Assembly (NCBI RefSeq): GCF_014200725.1
Contig: NZ_JACHCL010000002.1
Location: 62,001 to 126,000 of the forward strand
Reading direction: 5' to 3'
Source: Janthinobacterium silvisoli
GTDB lineage: Bacteria; Pseudomonadota; Gammaproteobacteria; Burkholderiales; Burkholderiaceae_D
Length of the DNA stretch: 64,000 bases
Shown here: one piece after another, positions 1 through 64,000 of the stretch
Layout of the letters: each line of letters opens with the position of its first letter
How positions within the stretch are numbered: the stretch's first letter is position 1
Position numbers and translations under genes: made by a program
Notes under the pieces: model-generated
Seen by the model: only the letters and a program-made list of their open reading frames with translations
What the model was told of the DNA's origin: nothing
The model's database searches: none

Positions 1-1
1 C

Positions 2-397
2 CTGCCCGTCAATAACATCATCAGCCTGGGTGGCCTGGCCGACCTGCGCCATGAAAAAGACTTGATCAAGACTAGTTGCGAGCGCGAGATGGTGCAACTG
101 GCGGGCAGCGCCAGCAGCGAGCGGCCGGACATCTACAGCGACACCAACGCGGCCGAGCTGATGCCCAACGGCAGCCGCACCGTGCTAGCCACCGGGGAAC
201 TGGACACCATCTCCCCGCCGAGGGTCGCGCACGACTATGCGGCCAAAGCCACACTGGCTGGCGACCAGGCGGAAGTGCTGATCCTGCCTGGCGCCAGCCA
301 TTACGATGAAATCGCCGCTACCTCGAATGCGTGGAAGATGATCTTGCCGGTGATCCGCCAGATGCTGGGTATGGAGGCCGGGGAGATTCGCCCATGA
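2..397 (+). CDS. alpha/beta-hydrolase family protein, C-terminal part
   Basis: The reading frame is open at the left edge, so the start lies outside the window; about 131 codons are visible. The C-terminal half looks like the end of an alpha/beta-hydrolase: a strand followed by GELDTISPP, where the Asp fits the acid of the triad, then PGASHYDEI, where the His fits the catalytic base. The nucleophile elbow is off the window, so enzyme class and substrate cannot be told. The stop overlaps the start of the next gene (ATGA), so the three genes at this end are probably translationally coupled. Family assignment is from motif spacing only. Confidence 0.6.
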   Translation: MPVNNIISLGGLADLRHEKDLIKTSCEREMVQLAGSASSERPDIYSDTNAAELMPNGSRTVLATGELDTISPPRVAHDYAAKATLAGDQAEVLILPGASHYDEIAATSNAWKMILPVIRQMLGMEAGEIRP

Positions 398-612
398 AGG
401 AACTGAAATTCAATATCTTCGGTGCATTGATTTCCGTGCGCGGCGCTCCCGGCGCATGGTCTGCGTTTTATTTCGGCGCCGAAGGCAAGCGCCGCCCCGC
501 CGACTTTGTCATACCCGGCAACTTGGCGGAAGAGGAACTGTGCGAATACCTGGCCGACCTGTTCCATGAAGACGCCACACCGCGCAATCATTCGGCAAAA
601 CAATTATCATGA
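394..612 (+). CDS. small conserved protein, DUF7661-like
   Basis: A 72-residue protein with no signal peptide or membrane segment. It has the layout FNIFG...WSAFYFGAEGKRRPADFVIP followed by an acidic helix with EEELCEYLADLFHE and an ATP(R)-type tail. I recall this layout in small proteins of the DUF7661 type, which have no known function; this is from memory and not searched. It starts inside the stop of the hydrolase gene (ATGA) and its own TGA overlaps the ATG of the next gene, so all three are one transcription unit. The overlaps on both sides fix the start and support a real gene despite its size. Confidence 0.7.
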   Translation: MKELKFNIFGALISVRGAPGAWSAFYFGAEGKRRPADFVIPGNLAEEELCEYLADLFHEDATPRNHSAKQLS

Positions 613-1118
613 AGCGGGCCATCGCCTTCATGCTGCTGGCCGCCGCTTCCACCCTGGCGCATGCCGGGAATGCACAGCAACTGGAAGACAGCCTGATCCA
701 CGCACTGCAACTCAAACCAGGCACGAACGAGCGCAGCGGCTATTCCGGCAAGGCAATCCAGGCCTATAAACAAGCTGGCCTGGTCGGCAGGAGGCCGAAC
801 CAGCGCTTTGACTACACCGATTACTATCTGGTGGCCAAGGGTGCCAGCTTCCTGGGCCATGAACTGGTGCTGATCGAAGAGGAATACATCACGCAATATA
901 TAGGCTGCTGCGTCAGTCCCGGCGTTGGCGTCACGGTGAAAGTGAACAGCAGCACAAAAAACCTGGCAGCCTTCGCCAAGGCCAATCACTGCACCTTGCT
1001 AGATCCGGTCGATCTCAACCATGCACTGCGCGACGTCGCCATCCAGGCCAGGTTTCCCAAGGCACACTATGCCTCACTGAGTTGCAGGGAGCGCGATGCC
1101 GATCGTGACGATGACTGA
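609..1118 (+). CDS. hypothetical exported protein
   Basis: A 169-residue protein with a clear Sec signal peptide (MKRA followed by a hydrophobic stretch and cleavage near AHA-GN at about residues 18-20). The mature part is mixed alpha/beta, with the motif VLIEEEYITQYIGCCVSPGVG in the middle and a charged Asp/Arg-rich tail. Conserved-looking features include a Cys pair (YIGCC) and two single cysteines, which could form disulfides in the periplasm. I do not recognise a family. It is the last gene of a three-gene set joined by ATGA overlaps and converges on the PEP-CTERM gene 69 bp further on. Its function is unknown. Confidence 0.7.
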   Translation: MKRAIAFMLLAAASTLAHAGNAQQLEDSLIHALQLKPGTNERSGYSGKAIQAYKQAGLVGRRPNQRFDYTDYYLVAKGASFLGHELVLIEEEYITQYIGCCVSPGVGVTVKVNSSTKNLAAFAKANHCTLLDPVDLNHALRDVAIQARFPKAHYASLSCRERDADRDDD

Positions 1119-1186
1119 TTAGTATCTATACCCAGCGGGACTAAGAATAGCCAGAAGTTACTCCCCAGCTCCGCCCAAGATAACAA

Positions 1187-1948
1187 TCAAACCTGGCGCC
1201 GGCGTAAAGCTAAGCCTATCAACGCCAGCCCAGCCAGCGACATCATCACACTACCGGGCTCCGGCACAACCGAAATGGCTTGAGCATCGAATATCCATTT
1301 GCCGCTCGTTGCCGTTGCGCTGGTGATCACATTAATACCGCCATTTTGTCCGCCATCGAAAATACTGAAATACATGGCATAAGAAAGGGCTGACGTACTC
1401 CATTGCGGGAGATCATCATCGCCATACCACTGGCCGCGCCAGCTTGCACCTTTAGCATCAGACAAAGTATATTCCTGTACACCAGACTGGCCGTTATACA
1501 GATTCATAGAGTTCACCGCAACAGTAACCCTGGTCAAGCCATCGGCCTCGGGACGGACCACAAATTTCCCGTCTGCGAAGGTCCCAAACATCGCATTGTG
1601 CGCAACCAGGGCATAAGCGCCACCCTCCCCTCCCCCAAAGCGAGCCGTCTCATATGTACCGCCCATCACCATCGTGGGCGCGACACTAACGCTGAATCCG
1701 GCATGCGGCACTACGATCAGACCGCCGAATGAGCGCTCAAAGCTACCAGTCGGATAGGAAAAGTGTAAAGGGATGTCCAGCGTATTGCCATTGACGCTAA
1801 GGCCGTCGACGCCATATGTATCGGTGTCGTAATAAAAATCCATATTACTACCAACCAACTTTTCATAATTAGCAGCCTGCACAGGAAAGATACAAGCCAG
1901 TGCCAACGCTGCGGTAGGCAGGCGACGAAGCAAGTTCAAAGTTTTCAT
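1187..1948 (-). CDS. PEP-CTERM sorting domain-containing exported protein
   Basis: A 253-residue protein with an N-terminal signal peptide (about residues 1-25, ending PVQA-AN) and a C-terminal PEP-CTERM sorting tag: VPEPGS, then a hydrophobic helix, then the basic end RRRQV. In bacteria with exosortase EpsH/XrtA such tags are cut and the protein is released or anchored along with exopolysaccharide. The mature part is rich in Gly, Ser, Thr and aromatic residues and looks like a beta-sandwich. No exosortase or polysaccharide gene lies in this window, so the sorting machinery must be elsewhere. The approximately 150 bp upstream is strikingly AT-rich and presumably holds the promoter. Confidence 0.85.
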   Translation of the reverse strand: MKTLNLLRRLPTAALALACIFPVQAANYEKLVGSNMDFYYDTDTYGVDGLSVNGNTLDIPLHFSYPTGSFERSFGGLIVVPHAGFSVSVAPTMVMGGTYETARFGGGEGGAYALVAHNAMFGTFADGKFVVRPEADGLTRVTVAVNSMNLYNGQSGVQEYTLSDAKGASWRGQWYGDDDLPQWSTSALSYAMYFSIFDGGQNGGINVITSATATSGKWIFDAQAISVVPEPGSVMMSLAGLALIGLALRRRQV

Positions 1949-2101
1949 TGAGTGTCCTGAAATATAATCAAGACATAAAGATAACTATATTGTTTCTTTT
2001 GGTATACAAATTTTTAATATTTATCAATATCATGTACGGCAAGCCCAAGCAACGCAGCCATGGACAACTCTCAGGCCCGCGACTCAGGCCCGCACTTAAA
2101 A

Positions 2102-2626
2102 TCATTGAACAGTGGCAAGGTAACGGGCTAATTGGGCAAAAGTGGCCTTGAACCCTTCCGTCATGGACGAATGCCCCTCAACAAAAGTCTTATGCTGTTC
2201 GTCGTTGGCCTGATGCGGCGTCGAGCGCAAGGTCATGGTCGTCTTGCCATCCTCTTCCGTGAGCGTCATGGTATTGAACGATTCCAGCGGCCAGGTCGCG
2301 CTGCCTGGATGCTGCACAGGATTGCCCTGCTGATCCGCAAACGACAGGATAGAAACGATGCGCTCCGGGGCATCGATCTGCTGATAGGTGAACTTGCCCC
2401 ACATCTCATAGCCATTATCGGCCCGCATGCCGTAGTGAAAAATACCGCCAGGTTTGAGATCCAGCGCCAGCACGCTGAGGGTAAAGCCGGACGGGCCCCA
2501 CCATTGCGCCAGGCGTTCCGGCTCCACCCACGATTGAAAAACCAGTTCGCGCGGGGCGTCGAAAGTCTGGCTGATGACAAAGTCGCTGCTGTCGCGGTAC
2601 TGGCCCTGCTGGTCTGCCGTGCTCAT
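2102..2626 (-). CDS. SRPBCC (AHSA1-type) family protein
   Basis: A 174-residue protein of the SRPBCC/AHA1 domain fold. The N-terminal signature FDAPRELVFQSWVEPERLAQWW and the later GMRADNGYEMWG, MTLTEEDGKTTMTL and GWxx-like helix (SMTEGFKATFAQLARYL) are typical of the helix-grip proteins that bind hydrophobic ligands. The frame is open for 25 more codons upstream, but the ATG at 2626 has a strong ribosome site (AGGGAGA, 6 bp away) and begins the natural N-terminus. It is transcribed away from the MarR gene, sharing the 136-bp spacer with it. In other bacteria this family is often paired with ArsR or MarR regulators. The ligand is unknown. Confidence 0.85.
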   Translation of the reverse strand: MSTADQQGQYRDSSDFVISQTFDAPRELVFQSWVEPERLAQWWGPSGFTLSVLALDLKPGGIFHYGMRADNGYEMWGKFTYQQIDAPERIVSILSFADQQGNPVQHPGSATWPLESFNTMTLTEEDGKTTMTLRSTPHQANDEQHKTFVEGHSSMTEGFKATFAQLARYLATVQ

Positions 2627-2728
2627 GCTGTCTCCCTTTGAAGTTAGTCTTGTCCCAGCACCTAATGTAGCAGCGCGGTCAAAAAACAGGAAGGCCCGCA
2701 CGCGGCATAAAACGGCATGCTAGAATAT

Positions 2729-2746
2729 TAGTTCGAAACCTAACTA
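2729..2746. promoter_or_regulatory. putative MarR operator upstream of the efflux operon
   Basis: Inverted repeat TAGTT-N8-AACTA, 16 bp before the marR start and directly after a -10-like TAGAAT (2721-2726). Size and position fit a MarR dimer site that would block the promoter, giving autoregulation. No good -35 is visible. Assignment is by position and symmetry only. Confidence 0.45.
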
Positions 2747-2762
2747 TTAGACGACTCACCTT

Positions 2763-3215
2763 ATGACCTCTATCGAAGAGCGCTTCTCGACCGCGCTCCA
2801 CCGGACGGCGCGGGGCTGGCGTAATGCCATCGATCGGCGCCTGAAAGACCTGGACCTTGGGCAAGCGAGCTGGCTGACCATCGCCATGATCGCCAAATCG
2901 CCCCAGCCACCCTCGCAAAGCGAGCTGGCGCAGCAACTGGGCGTGGAAAACCCTACCATGGTGTCCATGCTGGACCGGCTGGTGAAATCGGGCTTCGTGT
3001 TGCGCCAGCAATCGGAAACCGACCGCCGCGTCAAACTGGTGGTGCTGACGGAATCGGGCACAAAAGTCTATGACACCGTACGCAAGGAAGCCGATGGTTT
3101 CCGCAAGGAATTGCTGCAAGGCATAGATCCTGAGCAACTGCGCATCGCCACGGAATTGCTGGAAACCTTGCAGTGCATGACGGAACTGGGTGGCACCGAG
3201 GGCGGGTGTTCCTGA
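2763..3215 (+). CDS. MarR family transcriptional regulator
   Basis: A 150-residue winged-helix regulator. The recognition region runs from SQSELAQQLGVENPTMVSML to the wing SETDRRVKLVVLTESG (about residues 55-100), the classic MarR pattern with the Asp-Arg-Arg wing. The helical ends form the dimer interface. Its TGA overlaps the ATG of the EmrB-like pump (TGATG), so regulator and pump are translated together. Gene order MarR-pump-outer membrane factor-adaptor matches drug- or phenolic-responsive emrRAB-type operons in which the MarR protein represses its own operon until a ligand binds. The ligand cannot be told from sequence. Confidence 0.92.
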   Translation: MTSIEERFSTALHRTARGWRNAIDRRLKDLDLGQASWLTIAMIAKSPQPPSQSELAQQLGVENPTMVSMLDRLVKSGFVLRQQSETDRRVKLVVLTESGTKVYDTVRKEADGFRKELLQGIDPEQLRIATELLETLQCMTELGGTEGGCS

Positions 3216-4777
3216 TGAGTTCAGTTTCCACCGCCCTGCCCGCTTCGCAGGACCCTAGCCTGAACCGGCGGATGATCACGATTTCGATCATGCTTGCCAC
3301 CATCATCCAGGCGCTCGACGGCACCATCGCCAACGTGGCGCTGCCGCATATGCAAGGCAGCTTGTCTGCCTCGCAAGACCAGATCACCTGGGTATTGACG
3401 TCATTTATCGTCGCCGCCGCCATCGCCACGCCGCTCACGGGCTGGCTGTGCGACCGCTTCGGCCAAAAAAATACTTTCCTCGTTTCCGTTGCCGGTTTCA
3501 CGATCGCTTCGGTGCTGTGCGGCCTGTCGGGCACTTTGTCGGAAATCGTCGCCGCCCGTTTATTGCAGGGCGTGTTCGGTGCGGCGCTGGTGCCGCTGTC
3601 GCAAGCGGTGCTGCTCGACATCAATCCGCGAGAGAAACACGGTTCGGCCATGGCCATCTGGGGCATGGGCGTGATGATCGGCCCGATCCTGGGACCGACC
3701 TTGGGTGGCTGGCTGACGGACAGCTATAGCTGGCGCTGGGTCTTCTTCATCAATATTCCCATCGGGGCGATGGCCTTTTATGGCATCTGGCGCTATATCC
3801 GCAAAGATGCGCCGAAGGGCCGCATGACGTTCGATATGTTTGGTTTCGCCACCCTGAGCCTGGCCATCGGTGCGCTGCAAATGCTGCTGGACCGGGGCGA
3901 GCAGAATGACTGGTTCTCGTCCCCGGAAACGTGGATAGAAGCCATCGTGCTGGCCATGAGCTTGTGCTATTTCATCGCCCACACGGCGCTGCGCCCGGCC
4001 GGCAAGTCCTTCCTCGACTACCGTTTATTGAAAAACTCGAACTATGTCAGCGGCTTGCTGTTCATCTTTATCGTCGGCCTGGTGCTGTTCGCTACCCGTG
4101 CGCTGACGCCGTCGATGCTGCAAGGCTTGATGGGCTATCCGGCCGCGATTGCCGGTCTGGTCACCGCCCCTAGCGGCCTGGGAACGATGATGGCCATGCT
4201 GGTGGTCGGCAAGGTGACGGGCAAGATCGATACCCGCATGTTGCTGGCGGCAGGCTTTTCGATTACCGCGTTTTCGCTGTGGCAAATGGCTAACTTCACC
4301 CTGACCCTGGTGCCCAGCACGGTGGTGTGGAACGGCATTATCCAGGGCATAGGCCTGGGCCTGGTGTTCGTGCCGCTGAGCGCGGCCACGTTTGCCACCT
4401 TGTCGCCCGAGATGCGCGCCGAAGGCACGGCGATTTACAGCCTGGTGCGCAATATCGGCAGCAGTATCGGTATCGCCCTGGTGCAGACCCTGCTGGTGCG
4501 CAACACGCAGATCGCCCACGCCTCGCTGACGGAACACATCACGATTGCCAATCCGGCCCTGCAAGATCCGGGCATTGCCAGCGTGTTTAACCTGAGCACC
4601 GGTACCGGCATGGCGGCCCTGAATAATGAAATCACGCGGCAGGCATCGATGATTGCCTACCTCGATGACTTCTGGATGATGATGTGGCTGACCATCCTCG
4701 TCCTGCCGCTTCTGTTACTGATACGTCCCCCCAAGAAAAATGCGCCTGTCGTGGTCGACCACGCGGCCATGGAGTAA
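3215..4777 (+). CDS. DHA2-family drug efflux MFS transporter (EmrB-like)
   Basis: A 520-residue inner-membrane protein with about 14 predicted membrane helices, the DHA2 size and layout. Visible motifs are LDGTIANVALPHMQ in helix 1, the motif-A loop GWLCDRFGQKN, and the antiporter motif C GMGVMIGPILGPTLGGW in helix 5. It is expected to export drugs or aromatic compounds in exchange for protons and to work with the adjacent adaptor and outer-membrane factor as a tripartite pump. The start ATG is inside the stop of the MarR gene. An in-frame extension of 14 codons upstream lies within that gene and was not used. Substrate unknown. Confidence 0.93.
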   Translation: MSSVSTALPASQDPSLNRRMITISIMLATIIQALDGTIANVALPHMQGSLSASQDQITWVLTSFIVAAAIATPLTGWLCDRFGQKNTFLVSVAGFTIASVLCGLSGTLSEIVAARLLQGVFGAALVPLSQAVLLDINPREKHGSAMAIWGMGVMIGPILGPTLGGWLTDSYSWRWVFFINIPIGAMAFYGIWRYIRKDAPKGRMTFDMFGFATLSLAIGALQMLLDRGEQNDWFSSPETWIEAIVLAMSLCYFIAHTALRPAGKSFLDYRLLKNSNYVSGLLFIFIVGLVLFATRALTPSMLQGLMGYPAAIAGLVTAPSGLGTMMAMLVVGKVTGKIDTRMLLAAGFSITAFSLWQMANFTLTLVPSTVVWNGIIQGIGLGLVFVPLSAATFATLSPEMRAEGTAIYSLVRNIGSSIGIALVQTLLVRNTQIAHASLTEHITIANPALQDPGIASVFNLSTGTGMAALNNEITRQASMIAYLDDFWMMMWLTILVLPLLLLIRPPKKNAPVVVDHAAME

Positions 4778-4782
4778 GCATC

Positions 4783-6255
4783 ATGCATAATAAAACCATC
4801 AAACTTTCCCTGACCGTCATCGCGTTCAGTCTGGCCCTGGCCGGCTGCGCCAGCATTCCGCCCGATACGCAAGTGTTGCCGCAGCAAGACCTGGCCAAGG
4901 TGCAACTGGCGGCCGACATCCACCTGGCCAGCGAAGGCTGGCCTGCCGCCCAGTGGTGGCGCCAGTTCCAGGACGACCAGCTGGACGGCTTGATCACCCA
5001 GGCGCTGGCTGCCAGCCCCAGCCTGGACGTAGCCAATGCGCGCATCAACTCGGCCCAGGCCGCGTTCGACTTCCAGCACGCAGACCGCGACGCCAATGTC
5101 AGCTTGAGCGCCAATGCCAACCGCCAGCGTTATTCGGGCAATGGCTTGTTCCCTGCCCCCATCGGCGGCAGCTACTATTCGGAAGAAACAGTGGGCGTGC
5201 AAGCCCATTACGACCTGGACTGGTGGGGCAAGCACAAGGCGCAAATCGCTTCGGCCTTGGGCGAAGTCAATGCGCGCCGCGCCGAATTCGCCATGTCGGA
5301 ACAGATGCTGGCCGCCGAAATCGCCAAGCATTATTTCAGCATCCAGACCAACTGGGCGCGCATGGATAACCTGCATGCGCTGGTGAAATTGCAGCAAGAC
5401 CTGGTGATCGACAAGGAAAAGCGCATCGCCAATGGCCTGGGCGTGAACGACGAACACCTGTCGGCGCAAACCCGCTTGAGTCTGATACAGCAGCAGATCG
5501 CCTTGCTGGAAACGCAGATCATCACCGAGCGCGAAGCCATACGCGCACTACTGGGCGCCGACAGCACCGCGCTGGCCAATTTGCAGCCGCGCACGGCTTT
5601 AGCCTTGCCGCACGCCATGCCGGGCAAGCTGGGCATGGAATTGCTGGCGCGCCGGCCCGATCTGCAGGCAGCCCGCTGGCGGGTGCAGGCATCGCTCAGC
5701 CGCATCGATGCAGCCAAGGCGGCGTTTTATCCCGATATCGACCTGGGCGCATCGTTTGGCCTCGATGCCGTCAAACTGGGCAAGCTGCTCGAATCAGGTA
5801 GCCGCACGCTGTTTATCGGCCCCGCCCTGTCCTTGCCGCTATTCGATGCGGGCCGGCTGCAGGCGCAGCTCGGTGGCGCGCGTACGGAACGCAACGAGCT
5901 GATCGCCGATTACAACCAGAGCGTCTTCAATGTGGTACGCGACGTGGCCCAGGCCGGCGCCAAATTGCAGGGCGTGGAAAACCAGCTGCGCCTGCAAGAT
6001 GAAAACATGCGCACCAGCGAAAAACAATTGAGCAACGCCAATGCCCGCCTGAAACAGGGCCTGGCCGACCGCGCCACGCAGCTGAGTGCGGAAATGACCG
6101 TGCGCTTCCAGCAAGACCTGTTAATGCAATTGCAGCAGCAGCGGCAAAACGCGGAAATCAGCCTGAACCTGGCCTTGGGTGGTGGCTACCGCGGCGCCAG
6201 CGATTTTCCGGACACCAGCACGGCAGCAACTACCTCGACAGCTACACACCAATAA
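4783..6255 (+). CDS. outer-membrane efflux lipoprotein, NodT/TolC type
   Basis: A 490-residue TolC-like outer-membrane factor. It starts with a lipoprotein signal (lipobox LAGC, Cys22) and continues with the NodT-family pattern: QWWRQFQDDQLDGLI, a first long coiled-coil block, DLDWWGKHKAQIASA, and a repeat of the same architecture in the second half (RPDLQAARWRVQASLSRIDAAKAAFYPDIDL). The duplicated helical hairpins build the periplasmic tunnel. It begins 5 bp after the pump gene and precedes the adaptor, completing an EmrAB-TolC type machine encoded in one operon. The ATG at 4783 is chosen because the lipoprotein signal begins there; upstream codons are within the pump gene. Confidence 0.92.
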   Translation: MHNKTIKLSLTVIAFSLALAGCASIPPDTQVLPQQDLAKVQLAADIHLASEGWPAAQWWRQFQDDQLDGLITQALAASPSLDVANARINSAQAAFDFQHADRDANVSLSANANRQRYSGNGLFPAPIGGSYYSEETVGVQAHYDLDWWGKHKAQIASALGEVNARRAEFAMSEQMLAAEIAKHYFSIQTNWARMDNLHALVKLQQDLVIDKEKRIANGLGVNDEHLSAQTRLSLIQQQIALLETQIITEREAIRALLGADSTALANLQPRTALALPHAMPGKLGMELLARRPDLQAARWRVQASLSRIDAAKAAFYPDIDLGASFGLDAVKLGKLLESGSRTLFIGPALSLPLFDAGRLQAQLGGARTERNELIADYNQSVFNVVRDVAQAGAKLQGVENQLRLQDENMRTSEKQLSNANARLKQGLADRATQLSAEMTVRFQQDLLMQLQQQRQNAEISLNLALGGGYRGASDFPDTSTAATTSTATHQ

Positions 6256-6278
6256 CATTGCGAACTAGAGAATTCATC

Positions 6279-7463
6279 ATGAGCAACGATAACAATACAA
6301 CTACCGTCCAAGCTTCCGACACGCCTGTCGAAGGCAACAACAAGCGCAAGAAAGTCTTGCTGGGCATCACAGGCCTGTTCGTGCTGGCGGGCCTGGGCTG
6401 GGCCGGTTACTACAAGCTGGTGCTGTCGAAGGAAGAGCAAACGGATAACGCCTATGTGGGCGGCAACCTGGTCACCCTGTCGTCACAAGTGACGGGCAAC
6501 GTCAATGAAATCCGCGCCGACGAAACGCAGATGGTGCAAGCGGGCGCACCCCTGATCACCCTGGACGGCATCGACGCCGACCTGGCGCTTAGCCAGGCGC
6601 AGGCACGCTTGGGCAATGTCGTGCGCCAGGAGCGCGAACGCTATACGGGCGTGGCGCAATATGAGGCCGTGGTCGAGCAGCGCCGTTTGGCCCTGGCCAC
6701 GGCGCAGGGTAATCTGGCCCGGCGCGCGCCGCTGGCAGCCGACCATACGATTTCCGGAGAAGACCTGGCCCATGCGAAACAAGCCGTGGATGACGCCAAG
6801 GCCGCCTTGACGGTAGCCCAGCGCCAGGCCGATTCCATGCGCGCCGGCGTGGCAGGCGTGCTGCTGGCCAGCCACCCGGCAGTGCTGTCGGCCAAGGATG
6901 ATCTGGTGCAAGCCTGGCTGGCGGTGCGCCGCAACGCGGTGATCGCGCCTGTCTCCGGTTATGTGGCCAAGCGCAATGTGCAGCTGGGCAGCCACGTCAC
7001 GCCAGGCACGCCGCTGATGTCCATCGTACCGCTCGATCAGTTGTGGGTCGACGCCAACTTCAAGGAATCGGAATTGCGCAACATCCGCGTCGGCCAGGCT
7101 GCCACCATCGAGACGGACCTGTATGGCAGCAAGGTGGTGTACCACGGCAAGGTGCAAGGCATGTCGGCTGGCACCGGCAGCGCGTTTTCCCTGCTGCCAG
7201 CGCAAAACGCCACCGGCAACTGGATCAAGGTGGTGCAGCGCGTGCCGGTGCGCATCGCGCTCGACCCGAAAGAACTGGCCACCCACCCGCTGCGCATCGG
7301 CCTGTCGACCACCGTCACGGTCGATACCAGCCACGGCGAAGGCGCAACCCTGGATCAACCGATGGTGGCCTCCACCGTGTACAGCACCAAGGCCTTGAGC
7401 CAGCCGGTGGATGAGGCAGTGAAGATGGCGGATGCGATTATTGCGCAGAATCTCGCGCATTGA
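6279..7463 (+). CDS. HlyD/EmrA-family periplasmic adaptor subunit
   Basis: A 394-residue membrane fusion protein. A single N-terminal membrane helix (about residues 25-43) follows a short cytoplasmic tail; then come the split lipoyl half-motif TDNAYVGGNLVTLSSQVTG, a coiled-coil hairpin with many Gln, Ala and Arg, the second lipoyl half (VIAPVSGYVAKRNVQLGSHV) and a beta-barrel with LWVDANFKESELRNIRVGQ, the standard EmrA signature. It links the EmrB-like pump to the outer-membrane factor. The ATG at 6279 is preferred to one 21 bp upstream because the usual EmrA N-terminus begins there. It ends the operon; the composite hairpin region follows. Confidence 0.92.
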   Translation: MSNDNNTTTVQASDTPVEGNNKRKKVLLGITGLFVLAGLGWAGYYKLVLSKEEQTDNAYVGGNLVTLSSQVTGNVNEIRADETQMVQAGAPLITLDGIDADLALSQAQARLGNVVRQERERYTGVAQYEAVVEQRRLALATAQGNLARRAPLAADHTISGEDLAHAKQAVDDAKAALTVAQRQADSMRAGVAGVLLASHPAVLSAKDDLVQAWLAVRRNAVIAPVSGYVAKRNVQLGSHVTPGTPLMSIVPLDQLWVDANFKESELRNIRVGQAATIETDLYGSKVVYHGKVQGMSAGTGSAFSLLPAQNATGNWIKVVQRVPVRIALDPKELATHPLRIGLSTTVTVDTSHGEGATLDQPMVASTVYSTKALSQPVDEAVKMADAIIAQNLAH

Positions 7464-7488
7464 ACCATCCATTGAACTCAAACGACAT

Positions 7489-7574
7489 CCGGGGTCAGTC
7501 CCTTCGGGATCGGAATACGCTCCATTGGAGTGTATTCCCCCGTCGGGTCAGCCCCCGGTACGTACCCTTCGGGT
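7489..7574. repeat. composite palindromic intergenic element between convergent genes
   Basis: Three nested or tandem hairpins fill the gap between the adaptor gene and fusA. A small one is TCCC-TTC-GGGA (7499-7509). A 12-bp stem is GAATACGCTCCA / TGGAGTGTATTC (7513-7537). A third is ACCC-TTC-GGGT (7564-7574). Outer arms CCGGGG (7489) and CCCCGG (7553) enclose the first two, and the sequence carries the GGGTCAG words of the 27-bp palindromes seen at 28365 and 35277. It likely acts as a two-way terminator and looks like a degenerate copy of a dispersed repeat family. Confidence 0.6.
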
Positions 7575-7584
7575 TAAATCGACC

Positions 7585-9693
7585 TTACTTCGCCTTCCCC
7601 GCAGCAGCAACCTGATCCAATATATGCTTGGGCACGGCGGCGTAGTGCTTGAACTCCATGGTGTAGGTCGCCCTGCCCTGCGTCAAGGAACGCAGGGTGG
7701 TGGAGTAGCCAAACATTTCGGCCAGCGGCACCAGGGCGCGCACGATGCGGCCGGTGCCGCCAGGGATGTCGTCGACGCCCTGCACCATGCCGCGCCGGGC
7801 TGTCAGGTCGCCCATCACGTTGCCCATGAAGTCTTCCGGCGTTTCCGCCTCGACCTGCATCATCGGTTCGAGCAGCACGGGCGCCGCCTTGCGCATGCCT
7901 TCCTTGAAGGCGATGGAACCGGCCATGCGAAACGCGTTTTCATTCGAATCGACGTCGTGGTAGGAACCAAACGTCAGGGTAGCTTTCACGTCCACCACCG
8001 GATAACCGGCCAGCACGCCTGATTTCAGCGTTTCCAGGATACCTTTATCGACGGCCGGGATGAATTCACGCGGCACCACGCCACCCTTGATGGCGTCCAC
8101 AAACTGGTAGCCCGTGCCTGGCTCCAACGGTTCCAGCTTCAGCACCACGTGGCCGTACTGGCCCCGCCCGCCTGACTGCTTGACGAATTTACCCTCGATA
8201 TCTTCCACCGTGCGCGTGATGGTTTCGCGGTAGGCCACCTGCGGTTTGCCCACGTTCGCTTCCACGCCGAATTCGCGCCGCATGCGGTCGACCAGGATTT
8301 CCAGGTGCAGCTCGCCCATGCCCGACATGATGGTCTGGCCTGACTCTTCATCCGTATGCACCTTGAACGACGGATCTTCCTGCGCCAGCCGGTTCAGGGC
8401 GATGCCCATCTTTTCCTGGTCGGGCTTGGTTTTCGGTTCGACCGCCTGCGAGATCACGGGTTCCGGGAAAATCATCTTTTCCAGCACGATGATGTGATCG
8501 ATGGCGCACAGGGTGTCGCCCGTGGTCACGGCTTTCAAACCCACAGCGGCAGCGATGTCGCCCGCATATACTTCCTTGATTTCCTTGCGTTCATTCGCAT
8601 GCATCTGCAAGATGCGCCCCAGCCGCTCGCGCGCGCTCTTGGTGGGGTTGTAGACCATGTCGCCCGAATTGACCACGCCCGAATACACGCGGAAAAACGT
8701 CAGCTGGCCGACAAACGGGTCGGTCATGATCTTGAAGGCCAGCGCCGAAAAGTGTTCATCGTCGGCCGGATGGCGCTCCACCTCATTGTCGTGCTCGTCA
8801 TGACCCATGATGGGCGGCACTTCCAGCGGCGAAGGCAAGTATTCGATGACGGCGTCCAGCATCGCTTGCACGCCCTTGTTTTTAAAGGCGCTGCCGCACA
8901 GCATGGGCACGATTTCATTGCGGATGGTGCGCGCGCGCAAGGCTTGCTTGAGCTCCGCTTCCGTAAAACTGTCGCCATTCAGATAACGCTCAGTCAATTC
9001 CGGCGTGGCTTCGGCCGCGTGCTCGACCAGGTTGTCGTGCCACTGCTGCGCCTCTTCCTGCAAGGCGGCGGGGATGTCGCCATAGCTGAACTGCACGCCC
9101 TGGCTGGCATCGTCCCAGGTAATCGCGCGCATTTTGACCAGGTCGATCACGCCCGTAAAATGGTCTTCGGCGCCGATCGGCAGCTGGATCGGTACGGCCA
9201 CGCCTTTCAGGCGGTCGCGGATCTGCTGGCGCACGCGCAGGAAATCGGCGCCCACCCGATCCATCTTGTTGATGAAGGCAATGCGCGGCACATGGTATTT
9301 ATTGGCTTGCCGCCACACGGTTTCCGACTGCGGCTGCACGCCGCCCACAGCGTCATACACCATTACGGCGCCATCGAGCACGCGCATCGAGCGTTCCACC
9401 TCGATGGTGAAATCCACGTGGCCCGGCGTATCGATGATATTGATGCGATGTTCGGGGAAATTGCCAGCCATGCCTTTCCAGAAGGCGGTAGTGGCGGCCG
9501 AGGTAATCGTGATGCCCCGTTCCTGCTCCTGCTCCATCCAGTCCATGGTGGCGGCGCCGTTATGCACCTCGCCTATCTTATGGTTCACGCCGGTATAGAA
9601 CAGGATACGCTCGGTAGTGGTGGTCTTGCCGGCGTCGATGTGGGCGCTGATGCCAATGTTGCGGTAGCGCTCGATAGGTGTTTTGCGGGTCAT
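7585..9693 (-). CDS. fusA: elongation factor G, isolated copy
   Basis: A 702-residue translational GTPase of full EF-G length. G1 is AHIDAGKT (residues 17-24), followed by the G2 region [12 protein letters not shown]3 DTPGH and G4 NKMD; domains II-V follow with the expected EF-G motifs, including [10 protein letters not shown] in domain IV. It drives tRNA and mRNA translocation on the ribosome. The ATG at 9693 is chosen because [16 protein letters not shown] is the normal EF-G start; the frame runs 57 codons further upstream without a fitting N-terminus. It is not next to rpsL, rpsG or tuf, so it is probably a second EF-G gene beside one in the str operon. Confidence 0.95.
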
Positions 9694-9937
9694 CACAATC
9701 TCCATTGCTAGCCATAGTGCACACAACTTCACGCGGGGATTGCCGGGGAGCGTATGCGGGTTTTTCAGTGTAGCAGACATCGATTTCACCGGCATGACAC
9801 GGCCGATTTCAGGTGCGCACGTTAGCCACCCCGTAGAAATAAAGCTTTCCGCTATACTTTCCACTAATTACCAAGACAATAAGCAAGACTAGTTGATCAG
9901 TATCAATACCGGTAATTCCTTCCCTGCTATGGCGCCT

Positions 9938-11056
9938 ATGAAAATTGAAATAAGAACCCTCATCCTGACCACCTTGCTGGCCTCGCCGACATTTGCCATG
10001 GCTGGCGAACTGGAACAACAAATGCAGCGCTGCGCCGTGCTCGGCGACGCCAGCGCGCGCCTGGGCTGTTTTGACACCTTGGCCAAGGCCGTCGAAGAAG
10101 CAACCATCGCCAATGGCGGCAACCCGCATGCCACGGCCGCGACCCTCGCGGTGGCCGCCGCCTCGACCACCAGTTCCGCAGCCAACCCTGCCGCCATCGT
10201 CACGCCAGACGCCGTCAACGCTGCCATTCCGGTGGTCGCCCAGGCTGGCGCCGCGCCGCCGGAAGCGCCGATATCGCGCCTGACGCAATTGTGGGAACTC
10301 GATGACGCATCCAAGCGGGGCCTGTTCAATTTCCGCCCGCACCGCGACAATTACTTGCTGCTGGCCAATTACAGCACGTCTTCGAACGATGAACCGTTCA
10401 AGGACTTCACCCCGGGTGGCATCAAGAGCCAGCACGTAGAGCTGACCTACCAGCTGAGCTTCAAGATGAAGATGCTGGAAGACATCGCCGGTACGCCGAT
10501 CGATATGTGGTTTGGCTACACGCAGCAAAGTTTCTGGCAAGCCTATAACCGCAAGGAATCGAGTCCCTTCCGCGAAACCAATTACCAGCCGGAAGTCATG
10601 CTGGTCATGCCGATCGACAAATCACTGGCGGGCCTGGACTTCAAATACCTGAACCTGGGCCTGGTGCATCAGTCCAACGGCCAGACCTCGACCTTGTCGC
10701 GCAGCTGGAACCGGCTGTATGCGGAACTGGGCATGGAGCATGAGAACGTGGCGATCGCCGCGCGCATCTGGCGCCGCCTCGACAATGGCGTGGCGGACAA
10801 TGACAATATCGACATCGTCGACTACATGGGCCATGGCGACGTGAAGGTCAGCTACCGCAACGACGGCCACGAATTCTCCGTCACGGCGCGACGCAACTTC
10901 AGCACGCGCCACGGCTCCGTGCAGGCGGGCTGGGCTTTCCCGTTGAAAGCCAACCTGAAAGGCTATCTGCAACTGTTTTCTGGCTATGGCCAAAGCCTGA
11001 TCGACTATAACTACTCGCAAAAATCGATCGGCGGCGGTTTCCTGGTCGACTTCTAA
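9938..11056 (+). CDS. pldA: outer-membrane phospholipase A1 (OMPLA/PldA family)
   Basis: A 372-residue precursor with a signal peptide (about residues 1-22, ending AMA-GE), a roughly 85-residue Ala/Pro-rich linker with a Cys pair near the N-terminus, and a C-terminal 12-strand barrel domain. The catalytic segment contains H244, S246 and N258 (HQSNG...SRSWNRLY), with the same 2- and 14-residue spacing as E. coli His142, Ser144 and Asn156. It hydrolyses phospholipids in the outer leaflet when the outer membrane is disturbed. An ATG 9 bp upstream (9929) is equally possible, as neither has a clear ribosome site. It is divergent from fusA. Confidence 0.9.
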   Translation: MKIEIRTLILTTLLASPTFAMAGELEQQMQRCAVLGDASARLGCFDTLAKAVEEATIANGGNPHATAATLAVAAASTTSSAANPAAIVTPDAVNAAIPVVAQAGAAPPEAPISRLTQLWELDDASKRGLFNFRPHRDNYLLLANYSTSSNDEPFKDFTPGGIKSQHVELTYQLSFKMKMLEDIAGTPIDMWFGYTQQSFWQAYNRKESSPFRETNYQPEVMLVMPIDKSLAGLDFKYLNLGLVHQSNGQTSTLSRSWNRLYAELGMEHENVAIAARIWRRLDNGVADNDNIDIVDYMGHGDVKVSYRNDGHEFSVTARRNFSTRHGSVQAGWAFPLKANLKGYLQLFSGYGQSLIDYNYSQKSIGGGFLVDF

Positions 11057-11062
11057 ATGCAA

Positions 11063-11085
11063 AAATGGCGCCGATGGCGCCATTT
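11063..11085 (+). terminator. hairpin terminator after pldA
   Basis: A 10-bp perfect stem AAATGGCGCC / GGCGCCATTT with a 3-base loop (GAT) starts 6 bp after the pldA stop and ends in a short T run. It sits between convergent genes and can serve both strands. Confidence 0.75.
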
Positions 11086-11103
11086 CTTCAGGATAGTTCC
11101 AAC

Positions 11104-11301
11104 TTAACGCCGGCCGCCACCCAATACACGAGCGGGCAGCATCACGATAGCGCGCAGCAACTCAAACACGCCTTCGACACCGATACCGATCAAACGAAAT
11201 GGCAGCAGCATCAGCCAGGCCAGTGGATACAGCACCAAGGCCAGCAAGGCCAAGGGCCAGCACACCATCAACAGCAGCAGCCACAGCACGAATCCCAGCA
11301 T
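11104..11301 (-). CDS. small two-helix membrane protein
   Basis: A 65-residue very hydrophobic protein: one long Leu/Val/Trp-rich stretch from residue 2 to about 36 that can form two membrane helices with a Pro-containing turn (WPLALLALVLYPLAW), then an amphipathic helix and a basic end GGGRR. A ribosome site GGGAGAG lies 5 bp before the ATG. Small proteins like this are common in Oxalobacteraceae genomes as far as I recall, but without a known role. It is monocistronic: the pldA terminator is downstream and a spacer of about 170 bp lies upstream. Confidence 0.65.
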   Translation of the reverse strand: MLGFVLWLLLLMVCWPLALLALVLYPLAWLMLLPFRLIGIGVEGVFELLRAIVMLPARVLGGGRR

Positions 11302-11472
11302 GACACTCTCCCATTTCTCCGAATTAATGAGCGGGGCAAGCTGTCTGGCTCATCCCGCTACTGTGAGCACACTATATAAAAGCGCCACTTCCACGGCAAT
11401 CGCCATGCGATGAACTGCATGCAGACGGGATGGACGGGGTTAAAGCTGGAGTGAACTGCGCAAAATGAAGGA

Positions 11473-11721
11473 CTATTGGCCGACGCAGATCACTTTAGTG
11501 ACGTACTCGTGCGCGTTCGGCTTCTTGCTGGTGGCCCATTTGATGGCCTGATTGGCTTCGGCGATGGTCATCACCGTGGCCTTGTCTTTTGACTTGATGA
11601 AGGAAACGCCCTCAAACACGCCTTCCTTGCTGCGCATCACCTTGGCAAACACGGGCGGCTTGGTTTCGCCGTCGCTGACTTTGTTTTGTTGCACGAGGTA
11701 ACGCTGATCGATCTGTTCCAT
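11473..11721 (-). CDS. hypothetical protein, 82 residues
   Basis: A small soluble protein, MEQIDQRYLVQQNKVSDGE at its start and a lysine-rich middle (FIKSKDKATVMTIAEANQAIKWA). The pattern of strands followed by a helix and a final strand VTKVICVG suggests a compact alpha/beta domain. The ATG at 11721 is preferred over a TTG 51 bp upstream because the extra residues do not look like part of the fold. I do not recognise the family. It lies 102 bp downstream of the methyltransferase gene's 3' end, on the same strand but probably with its own promoter. Confidence 0.6.
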   Translation of the reverse strand: MEQIDQRYLVQQNKVSDGETKPPVFAKVMRSKEGVFEGVSFIKSKDKATVMTIAEANQAIKWATSKKPNAHEYVTKVICVGQ

Positions 11722-11823
11722 GATAGTAAAGCTGTTCAGTGATAAAGCACGCAATATACCCTGAATGGACAAAGACCGCAGGACGAAATGCCCGCGGCCT
11801 TATCTAAAAAACTACTCCAGTAA

Positions 11824-12747
11824 TCAGGCAAACACCGGATTCTGCACCACCGGCTGCAGGCTGGCATCATAGACCACCTGGGCTTGCATGGACGCTTCCA
11901 GCGAAGGAATCGAACCGCCCGCGCGGTACTGGAAGCGCACTTGCAGCACATCGCCCGCCTTGACGGCGATCGGCGTAGCCAGCGGCAAGCACATATAGTG
12001 GTTGAGCCAGTCGATGGTGGTCGAGTGTTCGGGCACCACCGCCAGGATGTTCTTGGTGACGAAACGCAAGGCATTCAGGGTACCGCTGCGCTCAACCACA
12101 AACTTGCCGTCAAAGCCGAACACGCTATCAACAGCTTGCGTAAAGTCGATGATGCTGTAGACGGATGGCGGCGCCAGTTCCAGCACGCCCGGGTGGATGG
12201 CGGTGGTTTCCTGGAATTGCACGATGGGCGCATGGAAACCTTCGAAATCATATTCCTGCTGCATCGGCTGCACGGCCATGATCACCGCTTCCGGCAAGAA
12301 CAGGGGCAGCGGGCCGCCAAAACGGGCCAGGTAGCGGCGCTTGAACGATTCGATCACTTCGACCTGCTTTTCACGCAGCATGCCCACATGGATCATTTCG
12401 CAAATGACCACATCGACCGGTTCGGGCGGCAGATACTCAAATGCATCCGCATGCACGACCTCGACTTTTTCACCGTTGGGATTGAGCGCCAGCATCTTGC
12501 GCGCTTCTTTCACCATGTCCGGATTGAACTCCACGCACCATACCTTGTCCGCTTTTGCCGCCGCAAACCAGGATAGCACGCCCGTACCGCCGCCCAGTTC
12601 CAGCACTTTCATGCCCGGCTTGACCGCGTAATCGATGGCCGACTTGAAGCCATGCATGCGATTCTGGTCCATCAGCATATTGTGGTGGTAATGCACGGGG
12701 ATAAATTGCCCCAGATAACAACTCTCAATTTCTCGTTCATTCAGCAT
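11824..12747 (-). CDS. PRMT-like class I SAM-dependent methyltransferase
   Basis: A 307-residue protein. The N-terminal helix HYHHNMLMDQNRMHGFKSAI is followed by SAM motif I VLELGGGTGVL (48-58), acidic post-I residue E73 and motif II VDVVICE. E117 and E126 lie nine residues apart, the exact spacing of the double-E loop of protein arginine methyltransferases. A C-terminal beta-rich half contains TTIDW (243-247) followed by a VKAGDVL strand, which resembles the THW loop and barrel of PRMTs. The overall order matches type I PRMTs, so arginine methylation of a protein is the best guess, though a small-molecule substrate is possible. Start at 12747 has a good ribosome site (AGAGGA); the frame opens 43 codons further up. 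Confidence 0.8.
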   Translation of the reverse strand: MLNEREIESCYLGQFIPVHYHHNMLMDQNRMHGFKSAIDYAVKPGMKVLELGGGTGVLSWFAAAKADKVWCVEFNPDMVKEARKMLALNPNGEKVEVVHADAFEYLPPEPVDVVICEMIHVGMLREKQVEVIESFKRRYLARFGGPLPLFLPEAVIMAVQPMQQEYDFEGFHAPIVQFQETTAIHPGVLELAPPSVYSIIDFTQAVDSVFGFDGKFVVERSGTLNALRFVTKNILAVVPEHSTTIDWLNHYMCLPLATPIAVKAGDVLQVRFQYRAGGSIPSLEASMQAQVVYDASLQPVVQNPVFA

Positions 12748-13040
12748 ATCTGTCCTCTTGGAGCCTGGCTCCGATGGCCGATCAATTTTGTCGTTCCAGA
12801 AAGCAGTGAGATCGCAGGGGCTGCGTGAGGGGCGGCGACAAAACAGCCGGCGCCTGACGTGCGTATTGTGTGCCATGCGAAAGATCTCCCGATTAATGCG
12901 ACGGGATCATTATCGTTAATCAGGAGCAAGGACAAAGGGCTGAGATGAGAGGCAATTCCATGCCACTTCCAGCGCTGGCATGGAAACCATTAGTAAGCAG
13001 ATAATTGCTGACCTTGTTACCGACCTTATTACTTAGCTTA

Positions 13041-13703
13041 TTACTTAGCAGCTGCGCGTGCTTTTTGCGCCGCCGTGATGATGGCTGCCACACGGGGTTT
13101 GTCGGCCGCCAGCGCAAACTGGTCGGCAGTCCAGCCATGGTCACTCTTCAGGCTGGGGTCGGCGCCCCAGGACAGCAGCAGCTTGACCGCCTCTTCCTGT
13201 CCTTCGCGGGCGGCAAACATCAGCGGCGTGATATTCGTGGTGGCGCGCGCATCGACCACCGCCTGGCGGTCGAACAGAATCTTCATGATGGGCAAGTCGC
13301 CGGCCGAGGCTGCGTAATGCAAAGCCGTCCAACCTGGTTGATTGACTTTGGCGCCCTTGGCCAGCAAGGCTTCCACCAGCGCCTGCTTGTGCCTGTAGGC
13401 AGCCAGCATCAAGGCCGTATTGCCATTGGCTGCAGGCGTTTCCAGATTGATGCCTGGCGTATTGAGCAAGACCTGGAAGACCTTGTCGGCATCGTCGCGC
13501 ACGGCCAGCACCAGCGCGGGTTCATCGTAGACCGTCGAGATCAGATTGGGATTGATGCCGTCAGCGAGCATATCGCGCACGGCGCCGGCATTATCAACCG
13601 AGACGGCGCGGAAGAAAGACACGGGATCGGGCGCTGCGCAGACGGCAGTGGCAGAGACCATCAAGGTGGCCGCGACGGCCATGCGCAGGGCTCGATTTAA
13701 CAT
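13041..13703 (-). CDS. exported ankyrin-repeat protein
   Basis: A 220-residue protein with a signal peptide (about 1-24, AVCAA-PD) and four to five ankyrin repeats from about residue 30 on; clear repeat cores are NTALMLAAYRHKQALVEALL, WTALHYAASAGDLPIMKILF and ITPLMFAAREGQEEAVKLLL. Ankyrin repeats bind other proteins, here presumably in the periplasm. It begins 7 bp after the tatD stop and so belongs to the tatD transcript. An ankyrin gene next to tatD is common in Burkholderiales, so this is a stable neighbour rather than a recent gain. The partner is unknown. Confidence 0.88.
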   Translation of the reverse strand: MLNRALRMAVAATLMVSATAVCAAPDPVSFFRAVSVDNAGAVRDMLADGINPNLISTVYDEPALVLAVRDDADKVFQVLLNTPGINLETPAANGNTALMLAAYRHKQALVEALLAKGAKVNQPGWTALHYAASAGDLPIMKILFDRQAVVDARATTNITPLMFAAREGQEEAVKLLLSWGADPSLKSDHGWTADQFALAADKPRVAAIITAAQKARAAAK

Positions 13704-13710
13704 GAGGAAA

Positions 13711-14490
13711 TCACCGTACCTGGTTGAATAATTTGAAGAAATTATCAGTCGTCTGTTCGGCCACCTGGGCCAGTGGGATGCCTTTCAAGGTCGACAGATA
13801 CTCGGCAACATGGGCCACGTAACCGGGCTCGTTCATGCGGCCACGGAAAGGCACGGGCGCCAGATAAGGCGAGTCCGTTTCGATCAGGATGCGCTCGAGC
13901 GGCACTTCCAGCGCCACCGCCTGCAAGTCCTTGGCGCTCTTGAAGGTGACGATGCCGGAAAACGAGATATAGAAGCCCATGTCGATGGCCGCTTTCGCCA
14001 CTTCCAGCGATTCAGTAAAGCAATGCATGACGCCAGCCACGCCGCCGTCCGCTACGCCCGCGCCCTCTTCGCGCATGATGCGGATGGTGTCTTCACTGGC
14101 TGCTCTTGTGTGAATAATCAAGGGCTTGCGCGTGATTCTTGAAGCTTTGATGTGAGTGCGAAAACGCTCGCGCTGCCACTCCAGGTCACCGGTCAGGCGG
14201 AAATAATCGAGGCCAGTCTCGCCGATGGCGATAATCTTCGGATGATCGGCCAGACGCACCAGGTCTTCCACGGACGGTTCAGGCGTGTCCTCGTAATCGG
14301 GATGCACGCCGACGGACGCGAAAATATGCGGATACTGCTCGGCCAGCGCCAGCACCTGTGGAAAGTCCGGTAAGTCCACGGACACGCACAAGGCGTGCGT
14401 CACCTTGTTCTCCGCCATCTTGGCAAGAATTTCGGGCATGCGAGCGGCCAGCTCGGGGAAATTGATATGGCAATGGGAGTCGATATACAT
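13711..14490 (-). CDS. tatD: TatD family metal-dependent hydrolase
   Basis: A 259-residue TIM-barrel hydrolase of normal TatD length. Metal ligands are visible in order: HxH in IDSHCHI at the N-terminus, Glu in GETGLDYF, His in LIIHTRAA, His in GVMHCFT and Asp in ETDSPYLAP. Members are Mg-dependent deoxyribonucleases/exonucleases and some act on D-aminoacyl ends; the true substrate here is not shown. The start ATG at 14490 is placed at MYIDSHCH, the usual N-terminus; upstream codons encode no plausible protein. It belongs to the mltG-tmk-holB...tatD string found in many proteobacteria, with three extra genes inserted before it. Confidence 0.93.
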   Translation of the reverse strand: MYIDSHCHINFPELAARMPEILAKMAENKVTHALCVSVDLPDFPQVLALAEQYPHIFASVGVHPDYEDTPEPSVEDLVRLADHPKIIAIGETGLDYFRLTGDLEWQRERFRTHIKASRITRKPLIIHTRAASEDTIRIMREEGAGVADGGVAGVMHCFTESLEVAKAAIDMGFYISFSGIVTFKSAKDLQAVALEVPLERILIETDSPYLAPVPFRGRMNEPGYVAHVAEYLSTLKGIPLAQVAEQTTDNFFKLFNQVR

Positions 14491-14627
14491 AAGGCAGGAT
14501 TGTACCGGAGGGCGGGGAAACTGGCAGGGGAAAAAGGAAATCCTGCAGCGACGGACCGGCAGCTGTTTCAAGCACGCGCCGCCCTTGCCCGCTCAAAGCC
14601 CCTGGTCTTCGGCGGCCAGGACAGATA

Positions 14628-14933
14628 CTACAGGCACGCGGGCGCCCACATGCAGCCAGGTACAAAGGCAACGATAAGGTAGGCCAGGCAAGACCAGACA
14701 CCAACCGCCGCAATGCGGCACAGCTTCTTCACCCAAGAGCCTGGAAAGTAGCTGGCTGCCCATGCTGCCGCTCCCAGAGCGAGAAGCAAGGCCAGGGACT
14801 CAATAAGCGGCGCCAAGGGCCACCGCAAACGGTATTCCCAGTACATCAGGGCAATCTTGGCGACGGGAACACATGCAATCGCCAGGACAAGTACAAGGAA
14901 GTCCGATGGTCGATGGCCTTCTTTAAAATACAT
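14628..14933 (-). CDS. small integral membrane protein
   Basis: A 101-residue protein with a short polar N-terminus (MYFKEGHRPSD) and three predicted membrane helices: about residues 12-30, 40-62 and 75-95. It ends in a Cys-containing tail (PGCMWAPACL). The ATG at 14933 lies 4 bp after the stop of the VOC gene with a fair ribosome site (AAAGGGACAG), so the two are co-transcribed. No family recognised. It does not look like the PilZ-domain protein that commonly sits at this place next to tatD in related genomes. Confidence 0.65.
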   Translation of the reverse strand: MYFKEGHRPSDFLVLVLAIACVPVAKIALMYWEYRLRWPLAPLIESLALLLALGAAAWAASYFPGSWVKKLCRIAAVGVWSCLAYLIVAFVPGCMWAPACL

Positions 14934-14937
14934 GGGC

Positions 14938-15306
14938 CTACTGTCCCTTTGGTGGCTGCCACAATTCCACCTTGTTGCCCTCGGGATCGATAACCCAGCC
15001 GAACTGGCCATATTCCGAGTCCGGCGCCTTGTCCAGCACTGTGCAGCCTTCGTCGCGCAGCGCTTGCAGCAAGGCGTCGAGGTTGTCGACGCGGTAGTTG
15101 ATCATGAAGGATGCCTTGCCGGGGGAGAATTGCTCGCGGTCACCGCCAACCGACCAGATAGTGCTGCCGCCAGCATCATCCCAGGAAAACGCGGCGCCGC
15201 CCCAGGCTTGCACGTCGATGCCCAGATGCCGCTGGTACCAGGCGCGCAGCGCGGCCGGATCCTGTGCGTGGAAGAAGATGCCGCCGATACCGGTTACGCG
15301 TTTCAT
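14938..15306 (-). CDS. VOC (glyoxalase/bleomycin-resistance fold) protein
   Basis: A 122-residue single VOC module: N-terminal GIGGIFFHAQDPAALRAWYQRHLG and C-terminal FGWVIDPEGNKVELWQP, the standard first-half His and last-half Glu metal positions (H13 and a Glu eight residues from the end). Such proteins are metal-dependent isomerases, dioxygenases or binding proteins acting as dimers; the substrate is unknown. It has a good ribosome site (GGAGACAG) and heads a two-gene unit with the small membrane protein. It is inserted into the holB-tatD interval. Confidence 0.88.
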   Translation of the reverse strand: MKRVTGIGGIFFHAQDPAALRAWYQRHLGIDVQAWGGAAFSWDDAGGSTIWSVGGDREQFSPGKASFMINYRVDNLDALLQALRDEGCTVLDKAPDSEYGQFGWVIDPEGNKVELWQPPKGQ

Positions 15307-15361
15307 GTCTGTCTCCGTTCAAGGCAAAGAATTTTCCTGAACTGTAGCACGCCCCACTTTA

Positions 15362-15877
15362 TCAGCCTACCCGCTTGCCCAGGATAATCAGGTCGCGCTC
15401 CACGCCATCGAGGTTCGCCACTTTCGGCAAATTGGCCCATATGTCAAAACCGAACTTCTTGAACAGGCCCAGGCTGGGCGCGTTGTGGCCGAAGATGAAA
15501 CCCAGCACCGTATGCACGCCCACCGAGGGCGCGTGGGCGATCGCCTGCGTCAGGCCGTAAGCGCCTATGCCCTTGCCGCGCGCCGCTTCGGCGATGTAGA
15601 CGGACAACTCTGCCGTGCCCGAATAGGCGGGGCGGCCATAAAAATTCGAGTACGACAGCCAGCCCAGGGGCACAGGTTCAGCCGACGTATCGTCGGCCGC
15701 TTCGATAATCCACAGGGGGCGGCGCTCGGGCGTGTGCTCGTGGAACCAGGCCAGGCGCGACTCGACCGTCACCGGCTCCGTATCGGCCGTGACTTCACGC
15801 GAAGCGATCGTGGTGTTGTAGATGGCGACGATGGCAGGCAGGTCGGCAAGCGTGGCGATGCGGTGGCGGTAGCTCAT
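15362..15877 (-). CDS. GNAT N-acetyltransferase (phosphinothricin acetyltransferase-like)
   Basis: A 171-residue acetyl-CoA-dependent N-acetyltransferase. The N-terminus YRHRIATLADLPAIVAIYN and the segment LSVYIAEAARGKGIGAYGL, with the R-G-K-G-I-G pyrophosphate loop, are typical of the Pat/Bar subgroup that acetylates small amino compounds such as phosphinothricin or methionine sulfone. It ends 55 bp before the VOC gene and starts 35 bp after the holB stop on the same strand, so it may be read from the holB transcript. No clear ribosome site precedes the ATG. Confidence 0.88.
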   Translation of the reverse strand: MSYRHRIATLADLPAIVAIYNTTIASREVTADTEPVTVESRLAWFHEHTPERRPLWIIEAADDTSAEPVPLGWLSYSNFYGRPAYSGTAELSVYIAEAARGKGIGAYGLTQAIAHAPSVGVHTVLGFIFGHNAPSLGLFKKFGFDIWANLPKVANLDGVERDLIILGKRVG

Positions 15878-15912
15878 ATTATGGATTAAATGATGAATTC
15901 AAGTGATTGATT

Positions 15913-16944
15913 TTACTGATAATTCGCGGTGTAATCGAGCAGCATATCTTCCAGGAACAGCTTGGGCGACAAGGGATGCTCGGCGATGGCGCGCCGTTCA
16001 TTGGCAGCCTTGATGGCGGCCATCAGCCGGCTCACATTGATGCGTGCAGCCAATGCTTCCAGCTCGCGCCGATGGCGCGGGTAATAGCGGATAGTGCCCG
16101 ACAGCTTGACTGAAAACACGTCATACAGCCAGCGCTGCAAGGAAGCAACCAAGGGCGCCAGCGGCGCTTTCTGCAATTTGTCCGCCGCCTTCAGGGCCGC
16201 TTCCACGCCGGGATGGGCCAGCACCTGCAGCAGCTGTTCCGTTTCTTCACGGCTGCCCGATTCGGACTGGGCCAGGGCCGCCAGCGGCGCGCCGCCCTGC
16301 TCGCGCAGCCAGCTGTCGGCGTCGTTCAAGCCTTGTGCCTTGAGCCAGGTCAAAGCCTGTTCGTGGCTGGGCATTGGCAGGGCGAACTTGCGGCAACGCG
16401 ATAATATCGTCGGCAGCAATCGGTCCAGGCTGTTTGAAGACAGCAGAAACAAGGTGCCCGGCGGCGGCTCTTCCAGGGTTTTCAGCAAGGCGTTCGAAGC
16501 GGGCGTGTTCAGCGCTTCAGCCGGATACAGCACCACCACCCTCAAGCCCTGGCGGTGCGTGGAGATATTCATGAAATCGGCCAGGTTGCGGATCTGCTCG
16601 ATCTTGATGTCTTTCGATGGCGTCTTGCTCTTGGCCGCCTTCTTTGCGCCTTCGCCCTCGCCTTCAACGTCGTCAGCGACTTCGTCTTCCAGCGCTTCCG
16701 GGCGCACCCGGCGGTAGTCGGGATGGTTGCCCTGGCTAAACCAACCACAGGAAGCGCAGGTGCCGCAGGCATGGCCATCGGGGCGCACGTTTTCGCACAG
16801 CAGCGCTTGCGCAAAATGCTCGATAAAGTCAGCCTTGCCGATGCCTTGCGCGCCATGAAACAGGATGGCGTGCGGCATGCGCGGGCGCAAGGCCTGCAAT
16901 TGCTGCCAGGCATCCTGCTGCCACGGATAGAGTTGACTAGTCAT
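15913..16944 (-). CDS. holB: DNA polymerase III subunit delta'
   Basis: A 343-residue clamp-loader subunit. Walker A-like GAQGIGK (about 31-37), a four-cysteine zinc module around CGTCASC (about 60-67 plus an upstream Cys), the LEEPPPGTLFLL loop and the sensor segment LPTILSRC are all present. An acidic and lysine-rich insert (about residues 93-112) after the zinc module is longer than in E. coli. It loads the beta clamp with tau and delta. It starts 16 bp after the tmk stop, in the conserved order mltG-tmk-holB. Confidence 0.94.
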   Translation of the reverse strand: MTSQLYPWQQDAWQQLQALRPRMPHAILFHGAQGIGKADFIEHFAQALLCENVRPDGHACGTCASCGWFSQGNHPDYRRVRPEALEDEVADDVEGEGEGAKKAAKSKTPSKDIKIEQIRNLADFMNISTHRQGLRVVVLYPAEALNTPASNALLKTLEEPPPGTLFLLSSNSLDRLLPTILSRCRKFALPMPSHEQALTWLKAQGLNDADSWLREQGGAPLAALAQSESGSREETEQLLQVLAHPGVEAALKAADKLQKAPLAPLVASLQRWLYDVFSVKLSGTIRYYPRHRRELEALAARINVSRLMAAIKAANERRAIAEHPLSPKLFLEDMLLDYTANYQ

Positions 16945-16960
16945 AATTAATCTTTGTAAA

Positions 16961-17602
16961 TCAGTCCATTACAAGACTTTGTTCAAGCAATCCATCAAGC
17001 AATTTCGCAAGCTGAACTTGAATGTCCGCAATGCTTTGCGTGGAATCGATGATGCGGAAACGCTCGGGGAACTGCGCGGCGCGGCGCAAATATTCATTGC
17101 GCGTGGCAGCAAAGAAGTCGGTCTGTTCCTGCTCGAATTTATCGAGAGCGCGCGTAGCATCCAGGCGGGCGCGCGCCACGGCCAGCGGCACGTCGAACAG
17201 GAATGTCAGGTCAGGTTGCAGATGCGGGTGCACCCAGGCTTCCAGCGCTTCCATCTTGCTGATATCCAAACCGCGGCCGCCACCCTGGTAAGCAAAACTG
17301 GCGTCCGTGAAACGGTCGGAAATCACCCATTTGCCGCGCTCAAGCGCGGGAGCGATCACTTGCGCGATATGTTCGCGGCGGCTGGCGAACATCAGCAAGG
17401 CTTCCGTTTCCAGGTGCATTTTTTCATGCAGCAGCAGTTCGCGCAGTTTTTCACCGAGCTGGGTACCGCCCGGTTCACGCGAGGAAACAAGGTTGACGCC
17501 GCGCTGGCGCAGATAGTCGCTCACAAAACCGATATGCGTGGACTTGCCCGCGCCGTCAATGCCTTCGAAGGTGATGAAGCGGGCTTGATGTTGTTGTGTC
17601 AT
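16961..17602 (-). CDS. tmk: thymidylate kinase
   Basis: A 213-residue dTMP kinase of normal length. The P-loop is [11 protein letters not shown], the DR motif is [18 protein letters not shown] and the base-binding segment is [16 protein letters not shown] ([19 protein letters not shown]). It phosphorylates dTMP to dTDP for DNA synthesis. It lies between mltG (31 bp upstream) and holB (16 bp downstream) on one strand, so DNA precursor supply, replication and cell-wall processing genes share a transcript, as in E. coli. Confidence 0.95.
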
Positions 17603-17633
17603 GAAACGTCTTTTTTAATAATGTATAAGCACT

Positions 17634-18620
17634 TTAGCGCTGGTATTGATTCACGGCGCGGTTATGGTCGGGCAAATTAGCCGAGAACTGGCTGGTGCCA
17701 TCGCCGCGCGCCACGAAATACAGCGCTTGCGTGCGGGCCGGCGCCAGGGCAGCCGTCAGCGATTGCGCGCCCGGCAAGGCAATCGGCGTGGGCGGCAAGC
17801 CACCGCGCGTATAGGTATTGTACGGGGTGTCCGCTTCCAGGTCGCGTTTGCGGATCTTGCCCTGGTAGTTATCGCCCATGCCATAGATCACGGTCGGATC
17901 GGTCTGCAGCAGCATGCCTGTTTTCAGGCGGTTGACGAACACGCCGGCAATCATGGCCCGCTCGGATTTTTGCCCGGTTTCCTTTTCCACGATGGACGCC
18001 ATGATGAGGGCCTGATACGGATTCTTGTACGGCAAGGCCGGATCGCGCTTGTCCCACGCTTCCATCAGGCGGCCTATCATGGCAACATGCGCTTGCTTGA
18101 AGATTTGCATCTCGCTGGCGCCCTTGGCAAACAGATAGGTGTCCGGAAAGAACAAGCCTTCCGGCTGCGGATACTCGGGGCTGATTTTCGACATCAATTC
18201 CGTATCGCTCAAAGTTTCCGTATCGTGCTTCAAGCCCGGGTGATTGGCCATCGCCTGGCGCATCTGCTTAAAAGTCCAGCCTTCGATGATGGTCAGCGAT
18301 TCCTGCGCGAACTCGCCGCGCGCCAGCTGCATGATCAGGCGCTGCGGCGTGGTGCCCGGTTTCAGCTCGTAGGAACCAGCCTTGATCTTCGAGGTCTTGC
18401 CTTCCAGGCGAGCGAGCAGGTTGAACAGAATCGGCATGATGGGCACGCCCGCGTCCGCAATCTGCTGGCCCGCCGCATGCGCGCCGCTGCCCGGGGTGAT
18501 CGCAAAGGCAATTGCATCGCCTTCCGTGGTGATGGGTTGCTGGGCCCAATACACAAAACCGCCACCAGCACCGATGGCGACAATCACTGAACTGACTACC
18601 AATTTTTTAAAGAAAGCCAT
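17634..18620 (-). CDS. mltG: endolytic murein transglycosylase MltG
   Basis: A 328-residue inner-membrane protein with one N-terminal membrane anchor (about 7-28) and a periplasmic YceG domain. Visible motifs are IIEGWTFKQMRQAM (LysM-like part), the catalytic Glu in ASIVEKETG, and AGVFVNRLKTGMLLQTDPTVIYG. It cleaves nascent glycan strands and sets their length. It is the first gene of the mltG-tmk-holB unit and is divergent from ygfZ over a 196-bp spacer, an arrangement shared with other betaproteobacteria. Confidence 0.94.
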   Translation of the reverse strand: MAFFKKLVVSSVIVAIGAGGGFVYWAQQPITTEGDAIAFAITPGSGAHAAGQQIADAGVPIMPILFNLLARLEGKTSKIKAGSYELKPGTTPQRLIMQLARGEFAQESLTIIEGWTFKQMRQAMANHPGLKHDTETLSDTELMSKISPEYPQPEGLFFPDTYLFAKGASEMQIFKQAHVAMIGRLMEAWDKRDPALPYKNPYQALIMASIVEKETGQKSERAMIAGVFVNRLKTGMLLQTDPTVIYGMGDNYQGKIRKRDLEADTPYNTYTRGGLPPTPIALPGAQSLTAALAPARTQALYFVARGDGTSQFSANLPDHNRAVNQYQR

Positions 18621-18752
18621 TGTTCCAATTCTTGTTATGCGAGCTGTAAAAAGCGGGACAACATGCTCGCTGTGTTTGATCCTGCATTAATCATTCTTTA
18701 ATCGTTCATTTATGAAGAAAAGCATCGTAAAAAGCAGCAATTCTTGCCAGTG

Positions 18753-18782
18753 TCGACGCGATTTCCGCGACATCACTATAAT
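18753..18782 (+). promoter_or_regulatory. predicted promoter for ygfZ operon
   Basis: A perfect -10 TATAAT (18777-18782) with an 18-bp spacer to a -35-like TCGACG (18753-18758), 34 bp upstream of the ygfZ start. The -10 is the strongest match in the divergent mltG-ygfZ spacer; the -35 matches 4 of 6. Confidence 0.5.
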
Positions 18783-18816
18783 GAACCCGTAATGATAATG
18801 CTTAATCGCTGATCTA

Positions 18817-19914
18817 ATGGAAAATATGGATAACTGGAATCAATTTTTAATCGCGCAAGGCGCCCGTTCCACTCACGTTGACGGTGCCGTGCCTGACACC
18901 AATATCGCCGATTTCGGCCAGACCCTGACCACGGTCCAGTTGCAGGATGGCTTCGTCTCCACGGTCACCGACCAGGGTTTGATCGGCATTACTGGCGACG
19001 ATGCAGCCACTTTCCTGCATAGCCAATTGACCAATGATGTGGAACACCTGAACCAGCAGCAAGTACGCCTGGCAGGTTACTGCACGCCAAAAGGCCGCTT
19101 GCTGGCCAGTTTTCTGATGTGGCGCAACGCCACCACCATTTATCTGCAATTGCCGCGCACCATACAGCCAGCCATACAGAAGCGCTTGCAAATGTTCGTG
19201 CTGCGCGCCAAGGCCAAGCTGCATGACGCTGCCGGCGATGAAGCAAGCCAAATCGTGCTGGCCATCGGCGGCGAGCGCGCCAATGCGGCCCTGTCTGCCT
19301 GGTTCGAACAACTGCCAGCTACGCCTTTCAGCAAGGTCGAGCATGCGCTGGGCACCTTGCTGCGCGTAGCCGATGCCTTTGGACAGCCGCGCTATCAGTG
19401 GCTGCTGTCGGCGGCCAACGCTCTCGATATCTGGACGCAACTGGCCGGCACGCTGAACAAAGGCGGCAATGACGCCTGGCGCTTGTCAGAAATCCATGCA
19501 GGTGTGCCGCAAATCAGTTTGCCCACGCAAGAACAGTTCGTGCCGCAAATGGTCAACTTCGAATTGCTCGGTGGCGTGAATTTTAAAAAAGGCTGCTACC
19601 CGGGCCAGGAAATCGTCGCGCGCAGCCAGTACCTGGGCAAGCTCAAGCGCCGCACTACCCTGGTCAGCATCGCGGATGCTGGCGCGCAAGCGGGCAACGA
19701 ACTGTTCGCCGTCAGCGATCCTGAGCAGCCATGCGGCATGATCGTCAACGCCGCGCCGAATGGCGCCGGCGGCGTCGATGCGCTGGCGGAAATGAAGCTG
19801 GCCGCCATCGAGCAAGGCTCCGGCGAGGTTGGCGCAGTACGCCTGGGTTCGGCCCAGGGTGCGGCCGTGCAATTCCTGTCCATGCCCTACGTGCTCGACG
19901 CACTGGACCTGTGA
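18817..19914 (+). CDS. ygfZ: folate-binding protein YgfZ, Fe-S cluster maintenance
   Basis: A 365-residue GcvT-fold protein. The hallmark K-G-C-Y-P-G-Q-E lies at residues 258-265, with Cys260 the conserved cysteine, followed by IVARSQYLGKLKRR. The N-terminal half carries GLIGITGDDAATFLHSQLTNDV, typical of the family. YgfZ binds tetrahydrofolate and helps repair or assemble Fe-S clusters in enzymes such as MiaB. It is the first gene of a unit with the DUF4936-like and NRDE genes (7-bp gap, then a 10-bp overlap) and divergent from mltG. A second ATG at 18826 is possible. Confidence 0.93.
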   Translation: MENMDNWNQFLIAQGARSTHVDGAVPDTNIADFGQTLTTVQLQDGFVSTVTDQGLIGITGDDAATFLHSQLTNDVEHLNQQQVRLAGYCTPKGRLLASFLMWRNATTIYLQLPRTIQPAIQKRLQMFVLRAKAKLHDAAGDEASQIVLAIGGERANAALSAWFEQLPATPFSKVEHALGTLLRVADAFGQPRYQWLLSAANALDIWTQLAGTLNKGGNDAWRLSEIHAGVPQISLPTQEQFVPQMVNFELLGGVNFKKGCYPGQEIVARSQYLGKLKRRTTLVSIADAGAQAGNELFAVSDPEQPCGMIVNAAPNGAGGVDALAEMKLAAIEQGSGEVGAVRLGSAQGAAVQFLSMPYVLDALDL

Positions 19915-19921
19915 GCCAGCC

Positions 19922-20212
19922 ATGAAAGATCTGTATATTTATTACCAGGTAAAAGACGAGCACGCGCAAGCGCTGGAAGCGCGCGTGCGCGCGCTGCAAG
20001 CCAGGCTGGCCGAACAATCGGGTGTGGCGCCGCAACTCAAGCGCCGCCCCGACAGCAAGGATGGCTTGCAGACGTGGATGGAAATCTATCCCGTCGTCGG
20101 TGAAGGCTTTGCCGGCGAGCTGGCTGCCGCAACAGACGAAGCAGGCTTGCTGGCACTCACGCATGGTCAGCGCCATACGGAAGTGTTCATGGATTTGCCC
20201 CCATGTGCCTGA
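19922..20212 (+). CDS. DUF4936-like family protein
   Basis: A 96-residue protein that starts MKDLYIYYQVKDEHAQALEARV and looks like a small ferredoxin-like alpha/beta domain; it ends HTEVFMDLPPCA. I recall DUF4936 proteins of this length and start as betaproteobacterial neighbours of ygfZ, with unknown function. It begins 7 bp after the ygfZ stop and overlaps the NRDE gene by 10 bp, so the three are co-translated. The ATG at 19922 is chosen because it is the first after the ygfZ stop. Confidence 0.8.
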   Translation: MKDLYIYYQVKDEHAQALEARVRALQARLAEQSGVAPQLKRRPDSKDGLQTWMEIYPVVGEGFAGELAAATDEAGLLALTHGQRHTEVFMDLPPCA

Positions 20213-20946
20213 TCGTCTTTGCCTGGAAAGTCAATCCGCACGTGCCGCTGATTGCCGCCGCCAACCGCGACGAATTTTACGACCGCGCCAGCGCCCCTGC
20301 CGGCGCCTGGCCTGAACACCCGCAAGTCTACGCAGGCCGCGACCTGCAGGCCGGCGGCAGCTGGATGGGCATCACCCAGCCTACGAAAGAAGACGGATGT
20401 TCGCGCTTTGCCGCCATCACCAATATCCGCAGCCCGAAGGATCACCGCGACGATGCGCCATCACGCGGCGCGCTGGTGGCCGACTACCTGGCGGGCAATA
20501 TGTCGGCGCAGGAATACATAAGACAGATCGCGCCTGGCGCCGGTGACTACAACGGTTTTAACCTGGTACTCGGTGATAGCGACACCCTGATCTGGTTTTC
20601 CAACCGGGGCCAGGACGATGCCCGCAATGGCCAGCCCCTGGAGCCGGGCATCTATGGCTTGTCGAACGCCCTGCTCGACGCGCCCTGGCCCAAGGTGCTG
20701 AAAACCAAGGCCCAGTTTGCCAGCCTGCTATGCCAGGGTGCACCGGACGAAGCCTATTTCGATATGCTGGCCGACACCACCCGCGCGCCGGACTTCCGCC
20801 TGCCCGACACCGGCGTGCCGCTCGACCTCGAGCGCGTACTGTCAGCCGTCTGTATTGAAACCCCTGGCTACGGCACCCGCACTTCCACCGTCGTCAAGCT
20901 GTACGCCGATGCGCCGGGCGAGTTGCATGAGCTGCTGATTCAGTAA
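20203..20946 (+). CDS. NRDE family protein
   Basis: A 247-residue protein that begins MCLIVFAWKVNPHVPLIAAANRDEFYDR, containing the name-giving N-R-D-E motif and Cys2, which in Ntn-hydrolase-like folds would become the N-terminal nucleophile after Met removal. Other family marks are GGSWMGIT and FNLVLGD. Homologues (transport and Golgi organisation 2 family, TANGO2) are found in eukaryotes and bacteria and have been linked to heme handling and metabolism. The start overlaps the upstream gene by 10 bp. A stem-loop follows at 20964. Confidence 0.9.
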   Translation: MCLIVFAWKVNPHVPLIAAANRDEFYDRASAPAGAWPEHPQVYAGRDLQAGGSWMGITQPTKEDGCSRFAAITNIRSPKDHRDDAPSRGALVADYLAGNMSAQEYIRQIAPGAGDYNGFNLVLGDSDTLIWFSNRGQDDARNGQPLEPGIYGLSNALLDAPWPKVLKTKAQFASLLCQGAPDEAYFDMLADTTRAPDFRLPDTGVPLDLERVLSAVCIETPGYGTRTSTVVKLYADAPGELHELLIQ

Positions 20947-20963
20947 CTGTTTTTCTCCCCTCC

Positions 20964-20985
20964 CCCTCAGCTTGACTGCTGAGGG
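20964..20985 (+). terminator. stem-loop after the NRDE gene
   Basis: An 8-bp perfect stem CCCTCAGC / GCTGAGGG with a 6-base loop, 18 bp after the stop. No T-run follows, so it may be a weak or assisted terminator. Confidence 0.4.
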
Positions 20986-21053
20986 CACTCCCTCCTGATC
21001 TTGTTCGCAGTGAAATAATGCGTTTTTTTCATCCACGAAAACGTTTGCGCGAA

Positions 21054-21085
21054 AAAAGAAAGCGCTTGCGCAAGCGCTTTCTTTT
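21054..21085. promoter_or_regulatory. LacI-family operator, 32-bp perfect palindrome
   Basis: Sixteen-base arms (AAAAGAAAGCGCTTGC and its exact complement) meet without a spacer. The core AAGCGCTTGCGCAAGCGCTT has the central CG and A/T-flanked halves typical of LacI/GalR sites. A further half-like site AAACGTTTGCGC lies at 21039-21050. The element is 84 bp upstream of the lacI start and overlaps the predicted -35 box. It could also fold as an RNA hairpin with a following T-run. Confidence 0.7.
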
Positions 21086-21094
21086 GTTTACGAT
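21066..21094 (+). promoter_or_regulatory. predicted promoter of the LacI sugar operon
   Basis: -35-like TTGCGC (21066-21071) lies inside the palindrome; 17 bp on is a -10-like TACGAT (21089-21094). A bound repressor would cover the -35 box, which fits autorepression of the operon. Confidence 0.4.
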
Positions 21095-21169
21095 AGATTC
21101 AAACGCGGCACGAAAGCAGTACAAAACGTAGCCGCACAGCAGTAACAACAAGAATATTCTGGAGACACC

Positions 21170-22171
21170 ATGGCCACCATGGAAGATGTAGCGAGAGCGG
21201 CAGACGTATCGTTGTCGACCGTCTCTCACGTACTGAACGGCACCCGCAAGGTCAGCCCGAAAACCGTCGCCGCCGTCAACGCGGCGATGCAGCAGATTGG
21301 CTATGTGCCCAATATGCTGGCGCGCGCGCTGGCCGGTTCGTCTTCCGGCACCATCGGCGTGGCCATTTCCGCCTTCACCAATCATTACTTCAGCGAAACC
21401 GTACGCGCCATCGAAGCTGCCTGCACGCGGCATGGCTTGATGATGCTGTTTTCCGATACACACGACGATCCGGCCCAGGAATTGAAAGTGGTGCAAAACC
21501 TGCACCAGCGCCGCGTCGACGGCATCGTGCTGGCGCCCTCGGGCGATCCGGACAACCTGGCCCTCAATTACCTGAGCAGCAACAAGATCGCTTCCGTGCT
21601 GGTCGACCGCATGTCGCCGCTGCCGTTCGACCAGGTCGGCGTGGAAAATATCGAAGCGACGGCGCAACTGGTCAGCCATCTGATCACCGTACATGGCCAC
21701 CGCCGCATCGGCTTTATTGCTGGCGCGGTCGGTTTGTCGACCACCAATGAGCGTGTCGAAGGTTATCGTTTGGCACTGGAGCGCGCCGGCATCAAATTCG
21801 ACCCGGCCCTGGTGCGCCCAGGCGACTCCAACCTGGCGCGCAGCGGCGCGGCCACGCGTGAATTATTGCAACTGGACCAGCGCCCTACCGCCATCGTGGC
21901 CGGCAATAACCTGATGACCATCGGCACCATGCATGCGCTGCGCGATGCGCATATTGCCGTGCCACAAGAAGTGGCGCTGGCCGGCTTCGATGATTTTGAC
22001 TGGGCCGATTACTTCAGTCCGCGCCTGACCGTCATGGCCCAGCCGCTGGAAGAACTCGGTTCGATGGCGGTCGACCTGTTAATCGAACGCATCGCCAACC
22101 CGGGCCGTGAACAACACGTGAGCCGCCTGGCGCCAACCTTGCGCGTGCGCAATTCCTGCGGCTGCGCTTAA
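21170..22171 (+). CDS. LacI family transcriptional regulator
   Basis: A 333-residue regulator. The N-terminal HTH is MEDVARAADVSLSTVSHVLNG with the hinge helix IGYVPNMLARALA (about 45-57), followed by a periplasmic-binding-protein-like sugar domain (IGVAISAFTNHYF, DGIVLAPSGDP, GFDDFDWADYF). The C-terminus ends in a Cys pair (NSCGCA), as in several sugar regulators. It heads an operon with a kinase, transaldolase and ABC importer and probably represses it from the palindrome at 21054. The inducer is most likely the imported sugar or its phosphate. A ribosome site CTGGAGAC precedes the ATG. Confidence 0.93.
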   Translation: MATMEDVARAADVSLSTVSHVLNGTRKVSPKTVAAVNAAMQQIGYVPNMLARALAGSSSGTIGVAISAFTNHYFSETVRAIEAACTRHGLMMLFSDTHDDPAQELKVVQNLHQRRVDGIVLAPSGDPDNLALNYLSSNKIASVLVDRMSPLPFDQVGVENIEATAQLVSHLITVHGHRRIGFIAGAVGLSTTNERVEGYRLALERAGIKFDPALVRPGDSNLARSGAATRELLQLDQRPTAIVAGNNLMTIGTMHALRDAHIAVPQEVALAGFDDFDWADYFSPRLTVMAQPLEELGSMAVDLLIERIANPGREQHVSRLAPTLRVRNSCGCA

Positions 22172-22189
22172 ACAAACTTTCTTCTTAAC

Positions 22190-23695
22190 ATGCCTACCTC
22201 TGAACACATGGACAACGCCATCTCTCTAGGCATCGACCTGGGCACTTCCGAACTGAAAACCGTGCTGATGGACAGCAAAGGCAGCATCCGCGCCCAGGCG
22301 TCCGTGCGCCTGGGCGTCAGCCGACCGCAGGCGGGCTGGTCCGAGCAAGACCCGCAAGACTGGTGGGCTGCTTGCGTGCAAGCCCTGAGCCAGTTGCGTG
22401 CGGCCCATCCGCAAGACTATGCGGCCATCCGCTGCATCGGCCTGTCGGGCCAGATGCATGGCGCGGTGCTGCTCGACAAGCACGATCAGTGCATCCGCCC
22501 CGCTATCCTGTGGAACGATGCGCGCGCCCACGTCGAAGCGGCCGCCCTGGCGCATGACCACCCTGCATTTGCTCTCGTTACCGGCAGCCTGGCCATGGCA
22601 GGCCTGACGGCGCCCAAACTGCTGTGGCTCCAAGAACATGAACCACAGGCGTTTGCCGCGATTGCCTGCGTGCTGTCGCCAAAAGACTATCTGCGCCTGC
22701 AATTGACGGGACAAAGCATCACCGATATGTCGGATGCAGCCGGCACCCTGTGGCTCAATATTGCCGAGCGGGCCTGGTATGGACCGATGCTGGCCGCCAG
22801 CGGTCTGCGCCCTGATCAAATGCCGCCGCTGGTCGAAGGCGATGCCGCCACGGGTCTTGTGCACGCTGTCGGCACCGAACTGCTGGGCTTGCCAGCCGGC
22901 GTGATCGTGGCCGGCGGCGGTGGCGACAATCCTGTGTCGGCCGTCGGTATCGGCGCCGTGTCCGCTGGCGACAGCTTTATTTCGCTGGGCACCAGCGCGG
23001 CGATTGTTTCCGTCACCGAGCAGCCCTTGGGCAACCCGGCCGCCGGCGTGCACAGTTTTTGCCACGCCCTGCCCGGCCGCTGGTACGCCATGGGCGCCAT
23101 TTTATCGGGCGCCAGCTGTCTGCGCTGGGCCACGGGCGTGCTGGGAATGCCGAATGAAGCGGCCTTGCTGGCGCTGGTCGAATCGGCCCTGCCGCTGGTC
23201 CAGGGCGTACCATCGTCCGCCCCGCTGTTCCTGCCTTATCTGTCGGGCGAACGCACACCCCACAATGACCCGCAAGTGCGCGGCGCTTTTTTACAGTTGG
23301 GCCATGATAGCAATACCGCGCAACTCGGTTATGCGGTGCTGGAAGGCGTGGCCTTTGCCCTGCGCGACGCCATGGCGGCCGTCACCTCGACCGGCGCGAC
23401 CGTGACGCACTGCCTGCTGGTCGGCGGCGGCGCGCGCAGCCAGTACTGGGCGCAGTTGCTGGCCAATGTGCTGGGCGTGGAAATGCGCACCCTGCATGAC
23501 AGCGAATTGTCGGCCAGCATAGGTGCGGCCAAGCTGGGCTTTGCCGCCATCGGCGAGCGTAGCGTGCTGGAAACGGGCCTGGCCATCAAGAATACGTTCG
23601 CACCGGATGCCGCACAACATGCGGCCTTGCAGGTGCGCTATCAGAAGTACCGCAGCCTGTTTCCCGCCGTACAGGCTTTACATCAAGCAGCGTAG
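22190..23695 (+). CDS. xylB: FGGY carbohydrate kinase, xylulokinase-like
   Basis: A 501-residue sugar kinase. The first domain begins GIDLGTSELKTVLMD (phosphate-binding loop 1) and has CIGLSGQMHGAVLLD with WNDAR, the xylulokinase-type substrate region (Q-M-H-G). The second domain has GGGGDNPVSAVG, FLPYLSGERTPHNDP and LLVGGGARSQYW. It would phosphorylate a ketopentose such as D-xylulose. No xylose isomerase or polyol dehydrogenase gene lies nearby, so the true substrate is uncertain and could be another ketose. A start at 22208 (MDNAISL) is also possible. It lies 18 bp after lacI. Confidence 0.85.
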   Translation: MPTSEHMDNAISLGIDLGTSELKTVLMDSKGSIRAQASVRLGVSRPQAGWSEQDPQDWWAACVQALSQLRAAHPQDYAAIRCIGLSGQMHGAVLLDKHDQCIRPAILWNDARAHVEAAALAHDHPAFALVTGSLAMAGLTAPKLLWLQEHEPQAFAAIACVLSPKDYLRLQLTGQSITDMSDAAGTLWLNIAERAWYGPMLAASGLRPDQMPPLVEGDAATGLVHAVGTELLGLPAGVIVAGGGGDNPVSAVGIGAVSAGDSFISLGTSAAIVSVTEQPLGNPAAGVHSFCHALPGRWYAMGAILSGASCLRWATGVLGMPNEAALLALVESALPLVQGVPSSAPLFLPYLSGERTPHNDPQVRGAFLQLGHDSNTAQLGYAVLEGVAFALRDAMAAVTSTGATVTHCLLVGGGARSQYWAQLLANVLGVEMRTLHDSELSASIGAAKLGFAAIGERSVLETGLAIKNTFAPDAAQHAALQVRYQKYRSLFPAVQALHQAA

Positions 23696-23729
23696 TTTCC
23701 TGCGCATGCACTTATAAGGACGAATAGCG

Positions 23730-24677
23730 ATGAATCAACTGCAACAATTGAAGCAACACAGTACCGTTGTCGCCGACACCGGCGATTTCCTGCAACTGGC
23801 GCGCTTTGCCCCGCAAGACGCCACCACCAACCCATCCCTGATCCTGAAGGCGGTATTGCAGCCCGACTATGCACCCTTGTTGGAAAGTACGGTCGCCGCC
23901 CACAAGAACGCCAGCCTGGACGATATCGTCGACCAGGTGCTGGTGCGCTTCGGCCTGGAAATCCTGAAAGTGGTGCCGGGCCGCGTATCGACCGAAGTCG
24001 ATGCCCGCCTGAGCTTTGACACCGCTGCCACCGTAGCGCGTGCACGCCGTTTGATCGCCCTGTACGAAGCGGCCGGCATCGCCCGCGAACGTGTATTGAT
24101 CAAGATCGCTGCCACCTGGGAAGGCATACAGGCGGCACGCGAACTGGAACGGGACGGCATCTTTTGCAACCTGACCCTGCTGTTTTCGTTTTGCCAGGCG
24201 GTTGCCTGCGCCGACGCCAAGGTACGTTTGATCTCGCCATTTGTGGGCCGTATCTACGACTGGTACAAGAAATCGGCTGGCGCCGCATGGGACGAAGCGG
24301 CCCGTTCCCTGTCCAACGATCCAGGCGTGCAATCGGTCACGCGCATCTACGATTACTACAAGCAACACGGCATCGCCACCCAGGTGATGGGCGCCAGCTT
24401 CCGCAACACGGGCCAGATCACGGCGCTGTCCGGCTGCGACTTGCTGACCATCAGCCCCGACTTGCTGGCCAAGCTGGAAGCGTCCGACACGCCATTCGAG
24501 CGCGCACTGGGTGGCAACGCTGCACCACAAGCTGCCGTGCATTACGACGAAGCGGCCTTCCGCTACGCCCTGAACGACGACGCGATGGCAACCGAAAAAC
24601 TGGCCGAAGGCATCCGTGGTTTTGCCGTCGATGCAGGCAAGCTGGACGCCATGATCGAAACCTTACGCAGCAAATAA
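23730..24677 (+). CDS. tal: transaldolase
   Basis: A 315-residue TIM-barrel enzyme of the classic TalB type. Signatures are [12 protein letters not shown] near the N-terminus, and the Schiff-base lysine K125 in [28 protein letters not shown] and [11 protein letters not shown] follow. It exchanges a dihydroxyacetone unit between sedoheptulose 7-phosphate and glyceraldehyde 3-phosphate in the non-oxidative pentose phosphate path. Its place between the kinase and the importer genes (34 bp after the kinase, ribosome site AAGGAC) suggests the imported sugar is fed into that path. Confidence 0.94.
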
Positions 24678-24794
24678 TCAGTAACAAACAATGAGTCATA
24701 GTTAAAAAGAAATCAGTTTTTACCTGCAACACCTTGTACCTTGCACCCTAGTAGCTGAGTTTATTTCAACACAATAAAAACCTTGGAGATTCAT

Positions 24795-25730
24795 ATGAAA
24801 AAGATTCTTACCGCCTCCCTGCTGATGTCCATCGCCTGTGGCGCGTTTGCTGCCGACAAGCCTTTGAAATCGATCGGCATCACCGTCGGCGACCTGGCCA
24901 ACCCATTCTTCGTGGCCATTGGCCGTGGCGCGGAAGAAAGCGCCAGGAAAATCGGCGGCCCTGGCGTGAAAGTGACCACCGTGTCAAGCAAATATGACTT
25001 GAACACCCAGGTCGACCAGATTGAAAACTTTATCGCCAACAAGACCGATATCATTATCCTCAACGCTGCCGATTCCAAAGGCATCGGCCCGGCCGTGAAA
25101 AAAGCCCGCGATGCCGGCGTGATCGTGATCGCTGTCGACGTGGGCGCACAAAACGCCTCGGCCACCGTGATGTCGGACAACACCATGGCAGGCGACGTTT
25201 CGTGCGCCTACCTGGCCAAGCAAATCGGCGGCAAGGGCAATGTGGTCATCCTGAACGGTCCACCGGTCACGGCGGTGATCGACCGCGTCACCGGTTGCAA
25301 GAAAACCCTGGCCGGCTTCAAGGATATCAAGATCCTGTCGGATAACCAGAATGCGGGCGGCAGCCGCGATGGCGGCCTGACGGTGATGTCCAACCTGCTG
25401 ACGGCCCATCCGAAAATCGACGCCGTGTTCGCCATCAATGACCCGACCGGTATCGGCGCCGAACTGGCCATCAAGCAAGCCAAACGCAGCGACATCAAGC
25501 TGATCACGGCAGTCGATGGCGCACCGGACGGCCAGAACGCGCTGAAAAACAAGGCCGGCCTGTTTGCCGCCACCGCGTCGCAAAACCCGTACCGCATGGC
25601 GGCCGATGCCGTGCAAGTAGGCTATGACCTCATGAATGGCCGCGCACCGAAACAGACGACGGTGTTGCTGCCTACGCCTATCGTCAATAAGGAAAACGTT
25701 GCCGCTTACGCTGGCTGGGTGAAAAACTAA
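24795..25730 (+). CDS. sugar ABC transporter periplasmic binding protein (RbsB/FrcB type)
   Basis: A 311-residue precursor with a signal peptide (about 1-22, GAFAA-DK) and a type I periplasmic binding fold. Marks of the CUT2 sugar binders are SIGITVGDLANPFF, DIIILNAADSKGIGPAVKKA and DAVFAINDPTGIG. It would capture a monosaccharide, ribose- or fructose-like by general resemblance, and pass it to the permease. The 117-bp spacer before it, with an AT-rich run and no hairpin, leaves room for a second promoter. The ATG at 24795 has a clear ribosome site (TTGGAG). Confidence 0.9.
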   Translation: MKKILTASLLMSIACGAFAADKPLKSIGITVGDLANPFFVAIGRGAEESARKIGGPGVKVTTVSSKYDLNTQVDQIENFIANKTDIIILNAADSKGIGPAVKKARDAGVIVIAVDVGAQNASATVMSDNTMAGDVSCAYLAKQIGGKGNVVILNGPPVTAVIDRVTGCKKTLAGFKDIKILSDNQNAGGSRDGGLTVMSNLLTAHPKIDAVFAINDPTGIGAELAIKQAKRSDIKLITAVDGAPDGQNALKNKAGLFAATASQNPYRMAADAVQVGYDLMNGRAPKQTTVLLPTPIVNKENVAAYAGWVKN

Positions 25731-25807
25731 GCAAGCTTGCACCACGTGGAGTTCGCCGCCGTCGCCATGACGGTGGTGGGCGCCAGTTTCAACAGCGAGG
25801 ACACGTC

Positions 25808-27307
25808 ATGAGCGACGATATTATTTTTGAAATGCGCGGCATCGAAAAGCGCTTCGGCGCCACGCGCGCGCTGCGCGGCGTGCACCTGGTGGTGCGCAGC
25901 GGCGAAATCCACGCCGTGATGGGCGAAAACGGCGCCGGCAAGAGCACCCTGATGAAAATCCTGTCCGGCGTCTACACGCCGGATGCAGGAGAAATCCTGC
26001 TCGATGGCAAACCCATCAAGATACGTAGCCCGGGCGAAGCACGGGCGCTGGGCATCAACCTGATTTACCAGGAACTGAGCGTCGCCAAGAACATGACGGT
26101 GGCGCAAAACGTGTTCATGGGCAGCGAGCCGCAAGGCCGCTTCTGGACCGTCAATGCAGCCGAGATGCGCGAACGCACCAATGCCATCCTGGCCGACCTC
26201 GGCTCGCGCTTCCATGCCGACAGCATGGTGGGCGGCCTGTCGATTGCCGAACAGCAGCAGGTGGAAATCGCCCGCGCGCTGGTGCACAAGAGCCGCATCC
26301 TGATCATGGACGAACCGACTGCCGCCCTGTCAGACCGCGAAACGGAGCAGTTGTTCCGCATCATCGAGGCCCAGCGCGACAAGGGCCTGGCAGTACTCTA
26401 CATCAGCCACCGCATGGCCGAAGTCGAACGCCTGGCGCGCCGTATCACGGTGCTGCGCGATGGCGCCTATGTGGGCGAGCTGGGCAAGGATGAACTGGAT
26501 CAAAAGAAAGTCGTACAAATGATGGTCGGCCGTTCCGCCGACGATTTTTACCAGCACCAGCGCCGCAGCACGCGCGGCGCCGAGCGGCTGCGCGTGGAAA
26601 ATGTGGGCGGTGGCAAGGTCAAGCCTGCCTCATTGACCCTGCATGCAGGCGAAGTGGCGGGCCTGGCAGGCCTGGTGGGCGCGGGCCGCACGGAATTGGC
26701 GCGGCTGATCTTTGGGGCCGACAAGAAACAAACGGGCCAGGTCTGGCTCGACGGCCAGGAAGTCCATATTACGGAACCGCTGGCCGCGATCCGCCACGGC
26801 ATCGGCTACCTGCCGGAAGACCGCAAGAGCCTGGGCTTGTTCATGCAATTGTCGGCGATGGAAAACATGTCGATGAATATCCTGTCGCAGCACGCCACGG
26901 CGGGCGTGGTCAACCATGGCGCCCTGACGGACCTGGCGCGCGAGTCGATTGCCAGCCTGAACGTGAAAGTGTCGGGCCCGGAAGGCATCGTGGGTGGCTT
27001 GTCGGGCGGCAACCAGCAAAAAGTCTTGCTGGCGCGCTGGCTGGCCATCAAGCCGAAAGTGCTGATCCTCGACGAACCCACGCGCGGCGTGGACGTGGGC
27101 GCGAAAAGCGAAATCTACAAGATCATCCACCAACTGGCCGATGCAGGCACCGCCGTGCTGTGCATTTCCAGCGAACTGGCCGAGCTGGTCGGCATCTGCG
27201 ACCGCGTGATGGTGATGTGCGAAGGCCGCTTGACGGGTGAAGTCACGGGCGACGATATCACGCAGGAAAAGATCCTCGCCTACGCCACCCTGGTGGACGC
27301 AGCTTAA
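25808..27307 (+). CDS. sugar ABC transporter ATPase with two nucleotide-binding domains
   Basis: A 499-residue CUT2-type ATPase (RbsA/XylG/FrcA layout). The first domain has Walker A GENGAGKST (about 39-47), signature GGLSIAEQQQ and Walker B ILIMDEPT. The second has a degenerate P-loop GLVGAGRTE without the Lys, signature GGLSGGNQQK and VLILDEPTRGVD. The degenerate second site is normal for this family. It powers import through the next gene's permease. It starts 77 bp after the binding protein and ends 24 bp before the permease. Confidence 0.93.
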   Translation: MSDDIIFEMRGIEKRFGATRALRGVHLVVRSGEIHAVMGENGAGKSTLMKILSGVYTPDAGEILLDGKPIKIRSPGEARALGINLIYQELSVAKNMTVAQNVFMGSEPQGRFWTVNAAEMRERTNAILADLGSRFHADSMVGGLSIAEQQQVEIARALVHKSRILIMDEPTAALSDRETEQLFRIIEAQRDKGLAVLYISHRMAEVERLARRITVLRDGAYVGELGKDELDQKKVVQMMVGRSADDFYQHQRRSTRGAERLRVENVGGGKVKPASLTLHAGEVAGLAGLVGAGRTELARLIFGADKKQTGQVWLDGQEVHITEPLAAIRHGIGYLPEDRKSLGLFMQLSAMENMSMNILSQHATAGVVNHGALTDLARESIASLNVKVSGPEGIVGGLSGGNQQKVLLARWLAIKPKVLILDEPTRGVDVGAKSEIYKIIHQLADAGTAVLCISSELAELVGICDRVMVMCEGRLTGEVTGDDITQEKILAYATLVDAA

Positions 27308-27331
27308 AGAAAATCAATAAGGAGATTCATC

Positions 27332-28348
27332 ATGACTACCCCTACTACAACCAGCGGCGGCGCCGCGCGCGCCAGCTCATCCTTCAATGCATCGGGCCTG
27401 ATGCGCCGCCTGGGCATGCTGCCCGTGCTGGTCGTGCTTTACCTGGCCATGTACGGACTGACCGTGTACTTTGCGGGCGATGGTCAATCGACCTTCATGA
27501 CCAGCAATAACACCATGAACATTTTCCGCCAGGTATCGATCAATATCGTGCTGGCGTCGGGCATGACTTTCGTTATCCTGACCAGCGGCATCGACCTGTC
27601 GGTCGGCTCCGTGCTGGCAGTCTCGGCGGTGGCAGGCATGCTGATGTCGCTGTCGGCCCAGTTTGCAGGCTTCTCGATTCCCGTGTTTCTGGTCGTCGGC
27701 CTGCTGCTGGGCGCCTTGAATGGCGCGCTGGTGGCGCTGGTGGGCTTGAATCCGTTCGTCGTCACCCTGGGTACCATGACCGCCCTGCGCGGCGCAGCCT
27801 ATCTGCTGGCCGATGGCACCAGCGTGCTCAACACGGACATCCCCAGCTTCGAATGGATGGGCAACGGCACCTTTTTGGCCCTGCCCTGGCTGATCTGGCT
27901 GGCCGCCCTGGTTGTCATCATCACGTGGTTCATCTTGCGCAAGACCACCTTGGGCCTGCATATCTATGCGGTCGGCGGCAACGTGCAAGCGGCGCGCCTG
28001 ACCGGCATCAAGGTCGGCCTGGTATTGATGTTTGTCTACACCATCAGCGGCCTGTTCGCCGGCCTGGGCGGCGCCATGTCGGCCAGCCGCCTGTATGCGG
28101 CCAACGGCAACTGGGGTACAGGTTACGAACTCGACGCTATCGCTGCAGTGGTGCTGGGTGGCACCAGCCTGATGGGCGGCGTCGGCTCTGTCTGGGGCAC
28201 CGTGATCGGCGCCCTCATCATCGGCGTGATGAACAACGGCTTGACGATCCTGGGACTGTCGTCGTTCTGGCAGTATGTGGCCAAGGGTGTGGTCATCGTA
28301 CTTGCGGTGATACTGGATAAATGGCGCCAGTCGCAAGCCCAGAACTGA
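27332..28348 (+). CDS. sugar ABC transporter permease (RbsC family)
   Basis: A 338-residue inner-membrane protein with about 9-10 predicted helices. The CUT2 permease signatures SGIDLSVGSVLAVSAV, FVVTLGTMTALRGAAYLL and the cytoplasmic coupling segment YAVGGNVQAARLTGI are present, with the end GVVIVLAVILDKWRQ. It forms the homodimeric channel for the sugar. A strong ribosome site (AAGGAG) precedes the ATG. It is the last gene of the LacI operon; a 27-bp palindrome follows 16 bp after its stop. Confidence 0.93.
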   Translation: MTTPTTTSGGAARASSSFNASGLMRRLGMLPVLVVLYLAMYGLTVYFAGDGQSTFMTSNNTMNIFRQVSINIVLASGMTFVILTSGIDLSVGSVLAVSAVAGMLMSLSAQFAGFSIPVFLVVGLLLGALNGALVALVGLNPFVVTLGTMTALRGAAYLLADGTSVLNTDIPSFEWMGNGTFLALPWLIWLAALVVIITWFILRKTTLGLHIYAVGGNVQAARLTGIKVGLVLMFVYTISGLFAGLGGAMSASRLYAANGNWGTGYELDAIAAVVLGGTSLMGGVGSVWGTVIGALIIGVMNNGLTILGLSSFWQYVAKGVVIVLAVILDKWRQSQAQN

Positions 28349-28364
28349 TTAGTTTTACGCATTG

Positions 28365-28391
28365 GGGGTCAGACCCGACGGGTCTGACCCC
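28365..28391. repeat. 27-bp palindrome, copy 1
   Basis: Arms GGGGTCAGACCC and GGGTCTGACCCC flank GAC, giving a near-perfect 27-bp palindrome. It sits between the permease gene and the convergent GNAT gene. An identical copy is at 35277-35303 and a divergent relative at 7489. It probably works as a two-way terminator; no T-run follows on the + strand. Confidence 0.8.
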
Positions 28392-28399
28392 AGCACTAT

Positions 28400-28825
28400 T
28401 TAAAACTCCAGGCGCATCTCCACATGCGCTATCCCCGCCTCTTCAAACTGTTCCCCCTGCTGCACAAAACCATGGCGCGCATAGAACGGCGCGGCAGCAG
28501 CCTGGGCATTGAGCACCACAGCAGCATCGCCCCGCTCGCGGGCCTTGCTCATCAGCAGCTGCAAAATCTCGCCACCGACACCCGTACCGCGACCCGCCTT
28601 GCGCACCGCCATACGGCCGATATGGCCATCGGGCAACAAGCGGCCCGTACCGATGGCGCGACCCTCGGTATCGTAGGCAACAGCATGCAGGCAAACAGCG
28701 TCCATGGCGTCGAGCTCGATCTCGGCCGGCACTTTCTGTTCATCGACAAAGACTTCAAAACGGATGGCGGAAGCGTCCTGGCCCAAAGTGGCCCAGTCGC
28801 CGAGGCGGATGTTAATAGTGGTCAT
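28400..28825 (-). CDS. GNAT family N-acetyltransferase
   Basis: A 141-residue single-domain acetyltransferase. IRFEVFVDEQKVPAEIELD near the N-terminus and IGRMAVRKAGRGTGVGGEIL, carrying the acetyl-CoA loop R-G-T-G-V-G, mark the ElaA/YjcF-like subgroup; the end has FYARHGFVQQGEQFEEAGIAHVEM. Substrate unknown. It converges with the sugar operon at the 27-bp palindrome, 9 bp from its stop. It lies downstream of the large STAND-like gene on the same strand, but a 128-bp AT-rich spacer separates them. Confidence 0.9.
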   Translation of the reverse strand: MTTINIRLGDWATLGQDASAIRFEVFVDEQKVPAEIELDAMDAVCLHAVAYDTEGRAIGTGRLLPDGHIGRMAVRKAGRGTGVGGEILQLLMSKARERGDAAVVLNAQAAAAPFYARHGFVQQGEQFEEAGIAHVEMRLEF

Positions 28826-28953
28826 GATTATCAGAGGTAAAAGACAGGCGGCTATTGTCGCATGGCTGGGCTGGGATCACTCCTGTCTTTCAAAAACCTT
28901 GGCTTTTGAAAAATAATGCTGCGTTTAAGCAGTCTTGGCCTAGAAAGCTGCCA

Positions 28954-31900
28954 TCACTTGGCTCTGCTTGTTTTAGTCGCGATCAGCACCTCCAGAGCAT
29001 GCGCCTGCGCAACACCGATCTGCACCAAACGAGCAAGCACATCATCGATTTGTGGTCTTAAAGGGTAGGAGGCCGATTGGGGCACAGTATCGATTTGCAG
29101 AACACCTTCCAGCCACGCGACCATCCGTGAACCAAGCCCGTTATCTACCCAAAGCTGTTTGTTAGCAGGTTGGCGTTGAAGCCAAACTAGCGCACTTGAT
29201 AGGAAGAACTCCAGATGTGTGGACCGTGGAGATACTTCAAGAAGGTTCATTGTTAAAAGCGCGGAAAACGTAACTGGTCCCATCCCAATCAACCGCCCCA
29301 GTTCAGGGAAGAACGGGGCAATCTTACCTATCCCGCGCTCAAACAAATAGCACGACGCATCGCTGAATGGACTATAGTTATTAAAGAAAAAGACAGCAAT
29401 CGCTGCACCGACCCGGGTCTCGATATTCATTTCCGATCTATCTTGCTCCCTCCTCCACCCAGCAGTATCAATCAAGCGATCAGCAAGGAGCACGCGTAGC
29501 TTGAGTGCAATACCGACGTCCAGACCAAGATCACTAAAGTAGGCCTGATCGATCGCGGGTACCAGTCTAGTAACAATATCGAAGAAGGAATCTTCGGGAA
29601 CGGCGGACACGCGCAAAATATGGGTAACAGTCTCATCGGGTGACATTCGTGTAAAAGAGCGCCCCATGATCGAGAAGAAGATACTGTTCCACTCGCCAGG
29701 TCGATTGTCGATATTAGTATCCGGCGCTAGCCCGACCCCGTTCGCCTCAGCCGTCCAGTCGGCATAAGCGTTGACAAAGCTAACACTCCAGGCTGGGTCT
29801 ACAATCTCCGAACTGAGCGTCAGTTGTCGAAGCCATAGCGCAGCGTTCTGGGAATGAAGCTGCCCGCTCGGTTCAGCAACGCGAACCGGTTGTATCGTAG
29901 GGGCATTTTCGCTGCTCCCGAGACTTTGCCGGACTGAAGGTCTCCTAGAAGGCAGTGGTGGCCAAATCGGTTCCGAAGCTGTGTTGTTAAGCCATGCCAC
30001 CTCGGCTTGGATTGCAGCAGCTACGTGCTGGCGATGTCGCACCTGATTCGCCTTTTTTGTATCACCAAAGTCATCATCCTCATGCATGGGCTGGACTTGA
30101 GCCACCAACGCACATCGAAGCAAAGCTGGCACAAAACGTGGATCGATTTCGTAAATGACCGCGAGAGCTGCACCGAAGCCATGCGCTGCGTGCGGATCGT
30201 CACGCCCCGCGAGCTCAAGTAATAAGTTCCGATCTTCTTGGCGACCATGTCGACGCCAAAGGTGAATGAGGCCAAGCGCGGCAATTGCAACGGGATTGAA
30301 ACGCATACCGTGACGTGTCCGGGAAACTGAAATCCCATCTGCCCGGGAAAACATCCGCGCAAACACATCTCGAGCCCACTCTTCGTGCTTGCTCAGCATT
30401 ACATCGGAACCGTCGCGGGTTAAGATCATAGCCGTAGAAGCGATGGCGCTCGCTCGCGAAAGGGGAATATCTTCCGGCATATCAGACATGGTCTCGAGAC
30501 GTTGTGCATACGCCAAGGCCTGCTCCACGAGTTCGGAACTTGACTTCGATCCATCCTCTACAGCATTTTGGATTGCCGCGTCAATTCCAGAATCCCTTGC
30601 TCGCGCCGAGTTTTTCTTTTGAAGCGTCTCGATGTGCCTCACCTCCTCCGTTGGAGAAACATAAGCAAGGGAACCATTGATAGCTTGCCAATTCATAGGG
30701 TTAATCACATTAAGAGCGTGGTGCGCCATGAACCTGGGAGTTGCGAAGGTATCATTAGGTTTTACTGGCCCCAAACGTTCCGAGGCAGCGATAAGCAAAC
30801 CATGGAGAAGGCTGCGATCAACCGATTCGTTAATAGCGAAATTCGAAAGCAGCGCTTCAAGTGCCCAACGGCGGGAGGGGCGACTTTTTAGGTCGGCAAG
30901 CATAATCGAAGCAGTTGGCTCCTTCGGGCCGATTGCCCCCCACTCTCCGAAATCAATTTCCGGAGTGACCTCGAGAAACTGACGAGTTCTATCAGCCGTG
31001 AGCAGTTCAGGCGAACCGAGAAACGGTATGGCAATCGCCATTGATTTAGGCCAGTGCGAAATCAAAATATCAACTGCCACCATTAGAAATGCTGCGGGTG
31101 AACCTTCAGGACCAAGAACATCAGAAATGATCTGAGCAGGCTCTTCGTTTTTTTCGATACGCGTGTGAGTCCATGCCTCTAATGCAAGCAGCGCTGACTC
31201 GACCGCATAGCCATCGCCAGCTTGGCGCGACCATAGATAGGACTGCTCACAAGGAAAGTAGCGTGGACCAGTTGGAAACACGAGCGTAAAACCATCGGTA
31301 CCTGGCTCCCCTATATCGGGCAACGCAATGATCGCGTGATCAAGCAAGCGACGGATAAGACTTAGGCCATGTTCCGGCGCGACATTAAGTAGTTCAAGGA
31401 ATGGCCCCTGCGCGGGAGATGACGGAAGAAAGTCGTTATCAAGATGGGTGAATGCCTCGGGCTGGGGTGTTCGTGTGTGCTCTTGTTTTGGGATCAGCCC
31501 GGCTAAGGTAATCTCCACGAGCTCTACGGGCGCTGCAACCGCCAACGTACCGCGAAACTTCAGGATCTCACGGATGATGTAATCTGAATTTCGCCGCCCA
31601 AGCACACTCCGGAGATAGCATTGAGCACGCTCTGGTACGCGTGCTGCCATAAGAAGAAATGCCTGACGAACATCGGTTTCGAGTTTCTGCAGATCGTAAG
31701 AACGAAACGCCTTCGCAAATCGCGGCTTATCACTTGCAAGCAGATGGTGATTTTTTGCATCTTCGATTTCCTCAAGCCAGTCAGCAAGAACGATTGCCAT
31801 TTTCGGCGTCATCGGCCCCATCCAAAATATGGCTGTTGAAAGGCTTCGGAACAACTCGACAACGTCAGGAAGCACGCAAAGCGGTAGATGTGATCGCCTT

Positions 31901-34071
31901 ATAAGTAACCAATCCGTTAGCTTCGTCCATGAGCCATTGATCGGTCCATATAAAGTGGCAGGAATCTTCTCTGCATCCTCCACATACTCGGCAAGCATTT
32001 CCACGAGAGGGCGTGACTCGACAGCGAGCGCCGTACGAATCAATTCGCGTAGAAGCACACCGTCATTCTCCATCAGATATGCAGATGCACGATCCAGTAG
32101 CGTAAGAGCAAGCTCGGAGCGCAGAATTGCAAGTAATGCCCAGCGCCGCCACGATGCATGAGCTCCATCGCGACTGACCCGGTTTAAGTACTCTCTCCAC
32201 GGCTCTCCATCCTCAGACCGTTCCAATGCAAAGCGGGCCCCAAGTTCAATGCCCCGGGCCAAGGATACCGGCACCGCACGATCAAGCGGAAGCTGATCGA
32301 TGCGGTCAGGGGAATCGTGCAAACGCGACGCCACACCCCACTCACGCAAGACATCATGATGAAATGATAATTGATCGAGACTTAATTCACGTAGCGTTCT
32401 ACTAGAAACAAGTGCATCCACAACCAAGGCCTCGGCCGTAGCTTCCAAATAGTCGCGGCCCGCCAGAATGGCATCGGAAAGGTTTGCAAGAAGCCGCTTG
32501 CGTTCGCGCCGATTTACTTGGGGACCATCAGCTGTGGTCCACCATCGTTCGAGTAGATCTATCTCCGAACGAAGCTGATCGGTGCGTCCATCCACTTCAA
32601 GCAAACGGGATAATCGGAAAAGGTTTCGGGCAACGGCATTGGCAGGATGCATGTCGCTGAGCAAGGCCGAGAGAGTTGGGGCTGCAGCTTTGAGCTCCTC
32701 TATCTCCTCCGCTCCAAGGTCATCAATGATAACCGGGCGAGCATGCCCCAGCTTTGCCAGGATGTCTGACGGCAACCAGTTTGGCTCATCTTTATCGAAG
32801 TCTGTCCTGACTGTAACGATAACTTGGAATGCCGGAATGATCGCTGCTGCCCTCACCAGATCGGTGACTGTAGCGCGCTTGCCAGGATCGTCAAAGAAAT
32901 CAAGGCTATCGACGAATAGTGTGGCACCGCCGTCGCAAGCAAGATCAGAGAGAAAGGACGCTATCCCACCATCAATCTGAAATTCGGCCTTGAAAGCTGG
33001 CCATCCCCCGGGGGTTGTCCGCTCTGGCGTAAGAACAATTACACGACCTTCGGTGGAAACTTGTTCTACAAGCGTCCCCAAAAGACCCGACTTACCGACG
33101 CCAGGAGCACCACGAATTTCGATATAACGGCCTTGATCGCGCGCTTCCCGTACCGCATTAAGCTGGGTAGAGCGGGCCAATACTATTCCAGCGATACTCC
33201 GACGAAGATCAGCAGCCGCAAGGCCAGCAGCTTCGGCCAAAGTCTCTCGTGATGCTCGGTTTCGCGGCGAGCCCCGTAGTCGGAAACCGTCAATGCCTGA
33301 AACTTCACTCAGAAGCTTGCTTCTTTCAAAATCGCCCCCCGAAGCCGCAGCCCGAATAGAAGTCTCGGTTAGAATCTTCCAGAAGACCCCGGCTCGCGCC
33401 GAATCAATTGGATCGAGAAAATTTCGGGCTCGCTCAAGCGCCAATTCAATTGAATGTGATCCGGGAGCATCAAAGTCGAAAGTCAGTATCTGAAAGCGAC
33501 GCAAAACCTGCCAGACTGTTTCGTCGTCACCCATACAACCAGCACTCAGAAGATGACTACGCACCGTTTCTACAAAGGAGCGCATATCGTCATTGCCAAC
33601 TTTCTTACGCTTAATTCGTCCGTGAAAAACCGATTCAGAGCCAACCTCTCGCGCCCAACGCAGTACATCTTGATATGGACCCGTTATCTTGAAGGATGTT
33701 CGTTCAGTCGCGACGGCAAACTGGTGGCGCTGGTGTGTAAAGTCGAGCTTCTGCAGTGCTTGGGCAAGCTGCTCTACGACGCTTTTAAATACCGCATCAT
33801 TGGGAGAAAATGTGATTGTGCGCTTTACCTGAACCTCAAGAACTGCAGGCTCACCCATATGCGTCACGCCGCGAACGATCACATCATCGAGAGGATGTCC
33901 CTCGCCTGCACGCTGTAATTCAACGCTGCCAATCAACACACCCGGTAGGCCGCGCGGATCAGCCTCCGCAAGCATCGTTAGCAGATAATGCGCGGCTACC
34001 TGTCCTTCAAAAAAAGCTCCCGCAGGGCCACTGGCCGAAGGGCTTGTTGCGGTTTGTTCGTTAATCGTCAT
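28954..34071 (-). CDS. Avs-like STAND NTPase with PD-(D/E)xK nuclease domain, candidate antiphage defence protein
   Basis: A 1705-residue protein. Residues 18-160 form a nuclease-like domain: E22 in FFEGQ, D62-D63 in HPLDDVIV and Q81-V-K83 in LEVQVKRT, the E/DD/QxK pattern of the Cap4/DUF4297-type PD-(D/E)xK fold. A P-loop NTPase follows: Walker A GAPGVGKS (321-328), Walker B ATLFVDSLD (384-391 region) and an Arg-bearing strand VIVTVRTDF (417-425). The remaining ~1200 residues are mostly helical without a recognised domain. Nuclease-NTPase-long helical sensor is the layout of AVAST (Avs) proteins, which bind a phage protein, oligomerise and cut DNA. GC looks lower than in flanking genes. The frame extends to a TTG at 34143; the ATG at 34071 is preferred. 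Function is inferred from architecture alone. Confidence 0.75.
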   Translation of the reverse strand: MTINEQTATSPSASGPAGAFFEGQVAAHYLLTMLAEADPRGLPGVLIGSVELQRAGEGHPLDDVIVRGVTHMGEPAVLEVQVKRTITFSPNDAVFKSVVEQLAQALQKLDFTHQRHQFAVATERTSFKITGPYQDVLRWAREVGSESVFHGRIKRKKVGNDDMRSFVETVRSHLLSAGCMGDDETVWQVLRRFQILTFDFDAPGSHSIELALERARNFLDPIDSARAGVFWKILTETSIRAAASGGDFERSKLLSEVSGIDGFRLRGSPRNRASRETLAEAAGLAAADLRRSIAGIVLARSTQLNAVREARDQGRYIEIRGAPGVGKSGLLGTLVEQVSTEGRVIVLTPERTTPGGWPAFKAEFQIDGGIASFLSDLACDGGATLFVDSLDFFDDPGKRATVTDLVRAAAIIPAFQVIVTVRTDFDKDEPNWLPSDILAKLGHARPVIIDDLGAEEIEELKAAAPTLSALLSDMHPANAVARNLFRLSRLLEVDGRTDQLRSEIDLLERWWTTADGPQVNRRERKRLLANLSDAILAGRDYLEATAEALVVDALVSSRTLRELSLDQLSFHHDVLREWGVASRLHDSPDRIDQLPLDRAVPVSLARGIELGARFALERSEDGEPWREYLNRVSRDGAHASWRRWALLAILRSELALTLLDRASAYLMENDGVLLRELIRTALAVESRPLVEMLAEYVEDAEKIPATLYGPINGSWTKLTDWLLIRRSHLPLCVLPDVVELFRSLSTAIFWMGPMTPKMAIVLADWLEEIEDAKNHHLLASDKPRFAKAFRSYDLQKLETDVRQAFLLMAARVPERAQCYLRSVLGRRNSDYIIREILKFRGTLAVAAPVELVEITLAGLIPKQEHTRTPQPEAFTHLDNDFLPSSPAQGPFLELLNVAPEHGLSLIRRLLDHAIIALPDIGEPGTDGFTLVFPTGPRYFPCEQSYLWSRQAGDGYAVESALLALEAWTHTRIEKNEEPAQIISDVLGPEGSPAAFLMVAVDILISHWPKSMAIAIPFLGSPELLTADRTRQFLEVTPEIDFGEWGAIGPKEPTASIMLADLKSRPSRRWALEALLSNFAINESVDRSLLHGLLIAASERLGPVKPNDTFATPRFMAHHALNVINPMNWQAINGSLAYVSPTEEVRHIETLQKKNSARARDSGIDAAIQNAVEDGSKSSSELVEQALAYAQRLETMSDMPEDIPLSRASAIASTAMILTRDGSDVMLSKHEEWARDVFARMFSRADGISVSRTRHGMRFNPVAIAALGLIHLWRRHGRQEDRNLLLELAGRDDPHAAHGFGAALAVIYEIDPRFVPALLRCALVAQVQPMHEDDDFGDTKKANQVRHRQHVAAAIQAEVAWLNNTASEPIWPPLPSRRPSVRQSLGSSENAPTIQPVRVAEPSGQLHSQNAALWLRQLTLSSEIVDPAWSVSFVNAYADWTAEANGVGLAPDTNIDNRPGEWNSIFFSIMGRSFTRMSPDETVTHILRVSAVPEDSFFDIVTRLVPAIDQAYFSDLGLDVGIALKLRVLLADRLIDTAGWRREQDRSEMNIETRVGAAIAVFFFNNYSPFSDASCYLFERGIGKIAPFFPELGRLIGMGPVTFSALLTMNLLEVSPRSTHLEFFLSSALVWLQRQPANKQLWVDNGLGSRMVAWLEGVLQIDTVPQSASYPLRPQIDDVLARLVQIGVAQAHALEVLIATKTSRAK

Positions 34072-34234
34072 CGTCTGATTCTGGCGGACCGTAGCACAGG
34101 AATTAATTTCTTCACAATTATGCCCGAGAATTAATGAACTCAAGGAAACATTACCCTCTTGAATACCTCATGCCGACGCCTGTCAATATCAAAGATGTCT
34201 CCAAGTAGAATTTTTGGACGATACGATTTAATAA

Positions 34235-35230
34235 TTACCCCAGCTTCACCACCTGCTTGCCAAAATTCTGCCCTTTCAGCAAACCGATAAACGCCTGCGG
34301 CGCACTAGCCAGCCCTTGCGCCACGGATTCGCGGAAGATCAGCTTGTCCGCCGCCACCAGATCTGCCAGTTCCACCAGCCCTTGCGGCCACCATTCCATA
34401 TGTTCGGAGACGATAAAGCCGCGTACGGTCAGGCGGTTGGTGAGGATCAGGCGGAAGTTGTTGATTGGTGTCGCTTCGCCGTTGTAGCCGGCGATCCAGC
34501 CGCAGATGGCGATCCGGCCGAAAGCGTTCGTGCGGGCCAGTACGGCGTCGAAGATGGCGCCGCCCACGTTTTCAAAGACGGCGTCGATGCCGTCGGGCGT
34601 GGCCGCTGCCAGGTTGGCTTCCAGGCTGCCGGCCTTGTAGTCGATGCAGGCGTCGAAACCCAGGGTGTCGACCACGTAGGCGCATTTCTCGGCGCCGCCG
34701 GCGATGCCGACCACCTTGCAGCCTTTCAATTTCGCCAGTTGCCCCACCACGCTGCCGACCGCCCCGCTGGCAGCCGAGACCACTACCGTTTCGCCCGCCT
34801 TTGGAGCCATGATCTGGTTCAAGCCATACCAGGCCGTCATGCCGGGCATGCCCACCGCACCCAGGTAGGCCGAGGCGGGAATGCGCGTGGTGTCGACCTT
34901 GCGCAAGATGCTGCCGTCCGAGACAGCGATTTCGGTCCAGCCCAGGCGGCCTTCGACCATATCGCCGACGGCAAACCGGGGATTCTTGGATGCAATCACC
35001 TCGCCCACCGTACCGCCGACCATGGTCTCATTCAAGGCTTGCGCCGCCGCATAACTCTTGCCCTCATTCATGCGCCCGCGCATATACGGGTCCAGCGACA
35101 GATAATGATTGCGGATCAGGACCTGGCCATCGGTGATTGACGGGATTTCCAGCGTTTCCAGACGAAAATGTTCGGGTTGCACTTCGCCCGTCGGGCGGGA
35201 AGCGAGGACGATGCGTTGGAAGGTGGGCAT
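34235..35230 (-). CDS. NADP-dependent oxidoreductase, CurA-like MDR family
   Basis: A 331-residue medium-chain reductase without the catalytic zinc ligands. Marks are YLSLDPYMRGRMNEGKSY near the N-terminus, PGMTAWYGL and the nucleotide fold VVVSAASGAVGSVVGQLAKLKG, followed by NVGGAIFDAVL. The group includes leukotriene B4 12-hydroxydehydrogenases and the curcumin/alkenal reductase CurA, which reduce the double bond of enones with NADPH. A ribosome site AGGAG precedes the ATG. The stop lies 163 bp upstream of the STAND-like gene. Confidence 0.9.
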   Translation of the reverse strand: MPTFQRIVLASRPTGEVQPEHFRLETLEIPSITDGQVLIRNHYLSLDPYMRGRMNEGKSYAAAQALNETMVGGTVGEVIASKNPRFAVGDMVEGRLGWTEIAVSDGSILRKVDTTRIPASAYLGAVGMPGMTAWYGLNQIMAPKAGETVVVSAASGAVGSVVGQLAKLKGCKVVGIAGGAEKCAYVVDTLGFDACIDYKAGSLEANLAAATPDGIDAVFENVGGAIFDAVLARTNAFGRIAICGWIAGYNGEATPINNFRLILTNRLTVRGFIVSEHMEWWPQGLVELADLVAADKLIFRESVAQGLASAPQAFIGLLKGQNFGKQVVKLG

Positions 35231-35276
35231 GTGTGCTCCTGTCTCAAACGTAAATTCAGCCCCTAAAGTAAAGGCT

Positions 35277-35303
35277 GGGGTCAGACCCGACGGGTCTGAC
35301 CCC
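35277..35303. repeat. 27-bp palindrome, copy 2
   Basis: Identical in all 27 bases to the copy at 28365-28391. It lies between the 3' end of the Dabb gene (5 bp away) and the 5' end of the reductase, both on the minus strand, so it can terminate the Dabb transcript. The two copies enclose the GNAT, STAND-like and reductase genes. Confidence 0.8.
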
Positions 35304-35307
35304 GGAT

Positions 35308-35610
35308 TTAAACCTCATAATCCATGCACTGCCGCGCTTCACGCACCGCACCAAAGAATGGTTTGATCTTCACGTGTTCGGGATGGTTCTGATAAGCGTC
35401 GAGCGCCTCGCGGTTGGCGAATTCACTGTAGAGCACGATGTCGTAGGTGGCTTCCAGGCCAGGTTGGGCGACGATGGCTTCAAATTTCAAAATACCGGGC
35501 ACGACGTTGGAACAGCCGTCCAGCAAAGCCTTGAGTTTCAATGCGTTGGCAGCGCGGTCAGCGCCTTCGGCGTGGTCCTTGAGTTTCCAGAAAACGATGT
35601 GCTTGATCAT
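35308..35610 (-). CDS. Dabb (stress-responsive A/B barrel) family protein
   Basis: A 100-residue ferredoxin-like dimeric barrel protein. The N-terminus MIKHIVFWKLKD and the central YDIVLYSEFANREALDAYQNHPEHVK are the typical signatures, with the H-P-x-H-V-K turn. Members include plant stress proteins and small-molecule-modifying enzymes; the role here is unknown. The ATG at 35610 is used because the family motif starts at the first residue; a longer frame opens 36 codons upstream across a terminator hairpin. Confidence 0.9.
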   Translation of the reverse strand: MIKHIVFWKLKDHAEGADRAANALKLKALLDGCSNVVPGILKFEAIVAQPGLEATYDIVLYSEFANREALDAYQNHPEHVKIKPFFGAVREARQCMDYEV

Positions 35611-35675
35611 GATGGCAGTGCAAGATAAAAGTAAAGCATCACTGTAACCGCTATTGCCATGCCTTGCTGACGATG

Positions 35676-35699
35676 AAAAAGGCGGCCCCGCAGGCCGCC
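35676..35699 (-). terminator. intrinsic terminator of the thiolase gene
   Basis: A 7-bp stem GGCGGCC / GGCCGCC with a 5-base loop. Read on the minus strand it is followed by five T residues and starts 22 bp after the thiolase stop, a strong rho-independent layout. Confidence 0.85.
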
Positions 35700-35721
35700 C
35701 CAGACTGGGTTCCAGCAAAAA

Positions 35722-36900
35722 TCAGACGACTTCGAACAGCCCTGCCGCACCTTGCCCGCCGCCTATGCACATGGTGACGACCACGTATTTCACGCCGCGG
35801 CGCTTGCCTTCGATCAGGGCGTGGCCCGTCAGGCGCGCGCCCGATACGCCGTACGGGTGGCCGACGGCAATCGCGCCGCCGTTCACGTTCAGGCGGTCCA
35901 GCGGGATGCCCAGGGTATCGGCGCAGTACAGCACTTGCACGGCGAACGCTTCATTCAATTCCCACAGGCCGATGTCGGCTACCGTCAAACCCGCTTTTTT
36001 CAGCAGTTTCGGGATCGCGTAGACGGGGCCGATACCCATTTCATCGGGTTCGCAGCCGGCCACGGCGAAGCCGCGGAAGATGCCCAGCGGTTGCAAGCCT
36101 TTCGCTTCGGCCACTTTCGCATTCATCACGATGGCCATCGAGGCGCCATCGGAAAACTGGCTGGCGTTGCCCGCACTGATCACACCGCCTTCGATAGCCG
36201 GGCGGATCTTCGACACGCCTTCGTAGGTGGTGTCGGCACGGATGCCTTCGTCGGAGGAGATCGTCACTTCGCGCGAGACCAGCATGCCGCTGGCCTTGTC
36301 GGCCACGCCCATGATGGTGGTCATCGGCACGATTTCGGCGTTGAACAGGCCGGCCGCCTGTGCGCTGGCGGCGCGCTGCTGGCTTTGCGCGCCGTATTGA
36401 TCCTGGCGTTCGCGGCTGATGTGATAGCGCCTGGCGACGGTTTCCGCCGTTTGCAGCATGGGCCAATACACTTCCGGCTTGTGCTGCTGCAACCAGGTTT
36501 CGCGAACCATATGTTTGTTCATTTCATTTTGCACGCAGGAAATCGATTCCACGCCACCGGCCGCATAGATATCGCCTTCGCCGGCAATGATGCGCTGCGC
36601 CGCCAGGGCGATCGCCTGCAAGCCCGAGGAACAGAAACGGTTGACGGTCATGCCCGCCGTGCTGACGGGGCAACCGCCGCGCAGGGCAATCTGGCGCGCA
36701 ATATTGCCGCCCGTCGCGCCTTCAGGAAACGCGCAACCGGCGATCACGTCTTCCACCTCGCCCGCCTCGATCTGCGCGCGCGTAATGGCGGCCGCCAGCA
36801 CGTGGCCGCCCAGGGTGGCGCCGTGCGTCATATTGAACGCGCCCTTCCAGGACTTGGCCAGGCCCGTGCGGGCGGTCGATACGATAACAGCGTGATTCAT
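35722..36900 (-). CDS. acetyl-CoA acyltransferase (thiolase)
   Basis: A 392-residue thiolase with all catalytic residues at canonical positions: nucleophile C90 (NRFCSSGLQ), H348 ([10 protein letters not shown]) and C378 ([12 protein letters not shown]). It condenses two acetyl-CoA or cleaves 3-ketoacyl-CoA. Its N-terminus [20 protein letters not shown] and the lack of a neighbour such as phaB point to an acyl-CoA thiolase for breakdown rather than PHB synthesis, but this is not certain. A ribosome site AGGAGAC precedes the ATG. It is divergent from the MHS transporter. Confidence 0.93.
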
Positions 36901-37133
36901 TTCATGTCTCCTGTGTGGATTGTTTTAGTCGTCTCTACCAGGAAGAGAATAGCATGCTTAAGTACGGTCGTTCGCAAAAAATGACACCCGATTTTGTAAG
37001 CTTGGCGTAAGTTTCAAGCAAGCCTGACGTAAGGTTCGGGGAACACACTGCCTTGCAGCTGTTGCAAGAATGGTCAAAATAGACCTCGGCAACGGTTCCA
37101 TAAATGGTTCACCATAAACAGGGAGACAAAACC

Positions 37134-38834
37134 ATGGCATCATCACCCGGCTCGGCCGACGTGCGGAAGGTTTCTACCAAGGGAACGCCGATCACACCCG
37201 AGGAACGCAAGGTCATCTTTGCATCCTCGCTCGGCACCGTTTTCGAATGGTACGATTTTTATCTGTACGGCTCACTCGCTTCCATCATCGCCAAGCAATT
37301 CTTTATCGGCGATCCCACCACCACCTTTATTTTCGCGCTGCTGGCCTTTGCCGCCGGCTTCATCGTGCGCCCATTCGGCGCGCTGGTGTTCGGCCGCCTG
37401 GGCGACATGATCGGCCGTAAATATACCTTTTTGATCACCATCCTGATCATGGGCGGCTCCACCTTCATCGTCGGCTTGCTGCCCGGCCACGCTTCGATCG
37501 GCATTGCGGCGCCCATCATCCTGGTTTTCCTGCGCATCTTGCAGGGCCTGGCGCTGGGCGGCGAATATGGCGGCGCGGCAACTTACGTGGCCGAACATGC
37601 GCCGGAAGGCAAGCGCGGCGCCTTCACGGCCTGGATCCAGACCACTGCCACCCTGGGCTTCTTCCTGTCCTTGATCGTGATCCTGGGCACCCGTTTGGCC
37701 ACCGGCGAGGCGGCGTTTGAGGCATGGGGCTGGCGCGTGCCTTTCCTGGTTTCCATCGTGCTGCTGGGTATTTCCGTCTGGATCCGCCTGGCCATGAATG
37801 AATCGCCAGCATTTGCCAAGATGAAAGCGGAAGGCCGCACCTCGAAAGCGCCGCTGACCGAAGCGTTCGGCCGCTGGAAAAACCTGAAGATCGTTATCCT
37901 GGCCCTGATCGGCCTGACCGCCGGCCAGGCCGTGGTCTGGTACACGGGCCAGTTCTACGCCCTGTTCTTCATGACGCAAACCTTGAAAGTGGACTTGGCC
38001 ACGGCCACCATCCTGGTCGCCATCGCGCTGCTGCTGGCCACCCCATTTTTCCTGTTCTTCGGCAGCCTGTCGGACCGCATCGGCCGCAAATACATTATCC
38101 TGGGCGGCTGCCTGATCGCCGCGGCGACCTACTTCCCCATTTTCAATGGCTTGACGCACTTTGCCAACCCGCAGCTGGAAGCGGCGCTGAAGAACTCGCC
38201 TGTGGTGGTAGTGGCTGATCCTGCATCCTGCCACTTCCAGTTCAACATGACGGGTACCAAGAAGTTCCCATCGTCGTGCGATATCGCCGCCGGTTTCCTG
38301 TCGAACAGCTCGGTGAACTACACCAAGGAAGAAGCACCAGCTGGCAGCATCGCCAAGGTACGCATCGGCAGCAAGGAAATCACCTCGTTCAACGCCGTCA
38401 TGACGGCCGACGGGCTGAATTTCGACGCCGACAGCAAGGCCCACGAAGCAGCGCTCAAGAAGGAAATCGGCGCCGCTATCAAGGAAGCGGGCTACCCTGC
38501 CAAGGCTGATCCTGAGCAGATCAACAAGCCGATGGTGGTCTTGCTGCTGTTCATCCTGGTGCTGTATGTCACGATGGTCTACGGCCCGATCGCCGCAATG
38601 CTGGTGGAAATGTTCCCGACCCGCATACGCTACACCTCGATGTCGCTGCCCTACCATATCGGTAACGGCTGGTTTGGCGGCTTGCTGCCCACCACGGCTT
38701 TCGCACTGGTGGCCTTCAAGGGCGATATCTATTATGGCTTGTGGTATCCAATCATCGTGGCCCTGGCCACGGTGGTGATCGGCACTCTGTTTGTCGGCGA
38801 AACCAAGGATAACAATATCTACGCCGACGATTAA
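37134..38834 (+). CDS. MFS transporter, metabolite:H+ symporter (MHS) family
   Basis: A 566-residue inner-membrane protein with 12 predicted helices. It has the MHS signatures SSLGTVFEWYDFYLYG, GRLGDMIGRKYTF and LQGLALGGEYGGAATYVAEHAP. A hydrophilic insert of about 120 residues (roughly 345-465, with cysteines) sits in the C-terminal half and makes it longer than ProP/ShiA-type members; such inserts are seen in other betaproteobacterial MHS proteins. It imports a small organic acid or osmolyte with protons. The ribosome site GGGAGAC precedes the ATG at 37134. A strong terminator follows. Confidence 0.9.
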   Translation: MASSPGSADVRKVSTKGTPITPEERKVIFASSLGTVFEWYDFYLYGSLASIIAKQFFIGDPTTTFIFALLAFAAGFIVRPFGALVFGRLGDMIGRKYTFLITILIMGGSTFIVGLLPGHASIGIAAPIILVFLRILQGLALGGEYGGAATYVAEHAPEGKRGAFTAWIQTTATLGFFLSLIVILGTRLATGEAAFEAWGWRVPFLVSIVLLGISVWIRLAMNESPAFAKMKAEGRTSKAPLTEAFGRWKNLKIVILALIGLTAGQAVVWYTGQFYALFFMTQTLKVDLATATILVAIALLLATPFFLFFGSLSDRIGRKYIILGGCLIAAATYFPIFNGLTHFANPQLEAALKNSPVVVVADPASCHFQFNMTGTKKFPSSCDIAAGFLSNSSVNYTKEEAPAGSIAKVRIGSKEITSFNAVMTADGLNFDADSKAHEAALKKEIGAAIKEAGYPAKADPEQINKPMVVLLLFILVLYVTMVYGPIAAMLVEMFPTRIRYTSMSLPYHIGNGWFGGLLPTTAFALVAFKGDIYYGLWYPIIVALATVVIGTLFVGETKDNNIYADD

Positions 38835-38876
38835 GTTCATGCAGATGCCCCGGCCGCAAGGCTGGCGCTGCAAAGC

Positions 38877-38909
38877 AAAACGCCGCTGAAACTCTCAGCG
38901 GCGTTTTTT
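38877..38909. terminator. bidirectional intrinsic terminator
   Basis: A 9-bp GC-rich stem CGCCGCTGA / TCAGCGGCG with a 5-base loop is flanked by A4 on the left and T6 on the right. It serves the MHS transporter on + and the small lipoprotein gene (38923) on -. Confidence 0.9.
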
Positions 38910-38922
38910 ATTGGAAAGAGGT

Positions 38923-39129
38923 TTATTTGCCTGCAGAGGCCGTGCCCTGTTGCCGGCCGCGCTGCTGCACGTATTCCTGATAACTGGTCTGGTTACGTTT
39001 GCGGCAAGCGTTGCGGTCATCAAAGTTATTGAGACTGTTGCAATATTCACCGATCTTGTCCCGATTCGCGTCATACAGCACTTCGCAGCCGGTGGTGGCT
39101 AACAGACAGCTTAAGATCAGATATTTCAT
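38923..39129 (-). CDS. small putative lipoprotein
   Basis: A 68-residue protein with a short hydrophobic leader MKYLILSCLLATTGCEV; the Cys at 15 could be lipidated, although the residues before it (TTG) fit the lipobox only loosely. The mature part is polar, has two more Cys (YCNSLNN, RNACRKRN) about 15 residues apart and ends in a Gln/Arg-rich tail. The ATG at 39129 has a ribosome site GAGAG; longer starts at 39141 and 39174 lack one. Function unknown. It ends at the shared terminator. Confidence 0.65.
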   Translation of the reverse strand: MKYLILSCLLATTGCEVLYDANRDKIGEYCNSLNNFDDRNACRKRNQTSYQEYVQQRGRQQGTASAGK

Positions 39130-39247
39130 TGCATCTCTCATAGCGGGTTGTGAACACATGGCAAAGACTATCAACTTGCCAGCTTGATAAACCGGCGACT
39201 CAATCTTAACGCGATCTGGCCGTTCCCGACAAGCCTGGCAGCATTAC

Positions 39248-40177
39248 TTACTGGAAAGGCTGTGGGGAAAGCGATGCCGGGTCCTCATCGCGCAGCAAGG
39301 GATTTCCGGCCGCAAACGCCGCCAGGTGCTCCAGCAACACCCGCACCCTTGCAGGTAAATAGCGCCGCTGGGGCCAGACGGCGTAGACATGGCGTGGCAA
39401 GGGCATCCATTCGGGCAGCACCCTCACCAGCCTGCCATCTGCCACGGCATGACGGCATTGCAGTAGCGGGCACAGCAAGATACCTATGCCCGCCTCGGCC
39501 ATGTCGACGGCCAGCCGCATTTCATTGACGCGCAGCCGCGCCTGCGGTTGCAGCACCATCTCTGCCCCATCACCGGGGCGCCGCAAGCGCCAGCTGCGTA
39601 AAGGCTCGGCCACGATCAGCTCATGGCGCTCCAGGTCCAGCAAATTGTGCGGCACGCCAGCCCGTGCCAGGTAGGACGGTGCGGCCACCATCACCAGCGA
39701 GGCACTGCCCAGGCGGCGCTGCATCAGCGAAGAATCGTCGAGCGAGCCCACGCGGATGGCCATGTCGGCGCCGCTGACGACCAGGTCCTGCAGCCGGTTC
39801 GACACTTCCAGTTCCAGCTGGATATCGGGATATTGCTGCATGAAACTGACCCAGGCCGGCGTTAGCAAGCCACTGGCAAAGTCAACCGGCGCCAGCACGC
39901 GGATGCTGCCCGAGACGGCCGACAGGCTGGCGTCGAGCTGCTGCGTGGCCTGGCGCAAGGCATGCACCAGGGGCCGGCATTGTTCATAGTATTGCCAGCC
40001 TTCCGCCGTCGGCTGCAAGCGGCGCGCGCTGCGGTTCAGCAAACGGTAGCCCAGCTGGCTTTCCAGTTTTTGCAAACGGCGCGTGACTGTGGCAGGCGGC
40101 AAGTTTTCCTTGGCGGCCGCCGCGTTCAGGCTACCGGCCTCCACGATGGTCACGAACAGGGCGAGATCGTCGAGCAT
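39248..40177 (-). CDS. LysR family transcriptional regulator
   Basis: A 309-residue regulator. The winged HTH is at residues 1-60 (LALFVTIVEAGSLNAAAAKENLPPATVTRRLQKLESQLG). The effector domain starts near residue 90 (GSIRVLAPVDFASGLLTPAW) and matches the large CrgA/DsdC-like group of LysR proteins. It is divergent from a DUF2798 gene over 100 bp, a pairing often seen in proteobacteria, so it probably controls that gene. A half-symmetric AATTT-N8-AAATT lies at 40192-40209 in the spacer. Confidence 0.92.
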   Translation of the reverse strand: MLDDLALFVTIVEAGSLNAAAAKENLPPATVTRRLQKLESQLGYRLLNRSARRLQPTAEGWQYYEQCRPLVHALRQATQQLDASLSAVSGSIRVLAPVDFASGLLTPAWVSFMQQYPDIQLELEVSNRLQDLVVSGADMAIRVGSLDDSSLMQRRLGSASLVMVAAPSYLARAGVPHNLLDLERHELIVAEPLRSWRLRRPGDGAEMVLQPQARLRVNEMRLAVDMAEAGIGILLCPLLQCRHAVADGRLVRVLPEWMPLPRHVYAVWPQRRYLPARVRVLLEHLAAFAAGNPLLRDEDPASLSPQPFQ

Positions 40178-40277
40178 GATTTCATTCCTGGAATTTGAAA
40201 TTAAAAATTTGACTCTAGCATAGATTATCGCAAGTCTTTACGCTGCAATCTTCTCAACTGAACAAGAAAGAAAGACC

Positions 40278-40514
40278 ATGTCCGACGCCATGCGCCTGCG
40301 CTTAGTATTTTCCCTGATGATGTCATTCGTGATGAGCCTGCTGATGAGTGCCTGGGTCACCTGGCTCAATATCGGCCTGCATCCCGACTTCATGCTGCGC
40401 TGGCGCCACGCCTTCCTGGCCGCCTGGCCGGTGGCGTTCACGGTCGTCATCCTGTGTGCACCCACGGTGCAAGGACTGAGCCACAAACTGATCGGCAAGC
40501 TGATCAGTAAATAA
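40278..40514 (+). CDS. DUF2798 family two-helix membrane protein
   Basis: A 78-residue membrane protein with two helices (about 8-30 and 44-64) joined by a loop with the motif WLNIGLHPDFMLRWRHAF, the family signature. The end is basic (SHKLIGKLISK). The function of DUF2798 is unknown. It is divergent from a LysR gene. A ribosome site AAGAAAGA lies before the ATG. Confidence 0.85.
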   Translation: MSDAMRLRLVFSLMMSFVMSLLMSAWVTWLNIGLHPDFMLRWRHAFLAAWPVAFTVVILCAPTVQGLSHKLIGKLISK

Positions 40515-40571
40515 GACGGCGGTGACGTGCCGGGGTAGGCTATGCTACGGCTTTTACTACGGAACTTGCCC

Positions 40572-40970
40572 ATGCTCGATCATGTTTCCCTCACCGTTAG
40601 CGACCTGGTGCGCGCCGAACGTTTTTATGACGCCATCTTCGCCGCGCTGGGCGTAGTGAAGGTCGGTAGCGAACACAGCGAAGCGTGGATAGGCTACGGC
40701 GAGCGCAGCAATGCGGACCACCCCGGACGCAGCTACTTTTCCGTGCGCCTGGGACCACAGCCCGACGATGCGCCACGCCGCCACACCTGCTTCAAAGCCC
40801 CCACACGCGCAGCCGTCGACGCCTTCTGGCATGCGGGCGTGCACAACGGCGGTATCGACCTGGGCGCACCGGGTTTGCGCGATTACCACGCCAGCTATTA
40901 CGCAGCCTTCCTCTACGATCCTGACGGCAACCGCATCGAAGCCGTATGCCACCAGGCAGATAAGTACTAA
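40572..40970 (+). CDS. VOC family protein
   Basis: A 132-residue single VOC domain: MLDHVSLTVSDLVRAERFYD with the first-half His, HTCFKAPTRAAVDAFWHAG, and the end YYAAFLYDPDGNRIEAVCH with the C-terminal Glu. The type is close to small glyoxalase-like proteins of unknown substrate. The start at 40572 begins at the domain; the frame extends 10 codons upstream. Confidence 0.88.
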   Translation: MLDHVSLTVSDLVRAERFYDAIFAALGVVKVGSEHSEAWIGYGERSNADHPGRSYFSVRLGPQPDDAPRRHTCFKAPTRAAVDAFWHAGVHNGGIDLGAPGLRDYHASYYAAFLYDPDGNRIEAVCHQADKY

Positions 40971-41061
40971 ACAAAGGAATTTCCCCTCTGCCCGGCGTTT
41001 CCAGATGGGCACGATTTGCCTATAATGGCTGGCACGCATTCATGAACCTTAAAGGAAATCC

Positions 41062-41889
41062 ATGCCGTCTTTGATCGCAGCGCGCCCCGCGCAGGCCATC
41101 CTGCTCAGTTCCCTGAGCCTCTTGCTGTCTGCATGCGCTACCTCTGGCGCCAAGCTCGATACGACGGCCAGCGCCATCCTGCCCGATGCCACCATCGCCT
41201 ATACCCTGGCGGGCCATGGCAAGCCGGCCGTGGTGTTCCAGTCGGGACTGGGCGATGGCAAGGATGTGTGGGCAGGCGTGCTGCCCGACGCGGCGAAGCA
41301 CTACACGGTGCTGGCGTATGACCGGCCAGGTTATGGCGCCAGCCCGAAAACCACCGCGCCGCGCGACCCGTGCACGGTGGCAGAGCAGCAACACCAATTG
41401 CTGGCAAAGCTGGGCCTGAAGCCGCCGTATGTACTGGTAGGCAATTCGCTGGGCGGCTTGTACCAGTATGTGTATGCGAAACTGTATCCGCAGGAGGTGG
41501 CCGGCCTGGTCTTGCTCGACCCCACCCATCCCGACCACTGGCGCCGCATGCAAAGCGATGCCCCCGCCTCGGCCATGGCCATGAAAACCAAGCGTACAGT
41601 GATGTTCAATGCCACGGAAACAGCCGAGTTCGATGCTCAGGCGCAGTGCCTGGAACGCATCGATATGCGTACGCCGCCGCGCTCACCGGCCATGCTGCTG
41701 GTACGCGGCAAGTTCAGCATCGATGAAATGGGTTCCTATGAAACCATGGTGCATGCACAGGAGAATGACTGGCTGCGCCTGTCCGGCGCGCCCAGGGTCG
41801 AGCCCGTCACGGGCGCCGGCGCCGCCATCCAGAAAGACAATCCGGTGATCGTCAACGAAGCGATCAAGACGGTGTTAAAGCAGAAGTAA
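41062..41889 (+). CDS. alpha/beta-hydrolase fold lipoprotein with altered triad
   Basis: A 275-residue exported protein with a lipoprotein-like leader (LLLSACATSG, Cys25). The fold is clear: AVVFQSGLGDGKDVW (oxyanion loop), YDRPGYGAS, and the nucleophile elbow LVGNSLGG with S129. At the C-terminus, where the catalytic His normally stands in G-x-G-H-x-I-x, the sequence is GAGAAIQ, so A254 takes the place of His. It may be inactive as a hydrolase or use another base. Expression has a good ribosome site (AAAGGAAA). A bidirectional terminator follows. Confidence 0.8.
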   Translation: MPSLIAARPAQAILLSSLSLLLSACATSGAKLDTTASAILPDATIAYTLAGHGKPAVVFQSGLGDGKDVWAGVLPDAAKHYTVLAYDRPGYGASPKTTAPRDPCTVAEQQHQLLAKLGLKPPYVLVGNSLGGLYQYVYAKLYPQEVAGLVLLDPTHPDHWRRMQSDAPASAMAMKTKRTVMFNATETAEFDAQAQCLERIDMRTPPRSPAMLLVRGKFSIDEMGSYETMVHAQENDWLRLSGAPRVEPVTGAGAAIQKDNPVIVNEAIKTVLKQK

Positions 41890-41897
41890 CACTCAAA

Positions 41898-41930
41898 ACA
41901 AGGGCAGATGATTCTGCCCTTGTCGTTTTT
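41898..41930. terminator. bidirectional intrinsic terminator
   Basis: An 11-bp perfect stem ACAAGGGCAGA / TCTGCCCTTGT with a 4-base loop is followed by CGT5 on + and by an A-rich run on -. It separates the convergent hydrolase and beta-oxidation genes. Confidence 0.88.
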
Positions 41931-41940
41931 AGCCAGCAAT

Positions 41941-44028
41941 TCAGCCGTTAAAACCCTTGCCCTCGCCCGCCAGCTTCACCAGCAAAGGCGCCGGGGTCCA
42001 GGCCTCGCCATGGCGGCCGCGCGCGTAGCCAGCGATGCTATCGAGCACATTCGGCAAGCCCACCGTATCGGCGTAGAACATCGGGCCGCCGCGGAACAGC
42101 GGGAAGCCGTAGCCGGTCAGGTACACCATATCGATGTCCGAAGCGCGCAGGGCGATGCCCTCTTCCAGGATGCGCGCGCCTTCATTGACCAGTGCATACA
42201 CCAGGCGCTCGACGATTTCCCGGTCGCTGATGGTGCGCCGCGTTACGCCAATCTCGCTGGAATGCTGGATGATCATGGCGTTCACCTGCTCGGATGCATA
42301 CGCCTTGCGGTCGCCCGGCTTGTAGTCATACCAGCCAGCGCCTGTCTTCTGGCCATAACGCCCCAGCTCGCACAGCAGGTCGGCTGTCTTCGAGTAGGTG
42401 ACATCCGGTTTTTCCACGTAGCGGCGCTTGCGGATGGCCCAGCCGATGTCGTTGCCGGCCAGGTCGCCCATGCGGAACGGGCCCATGGCAAAGCCGAATT
42501 TCTCGACCGCCTTGTCGACCTGCTCCGGCAAGCAACCTTCTTCCAGCAGGAAACCGGCCTGGCGCACGTATTGCTCGATCATGCGGTTGCCGATAAAGCC
42601 ATCGCACACGCCCGACACCACGCCGGTCTTTTTCAATTTTTTCGATAGTGCCAGCGCGGTGGCCAGCACATCCTTGCCGGTCTGAGCGCCACGGACGATT
42701 TCCAGCAGCTTCATCACGTTTGCAGGGCTGAAAAAATGCGTGCCGATCACGTCTTGCGGGCGTTTGGTAAACGCGGCGATCTTGTCCAGGTCCAGGGTCG
42801 AGGTGTTCGAGGCCAGGATGGCGCCCGGTTTCATGACGTCATCGAGTTGCTTGAAGACTGCTTCCTTCACCCCCAGTTCTTCGAACACGGCTTCGATCAC
42901 GATGTCGGCCTGCGCAATATCTGCATAAGCCAGGGTGCCGGACACCAGCGCGATGCGCTGTTCGGCCTTGTCTTGCGTCAGCTTGCCCTTCTTGACCGTG
43001 TTTTCATAATTCTTGCGGATGGTGGCCAGGCCCTTGTCCAGCGCTTCCTGCTTGGTTTCCAGCAGAGTTACAGGAATACCCGCATTGGCGAAATTCATGG
43101 CGATGCCGCCGCCCATGGTGCCCGCGCCGACAATGGCCGCTTTGGCGATGGTCCGCACCGGCGTGTCGCTAGGCACGTCCGGCACCTTGCTGGCCACGCG
43201 CTCGGCAAAGAAGGCGTGGCGCAAGGCTTTCGACTCGGGCGACTGCACCAGCTGCATGAACAGTTCGCGTTCGAATTTCAAGCCATCATCAAATTTCATC
43301 GTCACGGCGGCCGCCACCGCTTCCACGCATTTCAACGGCGCCGGGAATGGGCCGGACATGGCTTGCACGGTGTTGCGAGAAAATTGCAAAAAGGCTTCGT
43401 GGTTCGGGTAATCGACCTTGCGCTCGCGCACTTTCGGCAGCGGACGCACTTCGGCCACTTTGGTGGCGAAGGCCACCGCGGCCGTCAGCAAGTCCACGCC
43501 AGGCGCCGTGACTTCATCGAACAGGGCCGTACCGGCCAGCTTTTCGGATAGCACGGGCGTACCGGAAACAATCATGTTCAGTGCCATTTCCAGGCCCAGC
43601 ACGCGAGGCAAGCGCTGCGTGCCGCCCGCGCCAGGCAAGATACCCAGCTTGACTTCCGGCAAGGCCATTTGCGCACCTGGCGAGGCCACACGGTAATTGC
43701 AGCCCAGCGCCAGCTCCAGGCCGCCACCCATGCATACGCTGTGAATGGCCGCCACCACCGGCTTGCTTGATTGCTCGACCACATTGATCAGGGTATGCAG
43801 GGTCGGTTCGGTCAGGGCTTTGGGCGAATTGAATTCCTTGATATCGGCGCCGCCCGAAAAGGCCTTGCCGGCGCCTGTGATGACGATGGCCTTCACGGCC
43901 TCATCTTGCAGCGCCTGCCGGATGCCCGCGACAGCGGCCGTGCGGGTCGCCAGGCCCAGCCCGTTGACGGGCGGATTACTCAGCGTAATGACGGCTACGG
44001 AGCCATGAACTTGGTATTCGGCGGTCAT
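41941..44028 (-). CDS. bifunctional enoyl-CoA hydratase / 3-hydroxyacyl-CoA dehydrogenase (FadB/FadJ type)
   Basis: A 695-residue two-enzyme protein. The N-terminal hydratase/isomerase (about 1-190) has GKAFSGGADIKEF (oxyanion loop) and GGGLELALGCNYRVA and PEVKLGILPGAGGTQRLP with the usual Glu. The NAD-binding dehydrogenase (about 295-480) begins AAIVGAGTMGGGIAMNFA. It contains ASNTSTLDLDKIA and GTHFFSPANVMKLLE, with the His of the catalytic pair. A C-terminal dehydrogenase half follows. It carries out two steps of fatty-acid beta-oxidation. A strong ribosome site AAGGAAGAG precedes the ATG. Confidence 0.93.
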   Translation of the reverse strand: MTAEYQVHGSVAVITLSNPPVNGLGLATRTAAVAGIRQALQDEAVKAIVITGAGKAFSGGADIKEFNSPKALTEPTLHTLINVVEQSSKPVVAAIHSVCMGGGLELALGCNYRVASPGAQMALPEVKLGILPGAGGTQRLPRVLGLEMALNMIVSGTPVLSEKLAGTALFDEVTAPGVDLLTAAVAFATKVAEVRPLPKVRERKVDYPNHEAFLQFSRNTVQAMSGPFPAPLKCVEAVAAAVTMKFDDGLKFERELFMQLVQSPESKALRHAFFAERVASKVPDVPSDTPVRTIAKAAIVGAGTMGGGIAMNFANAGIPVTLLETKQEALDKGLATIRKNYENTVKKGKLTQDKAEQRIALVSGTLAYADIAQADIVIEAVFEELGVKEAVFKQLDDVMKPGAILASNTSTLDLDKIAAFTKRPQDVIGTHFFSPANVMKLLEIVRGAQTGKDVLATALALSKKLKKTGVVSGVCDGFIGNRMIEQYVRQAGFLLEEGCLPEQVDKAVEKFGFAMGPFRMGDLAGNDIGWAIRKRRYVEKPDVTYSKTADLLCELGRYGQKTGAGWYDYKPGDRKAYASEQVNAMIIQHSSEIGVTRRTISDREIVERLVYALVNEGARILEEGIALRASDIDMVYLTGYGFPLFRGGPMFYADTVGLPNVLDSIAGYARGRHGEAWTPAPLLVKLAGEGKGFNG

Positions 44029-44520
44029 TGTCTCTTCCTTGTTATATGAGGTTGCATGGGAATGAAGCTTTACTATACCGTAAAAAGTACGCCCGTATTA
44101 TTTCACTGCCTCCAGAATGACCCTGGTTTGCGCCTGCCCAGCCAGCAGAAGCTATCAAACGGATACCCATTAAGATAATAAAATATTAATTTCAGTAACA
44201 AGCTTGCATCGGCTTAAAAACACATGCATTTATCCCAAAATGCGAAGAAAACCACGTGTAAAACATTATTTATGTGCTCCCCTTGTTTTTCACCAATCGC
44301 TGGGGAATAATAAAAAATATTGATTCAAATCAATACTCTGCAATTGGTTTACCATAAGGCAGTCCATACGAAAAATAATTCCTGCCGATTAGCGATCAGA
44401 TATTCTCACCAATTATCACGGATTGATATGTTAATACTATAACATTCTCTCCATTTGTAACGAATCAGCAGTATCAGCATACATCGTTAGTTATTCCTCG
44501 ACCCCATTGAAGGAAATATT
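44029..44520. other. 492-bp AT-rich divergent intergenic region
   Basis: The longest gene-free stretch in the window, between the beta-oxidation gene and the chemoreceptor gene. It is much richer in A and T than the rest. It holds a consensus FNR-type box (44320-44333), a following -10-like CATAAG (44353-44358), and a TATAAC (44438-44443) without a matched -35. No ORF or tRNA was seen in it. A ribosome site GAAGGAAA lies before the chemoreceptor start. Confidence 0.7.
44320..44333. promoter_or_regulatory. FNR/ANR-type binding site
   Basis: TTGAT-TCAA-ATCAA matches the FNR/ANR consensus TTGATNNNNATCAA exactly, and the symmetry extends one to two more bases on each side. It lies 194 bp upstream of the chemoreceptor ATG. 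A -10-like CATAAG is about 27-32 bp downstream of the centre, near the spacing of an FNR-activated class II promoter. Confidence 0.6.
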
Positions 44521-46218
44521 ATGGACGCTGCAAGCCATGTCAGTCACTCTCAGGATCTGGACCTACAAGCGATCAATACGGCGCTCAACAGAGTCCAGGC
44601 GGTGATCGAATTCGAACTCGACGGCACCATCCTGCACGCCAACGACAATTTTCTGAAAGTGCTGGGTTATACCCTGGCCGAGGTACAGGGCAAGCATCAC
44701 GCCATCTTTTGCGATCCCGAGTATGCGCAAACGTCGGAATACCGCGACTTCTGGGCCCGGCTGGGACGCGGCGAATTCGACCATGGCGATTACAAGCGCC
44801 GCGCCAAGGATGGCCACGACGTCTGGATCAACGCTTCCTACAATCCCGTGTTCGACGCCGATGGCAAACCGTATAAAGTCATCAAGTTCGCCACCGACAT
44901 CACGGAAAGCAAGCGCCGCAACGCCGAATATGAAGGCAAGGTCAGCGCCATCGGCAAGGCGCAAGCCGTGATTGAATTTGACACGCACGGCGTGGTGTTG
45001 GACGCCAATCCGAACTTCCTGGCCGTGATGGGCTATGAACTCGATGAAATCAAGGGCGAACATCACCGCATGTTTTGCGACACCGAATTTGCCAACAGCC
45101 CTGATTACAAAAAGTTCTGGCAAAAATTGGCGCGTGGCGAATTCGATAGCGGCCGCTACAAGCGGATCGGCAATCACGGCAAGGTGGTGTGGATACAAGC
45201 GACCTATAACCCCATCCTCGACCTCAATGGCAAGCCGTATAAGGTCGTGAAATTCGCCATCGACATCACCGACCAGGTCAACCTGGAAAACAGTATCCAG
45301 ACCCGCGCCGCCAATGACAGCCGCAAGGTCGACGCCCTGCTGGCCTGCGTGGCGCGCGCGGCGCAAGGCGACCTGACCTGCAATATCACGCCCGAGGGCG
45401 ACGAGCCGATCGACTTGCTGGCGGGCGGCATCGGCAAGATGATCATCGACTTGCGCGGCGTGATCGGCACCGTGGTGGCCGCCGCCAACGGCTTTGCCGA
45501 CGCTTCGCATGCGATCGCCGAACGGGCCACCGGCGTGGCCGTGGGCACGCAGGCGCTGGGCGCCACCGTGGAAGAAATGAACGCCTCGATCGATGGCTTG
45601 ACGTTTTCCATCAATTCCATCGCGGAAAACACCTCCAGCGCCGATTTCCTGGCCAAGGCCACGCAGCAGGAAGCCGAAGCGGGCGCGCGCGCCGTCGCCA
45701 AGTCGATCGAAGCGATGGACCTGATCAACCGCTCATCCGAGGACATCGGCGAAATCGTCAAGGTGATCAGCGAAATCGCCAGCCAGACCAATATGCTGGC
45801 CTTTAACGCGGCCATCGAAGCGGCCCGTGCAGGCGAACACGGCCTGGGCTTTTCCGTCGTTGCCGACGAGGTGCGCAAGCTGGCCGAACGCTCATCGCAG
45901 GCCACCAAGGAAATCTCTAAGCTGATCAACGAGTCGGTCAAGCGGGTCTCCACGGGCAGCGAAATTTCGAAACAGGCCAGCGACGCCTTCGACAAGATTG
46001 TCTCAGGTGTCGCCAAGACGACGCTGGCCATTTCTGACATTTCCAAGGCTGCCAACGAGCAATTGCTGACAGCGCGCGAAGTGTCCACGGCGATCCAGTA
46101 CATCGCCGAGGAAACGGAGAAATCGGCCGCCAACTGCGACAGCATCGCCCGCTCGACCGATGGCCTGAACGAGCGCGCAGGCGGCTTGAACCAGACAGTC
46201 TCCGGCTTCGTGGTGTAA
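44521..46218 (+). CDS. soluble methyl-accepting chemotaxis protein with two PAS domains
   Basis: A 565-residue receptor without membrane helices. Two tandem PAS domains occupy about residues 20-130 and 140-255; both carry the repeated motif [14 protein letters not shown] / [15 protein letters not shown] signalling domain follows with the hairpin tip [23 protein letters not shown] (about 418-440). The PAS pair is closest in layout to Aer- or BdlA-like redox/energy sensors, which often bind FAD or heme. No C-terminal CheR-docking pentapeptide is visible. It is the first gene of a chemosensory set and lies behind an FNR-type box. Confidence 0.92.
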
Positions 46219-46221
46219 GCC

Positions 46222-47046
46222 ATGACGCATGCTCCCGCCCTGACGCCCGAAGTCCTGACGACTTTGATCGCCCTGGTGCGCGAGCATACGGGCATTGCCA
46301 TGACGCAAAGAAAAAGCATCTTGCTGGAACGGCGCTTGCAGCCACGGCTGCAGGCGTTGTCCCTGCACAGCTATCAGGACTACCTGGACCGCGTGGTGAG
46401 CGACCGCGATGAAGTAGCGCATTTCATCGATCTGGTGACCACCAACGACACCCTGTTTTTCCGTACACCGCAGGTATGGGATTATTTTCGCGACCGCTAC
46501 CTGCCCGGCTGGACCCGTGCCCATCCGGGGCAAACCCTGAAAATCTGGTCGGCGGCGGCGGCCAGCGGCGAAGAACTGTATTCGATCGCCATGCTGTGCG
46601 AGCAATTCCAGCAGCAAGTACCCAGCTTTCGCTACCAGATCCTGGCCAGCGATATTTCGCAGCAAATCCTGAACGCCGCCAAGGCAGGCCAGTACAGCGG
46701 GCGCTCGGTCGAACGCATCCGCTTGTCGCACCCGGACTTGCTGCGCAAATATTTCACGGCCTCGCCGTATGGCGTGCAAGTGAATGAACAATTGAAGCAC
46801 AACGTCAGCTTTGCGCTGCACAACCTGCTCGAACCGCTGCGGCCCGCGCAACGTTTTGACGTGGTATTCCTGCGCAATGTGCTGATTTATTTCGATGCCG
46901 AGCACCAGGAAACGGTGTTGCGGCAGGCGCGCCATAGCCTCAAGGATGATGGCCGGCTGATCCTGGGCGAATCGGAAACGATCGCCCGCCTGGGCACTGG
47001 CTACCAGTTCGAGTTTCCCATGATCTATAAAACAGGTGATGCATGA
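46222..47046 (+). CDS. cheR: chemotaxis protein-glutamate methyltransferase
   Basis: A 274-residue CheR. The N-terminal helical domain has TGIAMTQRKSILLERRL and VTTNDTLFFRTPQVWD; the SAM fold has LKIWSAAAASGEELYSIAM (motif I) and FDVVFLRNVLIYF near motif III. It methylates glutamates of chemoreceptors using SAM. It starts 3 bp after the receptor stop and its TGA overlaps the ATG of cheD (ATGA). Confidence 0.94.
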   Translation: MTHAPALTPEVLTTLIALVREHTGIAMTQRKSILLERRLQPRLQALSLHSYQDYLDRVVSDRDEVAHFIDLVTTNDTLFFRTPQVWDYFRDRYLPGWTRAHPGQTLKIWSAAAASGEELYSIAMLCEQFQQQVPSFRYQILASDISQQILNAAKAGQYSGRSVERIRLSHPDLLRKYFTASPYGVQVNEQLKHNVSFALHNLLEPLRPAQRFDVVFLRNVLIYFDAEHQETVLRQARHSLKDDGRLILGESETIARLGTGYQFEFPMIYKTGDA

Positions 47047-47612
47047 TGCAGACGATGACGACTGGCGGCGGCCGCGCCCGCGCGCCGCGGCAGGAACACT
47101 TGCAGCAGGTGGCCATGGGCCAATTGAGCGTTGGCACGCATGAAGAGCAGCTGCAAGCCTTGCTCGGTTCCTGCATCGGCATCGGCTTTATCTGGAAAAA
47201 AGGCGGCTGCTGCGGCCTGGCCCATTGTCTGCTGCCAGAGGCGCCCGCAGGTGGAAGCGCAGGCGAACGCAGCGTGGGCGCCCGTTATGTGAGCCAGGCC
47301 GTGCCTTCGCTGCTGCGCCTGATGGGTGCGCGGGTAGCCGACTACCCAGACATCGAAGTGGTGCTGGCCGGTGGCGCCAGCATGTTTGGTCCCAGCACCA
47401 GCCAGAGCCGCTTGCAAGTGGGCAAGAAAAACGTGGAAGCGGCGCAGAAATACCTGGAACAGTGCGGCTTGCACGTGAGTTTTTGCGCACTGGGCGGCCG
47501 GCGCGGGCGCCAGTTGCTGATCGATTGCGCCCACCACAGCTACGCCGTCACCGAAGTGGCAGCCGATGAACCACCGGCACGCGTACGCAAGGGGAGCCCG
47601 TATGGACATTGA
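47043..47612 (+). CDS. cheD: chemoreceptor glutamine deamidase
   Basis: A 189-residue CheD. The catalytic Cys is in ALLGSCIGIGFI and the His follows in CGLAHCLLP, the normal 17-20 residue spacing; FGPSTSQSRLQVGKKN then follows, with the helix binding VLAGGASMF. It deamidates receptor glutamines and can act with CheC. It overlaps cheR by 4 bp and the triple-CheW gene by 11 bp, a tightly coupled set. Confidence 0.93.
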   Translation: MMQTMTTGGGRARAPRQEHLQQVAMGQLSVGTHEEQLQALLGSCIGIGFIWKKGGCCGLAHCLLPEAPAGGSAGERSVGARYVSQAVPSLLRLMGARVADYPDIEVVLAGGASMFGPSTSQSRLQVGKKNVEAAQKYLEQCGLHVSFCALGGRRGRQLLIDCAHHSYAVTEVAADEPPARVRKGSPYGH

Positions 47613-49137
47613 AGCGGCCACCGTGCAAGCCCCAGCGCGCAATGATGCCAGCACGGAACTGTTCGGCTCGTTTTTCCTCGGCGACGATGAATTCGCCCTG
47701 CCCGCCAGCTGCATCCGCGAAGTGGTCAACTTCCCCGACAAAATCACTGCCCTGCCCCTGTCGCCGACCTACCTGGAAGGCATGTTTACCTTGCGCGGCA
47801 GCGTGATTCCGGTGGTCAACCTGGCGCGGCTGTTTCACGCCGATGCGCCGCCCGCCGCGCGCAGCCACAAGATCGCCATCCTGGATTTTCAGCAGGTGCT
47901 GGTCGGCATTTTGTTTGCCGACACGGGCGAAATCCTGCGCGTGCCCGCCGCGCAACGCAGCGCGCTGCACTATGCGGCCGGCGATACGCACGCCGTGATT
48001 GCCGGCACCATCTTGCTAGACGGCGGCGCGCGCCTGCTGCAAGTGCTCGACCCGCAAGCCCTGATCCGTATCGAAAACGTGCCGCATGTGCTGGCGCGCC
48101 AGGCTGGCGCTGGCAAAGCAGTCAATCAACTCATCAACGACCGCTATCACGCACAAAGCGAGCGGCGCCAGTGCGTCAGCTTCCACGCGGCCGGCTCTAC
48201 CTTTGCCTTCGAGATGGGCGCCATCCAGGAAATTATCAGGGTGCCTGAGCTGCACAGCTCGGTATTGAATAGCGAACTGTGCCTGGGCCGCATCCATTTC
48301 CGCGGCAGCCAGGTGGCGGTGGTCGATTTCAGCGCGCTGCTGCATGCCTCCACGGCGAACCGCCCAGCCACGGCGGAACAGCGCATTATCGTGGTGCGCC
48401 TGGAAGACGCCACGGTAGGTTTCCTGGTCGACTCAGTCGATAGCATCGTGCATTTCTTTGGCGACGAAGTGCTACCGATACCGTTGCTGAGCAAGGCCCG
48501 CGCCGCCATGTTTGCCGGCTGCATCACAAAACAGGGCCTGGGAGACATTATCTTCCTCGATCACCGGCAAATCCTGTCGCAAGCGGAAATTGTCGAGATG
48601 CGTCAGGGCCACGCGCGCCTGTATCCAGCCCAGGAAGAAGCGGCCAAGGCCAGCGGGCGCAAGATCCAGCGCCAGGTCTATATCACTTTCACGGTGGAAA
48701 ACAGCTTCGCGGTGGAAATCAAGCAAGTGCGCGAAATCATCGATTTCAGCGGCGCCATCACCAAACCACCCGGCATGCCGCCGTTCATGCGCGGCATCCT
48801 GAACTTGCGCCAGCAAATGATCAGCATCATCGATCTGCGCCAGCTATACGCGATGGCGCCCTTGGCTGACGAAAGCGCCGCCAAGATCCTTATCATCGAA
48901 CGGGGCGAAGACCGCTATGGTTTCCTGGTCGATGCGGTGGACAATATCATGACCATTTCCGACAGCCAGCGCTTTGCCGCCCCGCAAATCATCCGCACCG
49001 GCACGCACGACGACTTGCGCAGTGAAATGGACGAAATGATCGACATCGGCAGCAAGGAAAAACCACAAACCCTGAGCGTATTCCGCTGCGACCATTTGCT
49101 GGAAAAACTGGCCCAGGCGCTGCCGCGCGCGGCCTGA
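47602..49137 (+). CDS. chemotaxis adaptor with three CheW domains
   Basis: A 511-residue protein made of three CheW-like domains at about residues 17-158, 187-328 and 356-501. Each repeats the SH3-like pattern (FGSFFLGDDEFALP, CVSFHAAGSTFAFE, YITFTVENSFAVE) with a later I/VNL or DLR loop (VIPVVNLARLF, VAVVDFSALLH, MISIIDLRQLY). Single CheW proteins link receptors to the kinase CheA; three domains in one chain suggest a scaffold in the receptor array. CheA and CheY are absent here. The ATG at 47602 has ribosome site AGGGGAG and is inside cheD. Confidence 0.9.
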   Translation: MDIEAATVQAPARNDASTELFGSFFLGDDEFALPASCIREVVNFPDKITALPLSPTYLEGMFTLRGSVIPVVNLARLFHADAPPAARSHKIAILDFQQVLVGILFADTGEILRVPAAQRSALHYAAGDTHAVIAGTILLDGGARLLQVLDPQALIRIENVPHVLARQAGAGKAVNQLINDRYHAQSERRQCVSFHAAGSTFAFEMGAIQEIIRVPELHSSVLNSELCLGRIHFRGSQVAVVDFSALLHASTANRPATAEQRIIVVRLEDATVGFLVDSVDSIVHFFGDEVLPIPLLSKARAAMFAGCITKQGLGDIIFLDHRQILSQAEIVEMRQGHARLYPAQEEAAKASGRKIQRQVYITFTVENSFAVEIKQVREIIDFSGAITKPPGMPPFMRGILNLRQQMISIIDLRQLYAMAPLADESAAKILIIERGEDRYGFLVDAVDNIMTISDSQRFAAPQIIRTGTHDDLRSEMDEMIDIGSKEKPQTLSVFRCDHLLEKLAQALPRAA

Positions 49138-49147
49138 GCGCCAAGCT

Positions 49148-50794
49148 TTACAGGCCCGGCAGCTGATGCCCCTTGAACTGCTCGCGCAGCTTGTTCTTTT
49201 GTACCTTGCCGGTGGCGCCCATGGGCAAGGCGTCGACAAACAGCACGTCGTCCGGCGTCCACCACTTGGCGATCTTGCCTTCAAAAAATTGCAACAAGAC
49301 ATCGCGTTCAACCTTCATGCCAGGCCGCAAGACCACCACCAGCACGGGCCGCTCGTCCCATTTTGGGTGGAACAGGCCGATGCAGGCAGCCTGCAGCACG
49401 GCCGGGTGGGCCATGGCCAGGTTTTCCAGGTCGATCGTGCCGATCCACTCGCCACCTGACTTGATCACGTCCTTGCTGCGGTCGGTAATCTGCATATAGC
49501 CATCCGCATCGATGGTGGCCACGTCGCCGGTGGGAAACCAGCCATCCTGCAGCACATCGCCGCCTTCCTGCTTGAAGTACGAAGAAATGATCCACGGCCC
49601 TTTTACCAGCAAATGGCCATAACTGACGCCATCCCACGGCAATTGCTTGCCCTCGTCGTCGACGATCTTCATGTCCACGCCATAGATCGCATGGCCCTGC
49701 TTGTGCAAGATCTTGCGCTGCTCTTCCTTGCTCATGGCAAGGTGCTTGGTTTGCAAGCCGCCTGTGGTGCCCAGCGGCGACATTTCCGTCATGCCCCAGC
49801 CGTGTATCACTTCCACGTCGAACTTGTCGATCAGGATATCCATCATCGCCGGCGGACAGGCCGCACCGCCGATCACCGTGCGGCGGAAGGTAGAAAATTT
49901 CAAGTCATTCTGCAAGGCATGGTTCACCAGGCCCAGCCAGACGGTGGGCACGCCGGCCGAAAACGTCACGCCTTCCGACTCGAACAACTCGTACAGCGAC
50001 TTGCCATCGAGCGCCGCGCCGGGAAACACCATGCGCGCGCCCGACAGGGGTACGGAATACGGCAAGCCCCAGGCATTTACGTGAAACATGGGCACGACAG
50101 GCAGGACCGTGTCGGTGGCGCGCACATTGAGCGCGCTCGGCATGGCCGAGGCATACGCGTGCAGCACCGTCGAGCGGTGCGAATACAGAGCGCCCTTGGG
50201 GTTGCCGGTAGTGCCCGAGGTGTAGCACAGGGTGGCGGCCGAGTTTTCATCGAACAGCGGCCATTCATACTGATCGGAATGGCTGGCGATCAAGTCTTCA
50301 TAGCACAGCAGGTCTGGAATGCTGCTGGCCGGCATGCGGTCGCGGTCGCACATCAGCACAAAATGGCGCACCGTCTTGCAATCGGCGGCGATTTTTTCCA
50401 CCACCGGCAAGAAAGTCAGGTCGAACAGCAATACCTGGTCTTCCGCATGGTTGGCAATATAGGCGATCTGGTCGGGAAACAGGCGCGGATTGATGGTATG
50501 CAGCACAGCGCCCGAACCGGAGGCCGCGTAATACACTTCCATGTGGCGATAGCCATTCCAGGCCAGGGTCGCCACCCGGTCGCCCATCACGACACCGAGG
50601 CCGCGCAAGGCATTGGCCAGGCGCCGCGTGCGCTGGTGGCAATCGTGATAAGTGTAGCGGTGCAGATCGCCTTCCACCCGGCGCGACACGATTTCACTGC
50701 CCGCATAATGGCGCGCCGCAAACTCGAGAATGCTGGAAATCAGCAGGGGCTGATTCATCATTTGGCCCATCACTGGACTCTGTGGAAAGCTCAT
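49148..50794 (-). CDS. fatty-acid-CoA ligase, AMP-binding family
   Basis: A 548-residue acyl-adenylate-forming enzyme. The phosphate loop is LCYTSGTTGNPKGALYSHR, the A5-type site is HGWGMTEMSPLG, the hinge region is ADGYMQITDRSKDVIKSGGEWI and the C-terminal Lys lies in ATGKVQKNKL. Its length and GGEWI segment match medium/long-chain acyl-CoA ligases of the AlkK type. It activates fatty acids for beta-oxidation, fitting the thiolase and FadB-like genes nearby. A good ribosome site GGAGACA precedes the ATG. It converges with the CheW gene with a 10-bp gap. Confidence 0.92.
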   Translation of the reverse strand: MSFPQSPVMGQMMNQPLLISSILEFAARHYAGSEIVSRRVEGDLHRYTYHDCHQRTRRLANALRGLGVVMGDRVATLAWNGYRHMEVYYAASGSGAVLHTINPRLFPDQIAYIANHAEDQVLLFDLTFLPVVEKIAADCKTVRHFVLMCDRDRMPASSIPDLLCYEDLIASHSDQYEWPLFDENSAATLCYTSGTTGNPKGALYSHRSTVLHAYASAMPSALNVRATDTVLPVVPMFHVNAWGLPYSVPLSGARMVFPGAALDGKSLYELFESEGVTFSAGVPTVWLGLVNHALQNDLKFSTFRRTVIGGAACPPAMMDILIDKFDVEVIHGWGMTEMSPLGTTGGLQTKHLAMSKEEQRKILHKQGHAIYGVDMKIVDDEGKQLPWDGVSYGHLLVKGPWIISSYFKQEGGDVLQDGWFPTGDVATIDADGYMQITDRSKDVIKSGGEWIGTIDLENLAMAHPAVLQAACIGLFHPKWDERPVLVVVLRPGMKVERDVLLQFFEGKIAKWWTPDDVLFVDALPMGATGKVQKNKLREQFKGHQLPGL

Positions 50795-51003
50795 CGTGTC
50801 TCCTCTGGTTAGTATATTTTCATGCAGTTTCGTACGGTCGTGCGTAAACGGTCAACGGATTTCGATATTGCGGTGCAGCATGGAATATTTCATTCCGTTT
50901 TTTGCAATGTTTTTAGTCAACGTAAGCCGTCCATTCCACGCCTGAAAAAGCACGCGGCGATACGGTGCGGTAAAATCTCCGCTCTGGGCCGGCACGATCG
51001 CCG

Positions 51004-52491
51004 GTGCACTTTTTGAATGGAATCATCATCACCGCTCATAACCTTCCCCTGGACAATCACTTCGCGTCCCTGCCGCCCGCGTTTTACACGCGCTTGATGC
51101 CTACGCCGCTGCCTGCACCCTACTTCGTGGCGGCCAGCGCGCAAGCTGCGGCGCTGGTCGGGCTCGATAGCGCGTGCCTGGCCGAGACCGATTACGTAGC
51201 ACTGCTCAGTGGCAATAGCGTGGCCGAGCGCTCTTTGCCGCTGTCGGCCGTGTATTCGGGCCACCAGTTCGGTAACTGGGCCGGCCAGCTGGGCGATGGC
51301 CGCGCGATCTTGCTGGGCGATATCGCCACGCCAACTGGTCCCATGGAATTGCAGCTGAAAGGCGCCGGCGCCACGCCGTATTCGCGCATGGGCGACGGCC
51401 GCGCCGTGCTGCGCTCGTCGATCCGCGAATTCCTGTGCTCGGAAGCGATGGCGGCGCTCGGCATTCCTACCTCGCGCGCGCTGGCCATCATGGGGTCGCA
51501 GCAAGGCATCATGCGTGAAACGGTGGAAACAGCGGCCGTGGTCACGCGCATGGCGCCCAGCTTTGTGCGCTTCGGTTCTTTTGAGCACTGGTTTTACCGC
51601 AAGAAGCCGGAAGAGCTGAAAATACTGGCCGATTATGTACTCGCCAGTTTTTATCCGCAATTGCGCGATGCAGCAAATCCATATCAAGCCTTGCTGACGG
51701 AAGTGTGCGTGCGCACGGCCGAGATGATCGCCCACTGGCAAGCGGTCGGCTTCATGCATGGCGTGATGAACACCGACAATATGTCCATCCTGGGCCTGAG
51801 CCTCGATTACGGCCCCTTCGGCTTCATGGAAGCGTTTGATGCCGAACACATCTGTAACCACACGGACCAGCAGGGCCGCTATTCCTATGGCAACCAGCCG
51901 CAAGTGGGCCACTGGAATTGCTATGCGCTGGGCCAGGCCCTGTTGCCGCTGATCGGCGAAGTGGCGTTAGCGCAGGCGGCGCTGGACAGCTACCAGCCGG
52001 CATTCGCCGCGAAGATGAGCCAATTGCTGCACGCCAAGCTCGGTTTGCTGACCGTGCAAGACGACGATACGCAGCTGTGCGACGGCATGTTTGCACTGAT
52101 GCAAGCCAACCATGTGGACTACACGAACTTCTTCCGCGCCCTGGGCAATCTGCAAGTGGGCGCGCCGGAAGCAGACACCCAGTTGCGCGACATGTTTATC
52201 GACCGCCCTGCGTTCGATGCCTGGGCACAGCAGTACCGTGCCCGCCTGCGCGCGGAAAACAGCGTGGACGCCACGCGCAAAGCCGCGATGGACAAGGTCA
52301 ATCCAAAATATGTGCTGCGCAACTATCTGGCGCAAGTCGCCATCGAAAAAGCCCAGCAGCAAGACTACACTGAAGTAGCACGTTTATTGGCGATTCTGGA
52401 AAAGCCATTTGACGAACAGCCTGAACACCAGCACTATGCGGCCCTGCCGCCCGACTGGGCCAGCCATCTTGAAGTTAGTTGCTCATCCTGA
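51004..52491 (+). CDS. selO: SelO-type protein adenylyltransferase (YdiU/SelO pseudokinase family)
   Basis: A 495-residue SelO-fold protein. The N-terminus HNLPLDNHFASLPPAFYTRL, the segment SVYSGHQFGNWAGQLGDGRAILLGD and GFMHGVMNTDNMSILGLSLDYGPFGFM are diagnostic; the end LEVSCSS matches the E. coli YdiU C-terminus, with Cys in place of the eukaryotic selenocysteine. SelO proteins AMPylate targets involved in redox stress. No ATG fits; the GTG at 51004 is used, with a TTG at 51013 as an alternative. msrB follows 9 bp later. Confidence 0.92.
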   Translation: MHFLNGIIITAHNLPLDNHFASLPPAFYTRLMPTPLPAPYFVAASAQAAALVGLDSACLAETDYVALLSGNSVAERSLPLSAVYSGHQFGNWAGQLGDGRAILLGDIATPTGPMELQLKGAGATPYSRMGDGRAVLRSSIREFLCSEAMAALGIPTSRALAIMGSQQGIMRETVETAAVVTRMAPSFVRFGSFEHWFYRKKPEELKILADYVLASFYPQLRDAANPYQALLTEVCVRTAEMIAHWQAVGFMHGVMNTDNMSILGLSLDYGPFGFMEAFDAEHICNHTDQQGRYSYGNQPQVGHWNCYALGQALLPLIGEVALAQAALDSYQPAFAAKMSQLLHAKLGLLTVQDDDTQLCDGMFALMQANHVDYTNFFRALGNLQVGAPEADTQLRDMFIDRPAFDAWAQQYRARLRAENSVDATRKAAMDKVNPKYVLRNYLAQVAIEKAQQQDYTEVARLLAILEKPFDEQPEHQHYAALPPDWASHLEVSCSS

Positions 52492-52500
52492 GGTATTACC

Positions 52501-52902
52501 ATGACCATCGAAAAAGTCAAAAAAACCGACGCCGAATGGCGCGCCATGCTCGACTCCATGCAATATCAAGTCACCCGCCACGCCGCCACCGAACGCGCCT
52601 TCACGGGCAAGTTCTGGGACCACCATGAACACGGCATCTACACCTGCGTCTGCTGCAATACGCCGCTGTTTGCGTCCGACACCAAGTTCGATTCCGGCTG
52701 CGGCTGGCCCAGCTATTTCAAGGCGCTGGACCCGGCCAACGTCACGGAAATCGTCGACCGCAGCCACGGCATGGTGCGCACGGAAATCGTCTGCGCCGTC
52801 TGCGACGCCCACCTGGGCCATGTATTCCCGGACGGCCCACCGCCAACCGGCTTGCGCTATTGCATCAATTCGGCATCCCTGCGTTTCGATCCACAGCCCT
52901 AA
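52501..52902 (+). CDS. msrB: peptide-methionine (R)-S-oxide reductase MsrB
   Basis: A 133-residue MsrB. The two zinc CxxC pairs are CVCC and CAVCDAH, and the family signature is [10 protein letters not shown]. The catalytic cysteine lies in [13 protein letters not shown] and a resolving Cys in the SGCGWP region. It repairs oxidised methionine in proteins. It lies 9 bp after selO, so both are in one unit, fitting a shared oxidative-stress role. Confidence 0.95.
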
Positions 52903-52947
52903 GCCCGCTCTAAGGCGATTTTTATACGACCATAGTAAAGTGTCACC

Positions 52948-53577
52948 ATGAAATTTTTATTCGACCTCTTCCCGCTGCTCGCCTTCTTTGCCGCCTTTAA
53001 ACTGGGCGGCATGTATGAAGCCTCCACGCATGCCTTCGTTCAGCAATATCTTGGCGGCATCGTCTCGGGCGGTCTCATCAAGGCCGAACAAGCACCATGG
53101 GTACTGGCTACCCTGGTCGGCATCATCGCCACCGCCTGCCAGGTCAGCTATCTGCTGCTGCGCGGGCGCAAGGTCGACGGCATGCTGTGGCTGTCGCTGT
53201 TCATCTTCGTGGTGTTTGGCGGCGCCAGCATTTATCTGCATGACGATTTCTTCCTGAAATGGAAACCGACCCTGATCTACTGGCTGTCGGGCCTCGGCCT
53301 GTTGATCGCGCATTTTGGCTTCAAGAAAAACATGATACGCAAGACCATGGAAGCGCAGGTGCAATTGCCTGAAGCGGTGTGGAATCAATTGCTGGCAGGC
53401 TGGATCATTTTCTTTGGTGCCATGGGTGCATTGAATCTGTTTGTCGCTTTCGTACTCTACAAAGGTGACATGGCGGCCTGGGTCAGCTTCAAGGCGTTTG
53501 GCGCGACCGGCATTTTCTTTGTCTTTATCGTCGTCCAGACCTTGTTCCTGGCTAAACATATCAAGGAAGAAGCGTAA
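52948..53577 (+). CDS. yciB: septation protein A (YciB/IspZ family)
   Basis: A 209-residue inner-membrane protein with five to six helices. The N-terminal MKFLFDLFPLLAFFAAFKLGGMYEAS and the middle FFLKWKPTLIYWLSG match the family; E. coli YciB interacts with divisome and elongation proteins and affects the cell envelope. Its TAA overlaps the bolA ATG by one base. A ribosome site is not obvious. Confidence 0.92.
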   Translation: MKFLFDLFPLLAFFAAFKLGGMYEASTHAFVQQYLGGIVSGGLIKAEQAPWVLATLVGIIATACQVSYLLLRGRKVDGMLWLSLFIFVVFGGASIYLHDDFFLKWKPTLIYWLSGLGLLIAHFGFKKNMIRKTMEAQVQLPEAVWNQLLAGWIIFFGAMGALNLFVAFVLYKGDMAAWVSFKAFGATGIFFVFIVVQTLFLAKHIKEEA

Positions 53578-53873
53578 TGACGAACAACAGCGTAAATAAC
53601 TCTCCGGAAACGCGCATGGAACGCATCCGTGGCCGCCTGGAAACGGCATTATCTCCATTGGAATGCGTGCTGGAAGACGATTCGGCACGCCACCGCGGCC
53701 ATGCGGGCGCCGCCTCTGGCGGTGGCCATTACAATCTGCGGATTATTTCTAGCCAATTTGAGGGCCTCAGGCTCGTCATGCGTCATCGTCTGGTGTATGA
53801 TTCCGTGCACGATATGATGCATAATGAGATACATGCATTAGCTATTGTTGCATTGGCGCCGTCCGAAGTATGA
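53577..53873 (+). CDS. bolA: BolA family protein
   Basis: A 98-residue BolA-type protein. Family marks are MERIRGRLETALSPLE, HAGAASGGGHYNLRI and LRLVMRHRLVYDSVHDMM. BolA proteins pair with monothiol glutaredoxins around Fe-S clusters; E. coli BolA also affects morphology under stress. The His in the loop (H near residue 43) and His in the MRHR region could be cluster ligands. It overlaps yciB by one base (TAATG). Confidence 0.9.
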   Translation: MTNNSVNNSPETRMERIRGRLETALSPLECVLEDDSARHRGHAGAASGGGHYNLRIISSQFEGLRLVMRHRLVYDSVHDMMHNEIHALAIVALAPSEV

Positions 53874-53987
53874 TATGGATGGCGTTTTTGGCGTAGCAAG
53901 AGTATTTTGGCTGACGCAACAACAAATGCTGTATACAAGATTTCTTTCATGCGTTTTTTACGAAACTTTCCCTAACAGGATTTAATA

Positions 53988-54767
53988 ATGACTTTTAAGC
54001 CAGCCCGCTTGCTGATCGCACTTCTCGCCGTAGTCGCGGTACCTGTTTTTGCGCAAAATATTGCAGTTGTGAATGGCAAGCCTATCCCGTCGTCGCGCGT
54101 TGATGCAGTCGTCAAGCAAGTCGTCGCCCAAGGCCAGCAACCGGATTCGCCGCAGCTGCGCGAAGCCATCAAGAAAGATTTGATTGGCCGCGAAGTGCTG
54201 ATGCAAGAAGCGGAAAGCAAAGGTTTCGGTAAAGATGCAGCAGTAAAACTCCAAATCGAAAACGCACGTCAAGCCATCGTCATCAATGCACTGGTCGGCG
54301 ACTACCTGAAAAAGAATCCGGTCAGCGACGCCGACATCAAGGCTGAGTACGACCGCTTCGTCGCCCAAACCGGCGACAAGGAATACCATGTACGCCACAT
54401 CCTGGTGGGCACGGAAGCCGAAGCGAAAGACATCATCGCCAAGCTGAAAGGCGGCGCCAAGTTTGAAGACCTGGCCAAGCAATCGAAAGATACCGGCTCG
54501 GCTGACAATGGCGGCGACCTGGACTGGGCAGCGCCATCGTCCTACCCGAAAGTTTTCTCCGACGCTTTCGTGAAACTGCAAAAAGGCCAGGTTACCGATA
54601 CCCCGGTACAAACGCCTAACGGCTTCCACGTGATCAAGCTGGACGACACCCGCGCGGCAAAACTGCCGACCCTGGAAGAAGTCAAGCCACAGATCGCTGA
54701 AGCGCTGCAACAGAAAAAATTGCAAGCGTATCAAGAAGAAATGATTAAAAAAGCGAAAATTCAGTAA
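53988..54767 (+). CDS. periplasmic parvulin-type peptidyl-prolyl isomerase, copy 1
   Basis: A 259-residue exported protein with a signal peptide (about 1-21, VFA-QN), an N-terminal helical SurA_N-like part and a parvulin domain (EYHVRHILVGTEAEAKDII ... FEDLAKQSKDTGSADNGGDLDW ... NGFHVIKLDD). It helps fold outer-membrane and periplasmic proteins. A close paralogue follows 109 bp downstream in the same direction. The ribosome site AGGA is 7 bp before the ATG. It may be read from the yciB-bolA promoter or its own. Confidence 0.92.
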   Translation: MTFKPARLLIALLAVVAVPVFAQNIAVVNGKPIPSSRVDAVVKQVVAQGQQPDSPQLREAIKKDLIGREVLMQEAESKGFGKDAAVKLQIENARQAIVINALVGDYLKKNPVSDADIKAEYDRFVAQTGDKEYHVRHILVGTEAEAKDIIAKLKGGAKFEDLAKQSKDTGSADNGGDLDWAAPSSYPKVFSDAFVKLQKGQVTDTPVQTPNGFHVIKLDDTRAAKLPTLEEVKPQIAEALQQKKLQAYQEEMIKKAKIQ

Positions 54768-54780
54768 GAATTGACCTCAC

Positions 54781-54802
54781 CCGGCGCCCTTTGTGGCGCC
54801 GG
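54781..54802 (+). terminator. GC-rich hairpin between the isomerase genes
   Basis: An 8-bp perfect stem CCGGCGCC / GGCGCCGG with a 6-base loop, 13 bp after the first isomerase stop. The following run is T-poor, so termination may be partial. Confidence 0.5.
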
Positions 54803-54876
54803 TCGTGTATTCTGCATTTGAATGCGCACTGCCAGCAGGCGCAAACCTTTGTACCGAACCAATAATAGGAATGAAC

Positions 54877-55662
54877 ATGATTTTGAAGCCAGCCCGCCTG
54901 ATCTTAGCCTTGGTAGCCGTAGCGGCGATCCCTGCTTTCGCACAAAACGTTGCCACCGTGAATGGCAAGGCGATCCCTGCATCGCGTGTTGACCAGGTCG
55001 TCAAACAAGTTGTTGCGCAAGGCCAGCAAGCGGATTCGCCGCAACTGCGCGAAGCCATCAAGAAAGACCTGATCGGCCGTGAAGTGCTGATCCAGGAAGC
55101 CGACAAACAAGGCTATGGCACCCGCCCGGAAGTCAAGGCGCAACTGGATAATGCCCGTCAAAGCATCATCATCAATGCCCTGCTGGCTGACTACATCAAG
55201 AAAAATCCGGTGAAAGATGCCGACATCAAGGCCGAGTACGACAAGGTCAAGGCGCAAGCCATGCAAGCTGGCGGCCAGGAATACCATGCACGTCACATCC
55301 TGGTGGCGACCGAAGCCGAAGCCAAGGACATCATCACCAAGCTGAAAGGCGGCGCCAAGTTTGAAGACCTGGCCAAGGTATCGAAAGACGGTTCCGCAGC
55401 CAATGGCGGCGATCTGGGCTGGGCTAACCCAAGTTCCTACGTAAAACCATTCGCCGATGCGCTGGTCGCCCTGAAACCAGGCCAGATCACGCAAACGCCG
55501 GTACAGTCGCAATTCGGTTTCCACGTGATCAAACTGGAAGAAACCCGTCCGGTCAAACTGCCTACGCTGGAAGAAGTCAAAGACCGCGTGGCTGAATCGC
55601 TGCAACAGAAGAAACTGGCCGCTTACCGCGACGAGTTGATGAAGAAAGCCAAGATTCAATAA
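54877..55662 (+). CDS. periplasmic parvulin-type peptidyl-prolyl isomerase, copy 2
   Basis: A 261-residue exported protein, a close paralogue of the preceding gene: same leader (MILKPARLILALVAVAAIPAF), same IGREVLIQEAD block and parvulin domain (EYHARHILVATEAEAKDII). The most visible change is an extra MQAGGQ segment before the parvulin domain. The ATG at 54877 is preferred to 54871 because AGGA ends exactly at 54870, leaving the proper 6-bp gap. A tandem duplication is likely. A strong terminator follows. Confidence 0.92.
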   Translation: MILKPARLILALVAVAAIPAFAQNVATVNGKAIPASRVDQVVKQVVAQGQQADSPQLREAIKKDLIGREVLIQEADKQGYGTRPEVKAQLDNARQSIIINALLADYIKKNPVKDADIKAEYDKVKAQAMQAGGQEYHARHILVATEAEAKDIITKLKGGAKFEDLAKVSKDGSAANGGDLGWANPSSYVKPFADALVALKPGQITQTPVQSQFGFHVIKLEETRPVKLPTLEEVKDRVAESLQQKKLAAYRDELMKKAKIQ

Positions 55663-55678
55663 TTTTTGAATCCCTCGT

Positions 55679-55707
55679 AAAAAGCGCTCCCCGGAGCGCT
55701 TTTTTTA
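55679..55707 (+). terminator. intrinsic terminator after the isomerase pair
   Basis: A 10-bp perfect stem AAAGCGCTCC / GGAGCGCTTT with a 2-base tip plus T7, 17 bp after the stop. The classic rho-independent form. Confidence 0.92.
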
Positions 55708-55735
55708 TGCCTGCAGGTTTCCTACCCAGCAAGCT

Positions 55736-56098
55736 TCAGGCAAAACTGAACCAGGCACGCGCGATGCGGCCATCGATCACCTCATAGGTCGCCACCAGCT
55801 CTTGCTTGCTCGTGCCTTCCGGCGTCACGCTGGTGACGATTTCATGGTCGATCACCAGCTTGCCGCAAGCGATGCGGTTCAGCAACTGCGCCTGCGGCTT
55901 GCTGGCTGCAAAACGGGCCGTGAAGCGCGGGCCGATCTGTGCACTGCCTTGCGCCAATAAGATATCGGGATGCTGGAATTGCTGCGCATCGTCGGCGTAG
56001 ATGGCCAGTAAAGCGGGCACATCATGGGCGTTGTAGGCGTCCAGTTGAGCCTGGACCACCGAGGTGGGGGAAATAAACGTGTCGTGTGTGGTCGTCAT
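55736..56098 (-). CDS. nuclear transport factor 2 (SnoaL-like) family protein
   Basis: A 120-residue NTF2-fold protein: VVQAQLDAYNAHDVPALLAIYADDAQQFQHPD at the N-terminus and IDHEIVTSVTPEGTSKQELVATYEVIDGRIARAWF at the C-terminus. Members are small enzymes or binding proteins of unknown substrate. It stands alone, convergent with the second isomerase, 38 bp from its stop to that gene's terminator region. Confidence 0.88.
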   Translation of the reverse strand: MTTTHDTFISPTSVVQAQLDAYNAHDVPALLAIYADDAQQFQHPDILLAQGSAQIGPRFTARFAASKPQAQLLNRIACGKLVIDHEIVTSVTPEGTSKQELVATYEVIDGRIARAWFSFA

Positions 56099-56225
56099 GC
56101 AGTGATACCATGGTGAGAGTGGAAAGTTTTAAAGGGTAACATCATGTACCCTGCTGCGCTGCACTTTGTTGGCAACGCTACTGGTAAAATCCGCGCCCAT
56201 CATCAATGCAACAGGAGTTAACACC

Positions 56226-57119
56226 ATGAAATGGGAAGGCAATCGCGAAAGCGACAACGTGGAAGACCGCCGCGGCGAAAATGACGGCGGTGGCAATGGT
56301 GGCGGAGGCGGCTTCGGCTTTGGCGGCCGCTCGATCGGCATCGGCACCATCGTCGTCGCCCTGCTGGGCTCCTACGTGCTGGGCGTTAATCCCCTTACCC
56401 TGCTCAATGTCCTCAGTGGCGGCGGCGGGCAGCTCAGTACGCAGCATACCCAGCAGACACCCCACCCTCCTGCAGACGACCGCACCACCAGCTTCGTCCA
56501 AACCGTGCTGGGCGATACGGAAGATACCTGGGGCGCCCTGTTCAAGGCGGAAGGCAGCAGCTATGTGAAACCCACACTGGTGCTGTACACAGGCCGCACA
56601 GAGACCGCCTGCGGCCGGGGCCAGAGCGCCAGCGGCCCCTTCTACTGCCCGGCCGATCAGAAAGTGTATCTGGACCTCGATTTCTTCCAGCTGATGCAGG
56701 ACCGCTTCAAGGTCTCCAGCGAATTTGCGGAAGCGTATGTGATCGCGCATGAGGTGGGCCACCACGTGCAAAACCTGCTGGGCTTGTCTGAAAAAGTCGA
56801 CCAGGCGCGCCGCACGCAATCCGAACGCCAGGCCAACGCCATGTCCGTGCGGCTGGAATTGCAAGCCGACTGCTTTGCCGGCGTGTGGGCCTATCACGCC
56901 AACCTGGACCGCAAGATCCTGGAAAAAGGCGACGTGGAAGCAGCGCTCAAGGCCGCCAGCGCCATCGGCGACGACGCCCTGCAACGCCAGGCGCAAGGCC
57001 ACGTCGTGCCCGACTCATTTACACACGGCACGTCGGAACAGCGCGTGCGTTGGTTCGGCCGTGGCATAGCCAGTGGCGAGATTGCGCAATGCAACACCTT
57101 CGAAGCGCGCCAGCTGTAG
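56226..57119 (+). CDS. ypfJ: YpfJ-type neutral zinc metallopeptidase
   Basis: A 297-residue predicted membrane-anchored metallopeptidase. A Gly/Asn/Asp-rich N-terminus (about 20-34) precedes one helix (about 38-55), then the protease domain with HExxH in AHEVGHHVQNLLG (H175, E176, H179) and the downstream Glu in LELQADCFAGVWA. GRGQSASGPFYCP and ASAIGDDALQRQAQG are family marks. Substrate unknown; E. coli YpfJ is poorly studied. The ribosome site CAGGAG fixes the ATG at 56226. It converges on the next gene with an 18-bp gap. Confidence 0.92.
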   Translation: MKWEGNRESDNVEDRRGENDGGGNGGGGGFGFGGRSIGIGTIVVALLGSYVLGVNPLTLLNVLSGGGGQLSTQHTQQTPHPPADDRTTSFVQTVLGDTEDTWGALFKAEGSSYVKPTLVLYTGRTETACGRGQSASGPFYCPADQKVYLDLDFFQLMQDRFKVSSEFAEAYVIAHEVGHHVQNLLGLSEKVDQARRTQSERQANAMSVRLELQADCFAGVWAYHANLDRKILEKGDVEAALKAASAIGDDALQRQAQGHVVPDSFTHGTSEQRVRWFGRGIASGEIAQCNTFEARQL

Positions 57120-57137
57120 GCGACAAGTCAAAAGCGA

Positions 57138-58217
57138 CTACTTCAGGTCGATACGCCCGTAGCGCCCGTGAGCCTCATCGTTCGGCCCGGCCGTATAGAA
57201 CAGCGTGTTGAGCGGCTGGCTATTGAGGCCATTGCCAAAGGCGATACCCCACAGCCCGTCGATCACCAGCGGCGTACCGTCCGCCGTGGCGAGAACGCCG
57301 ATGATGGCGCCGGTATCGGGATCGTAGGCGTTGATCTTGCCGTCGCCAAAATTGCCGATCAACAGCGTATTGCTGGCGCCGCCGAAATTGGCCGGCGCCA
57401 TCGCCATGCCCCATGGCGCATTCAGGGCGCCACCGCTCACCAGCCGCTTGAGGAATCTTCCACCGCTGTCGTACACATTCACGATGCCCAATCCGGGTCC
57501 CGCTTGCTCATCGTCGCCGCTGGCGGCCCGTTTGGCGTAGGCCACATAGATGCGCTCGCCGATCGTCTGAATGCCGAACGGCGCATAAGCGGCTGGCAGG
57601 CCCGGATCGTTGAACGCGCCAGGCAAGACGGCCCTGGCAAAGCCGGCATCGAAGACATCGATGCGATTATTGTGGAAATCTGTTGCGTACAGATAGTTGG
57701 CGCCGGCGTAGCTGCTGATCGCCAGGCCCTTGTAGACGCTGCCGCCAGCACTGCCATCGAACACTGTCACGGCAGTAGCCGGGCTGACCGAGGGGGACCA
57801 GGCTGAAATGCTGCCGCTTTCGCTGGCAAAAATAAACGGGCTGGCCGCGCTCACGCCGTTCTGGCTGAGCTTGAAATCCTGCGTGCCGTTAAAAACGATA
57901 CCGGTCGGCCCGGCAGGCGTGGTGACCACCAGCGATTGCAGGACACCATTGCCGTCGTACAAGGTGGATTTCGCCGTGCCGTTGTCCGCCACCCAAACGA
58001 AACCCCGCGGATTGAAGGCCAGGCCCCAGGCGTTGACCAGGTTAGGATCGGTATGCGCGGCGCTCACCTGAACCACGTCGGACACCAGGCTGGTATCGGC
58101 GTAGGCGCTGATGACGGACGGCTGGTGGTGATGGTGGCCGCCGCACGAAAACAGCGTTCCCGCGAGCACAGCAACGAGGCAGACACTGGCGATCCTGAAG
58201 GCATGGTGCGTATTCAT
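57138..58217 (-). CDS. TIGR03118 family beta-propeller-like lipoprotein
   Basis: A 359-residue exported protein with a lipoprotein-like leader (LAGTLFSCGG) followed by four His in a row (GGHHHHQPS). The rest matches TIGR03118: SLVSDVVQVSAAHTDPNLVNAWGLAF, FVWVADNGTAKSTLYDGNG, GIVFN and DFKLSQNGVSAASPFIFASESG, and a NHL-like repeat style ending in DGLWGIAFGNGLNSQPLNTLFYTAGPNDEAHGRYGRI. Function unknown. The ribosome site AAGGAAG fixes the start at 58217; the longer frame to 58256 lacks one. Confidence 0.88.
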   Translation of the reverse strand: MNTHHAFRIASVCLVAVLAGTLFSCGGHHHHQPSVISAYADTSLVSDVVQVSAAHTDPNLVNAWGLAFNPRGFVWVADNGTAKSTLYDGNGVLQSLVVTTPAGPTGIVFNGTQDFKLSQNGVSAASPFIFASESGSISAWSPSVSPATAVTVFDGSAGGSVYKGLAISSYAGANYLYATDFHNNRIDVFDAGFARAVLPGAFNDPGLPAAYAPFGIQTIGERIYVAYAKRAASGDDEQAGPGLGIVNVYDSGGRFLKRLVSGGALNAPWGMAMAPANFGGASNTLLIGNFGDGKINAYDPDTGAIIGVLATADGTPLVIDGLWGIAFGNGLNSQPLNTLFYTAGPNDEAHGRYGRIDLK

Positions 58218-58452
58218 GGCGCTTCCTTTCGAGGTAGTGAACACTGTCTGTCCCACCTTACGGCGAGTTTCCCCCTCAAACGATGACGCCGCTCAAAAGC
58301 AGGTGGAAGTCCGCCTTGCTCCGCTCCCGGTCATTGGCCGTACTTGAATAAACGTGCGAACAATTGCTGCTGACTATGCTGTAACATGCAAACTGCAAGT
58401 AACATCTTGGTATTATCCATCACAACAAGATGTCTTGCTAACAGGAAGCTCC

Positions 58453-58977
58453 ATGAACGCACTCAAAAAATCGCCTGCCTTATTCACCGCTGCAGTCTTG
58501 ATCGCCTCGGCCTTGACTCTGGCGGTACCGGCCGCAGCCCGCGCCGATGAATTGTCGTCGGCCATCGATGCCGGGCCGGCGGCGGTCAAACAATATCGCG
58601 ACAAGCTGGAACAGAACAAGAAAACCGTCATTGCCTTTTATAACAAGGCCCTGAACGACAAGGATGCCGAAGCTGCGCTGCAATTTGTCGGCCTGACCTT
58701 CCGGCAACATAACCCGGCCGCTGACGATGGCCGCGATGGCTTCCGCAAGTTCATCAAATGGGTGCATGACGATCACCCCAACTCGCATGCCGAGATACGC
58801 CAGGCGTTTGCCGATGGCGATTATGTGATCCTCAATACCTATATCAAACGCTTTCCGGACGAGCGTGGCCTGGCTGTCGGCGAAATTTTCCGCCTGGAAA
58901 ATGGCAAGATCGTCGAACACTGGGACCGTATCCAGGCATTGCCGGAAACGTCGAAAAATACCAATACCATGTTTTGA
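58453..58977 (+). CDS. exported NTF2/SnoaL-like polyketide-cyclase-fold protein
   Basis: A 174-residue precursor with a signal peptide (about 1-31, ARA-DE). The mature domain has VIAFYNKALNDKDAEAALQFVGLTFRQHNPAADDGRDGFRKFI and ends GEIFRLENGKIVEHWDRIQALPE, the SnoaL-like pattern. Such proteins are predicted aldol-type enzymes. It lies 3 bp before the AraC-type gene, so both are probably co-transcribed. A ribosome site AGGAAG fixes the start. Confidence 0.88.
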   Translation: MNALKKSPALFTAAVLIASALTLAVPAAARADELSSAIDAGPAAVKQYRDKLEQNKKTVIAFYNKALNDKDAEAALQFVGLTFRQHNPAADDGRDGFRKFIKWVHDDHPNSHAEIRQAFADGDYVILNTYIKRFPDERGLAVGEIFRLENGKIVEHWDRIQALPETSKNTNTMF

Positions 58978-58980
58978 TCC

Positions 58981-59925
58981 ATGCATGCCGGCTTGTCTGT
59001 TTCCAATGACGCCGTTTCTCCCGCCCCAATGGGCGAAAGGATCAATGGCGCATGGCAAGAAGCACCGGGCTTGATGTTTGCCGACCGCCAGCGCCTTGGC
59101 CCGCGCGACTGGGTGGCGGAACATGCCGAAGCGACTGGCAGTTATCAATTTTATGTGCAGGCCCAGGCACATCGGCAGTGCGGCGAATTCAATGGTCTGC
59201 CGCAACATGGCTGGTGCCCGGCTGGCGCTTTGCAATTACTGCGGCCCGATGAATTGGTGTTTCCGGCTGGCGCCGGTCCGGCCCGATTTCTTCACATCAC
59301 GATCTCGCCCGGCTTCCTGGCGCAGCAGTTGGCGGAACATTTTCCCGGATTTGCAGGCGGCGAGTTCAAGCGCGGCTATCGCAGCGACCTGGCCCTGCAC
59401 CGGTTGGCGCGCGCCCACGAAACCGGCATCGACCATGGCCTATCCGGCCAACAACTGTACTTTGATCAATTACGCGCGGCCATCTTGAGCCGGCTGCTGC
59501 TGGCGTTGACCACGCTGGCCGGCCATGCCTCAACAATTGAAAAAGAAGGTCTGGCGCCATTCAGGGCACGCCGCGTGGTCGATTTTATCGAAGAGAACCT
59601 GGCACAAGACTTGCGGCTGGACACGCTGGCGGACATCGCCGGCACCAGTAAATTCCATTTTTCACGGGCCTTCCGCAATACCATGGGCACCACGCCGCAT
59701 GCCTTCGTGATGCAGCGCCGCTTGCTGCGGGCGCTGGGATTGTTGCGCAGCAAACAGCCGGTGGGCGAAGTGGCGCGCCTGTGTGGCTTCGCCGATCACG
59801 CCCATTTGACGCGCCTGTTCAAGCGCAGCTTCGGTATGCCGCCCAGCAGCATTGCCGCTGGCGATGGACTCACGGCACGGTCACATCAAAGCGCCTGGCC
59901 AGCCTTTTCAATTCGCCGCTATTGA
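58981..59925 (+). CDS. AraC family transcriptional regulator
   Basis: A 314-residue regulator. The C-terminal double HTH is visible from RRVVDFIEENLAQDLRLDTLADIAGTSKFHFSRAFRN to GEVARLCGFADHAHLTRLFKRSFGMPPS (about 195-295). The N-terminal part is a cupin-like or effector region without a clear family. It follows the NTF2-fold gene by 3 bp and may be its regulator. The end overlaps the convergent solute-binding-protein gene by 56 bp; no strong ribosome site precedes the ATG, so the start could be internal. Confidence 0.88.
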   Translation: MHAGLSVSNDAVSPAPMGERINGAWQEAPGLMFADRQRLGPRDWVAEHAEATGSYQFYVQAQAHRQCGEFNGLPQHGWCPAGALQLLRPDELVFPAGAGPARFLHITISPGFLAQQLAEHFPGFAGGEFKRGYRSDLALHRLARAHETGIDHGLSGQQLYFDQLRAAILSRLLLALTTLAGHASTIEKEGLAPFRARRVVDFIEENLAQDLRLDTLADIAGTSKFHFSRAFRNTMGTTPHAFVMQRRLLRALGLLRSKQPVGEVARLCGFADHAHLTRLFKRSFGMPPSSIAAGDGLTARSHQSAWPAFSIRRY

Positions 59926-60643
59926 TCAGGCTATTGAATTCCTGGTCGAATTGCAGGCGCAGCTTGTCCGATTCAGTGGAGCGGGGAAAAGCAAAATAGC
60001 CGTTCTGTACGTCGATCACCTTGGGCAGCGCCTTGATTTGCCCCTGCAGCCCGAGGCGCACAATCACCGGATCGGTATTGCGGCGGTTGCTGATGAACAC
60101 GTCGACATGGTTATGGACCAGCATATTGAGACCATTTTCCACGCTGTTGGCCACGCTCACTTGCAGGCCAGGACGGATACGCTCCCAGTCCGCGCCATAG
60201 GCCCAGCCATTGAGTAGCACCACGCGGCGCGTCTTCAGCGCAGCGTAATCGCCATCCCAGGCAAAACCGCCCTTCTGGCGCGTGTAGAAAATGATCTGGT
60301 CTTGATAAAACGGCTGGGCGGAAAAAACCATGTGAACCATGCGCTCAGGCGATTTATAAGGGCCGATCAGGATATCGGCCTGTCCCTGCGCCAGCATGGC
60401 TTGCGCACGCGCCCAAGGCACCACGCGAAAGCGCACCGTATTGCCCGTGCGCGCCGCCATCAGCCGCAACAGTTCTGCACCCAGGCCCGTATAGTCACTG
60501 TTGTTCTTGTATTCAAACACGCGTTCAAACTGGGCGCCGACGGCCAGCAATTCGCGCGCCTGCACTGGCAATGCAAAGGCAGGCAACAGCAGCGCCAAGG
60601 CCAATAGCCTCTGGCGCAAGCCGTGCTGCCCAGGCCGTTTCAT
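59870..60643 (-). CDS. periplasmic solute-binding protein, family 3 type
   Basis: A 257-residue exported protein with a signal peptide (about 12-29, VQA-RE). The SBP_bac_3-like domain has YTGLGAELLRLMAARTGNTVRFRVVPWARAQAMLAQGQADILIGPYKSPERM. It probably binds an amino-acid- or polyamine-like ligand, or acts as a sensor domain; no permease or ATPase is next to it. Its ATG overlaps the nadC stop by one base (TGATG), so it is translated with nadC. Its 3' end overlaps the convergent AraC gene by 56 bp. Confidence 0.85.
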   Translation of the reverse strand: MKRPGQHGLRQRLLALALLLPAFALPVQARELLAVGAQFERVFEYKNNSDYTGLGAELLRLMAARTGNTVRFRVVPWARAQAMLAQGQADILIGPYKSPERMVHMVFSAQPFYQDQIIFYTRQKGGFAWDGDYAALKTRRVVLLNGWAYGADWERIRPGLQVSVANSVENGLNMLVHNHVDVFISNRRNTDPVIVRLGLQGQIKALPKVIDVQNGYFAFPRSTESDKLRLQFDQEFNSLINSGELKRLARRFDVTVP

Positions 60644-61512
60644 CAGGCGACGATGCGCAGTGAATAATCGGTGGCCCGGATATCCTTGGTCAGGCTGCCG
60701 ATCGAGATGCGGTCCACGCCCGTCTCGGCAATCGCCCGCACGGTATCGAAGTTGATGCCGCCGGACGCTTCGAGCAAGGCACGGCCAGCCGTCAGGGACA
60801 CGGCGTCGCGCATCATGTCGTTGCTGAAGTTGTCTAACAACACCGACACAGCGCCCGCCTCCAGCGCTTGCTGCAATTGTTCCAGGCTTTCCACTTCGAT
60901 CTGCACGGGCACACCTGCATCTAGCGTGCGCGCATTGTCCAGCGCCTGGCGTATGCCGCCCGCCGCCGCGATATGGTTTTCCTTGATCAAAATGCCGTCA
61001 TACAGGGCCAGGCGCTGGTTCTTGCCGCCGCCCACTCTTACCGCATACTTTTGCGCCAGGCGCAGCCCAGGCAAGGTTTTGCGCGTATCGAGAATCGAGG
61101 CCCTGGTGCCGGCGATCACCTCCACGTACTGGCGCGTGGCCGTGGCCACGGCCGACAGCAATTGCAGGAAATTGAGCGCGCTGCGTTCAGCCGTCAACAA
61201 GGCGCGTGCCGGCGCTTCGATGGTGCACACGGCGCTGTGGGCCGTCATCATGTCGCCTTCGGCGTAATGCCAGCTGATATCGATGCTGCGGTCCAGGCTT
61301 TTCATGATGCCTTCAAACCACGGTGCGCCGCACAGCACGGCTGCTTCGCGCACGATCACGCGGGCCGTGACGATGTTGTCTGGTGGCACCAGCTCGCCCG
61401 TCAGGTCGCACTGGCCCACGTCTTCCAGCAAGGCTGCCAGCAAGTTCGCTTCAAAGGCGCGCGCCAGGGCAGGATCGAAAGGGGCGAAAGAATTAACGAG
61501 GGTACTCATCAT
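60643..61512 (-). CDS. nadC: nicotinate-nucleotide pyrophosphorylase (quinolinate phosphoribosyltransferase)
   Basis: A 289-residue QPRTase. Family segments include [41 protein letters not shown] with the Arg and Lys of the quinolinate site, and [18 protein letters not shown]. It converts quinolinate and PRPP to NaMN in de novo NAD synthesis. It overlaps nadA by 4 bp (ATGA) and the next gene by 1 bp, a three-gene unit. Confidence 0.95.
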
Positions 61513-62642
61513 GCGGGACCGATTCCTTGGAACAATTGGGTTTCTTTTGCCAGGTCAGGACCTGGCTGCACGCCGGCCTTCTTGGCGGCGGCAAAGTCGA
61601 GCATGCGATTGATGGAGCGCACAGCCAGCTCACCGACGGCAGGATCGACATGGATTTCATTGTGCATGTTTTCCAGAGTCTCTGCCAGGTTCAGCAAGCC
61701 ATTCATGGCCATCCACGGGCAATGCGCGCAGCTCTTGCAGGTGGCGCTATTGCCAGCCGTCGGCGCTTCGATGAACCGTTTGCCCGGTGCGGCGGCGCGC
61801 ATCTTGTGCAAGATGCCGTTGTCGGTAGCAACGATAAAGGTATCCGCATCCATATTTTGTGCGGCAGCAATCATTTGCGAGGTGGAACCGACCATATCGG
61901 CTTGCGCCACCACATTGGCCGGCGACTCGGGATGGACCAGCACCTTGGCGTTCGGGTATTCTTCCTTCAGCAAGTCCAGTTCGATACCCTTGAACTCGTC
62001 ATGCACCAGGCAACTACCCTGCCACAGCAGCATGTCGGCGCCCGTTTCTTTCTGGATATACGAACCCAGGTGTTTATCAGGTGCCCACAGGATTTTTTTA
62101 CCCTGCGCATGCAAATGGGCCACGATGTCGAGGCCGATCGAGGACGTCACCATCCAGTCGGCGCGCGCCTTCACGGCGGCGCTGGTGTTGGCATAGACCA
62201 CTACTGTGCGGTCCGGGTGCGCATCGCAAAAAGCCGTGAATTCATCGACCGGGCAACCGAGGTCGAGCGAACAGGTCGCGTCGAGGTCGGGCATCAGCAC
62301 GGTTTTTTCAGGACTGAGGATCTTCGCCGTTTCGCCCATGAAGCGCACACCGGCCACGACCAGCGTCTTGGCGGGATGGTCGCGCCCGAAACGGGCCATT
62401 TCCAGCGAGTCGGAGACGCAGCCGCCCGTGGCTTCCGCCAGGTCTTGCAGGTCAGCATCAACGTAGTAGTGGGCGACCAGCACGGCTTCGCGCTCTTGCA
62501 GCAGGCGCTTGATGCGCGTGATCAGTTCGGCTTTTTCGGCTGGGGAAGGTGTGGCTGGCGTGCGTGCCCAGGCGTGGGCTGTGCAGCTGGCACCGTCTTG
62601 TGGATGTTCATACTCGACGGGTTTGATCGATAAGGTTTGCAT
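61509..62642 (-). CDS. nadA: quinolinate synthase
   Basis: A 377-residue NadA of the long-type. Cys ligands for its [4Fe-4S] cluster are visible in [15 protein letters not shown] and [14 protein letters not shown], with [18 protein letters not shown] in between. It makes quinolinate from iminoaspartate and DHAP. The ATG at 62642 is preferred to a TTG at 62657. It is the first gene of nadA-nadC-solute-binding protein; palindromes lie about 80-115 bp upstream. NadB is not in the window. Confidence 0.95.
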
Positions 62643-62718
62643 GGATGTGTCAAACAAAAACGGGATAGACCGGCACTATCGCATATCGCAGCAAGTTGCG
62701 CCGGACCTAGATAAAGAA

Positions 62719-62759
62719 GCGGTAACCGCGGCGCATCGGTTTGGGTAGCCAGGCTACCC
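62719..62759. promoter_or_regulatory. two palindromes upstream of nadA
   Basis: GCGGT-A-ACCGC (62719-62729) and GGGTAGCC-A-GGCTACCC (62743-62759) are perfect odd palindromes 13 bp apart, in the spacer between the ABC-F gene and nadA. They could be regulator sites for the NAD operon, or the second could be a terminator stem of the ABC-F gene, though it lacks a T-run and a proper loop. Confidence 0.3.
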
Positions 62760-62814
62760 GGCGCACGCCTTGCACCTTGTAAAAGGCAAGACGCGCGCGG
62801 CTCAAGACATGAGA

Positions 62815-64000
62815 TTAATCAATGCCCTGGCTAGTCAGATATTCCTCGTAATTGCCACGGAAATCAACCACTTCGTTTTCCTTGATCTCGATGATGCGGT
62901 TGGCCAGCGAAGAGACAAATTCGCGGTCATGCGACACGAAGATCAGGGTGCCGGCGTATTTTTCCAGCGCCACGTTCAACGATTCGATCGATTCCATGTC
63001 CATATGATTGGTCGGCTCATCCATCAGCAGCACGTTGTGGCGGCCCAGCATCAGCTTGCCGTACATCATGCGGCCTTTTTCACCACCGGACAGCACTTTG
63101 ACCGATTTCTTGACTTCGTCGCCGCCAAACAGCAAGCGGCCCAGGATGGAACGCACGGCCTGGTCATCGTCGCCCTCTTGCGTCCACTTGCCCATCCAGT
63201 CCGTCAGGATGGTGTCGGCAGCGAACTCTTCGGTCGGATCTTGCGGCATGTAGCCGACGTTGGCGTTCTCGGCCCACTTCACGCGGCCTTGATCGGGCTG
63301 CAGGCTGGCGATCTCGCCGGCGATGCAGCGCAGCATGGTGGTCTTGCCGGCGCCGTTGGCGCCGATGATGGCGATACGCTCGCCCGCTTCGACCATCAGG
63401 CTGAAGTTCTTGAACAGCTGGCGGTCATAGGCTTTCGAGATATTCTCGACTTCCACGGCCAGGCGGTGCAATTTCTTCTCGCCGTCGAAACGCACGAACG
63501 GGTAGGCGCGCGACGATGGCTTGATATCGTCAACCTTGATCTTTTCAATTTGCTTGGCACGCGAAGTAGCCTGGCGCGCCTTCGATTTATTCGCCGCAAA
63601 GCGGCGCACGAAGTCTTGCAGTTCGGCGACCTTCTCTTTGGCCTTGGCATTGTTGGCCAGTTGCTGGTTGCGCGCCTGGGTCGAGGCGAACATGTATTCG
63701 TCGTAGTTGCCTGGATAAATCTTCAAGGTGCCGTAATCCATGTCGGCCACGTGGGTGCAAACCTGGTTCAGGAAGTGGCGATCATGGGAAATGATGATCA
63801 TGGTGGAATTGCGCTCGTTGAGCACATCTTCCAGCCAGCGAATCGTGTTGATGTCCAGGTTATTGGTTGGTTCGTCGAGCAGCAAGATATCCGGATTCGA
63901 AAACAGCGCCTGTGCCAGCAGCACGCGCAGCTTCCAGCCTGGCGAGACATTGCTCATCGGGCCATGGTGCAGATCGATCGCTACACCGGCGCCCAGCAGC
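62815..64000 (-). CDS. ybiT: ABC-F family ATPase, YbiT type, C-terminal part
   Basis: The gene runs off the right edge; about 394 codons of the C-terminal part are present. It begins inside the first ABC domain ([19 protein letters not shown] signature, DEPTNNLD Walker B), followed by the charged inter-domain linker with the Arg/Lys-rich [15 protein letters not shown] segment, and a complete second domain ([33 protein letters not shown]). The linker and end match E. coli YbiT as I recall it. ABC-F proteins bind the ribosome and ease stalled translation. The true start is outside the window. Confidence 0.92.

What the first reader, a model, noticed from the sequence alone, without database searches (positions are those of the whole stretch)
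28954..34071. Single-gene Avs-like system: nuclease, STAND NTPase and very large helical sensor in one chain
The protein joins an E22 / D62-D63 / Q81-K83 PD-(D/E)xK nuclease-like domain to a P-loop NTPase (GAPGVGKS, ATLFVDSLD) and about 1200 residues of helical sequence with no family I recognise. Known AVAST proteins have the same order and detect conserved phage proteins before cutting DNA. The helical sensor here does not recall any named Avs group, so it may be a new subtype with a new trigger.
Basis: partly seen in the sequence, partly recalled or inferred. Interest (0 to 1): 0.85.

Follow-up and report, generated by a model that had tools for sequence, protein, structure and literature searches.

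The report
Avs4-like phage sensor with Cap4-type nuclease
A single bacterial gene, inserted between two housekeeping genes, looks like a distant relative of the known phage sensor Avs4 carrying a different DNA-cutting domain; it is a new variant of a known kind of defence whose trigger can be guessed and tested.

The parts
28954..34071 (-). Whole gene, 1705 aa, ATG start at 34071, stop at 28954-28956
   Evidence: Open frame; 17 full-length or nearly full-length relatives, 70-19% identical; dN/dS about 0.14
33274..34038 (-). Residues 12-266: PD-(D/E)XK nuclease domain of Cap4/LmuA/HamA fold
34006..34008 (-). E22, predicted acidic residue in the first helix
   Evidence: 16 of 18 in A1 (A in L040, absent from the L029 frame); 19 of 19 in A3, which left out L018, L029, L040
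33883..33888 (-). D62-D63, predicted metal ligands
   Evidence: Invariant in 18 of 18 and 19 of 19
33823..33831 (-). Q81-x-K83, predicted catalytic QxK
   Evidence: Q81 and K83 invariant in 18 of 18 and 19 of 19
32302..33234 (-). Residues 280-590: STAND NTPase with winged helix
33088..33111 (-). Walker A GAPGVGKS, residues 321-328
   Evidence: G321, G324, G326, K327 invariant in 18 of 18
32899..32910 (-). Walker B, residues D388-D391
   Evidence: D388, D391 invariant in 18 of 18
32353..32358 (-). H572-D573 of the winged-helix HDxLREW motif
   Evidence: Invariant in 18 of 18; aligned with THDIYEEW of EcAvs4
28957..32181 (-). Residues 631-1705: mostly helical Avs4-type sensor
28867..34240 (.). 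Inserted segment between a GNAT gene and a curcumin-reductase-like gene; this gene is the only large frame in it; borders approximate
   Evidence: 25 of 29 same-genus loci read have the two flanking genes 57-77 bp apart; G+C 0.523 against 0.593 in the rest of the window

Best explanation
A single-protein anti-phage receptor of the Avs (antiviral STAND) kind. The C-terminal helical sensor (about 631-1705), homologous to that of Avs4, binds a conserved phage protein, most likely the portal protein. Binding lets the STAND NTPase (280-590) bind ATP and the protein assemble. Assembly brings the N-terminal Cap4-type nuclease domains (12-266) together, and they cut DNA unspecifically, ending the infection and probably the cell. 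It is a sister branch of Avs4 in which the effector is a Cap4-type nuclease instead of the N-terminal domain of Avs4. Shown here by sequence and models: the domains, their conservation, the homology of NTPase and sensor to Avs4, the inserted and mobile character. Inferred: anti-phage function, assembly, DNA cutting, and the portal as trigger (portal taken alone: about even odds).
Confidence: 0.75

Rival explanations
1. Same machine, but the sensor of this branch has moved to another phage protein (terminase, capsid, replication protein), so it is an Avs subtype with its own trigger.
For: Long branch between this family and Avs4 (1.96 + 0.33 changes per column around the midpoint root); sensor C-terminal third poorly conserved and hardly matched by sequence alone. 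Avs families differ in what they sense (passages of PMC12931631, and PMC12724215).
Against: The sensor model follows the Avs4 fold nearly end to end.
Confidence: 0.35
2. A STAND conflict protein not aimed at phages (for instance plasmid exclusion or competition between mobile elements).
For: Many relatives are on large plasmids, some on virus-like contigs; I know of no phage assay for this branch.
Against: Sensor is homologous to an anti-phage receptor; some relatives sit near defence genes.
Confidence: 0.1
3. A chromosomal housekeeping gene.
For: The flanking genes tested in the window are metabolic or transport genes.
Against: Site empty in 25 of 29 same-genus loci read, other ORFs there in 4; matches in only 8 of 294 family and 4 of 369 class genomes, own included in both.
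Confidence: 0.01

Closest known systems
Avs4 (AVAST type 4; EcAvs4, PDB 8DGF, bound to PhiV-1 portal)
   Same: STAND NTPase, winged helix and helical sensor are homologous and collinear
   Different: N-terminal nuclease not related by profile (hhalign probability 0.3%); 14% identity in the profile alignment; separate, fully supported branch
Avs3 (PDB 8DGC, bound to terminase)
   Same: Nuclease-STAND-sensor order; third by Foldseek for the N-terminal half. That Avs3 carries a Cap4-type nuclease is recalled.
   Different: Not among PDB sequence matches at E<=1 and not among the 50 best rows for the sensor model
Cap4 (CBASS nuclease, PDB 7yia, 6vm6), LmuA (Lamassu, 9hr5), HamA (Hachiman, 8zue)
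   Different: What follows the nuclease here is a STAND NTPase and an Avs4-type sensor
PADLOC candidate PDC-M54A
   Same: PDLC04700 matched by 10 of 18 members and PDLC04702 by 8 of 18
   Different: In the window protein the best match covers residues 7-391 of a 1621-position model; that PDC-M names mean several genes is recalled, and no partner gene is seen here

Membership tests
Avs4 (AVAST type 4) | Avs4-type STAND NTPase and winged helix | tested here: met
   Profile hit 281-773 to 8DGF; hhalign of 281-640 alone E=4.7e-16
Avs4 (AVAST type 4) | Avs4-type helical sensor | tested here: met
Avs4 (AVAST type 4) | Avs4 N-terminal nuclease (called Mrr-like, recalled) | tested here: not met
   hhalign of 1-290 probability 0.3%; Avs4 N-terminal HMM does not hit the window protein
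Avs4 (AVAST type 4) | NCBIfam NF041815 equivalog cut-off of 1500 bits | tested here: not met
   17.2 bits
Avs4 (AVAST type 4) | Activation by phage portal protein | not testable with these tools
   Needs a co-expression assay
Cap4-type nuclease fold | PD-(D/E)XK core with E, DD, QxK | tested here: met
Cap4 (CBASS effector) | SAVED domain for cyclic oligonucleotides | tested here: inconclusive
   The rest of the protein is Avs4-like; 7yia aligns to 13-266 only, but some other Cap4 rows run on to 368-378
Avs3 | Avs3-type sensor | tested here: inconclusive
   8DGC not listed at E<=1 by sequence nor in the 50 rows shown for the sensor model
PDC-M54 | Full-length match to the A model plus a partner gene | tested here: inconclusive
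   Partial match only; no second large frame in the insert; no paper holding the name found

The most novel reading that the evidence does not exclude
A separate Avs class: a sister branch of Avs4 with a Cap4-type nuclease, spread across proteobacterial plasmids and virus-like elements, that senses a phage protein other than the portal; the nuclease module itself moves between Avs branches and into proteins without a STAND part.
Probability: 0.3. Interest if true: 0.6.

Novelty: new variant of a known kind. Interest (0 to 1): 0.42.

Why it matters
It gives a test of how Avs receptors evolve: the sensor is kept while the effector is exchanged. Because the sensor follows Avs4 nearly end to end at about 14% identity, it asks whether portal recognition survives such divergence, which one co-expression experiment can answer.

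Tried and rejected
Plus-strand reading of the given coordinates: full of stops. Single-sequence searches (phmmer on the PDB; Pfam) found nothing firm; profiles did. The nuclease profile against the PDB gave 3 weak hits that look like chance, so its identity rests on the model. Avs4 model over 229 class genomes: 18 with weak hits, none over the cut-off, so Avs4 references were taken from plasmid records. Phage records: no match. Viral contigs: none with the single protein, 5 loci with the alignment (L069 and L070 give the same match). A second nuclease alignment on viral contigs found none. Promoter and terminator scan: no more than in shuffles. Repeats of 12 bases or more within either border region: none; the two borders were not compared with each other. 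Four ORFs from inserts at the same site in sister genomes: no PADLOC match at E<=0.001.

Neighbourhood scan: 134 neighbour ORFs from 19 relative loci matched 272 PADLOC models, 64 control ORFs matched 6 (E<=1e-10). Models are redundant and not one per gene (one CapP-like protein alone matched 16 at E<=0.001), the sets differ in size, only 25 of the 272 were shown, and the control is one chromosomal region with 4 ORFs from other inserts; so this is only suggestive. Many relatives are on plasmids, where defence genes are common anyway.

Tree: the Cap4-type label needs 2 changes, but 15% of bootstrap trees need 1, L039 is a long row and one origin is not ruled out. E-values are for a set of 32 proteins.

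Rows left out of alignment A1: partial relatives or fragments (L022, L035, L036, L037, L039, and the weak genome hits behind L023, L024, L041, L042), repeat records (H5, H17, H19-H21), plasmid hits H11, H12, H14, H15, which were not fetched, and the viral-contig relatives, found later. For the empty site 30 of 39 genomes with a hit were given as loci, own included; one further genome (L113) also has the two genes close together and is not in the count.

Full report
Observation. The given interval holds one intact frame on the minus strand, 34071 to 28954, 1705 aa. On the plus strand it is full of stops. G+C of the inserted segment is 0.523 against 0.593 in the rest of the window, though four other 2-kb bins are at 0.538-0.556. 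The host genome (5.9 Mb in 16 contigs) has one copy.

Insert. In the same genus, 39 of 40 genomes (own included) have a match to the flanking reductase stretch. Thirty loci were given, one of them the window's own; in 25 of the 29 others the GNAT and reductase genes stand 57-77 bp apart. In the other 4 (L080, L084, L088, L100) other ORFs fill the site. In the window the segment of about 5.4 kb holds this gene and no other large frame apart from overlapping ones. No repeat was found within either border region.

Relatives. Matches: 8 of 294 genomes of the family (own included; 5 of them stronger than E=1e-30), 4 of 369 of the class (own included), 23 of 72,556 plasmid records (8 covering at least 80%), 0 of 50,697 phage records, 2 loci of the genome contigs (Gallionella 70%, Magnetococcales 65% identity), 5 loci of viral contigs. 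High identity to genes of distant bacteria with patchy presence fits horizontal transfer. dN/dS to the Gallionella gene is about 0.14.

Branching. On NTPase plus sensor the 21 family members lie on one side of a fully supported branch (100/100), the Avs4 proteins on the other. On the Avs4 side, Hymenobacter L039 carries this family's nuclease (HMM E=6.5e-38) and an Avs4 sensor (E=6.5e-59; PADLOC Avs4 E=1.2e-114). This suggests that effector and sensor have been recombined, though L039 is a long row and a single origin of the pairing is not ruled out.

Neighbours. S. meliloti pSymA: caspase family, pYEATS, type I restriction and abortive-infection genes within 9 kb. Cupriavidus pHG1: a C-terminal fragment beside an IS66-type transposase and about 8 kb from Avs1 genes. 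Viral contig L068: a CapP-like gene just upstream. Sphingomonas: an AbiEii-type gene next to it. Other relatives, such as that on R. leguminosarum pR132501, have metabolic or transport neighbours.

Mechanism. From passages of papers: Avs proteins recognise phage proteins and form tetramers that activate the N-terminal nuclease (PMC12198126); EcAvs4 binds the portal through its TPR domain in a way that suggests recognition of portal monomers (PMC12847820); Avs4 recognises portal, Avs1-3 terminase (PMC12724215); Avs1-4 nucleases cut phage and host genomes (PMC12931631). That Avs effectors vary is recalled from Gao et al. 2022, which is not held. Of PMC12799240 I saw the abstract and opening; it treats a metallo-beta-lactamase nuclease with a protease, not this one. 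Applying all this here is inference.

Print. Searches for PDC-M54, Avs4 with portal, Avs4 anywhere since 2022 (40 of 44 listed), antiviral STAND with Cap4 and AVAST type 4 names (20 of 23 listed) gave listings in which I saw no title or abstract start that describes this branch. Most subscription papers and all bioRxiv preprints are not held, so this does not show that it is unpublished.

Verdict. A real and intact Avs-type gene; the sensor belongs with Avs4, the effector does not. New variant of a known kind; moderate interest. On rechecking, E22 proved less strict than first written; confidence was lowered slightly (0.78 to 0.75) for this and for the VIA-align ranking of the N-terminal half.

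Noticed in passing
window 28365-28391 and 35277-35303: Two copies of a short palindrome built on GGGGTCAGACCC, one on each side of the insert, none expected by chance; similar copies appear in some related genomes. Possibly a REP-like element.
   Followed up: partly
L110 12887-15009, same layout in L111 and L112; L109 77-1767: At the same GNAT/reductase site, three sister genomes carry a pair of ORFs (277 and 398 aa) and one carries ORFs of 238, 90 and 129 aa: the site seems to receive varied cargo. The four ORFs scanned have no PADLOC match.
   Followed up: partly
L036 8953-10638; L037 8878-15702; L022 6865-11376: The same nuclease module heads proteins of 561, 2274 and 1503 aa without a detectable STAND part; in Agrobacterium trypsin-like protease genes lie nearby.
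   Followed up: partly
L039 8950-13989: Hymenobacter plasmid protein with this nuclease on an Avs4-side sensor.
   Followed up: yes
L035 8935-10254: Cupriavidus necator pHG1 keeps only a C-terminal fragment (residues 1297-1698) directly after an IS883 transposase gene: a broken copy, left as it is.
   Followed up: no
nuclease domains of alignment A3, PADLOC model PDLC02918: 9 of 19 nuclease domains match a PADLOC model called DUF626_VIII (best E=1.1e-21), perhaps the effector of another defence system.
   Followed up: no
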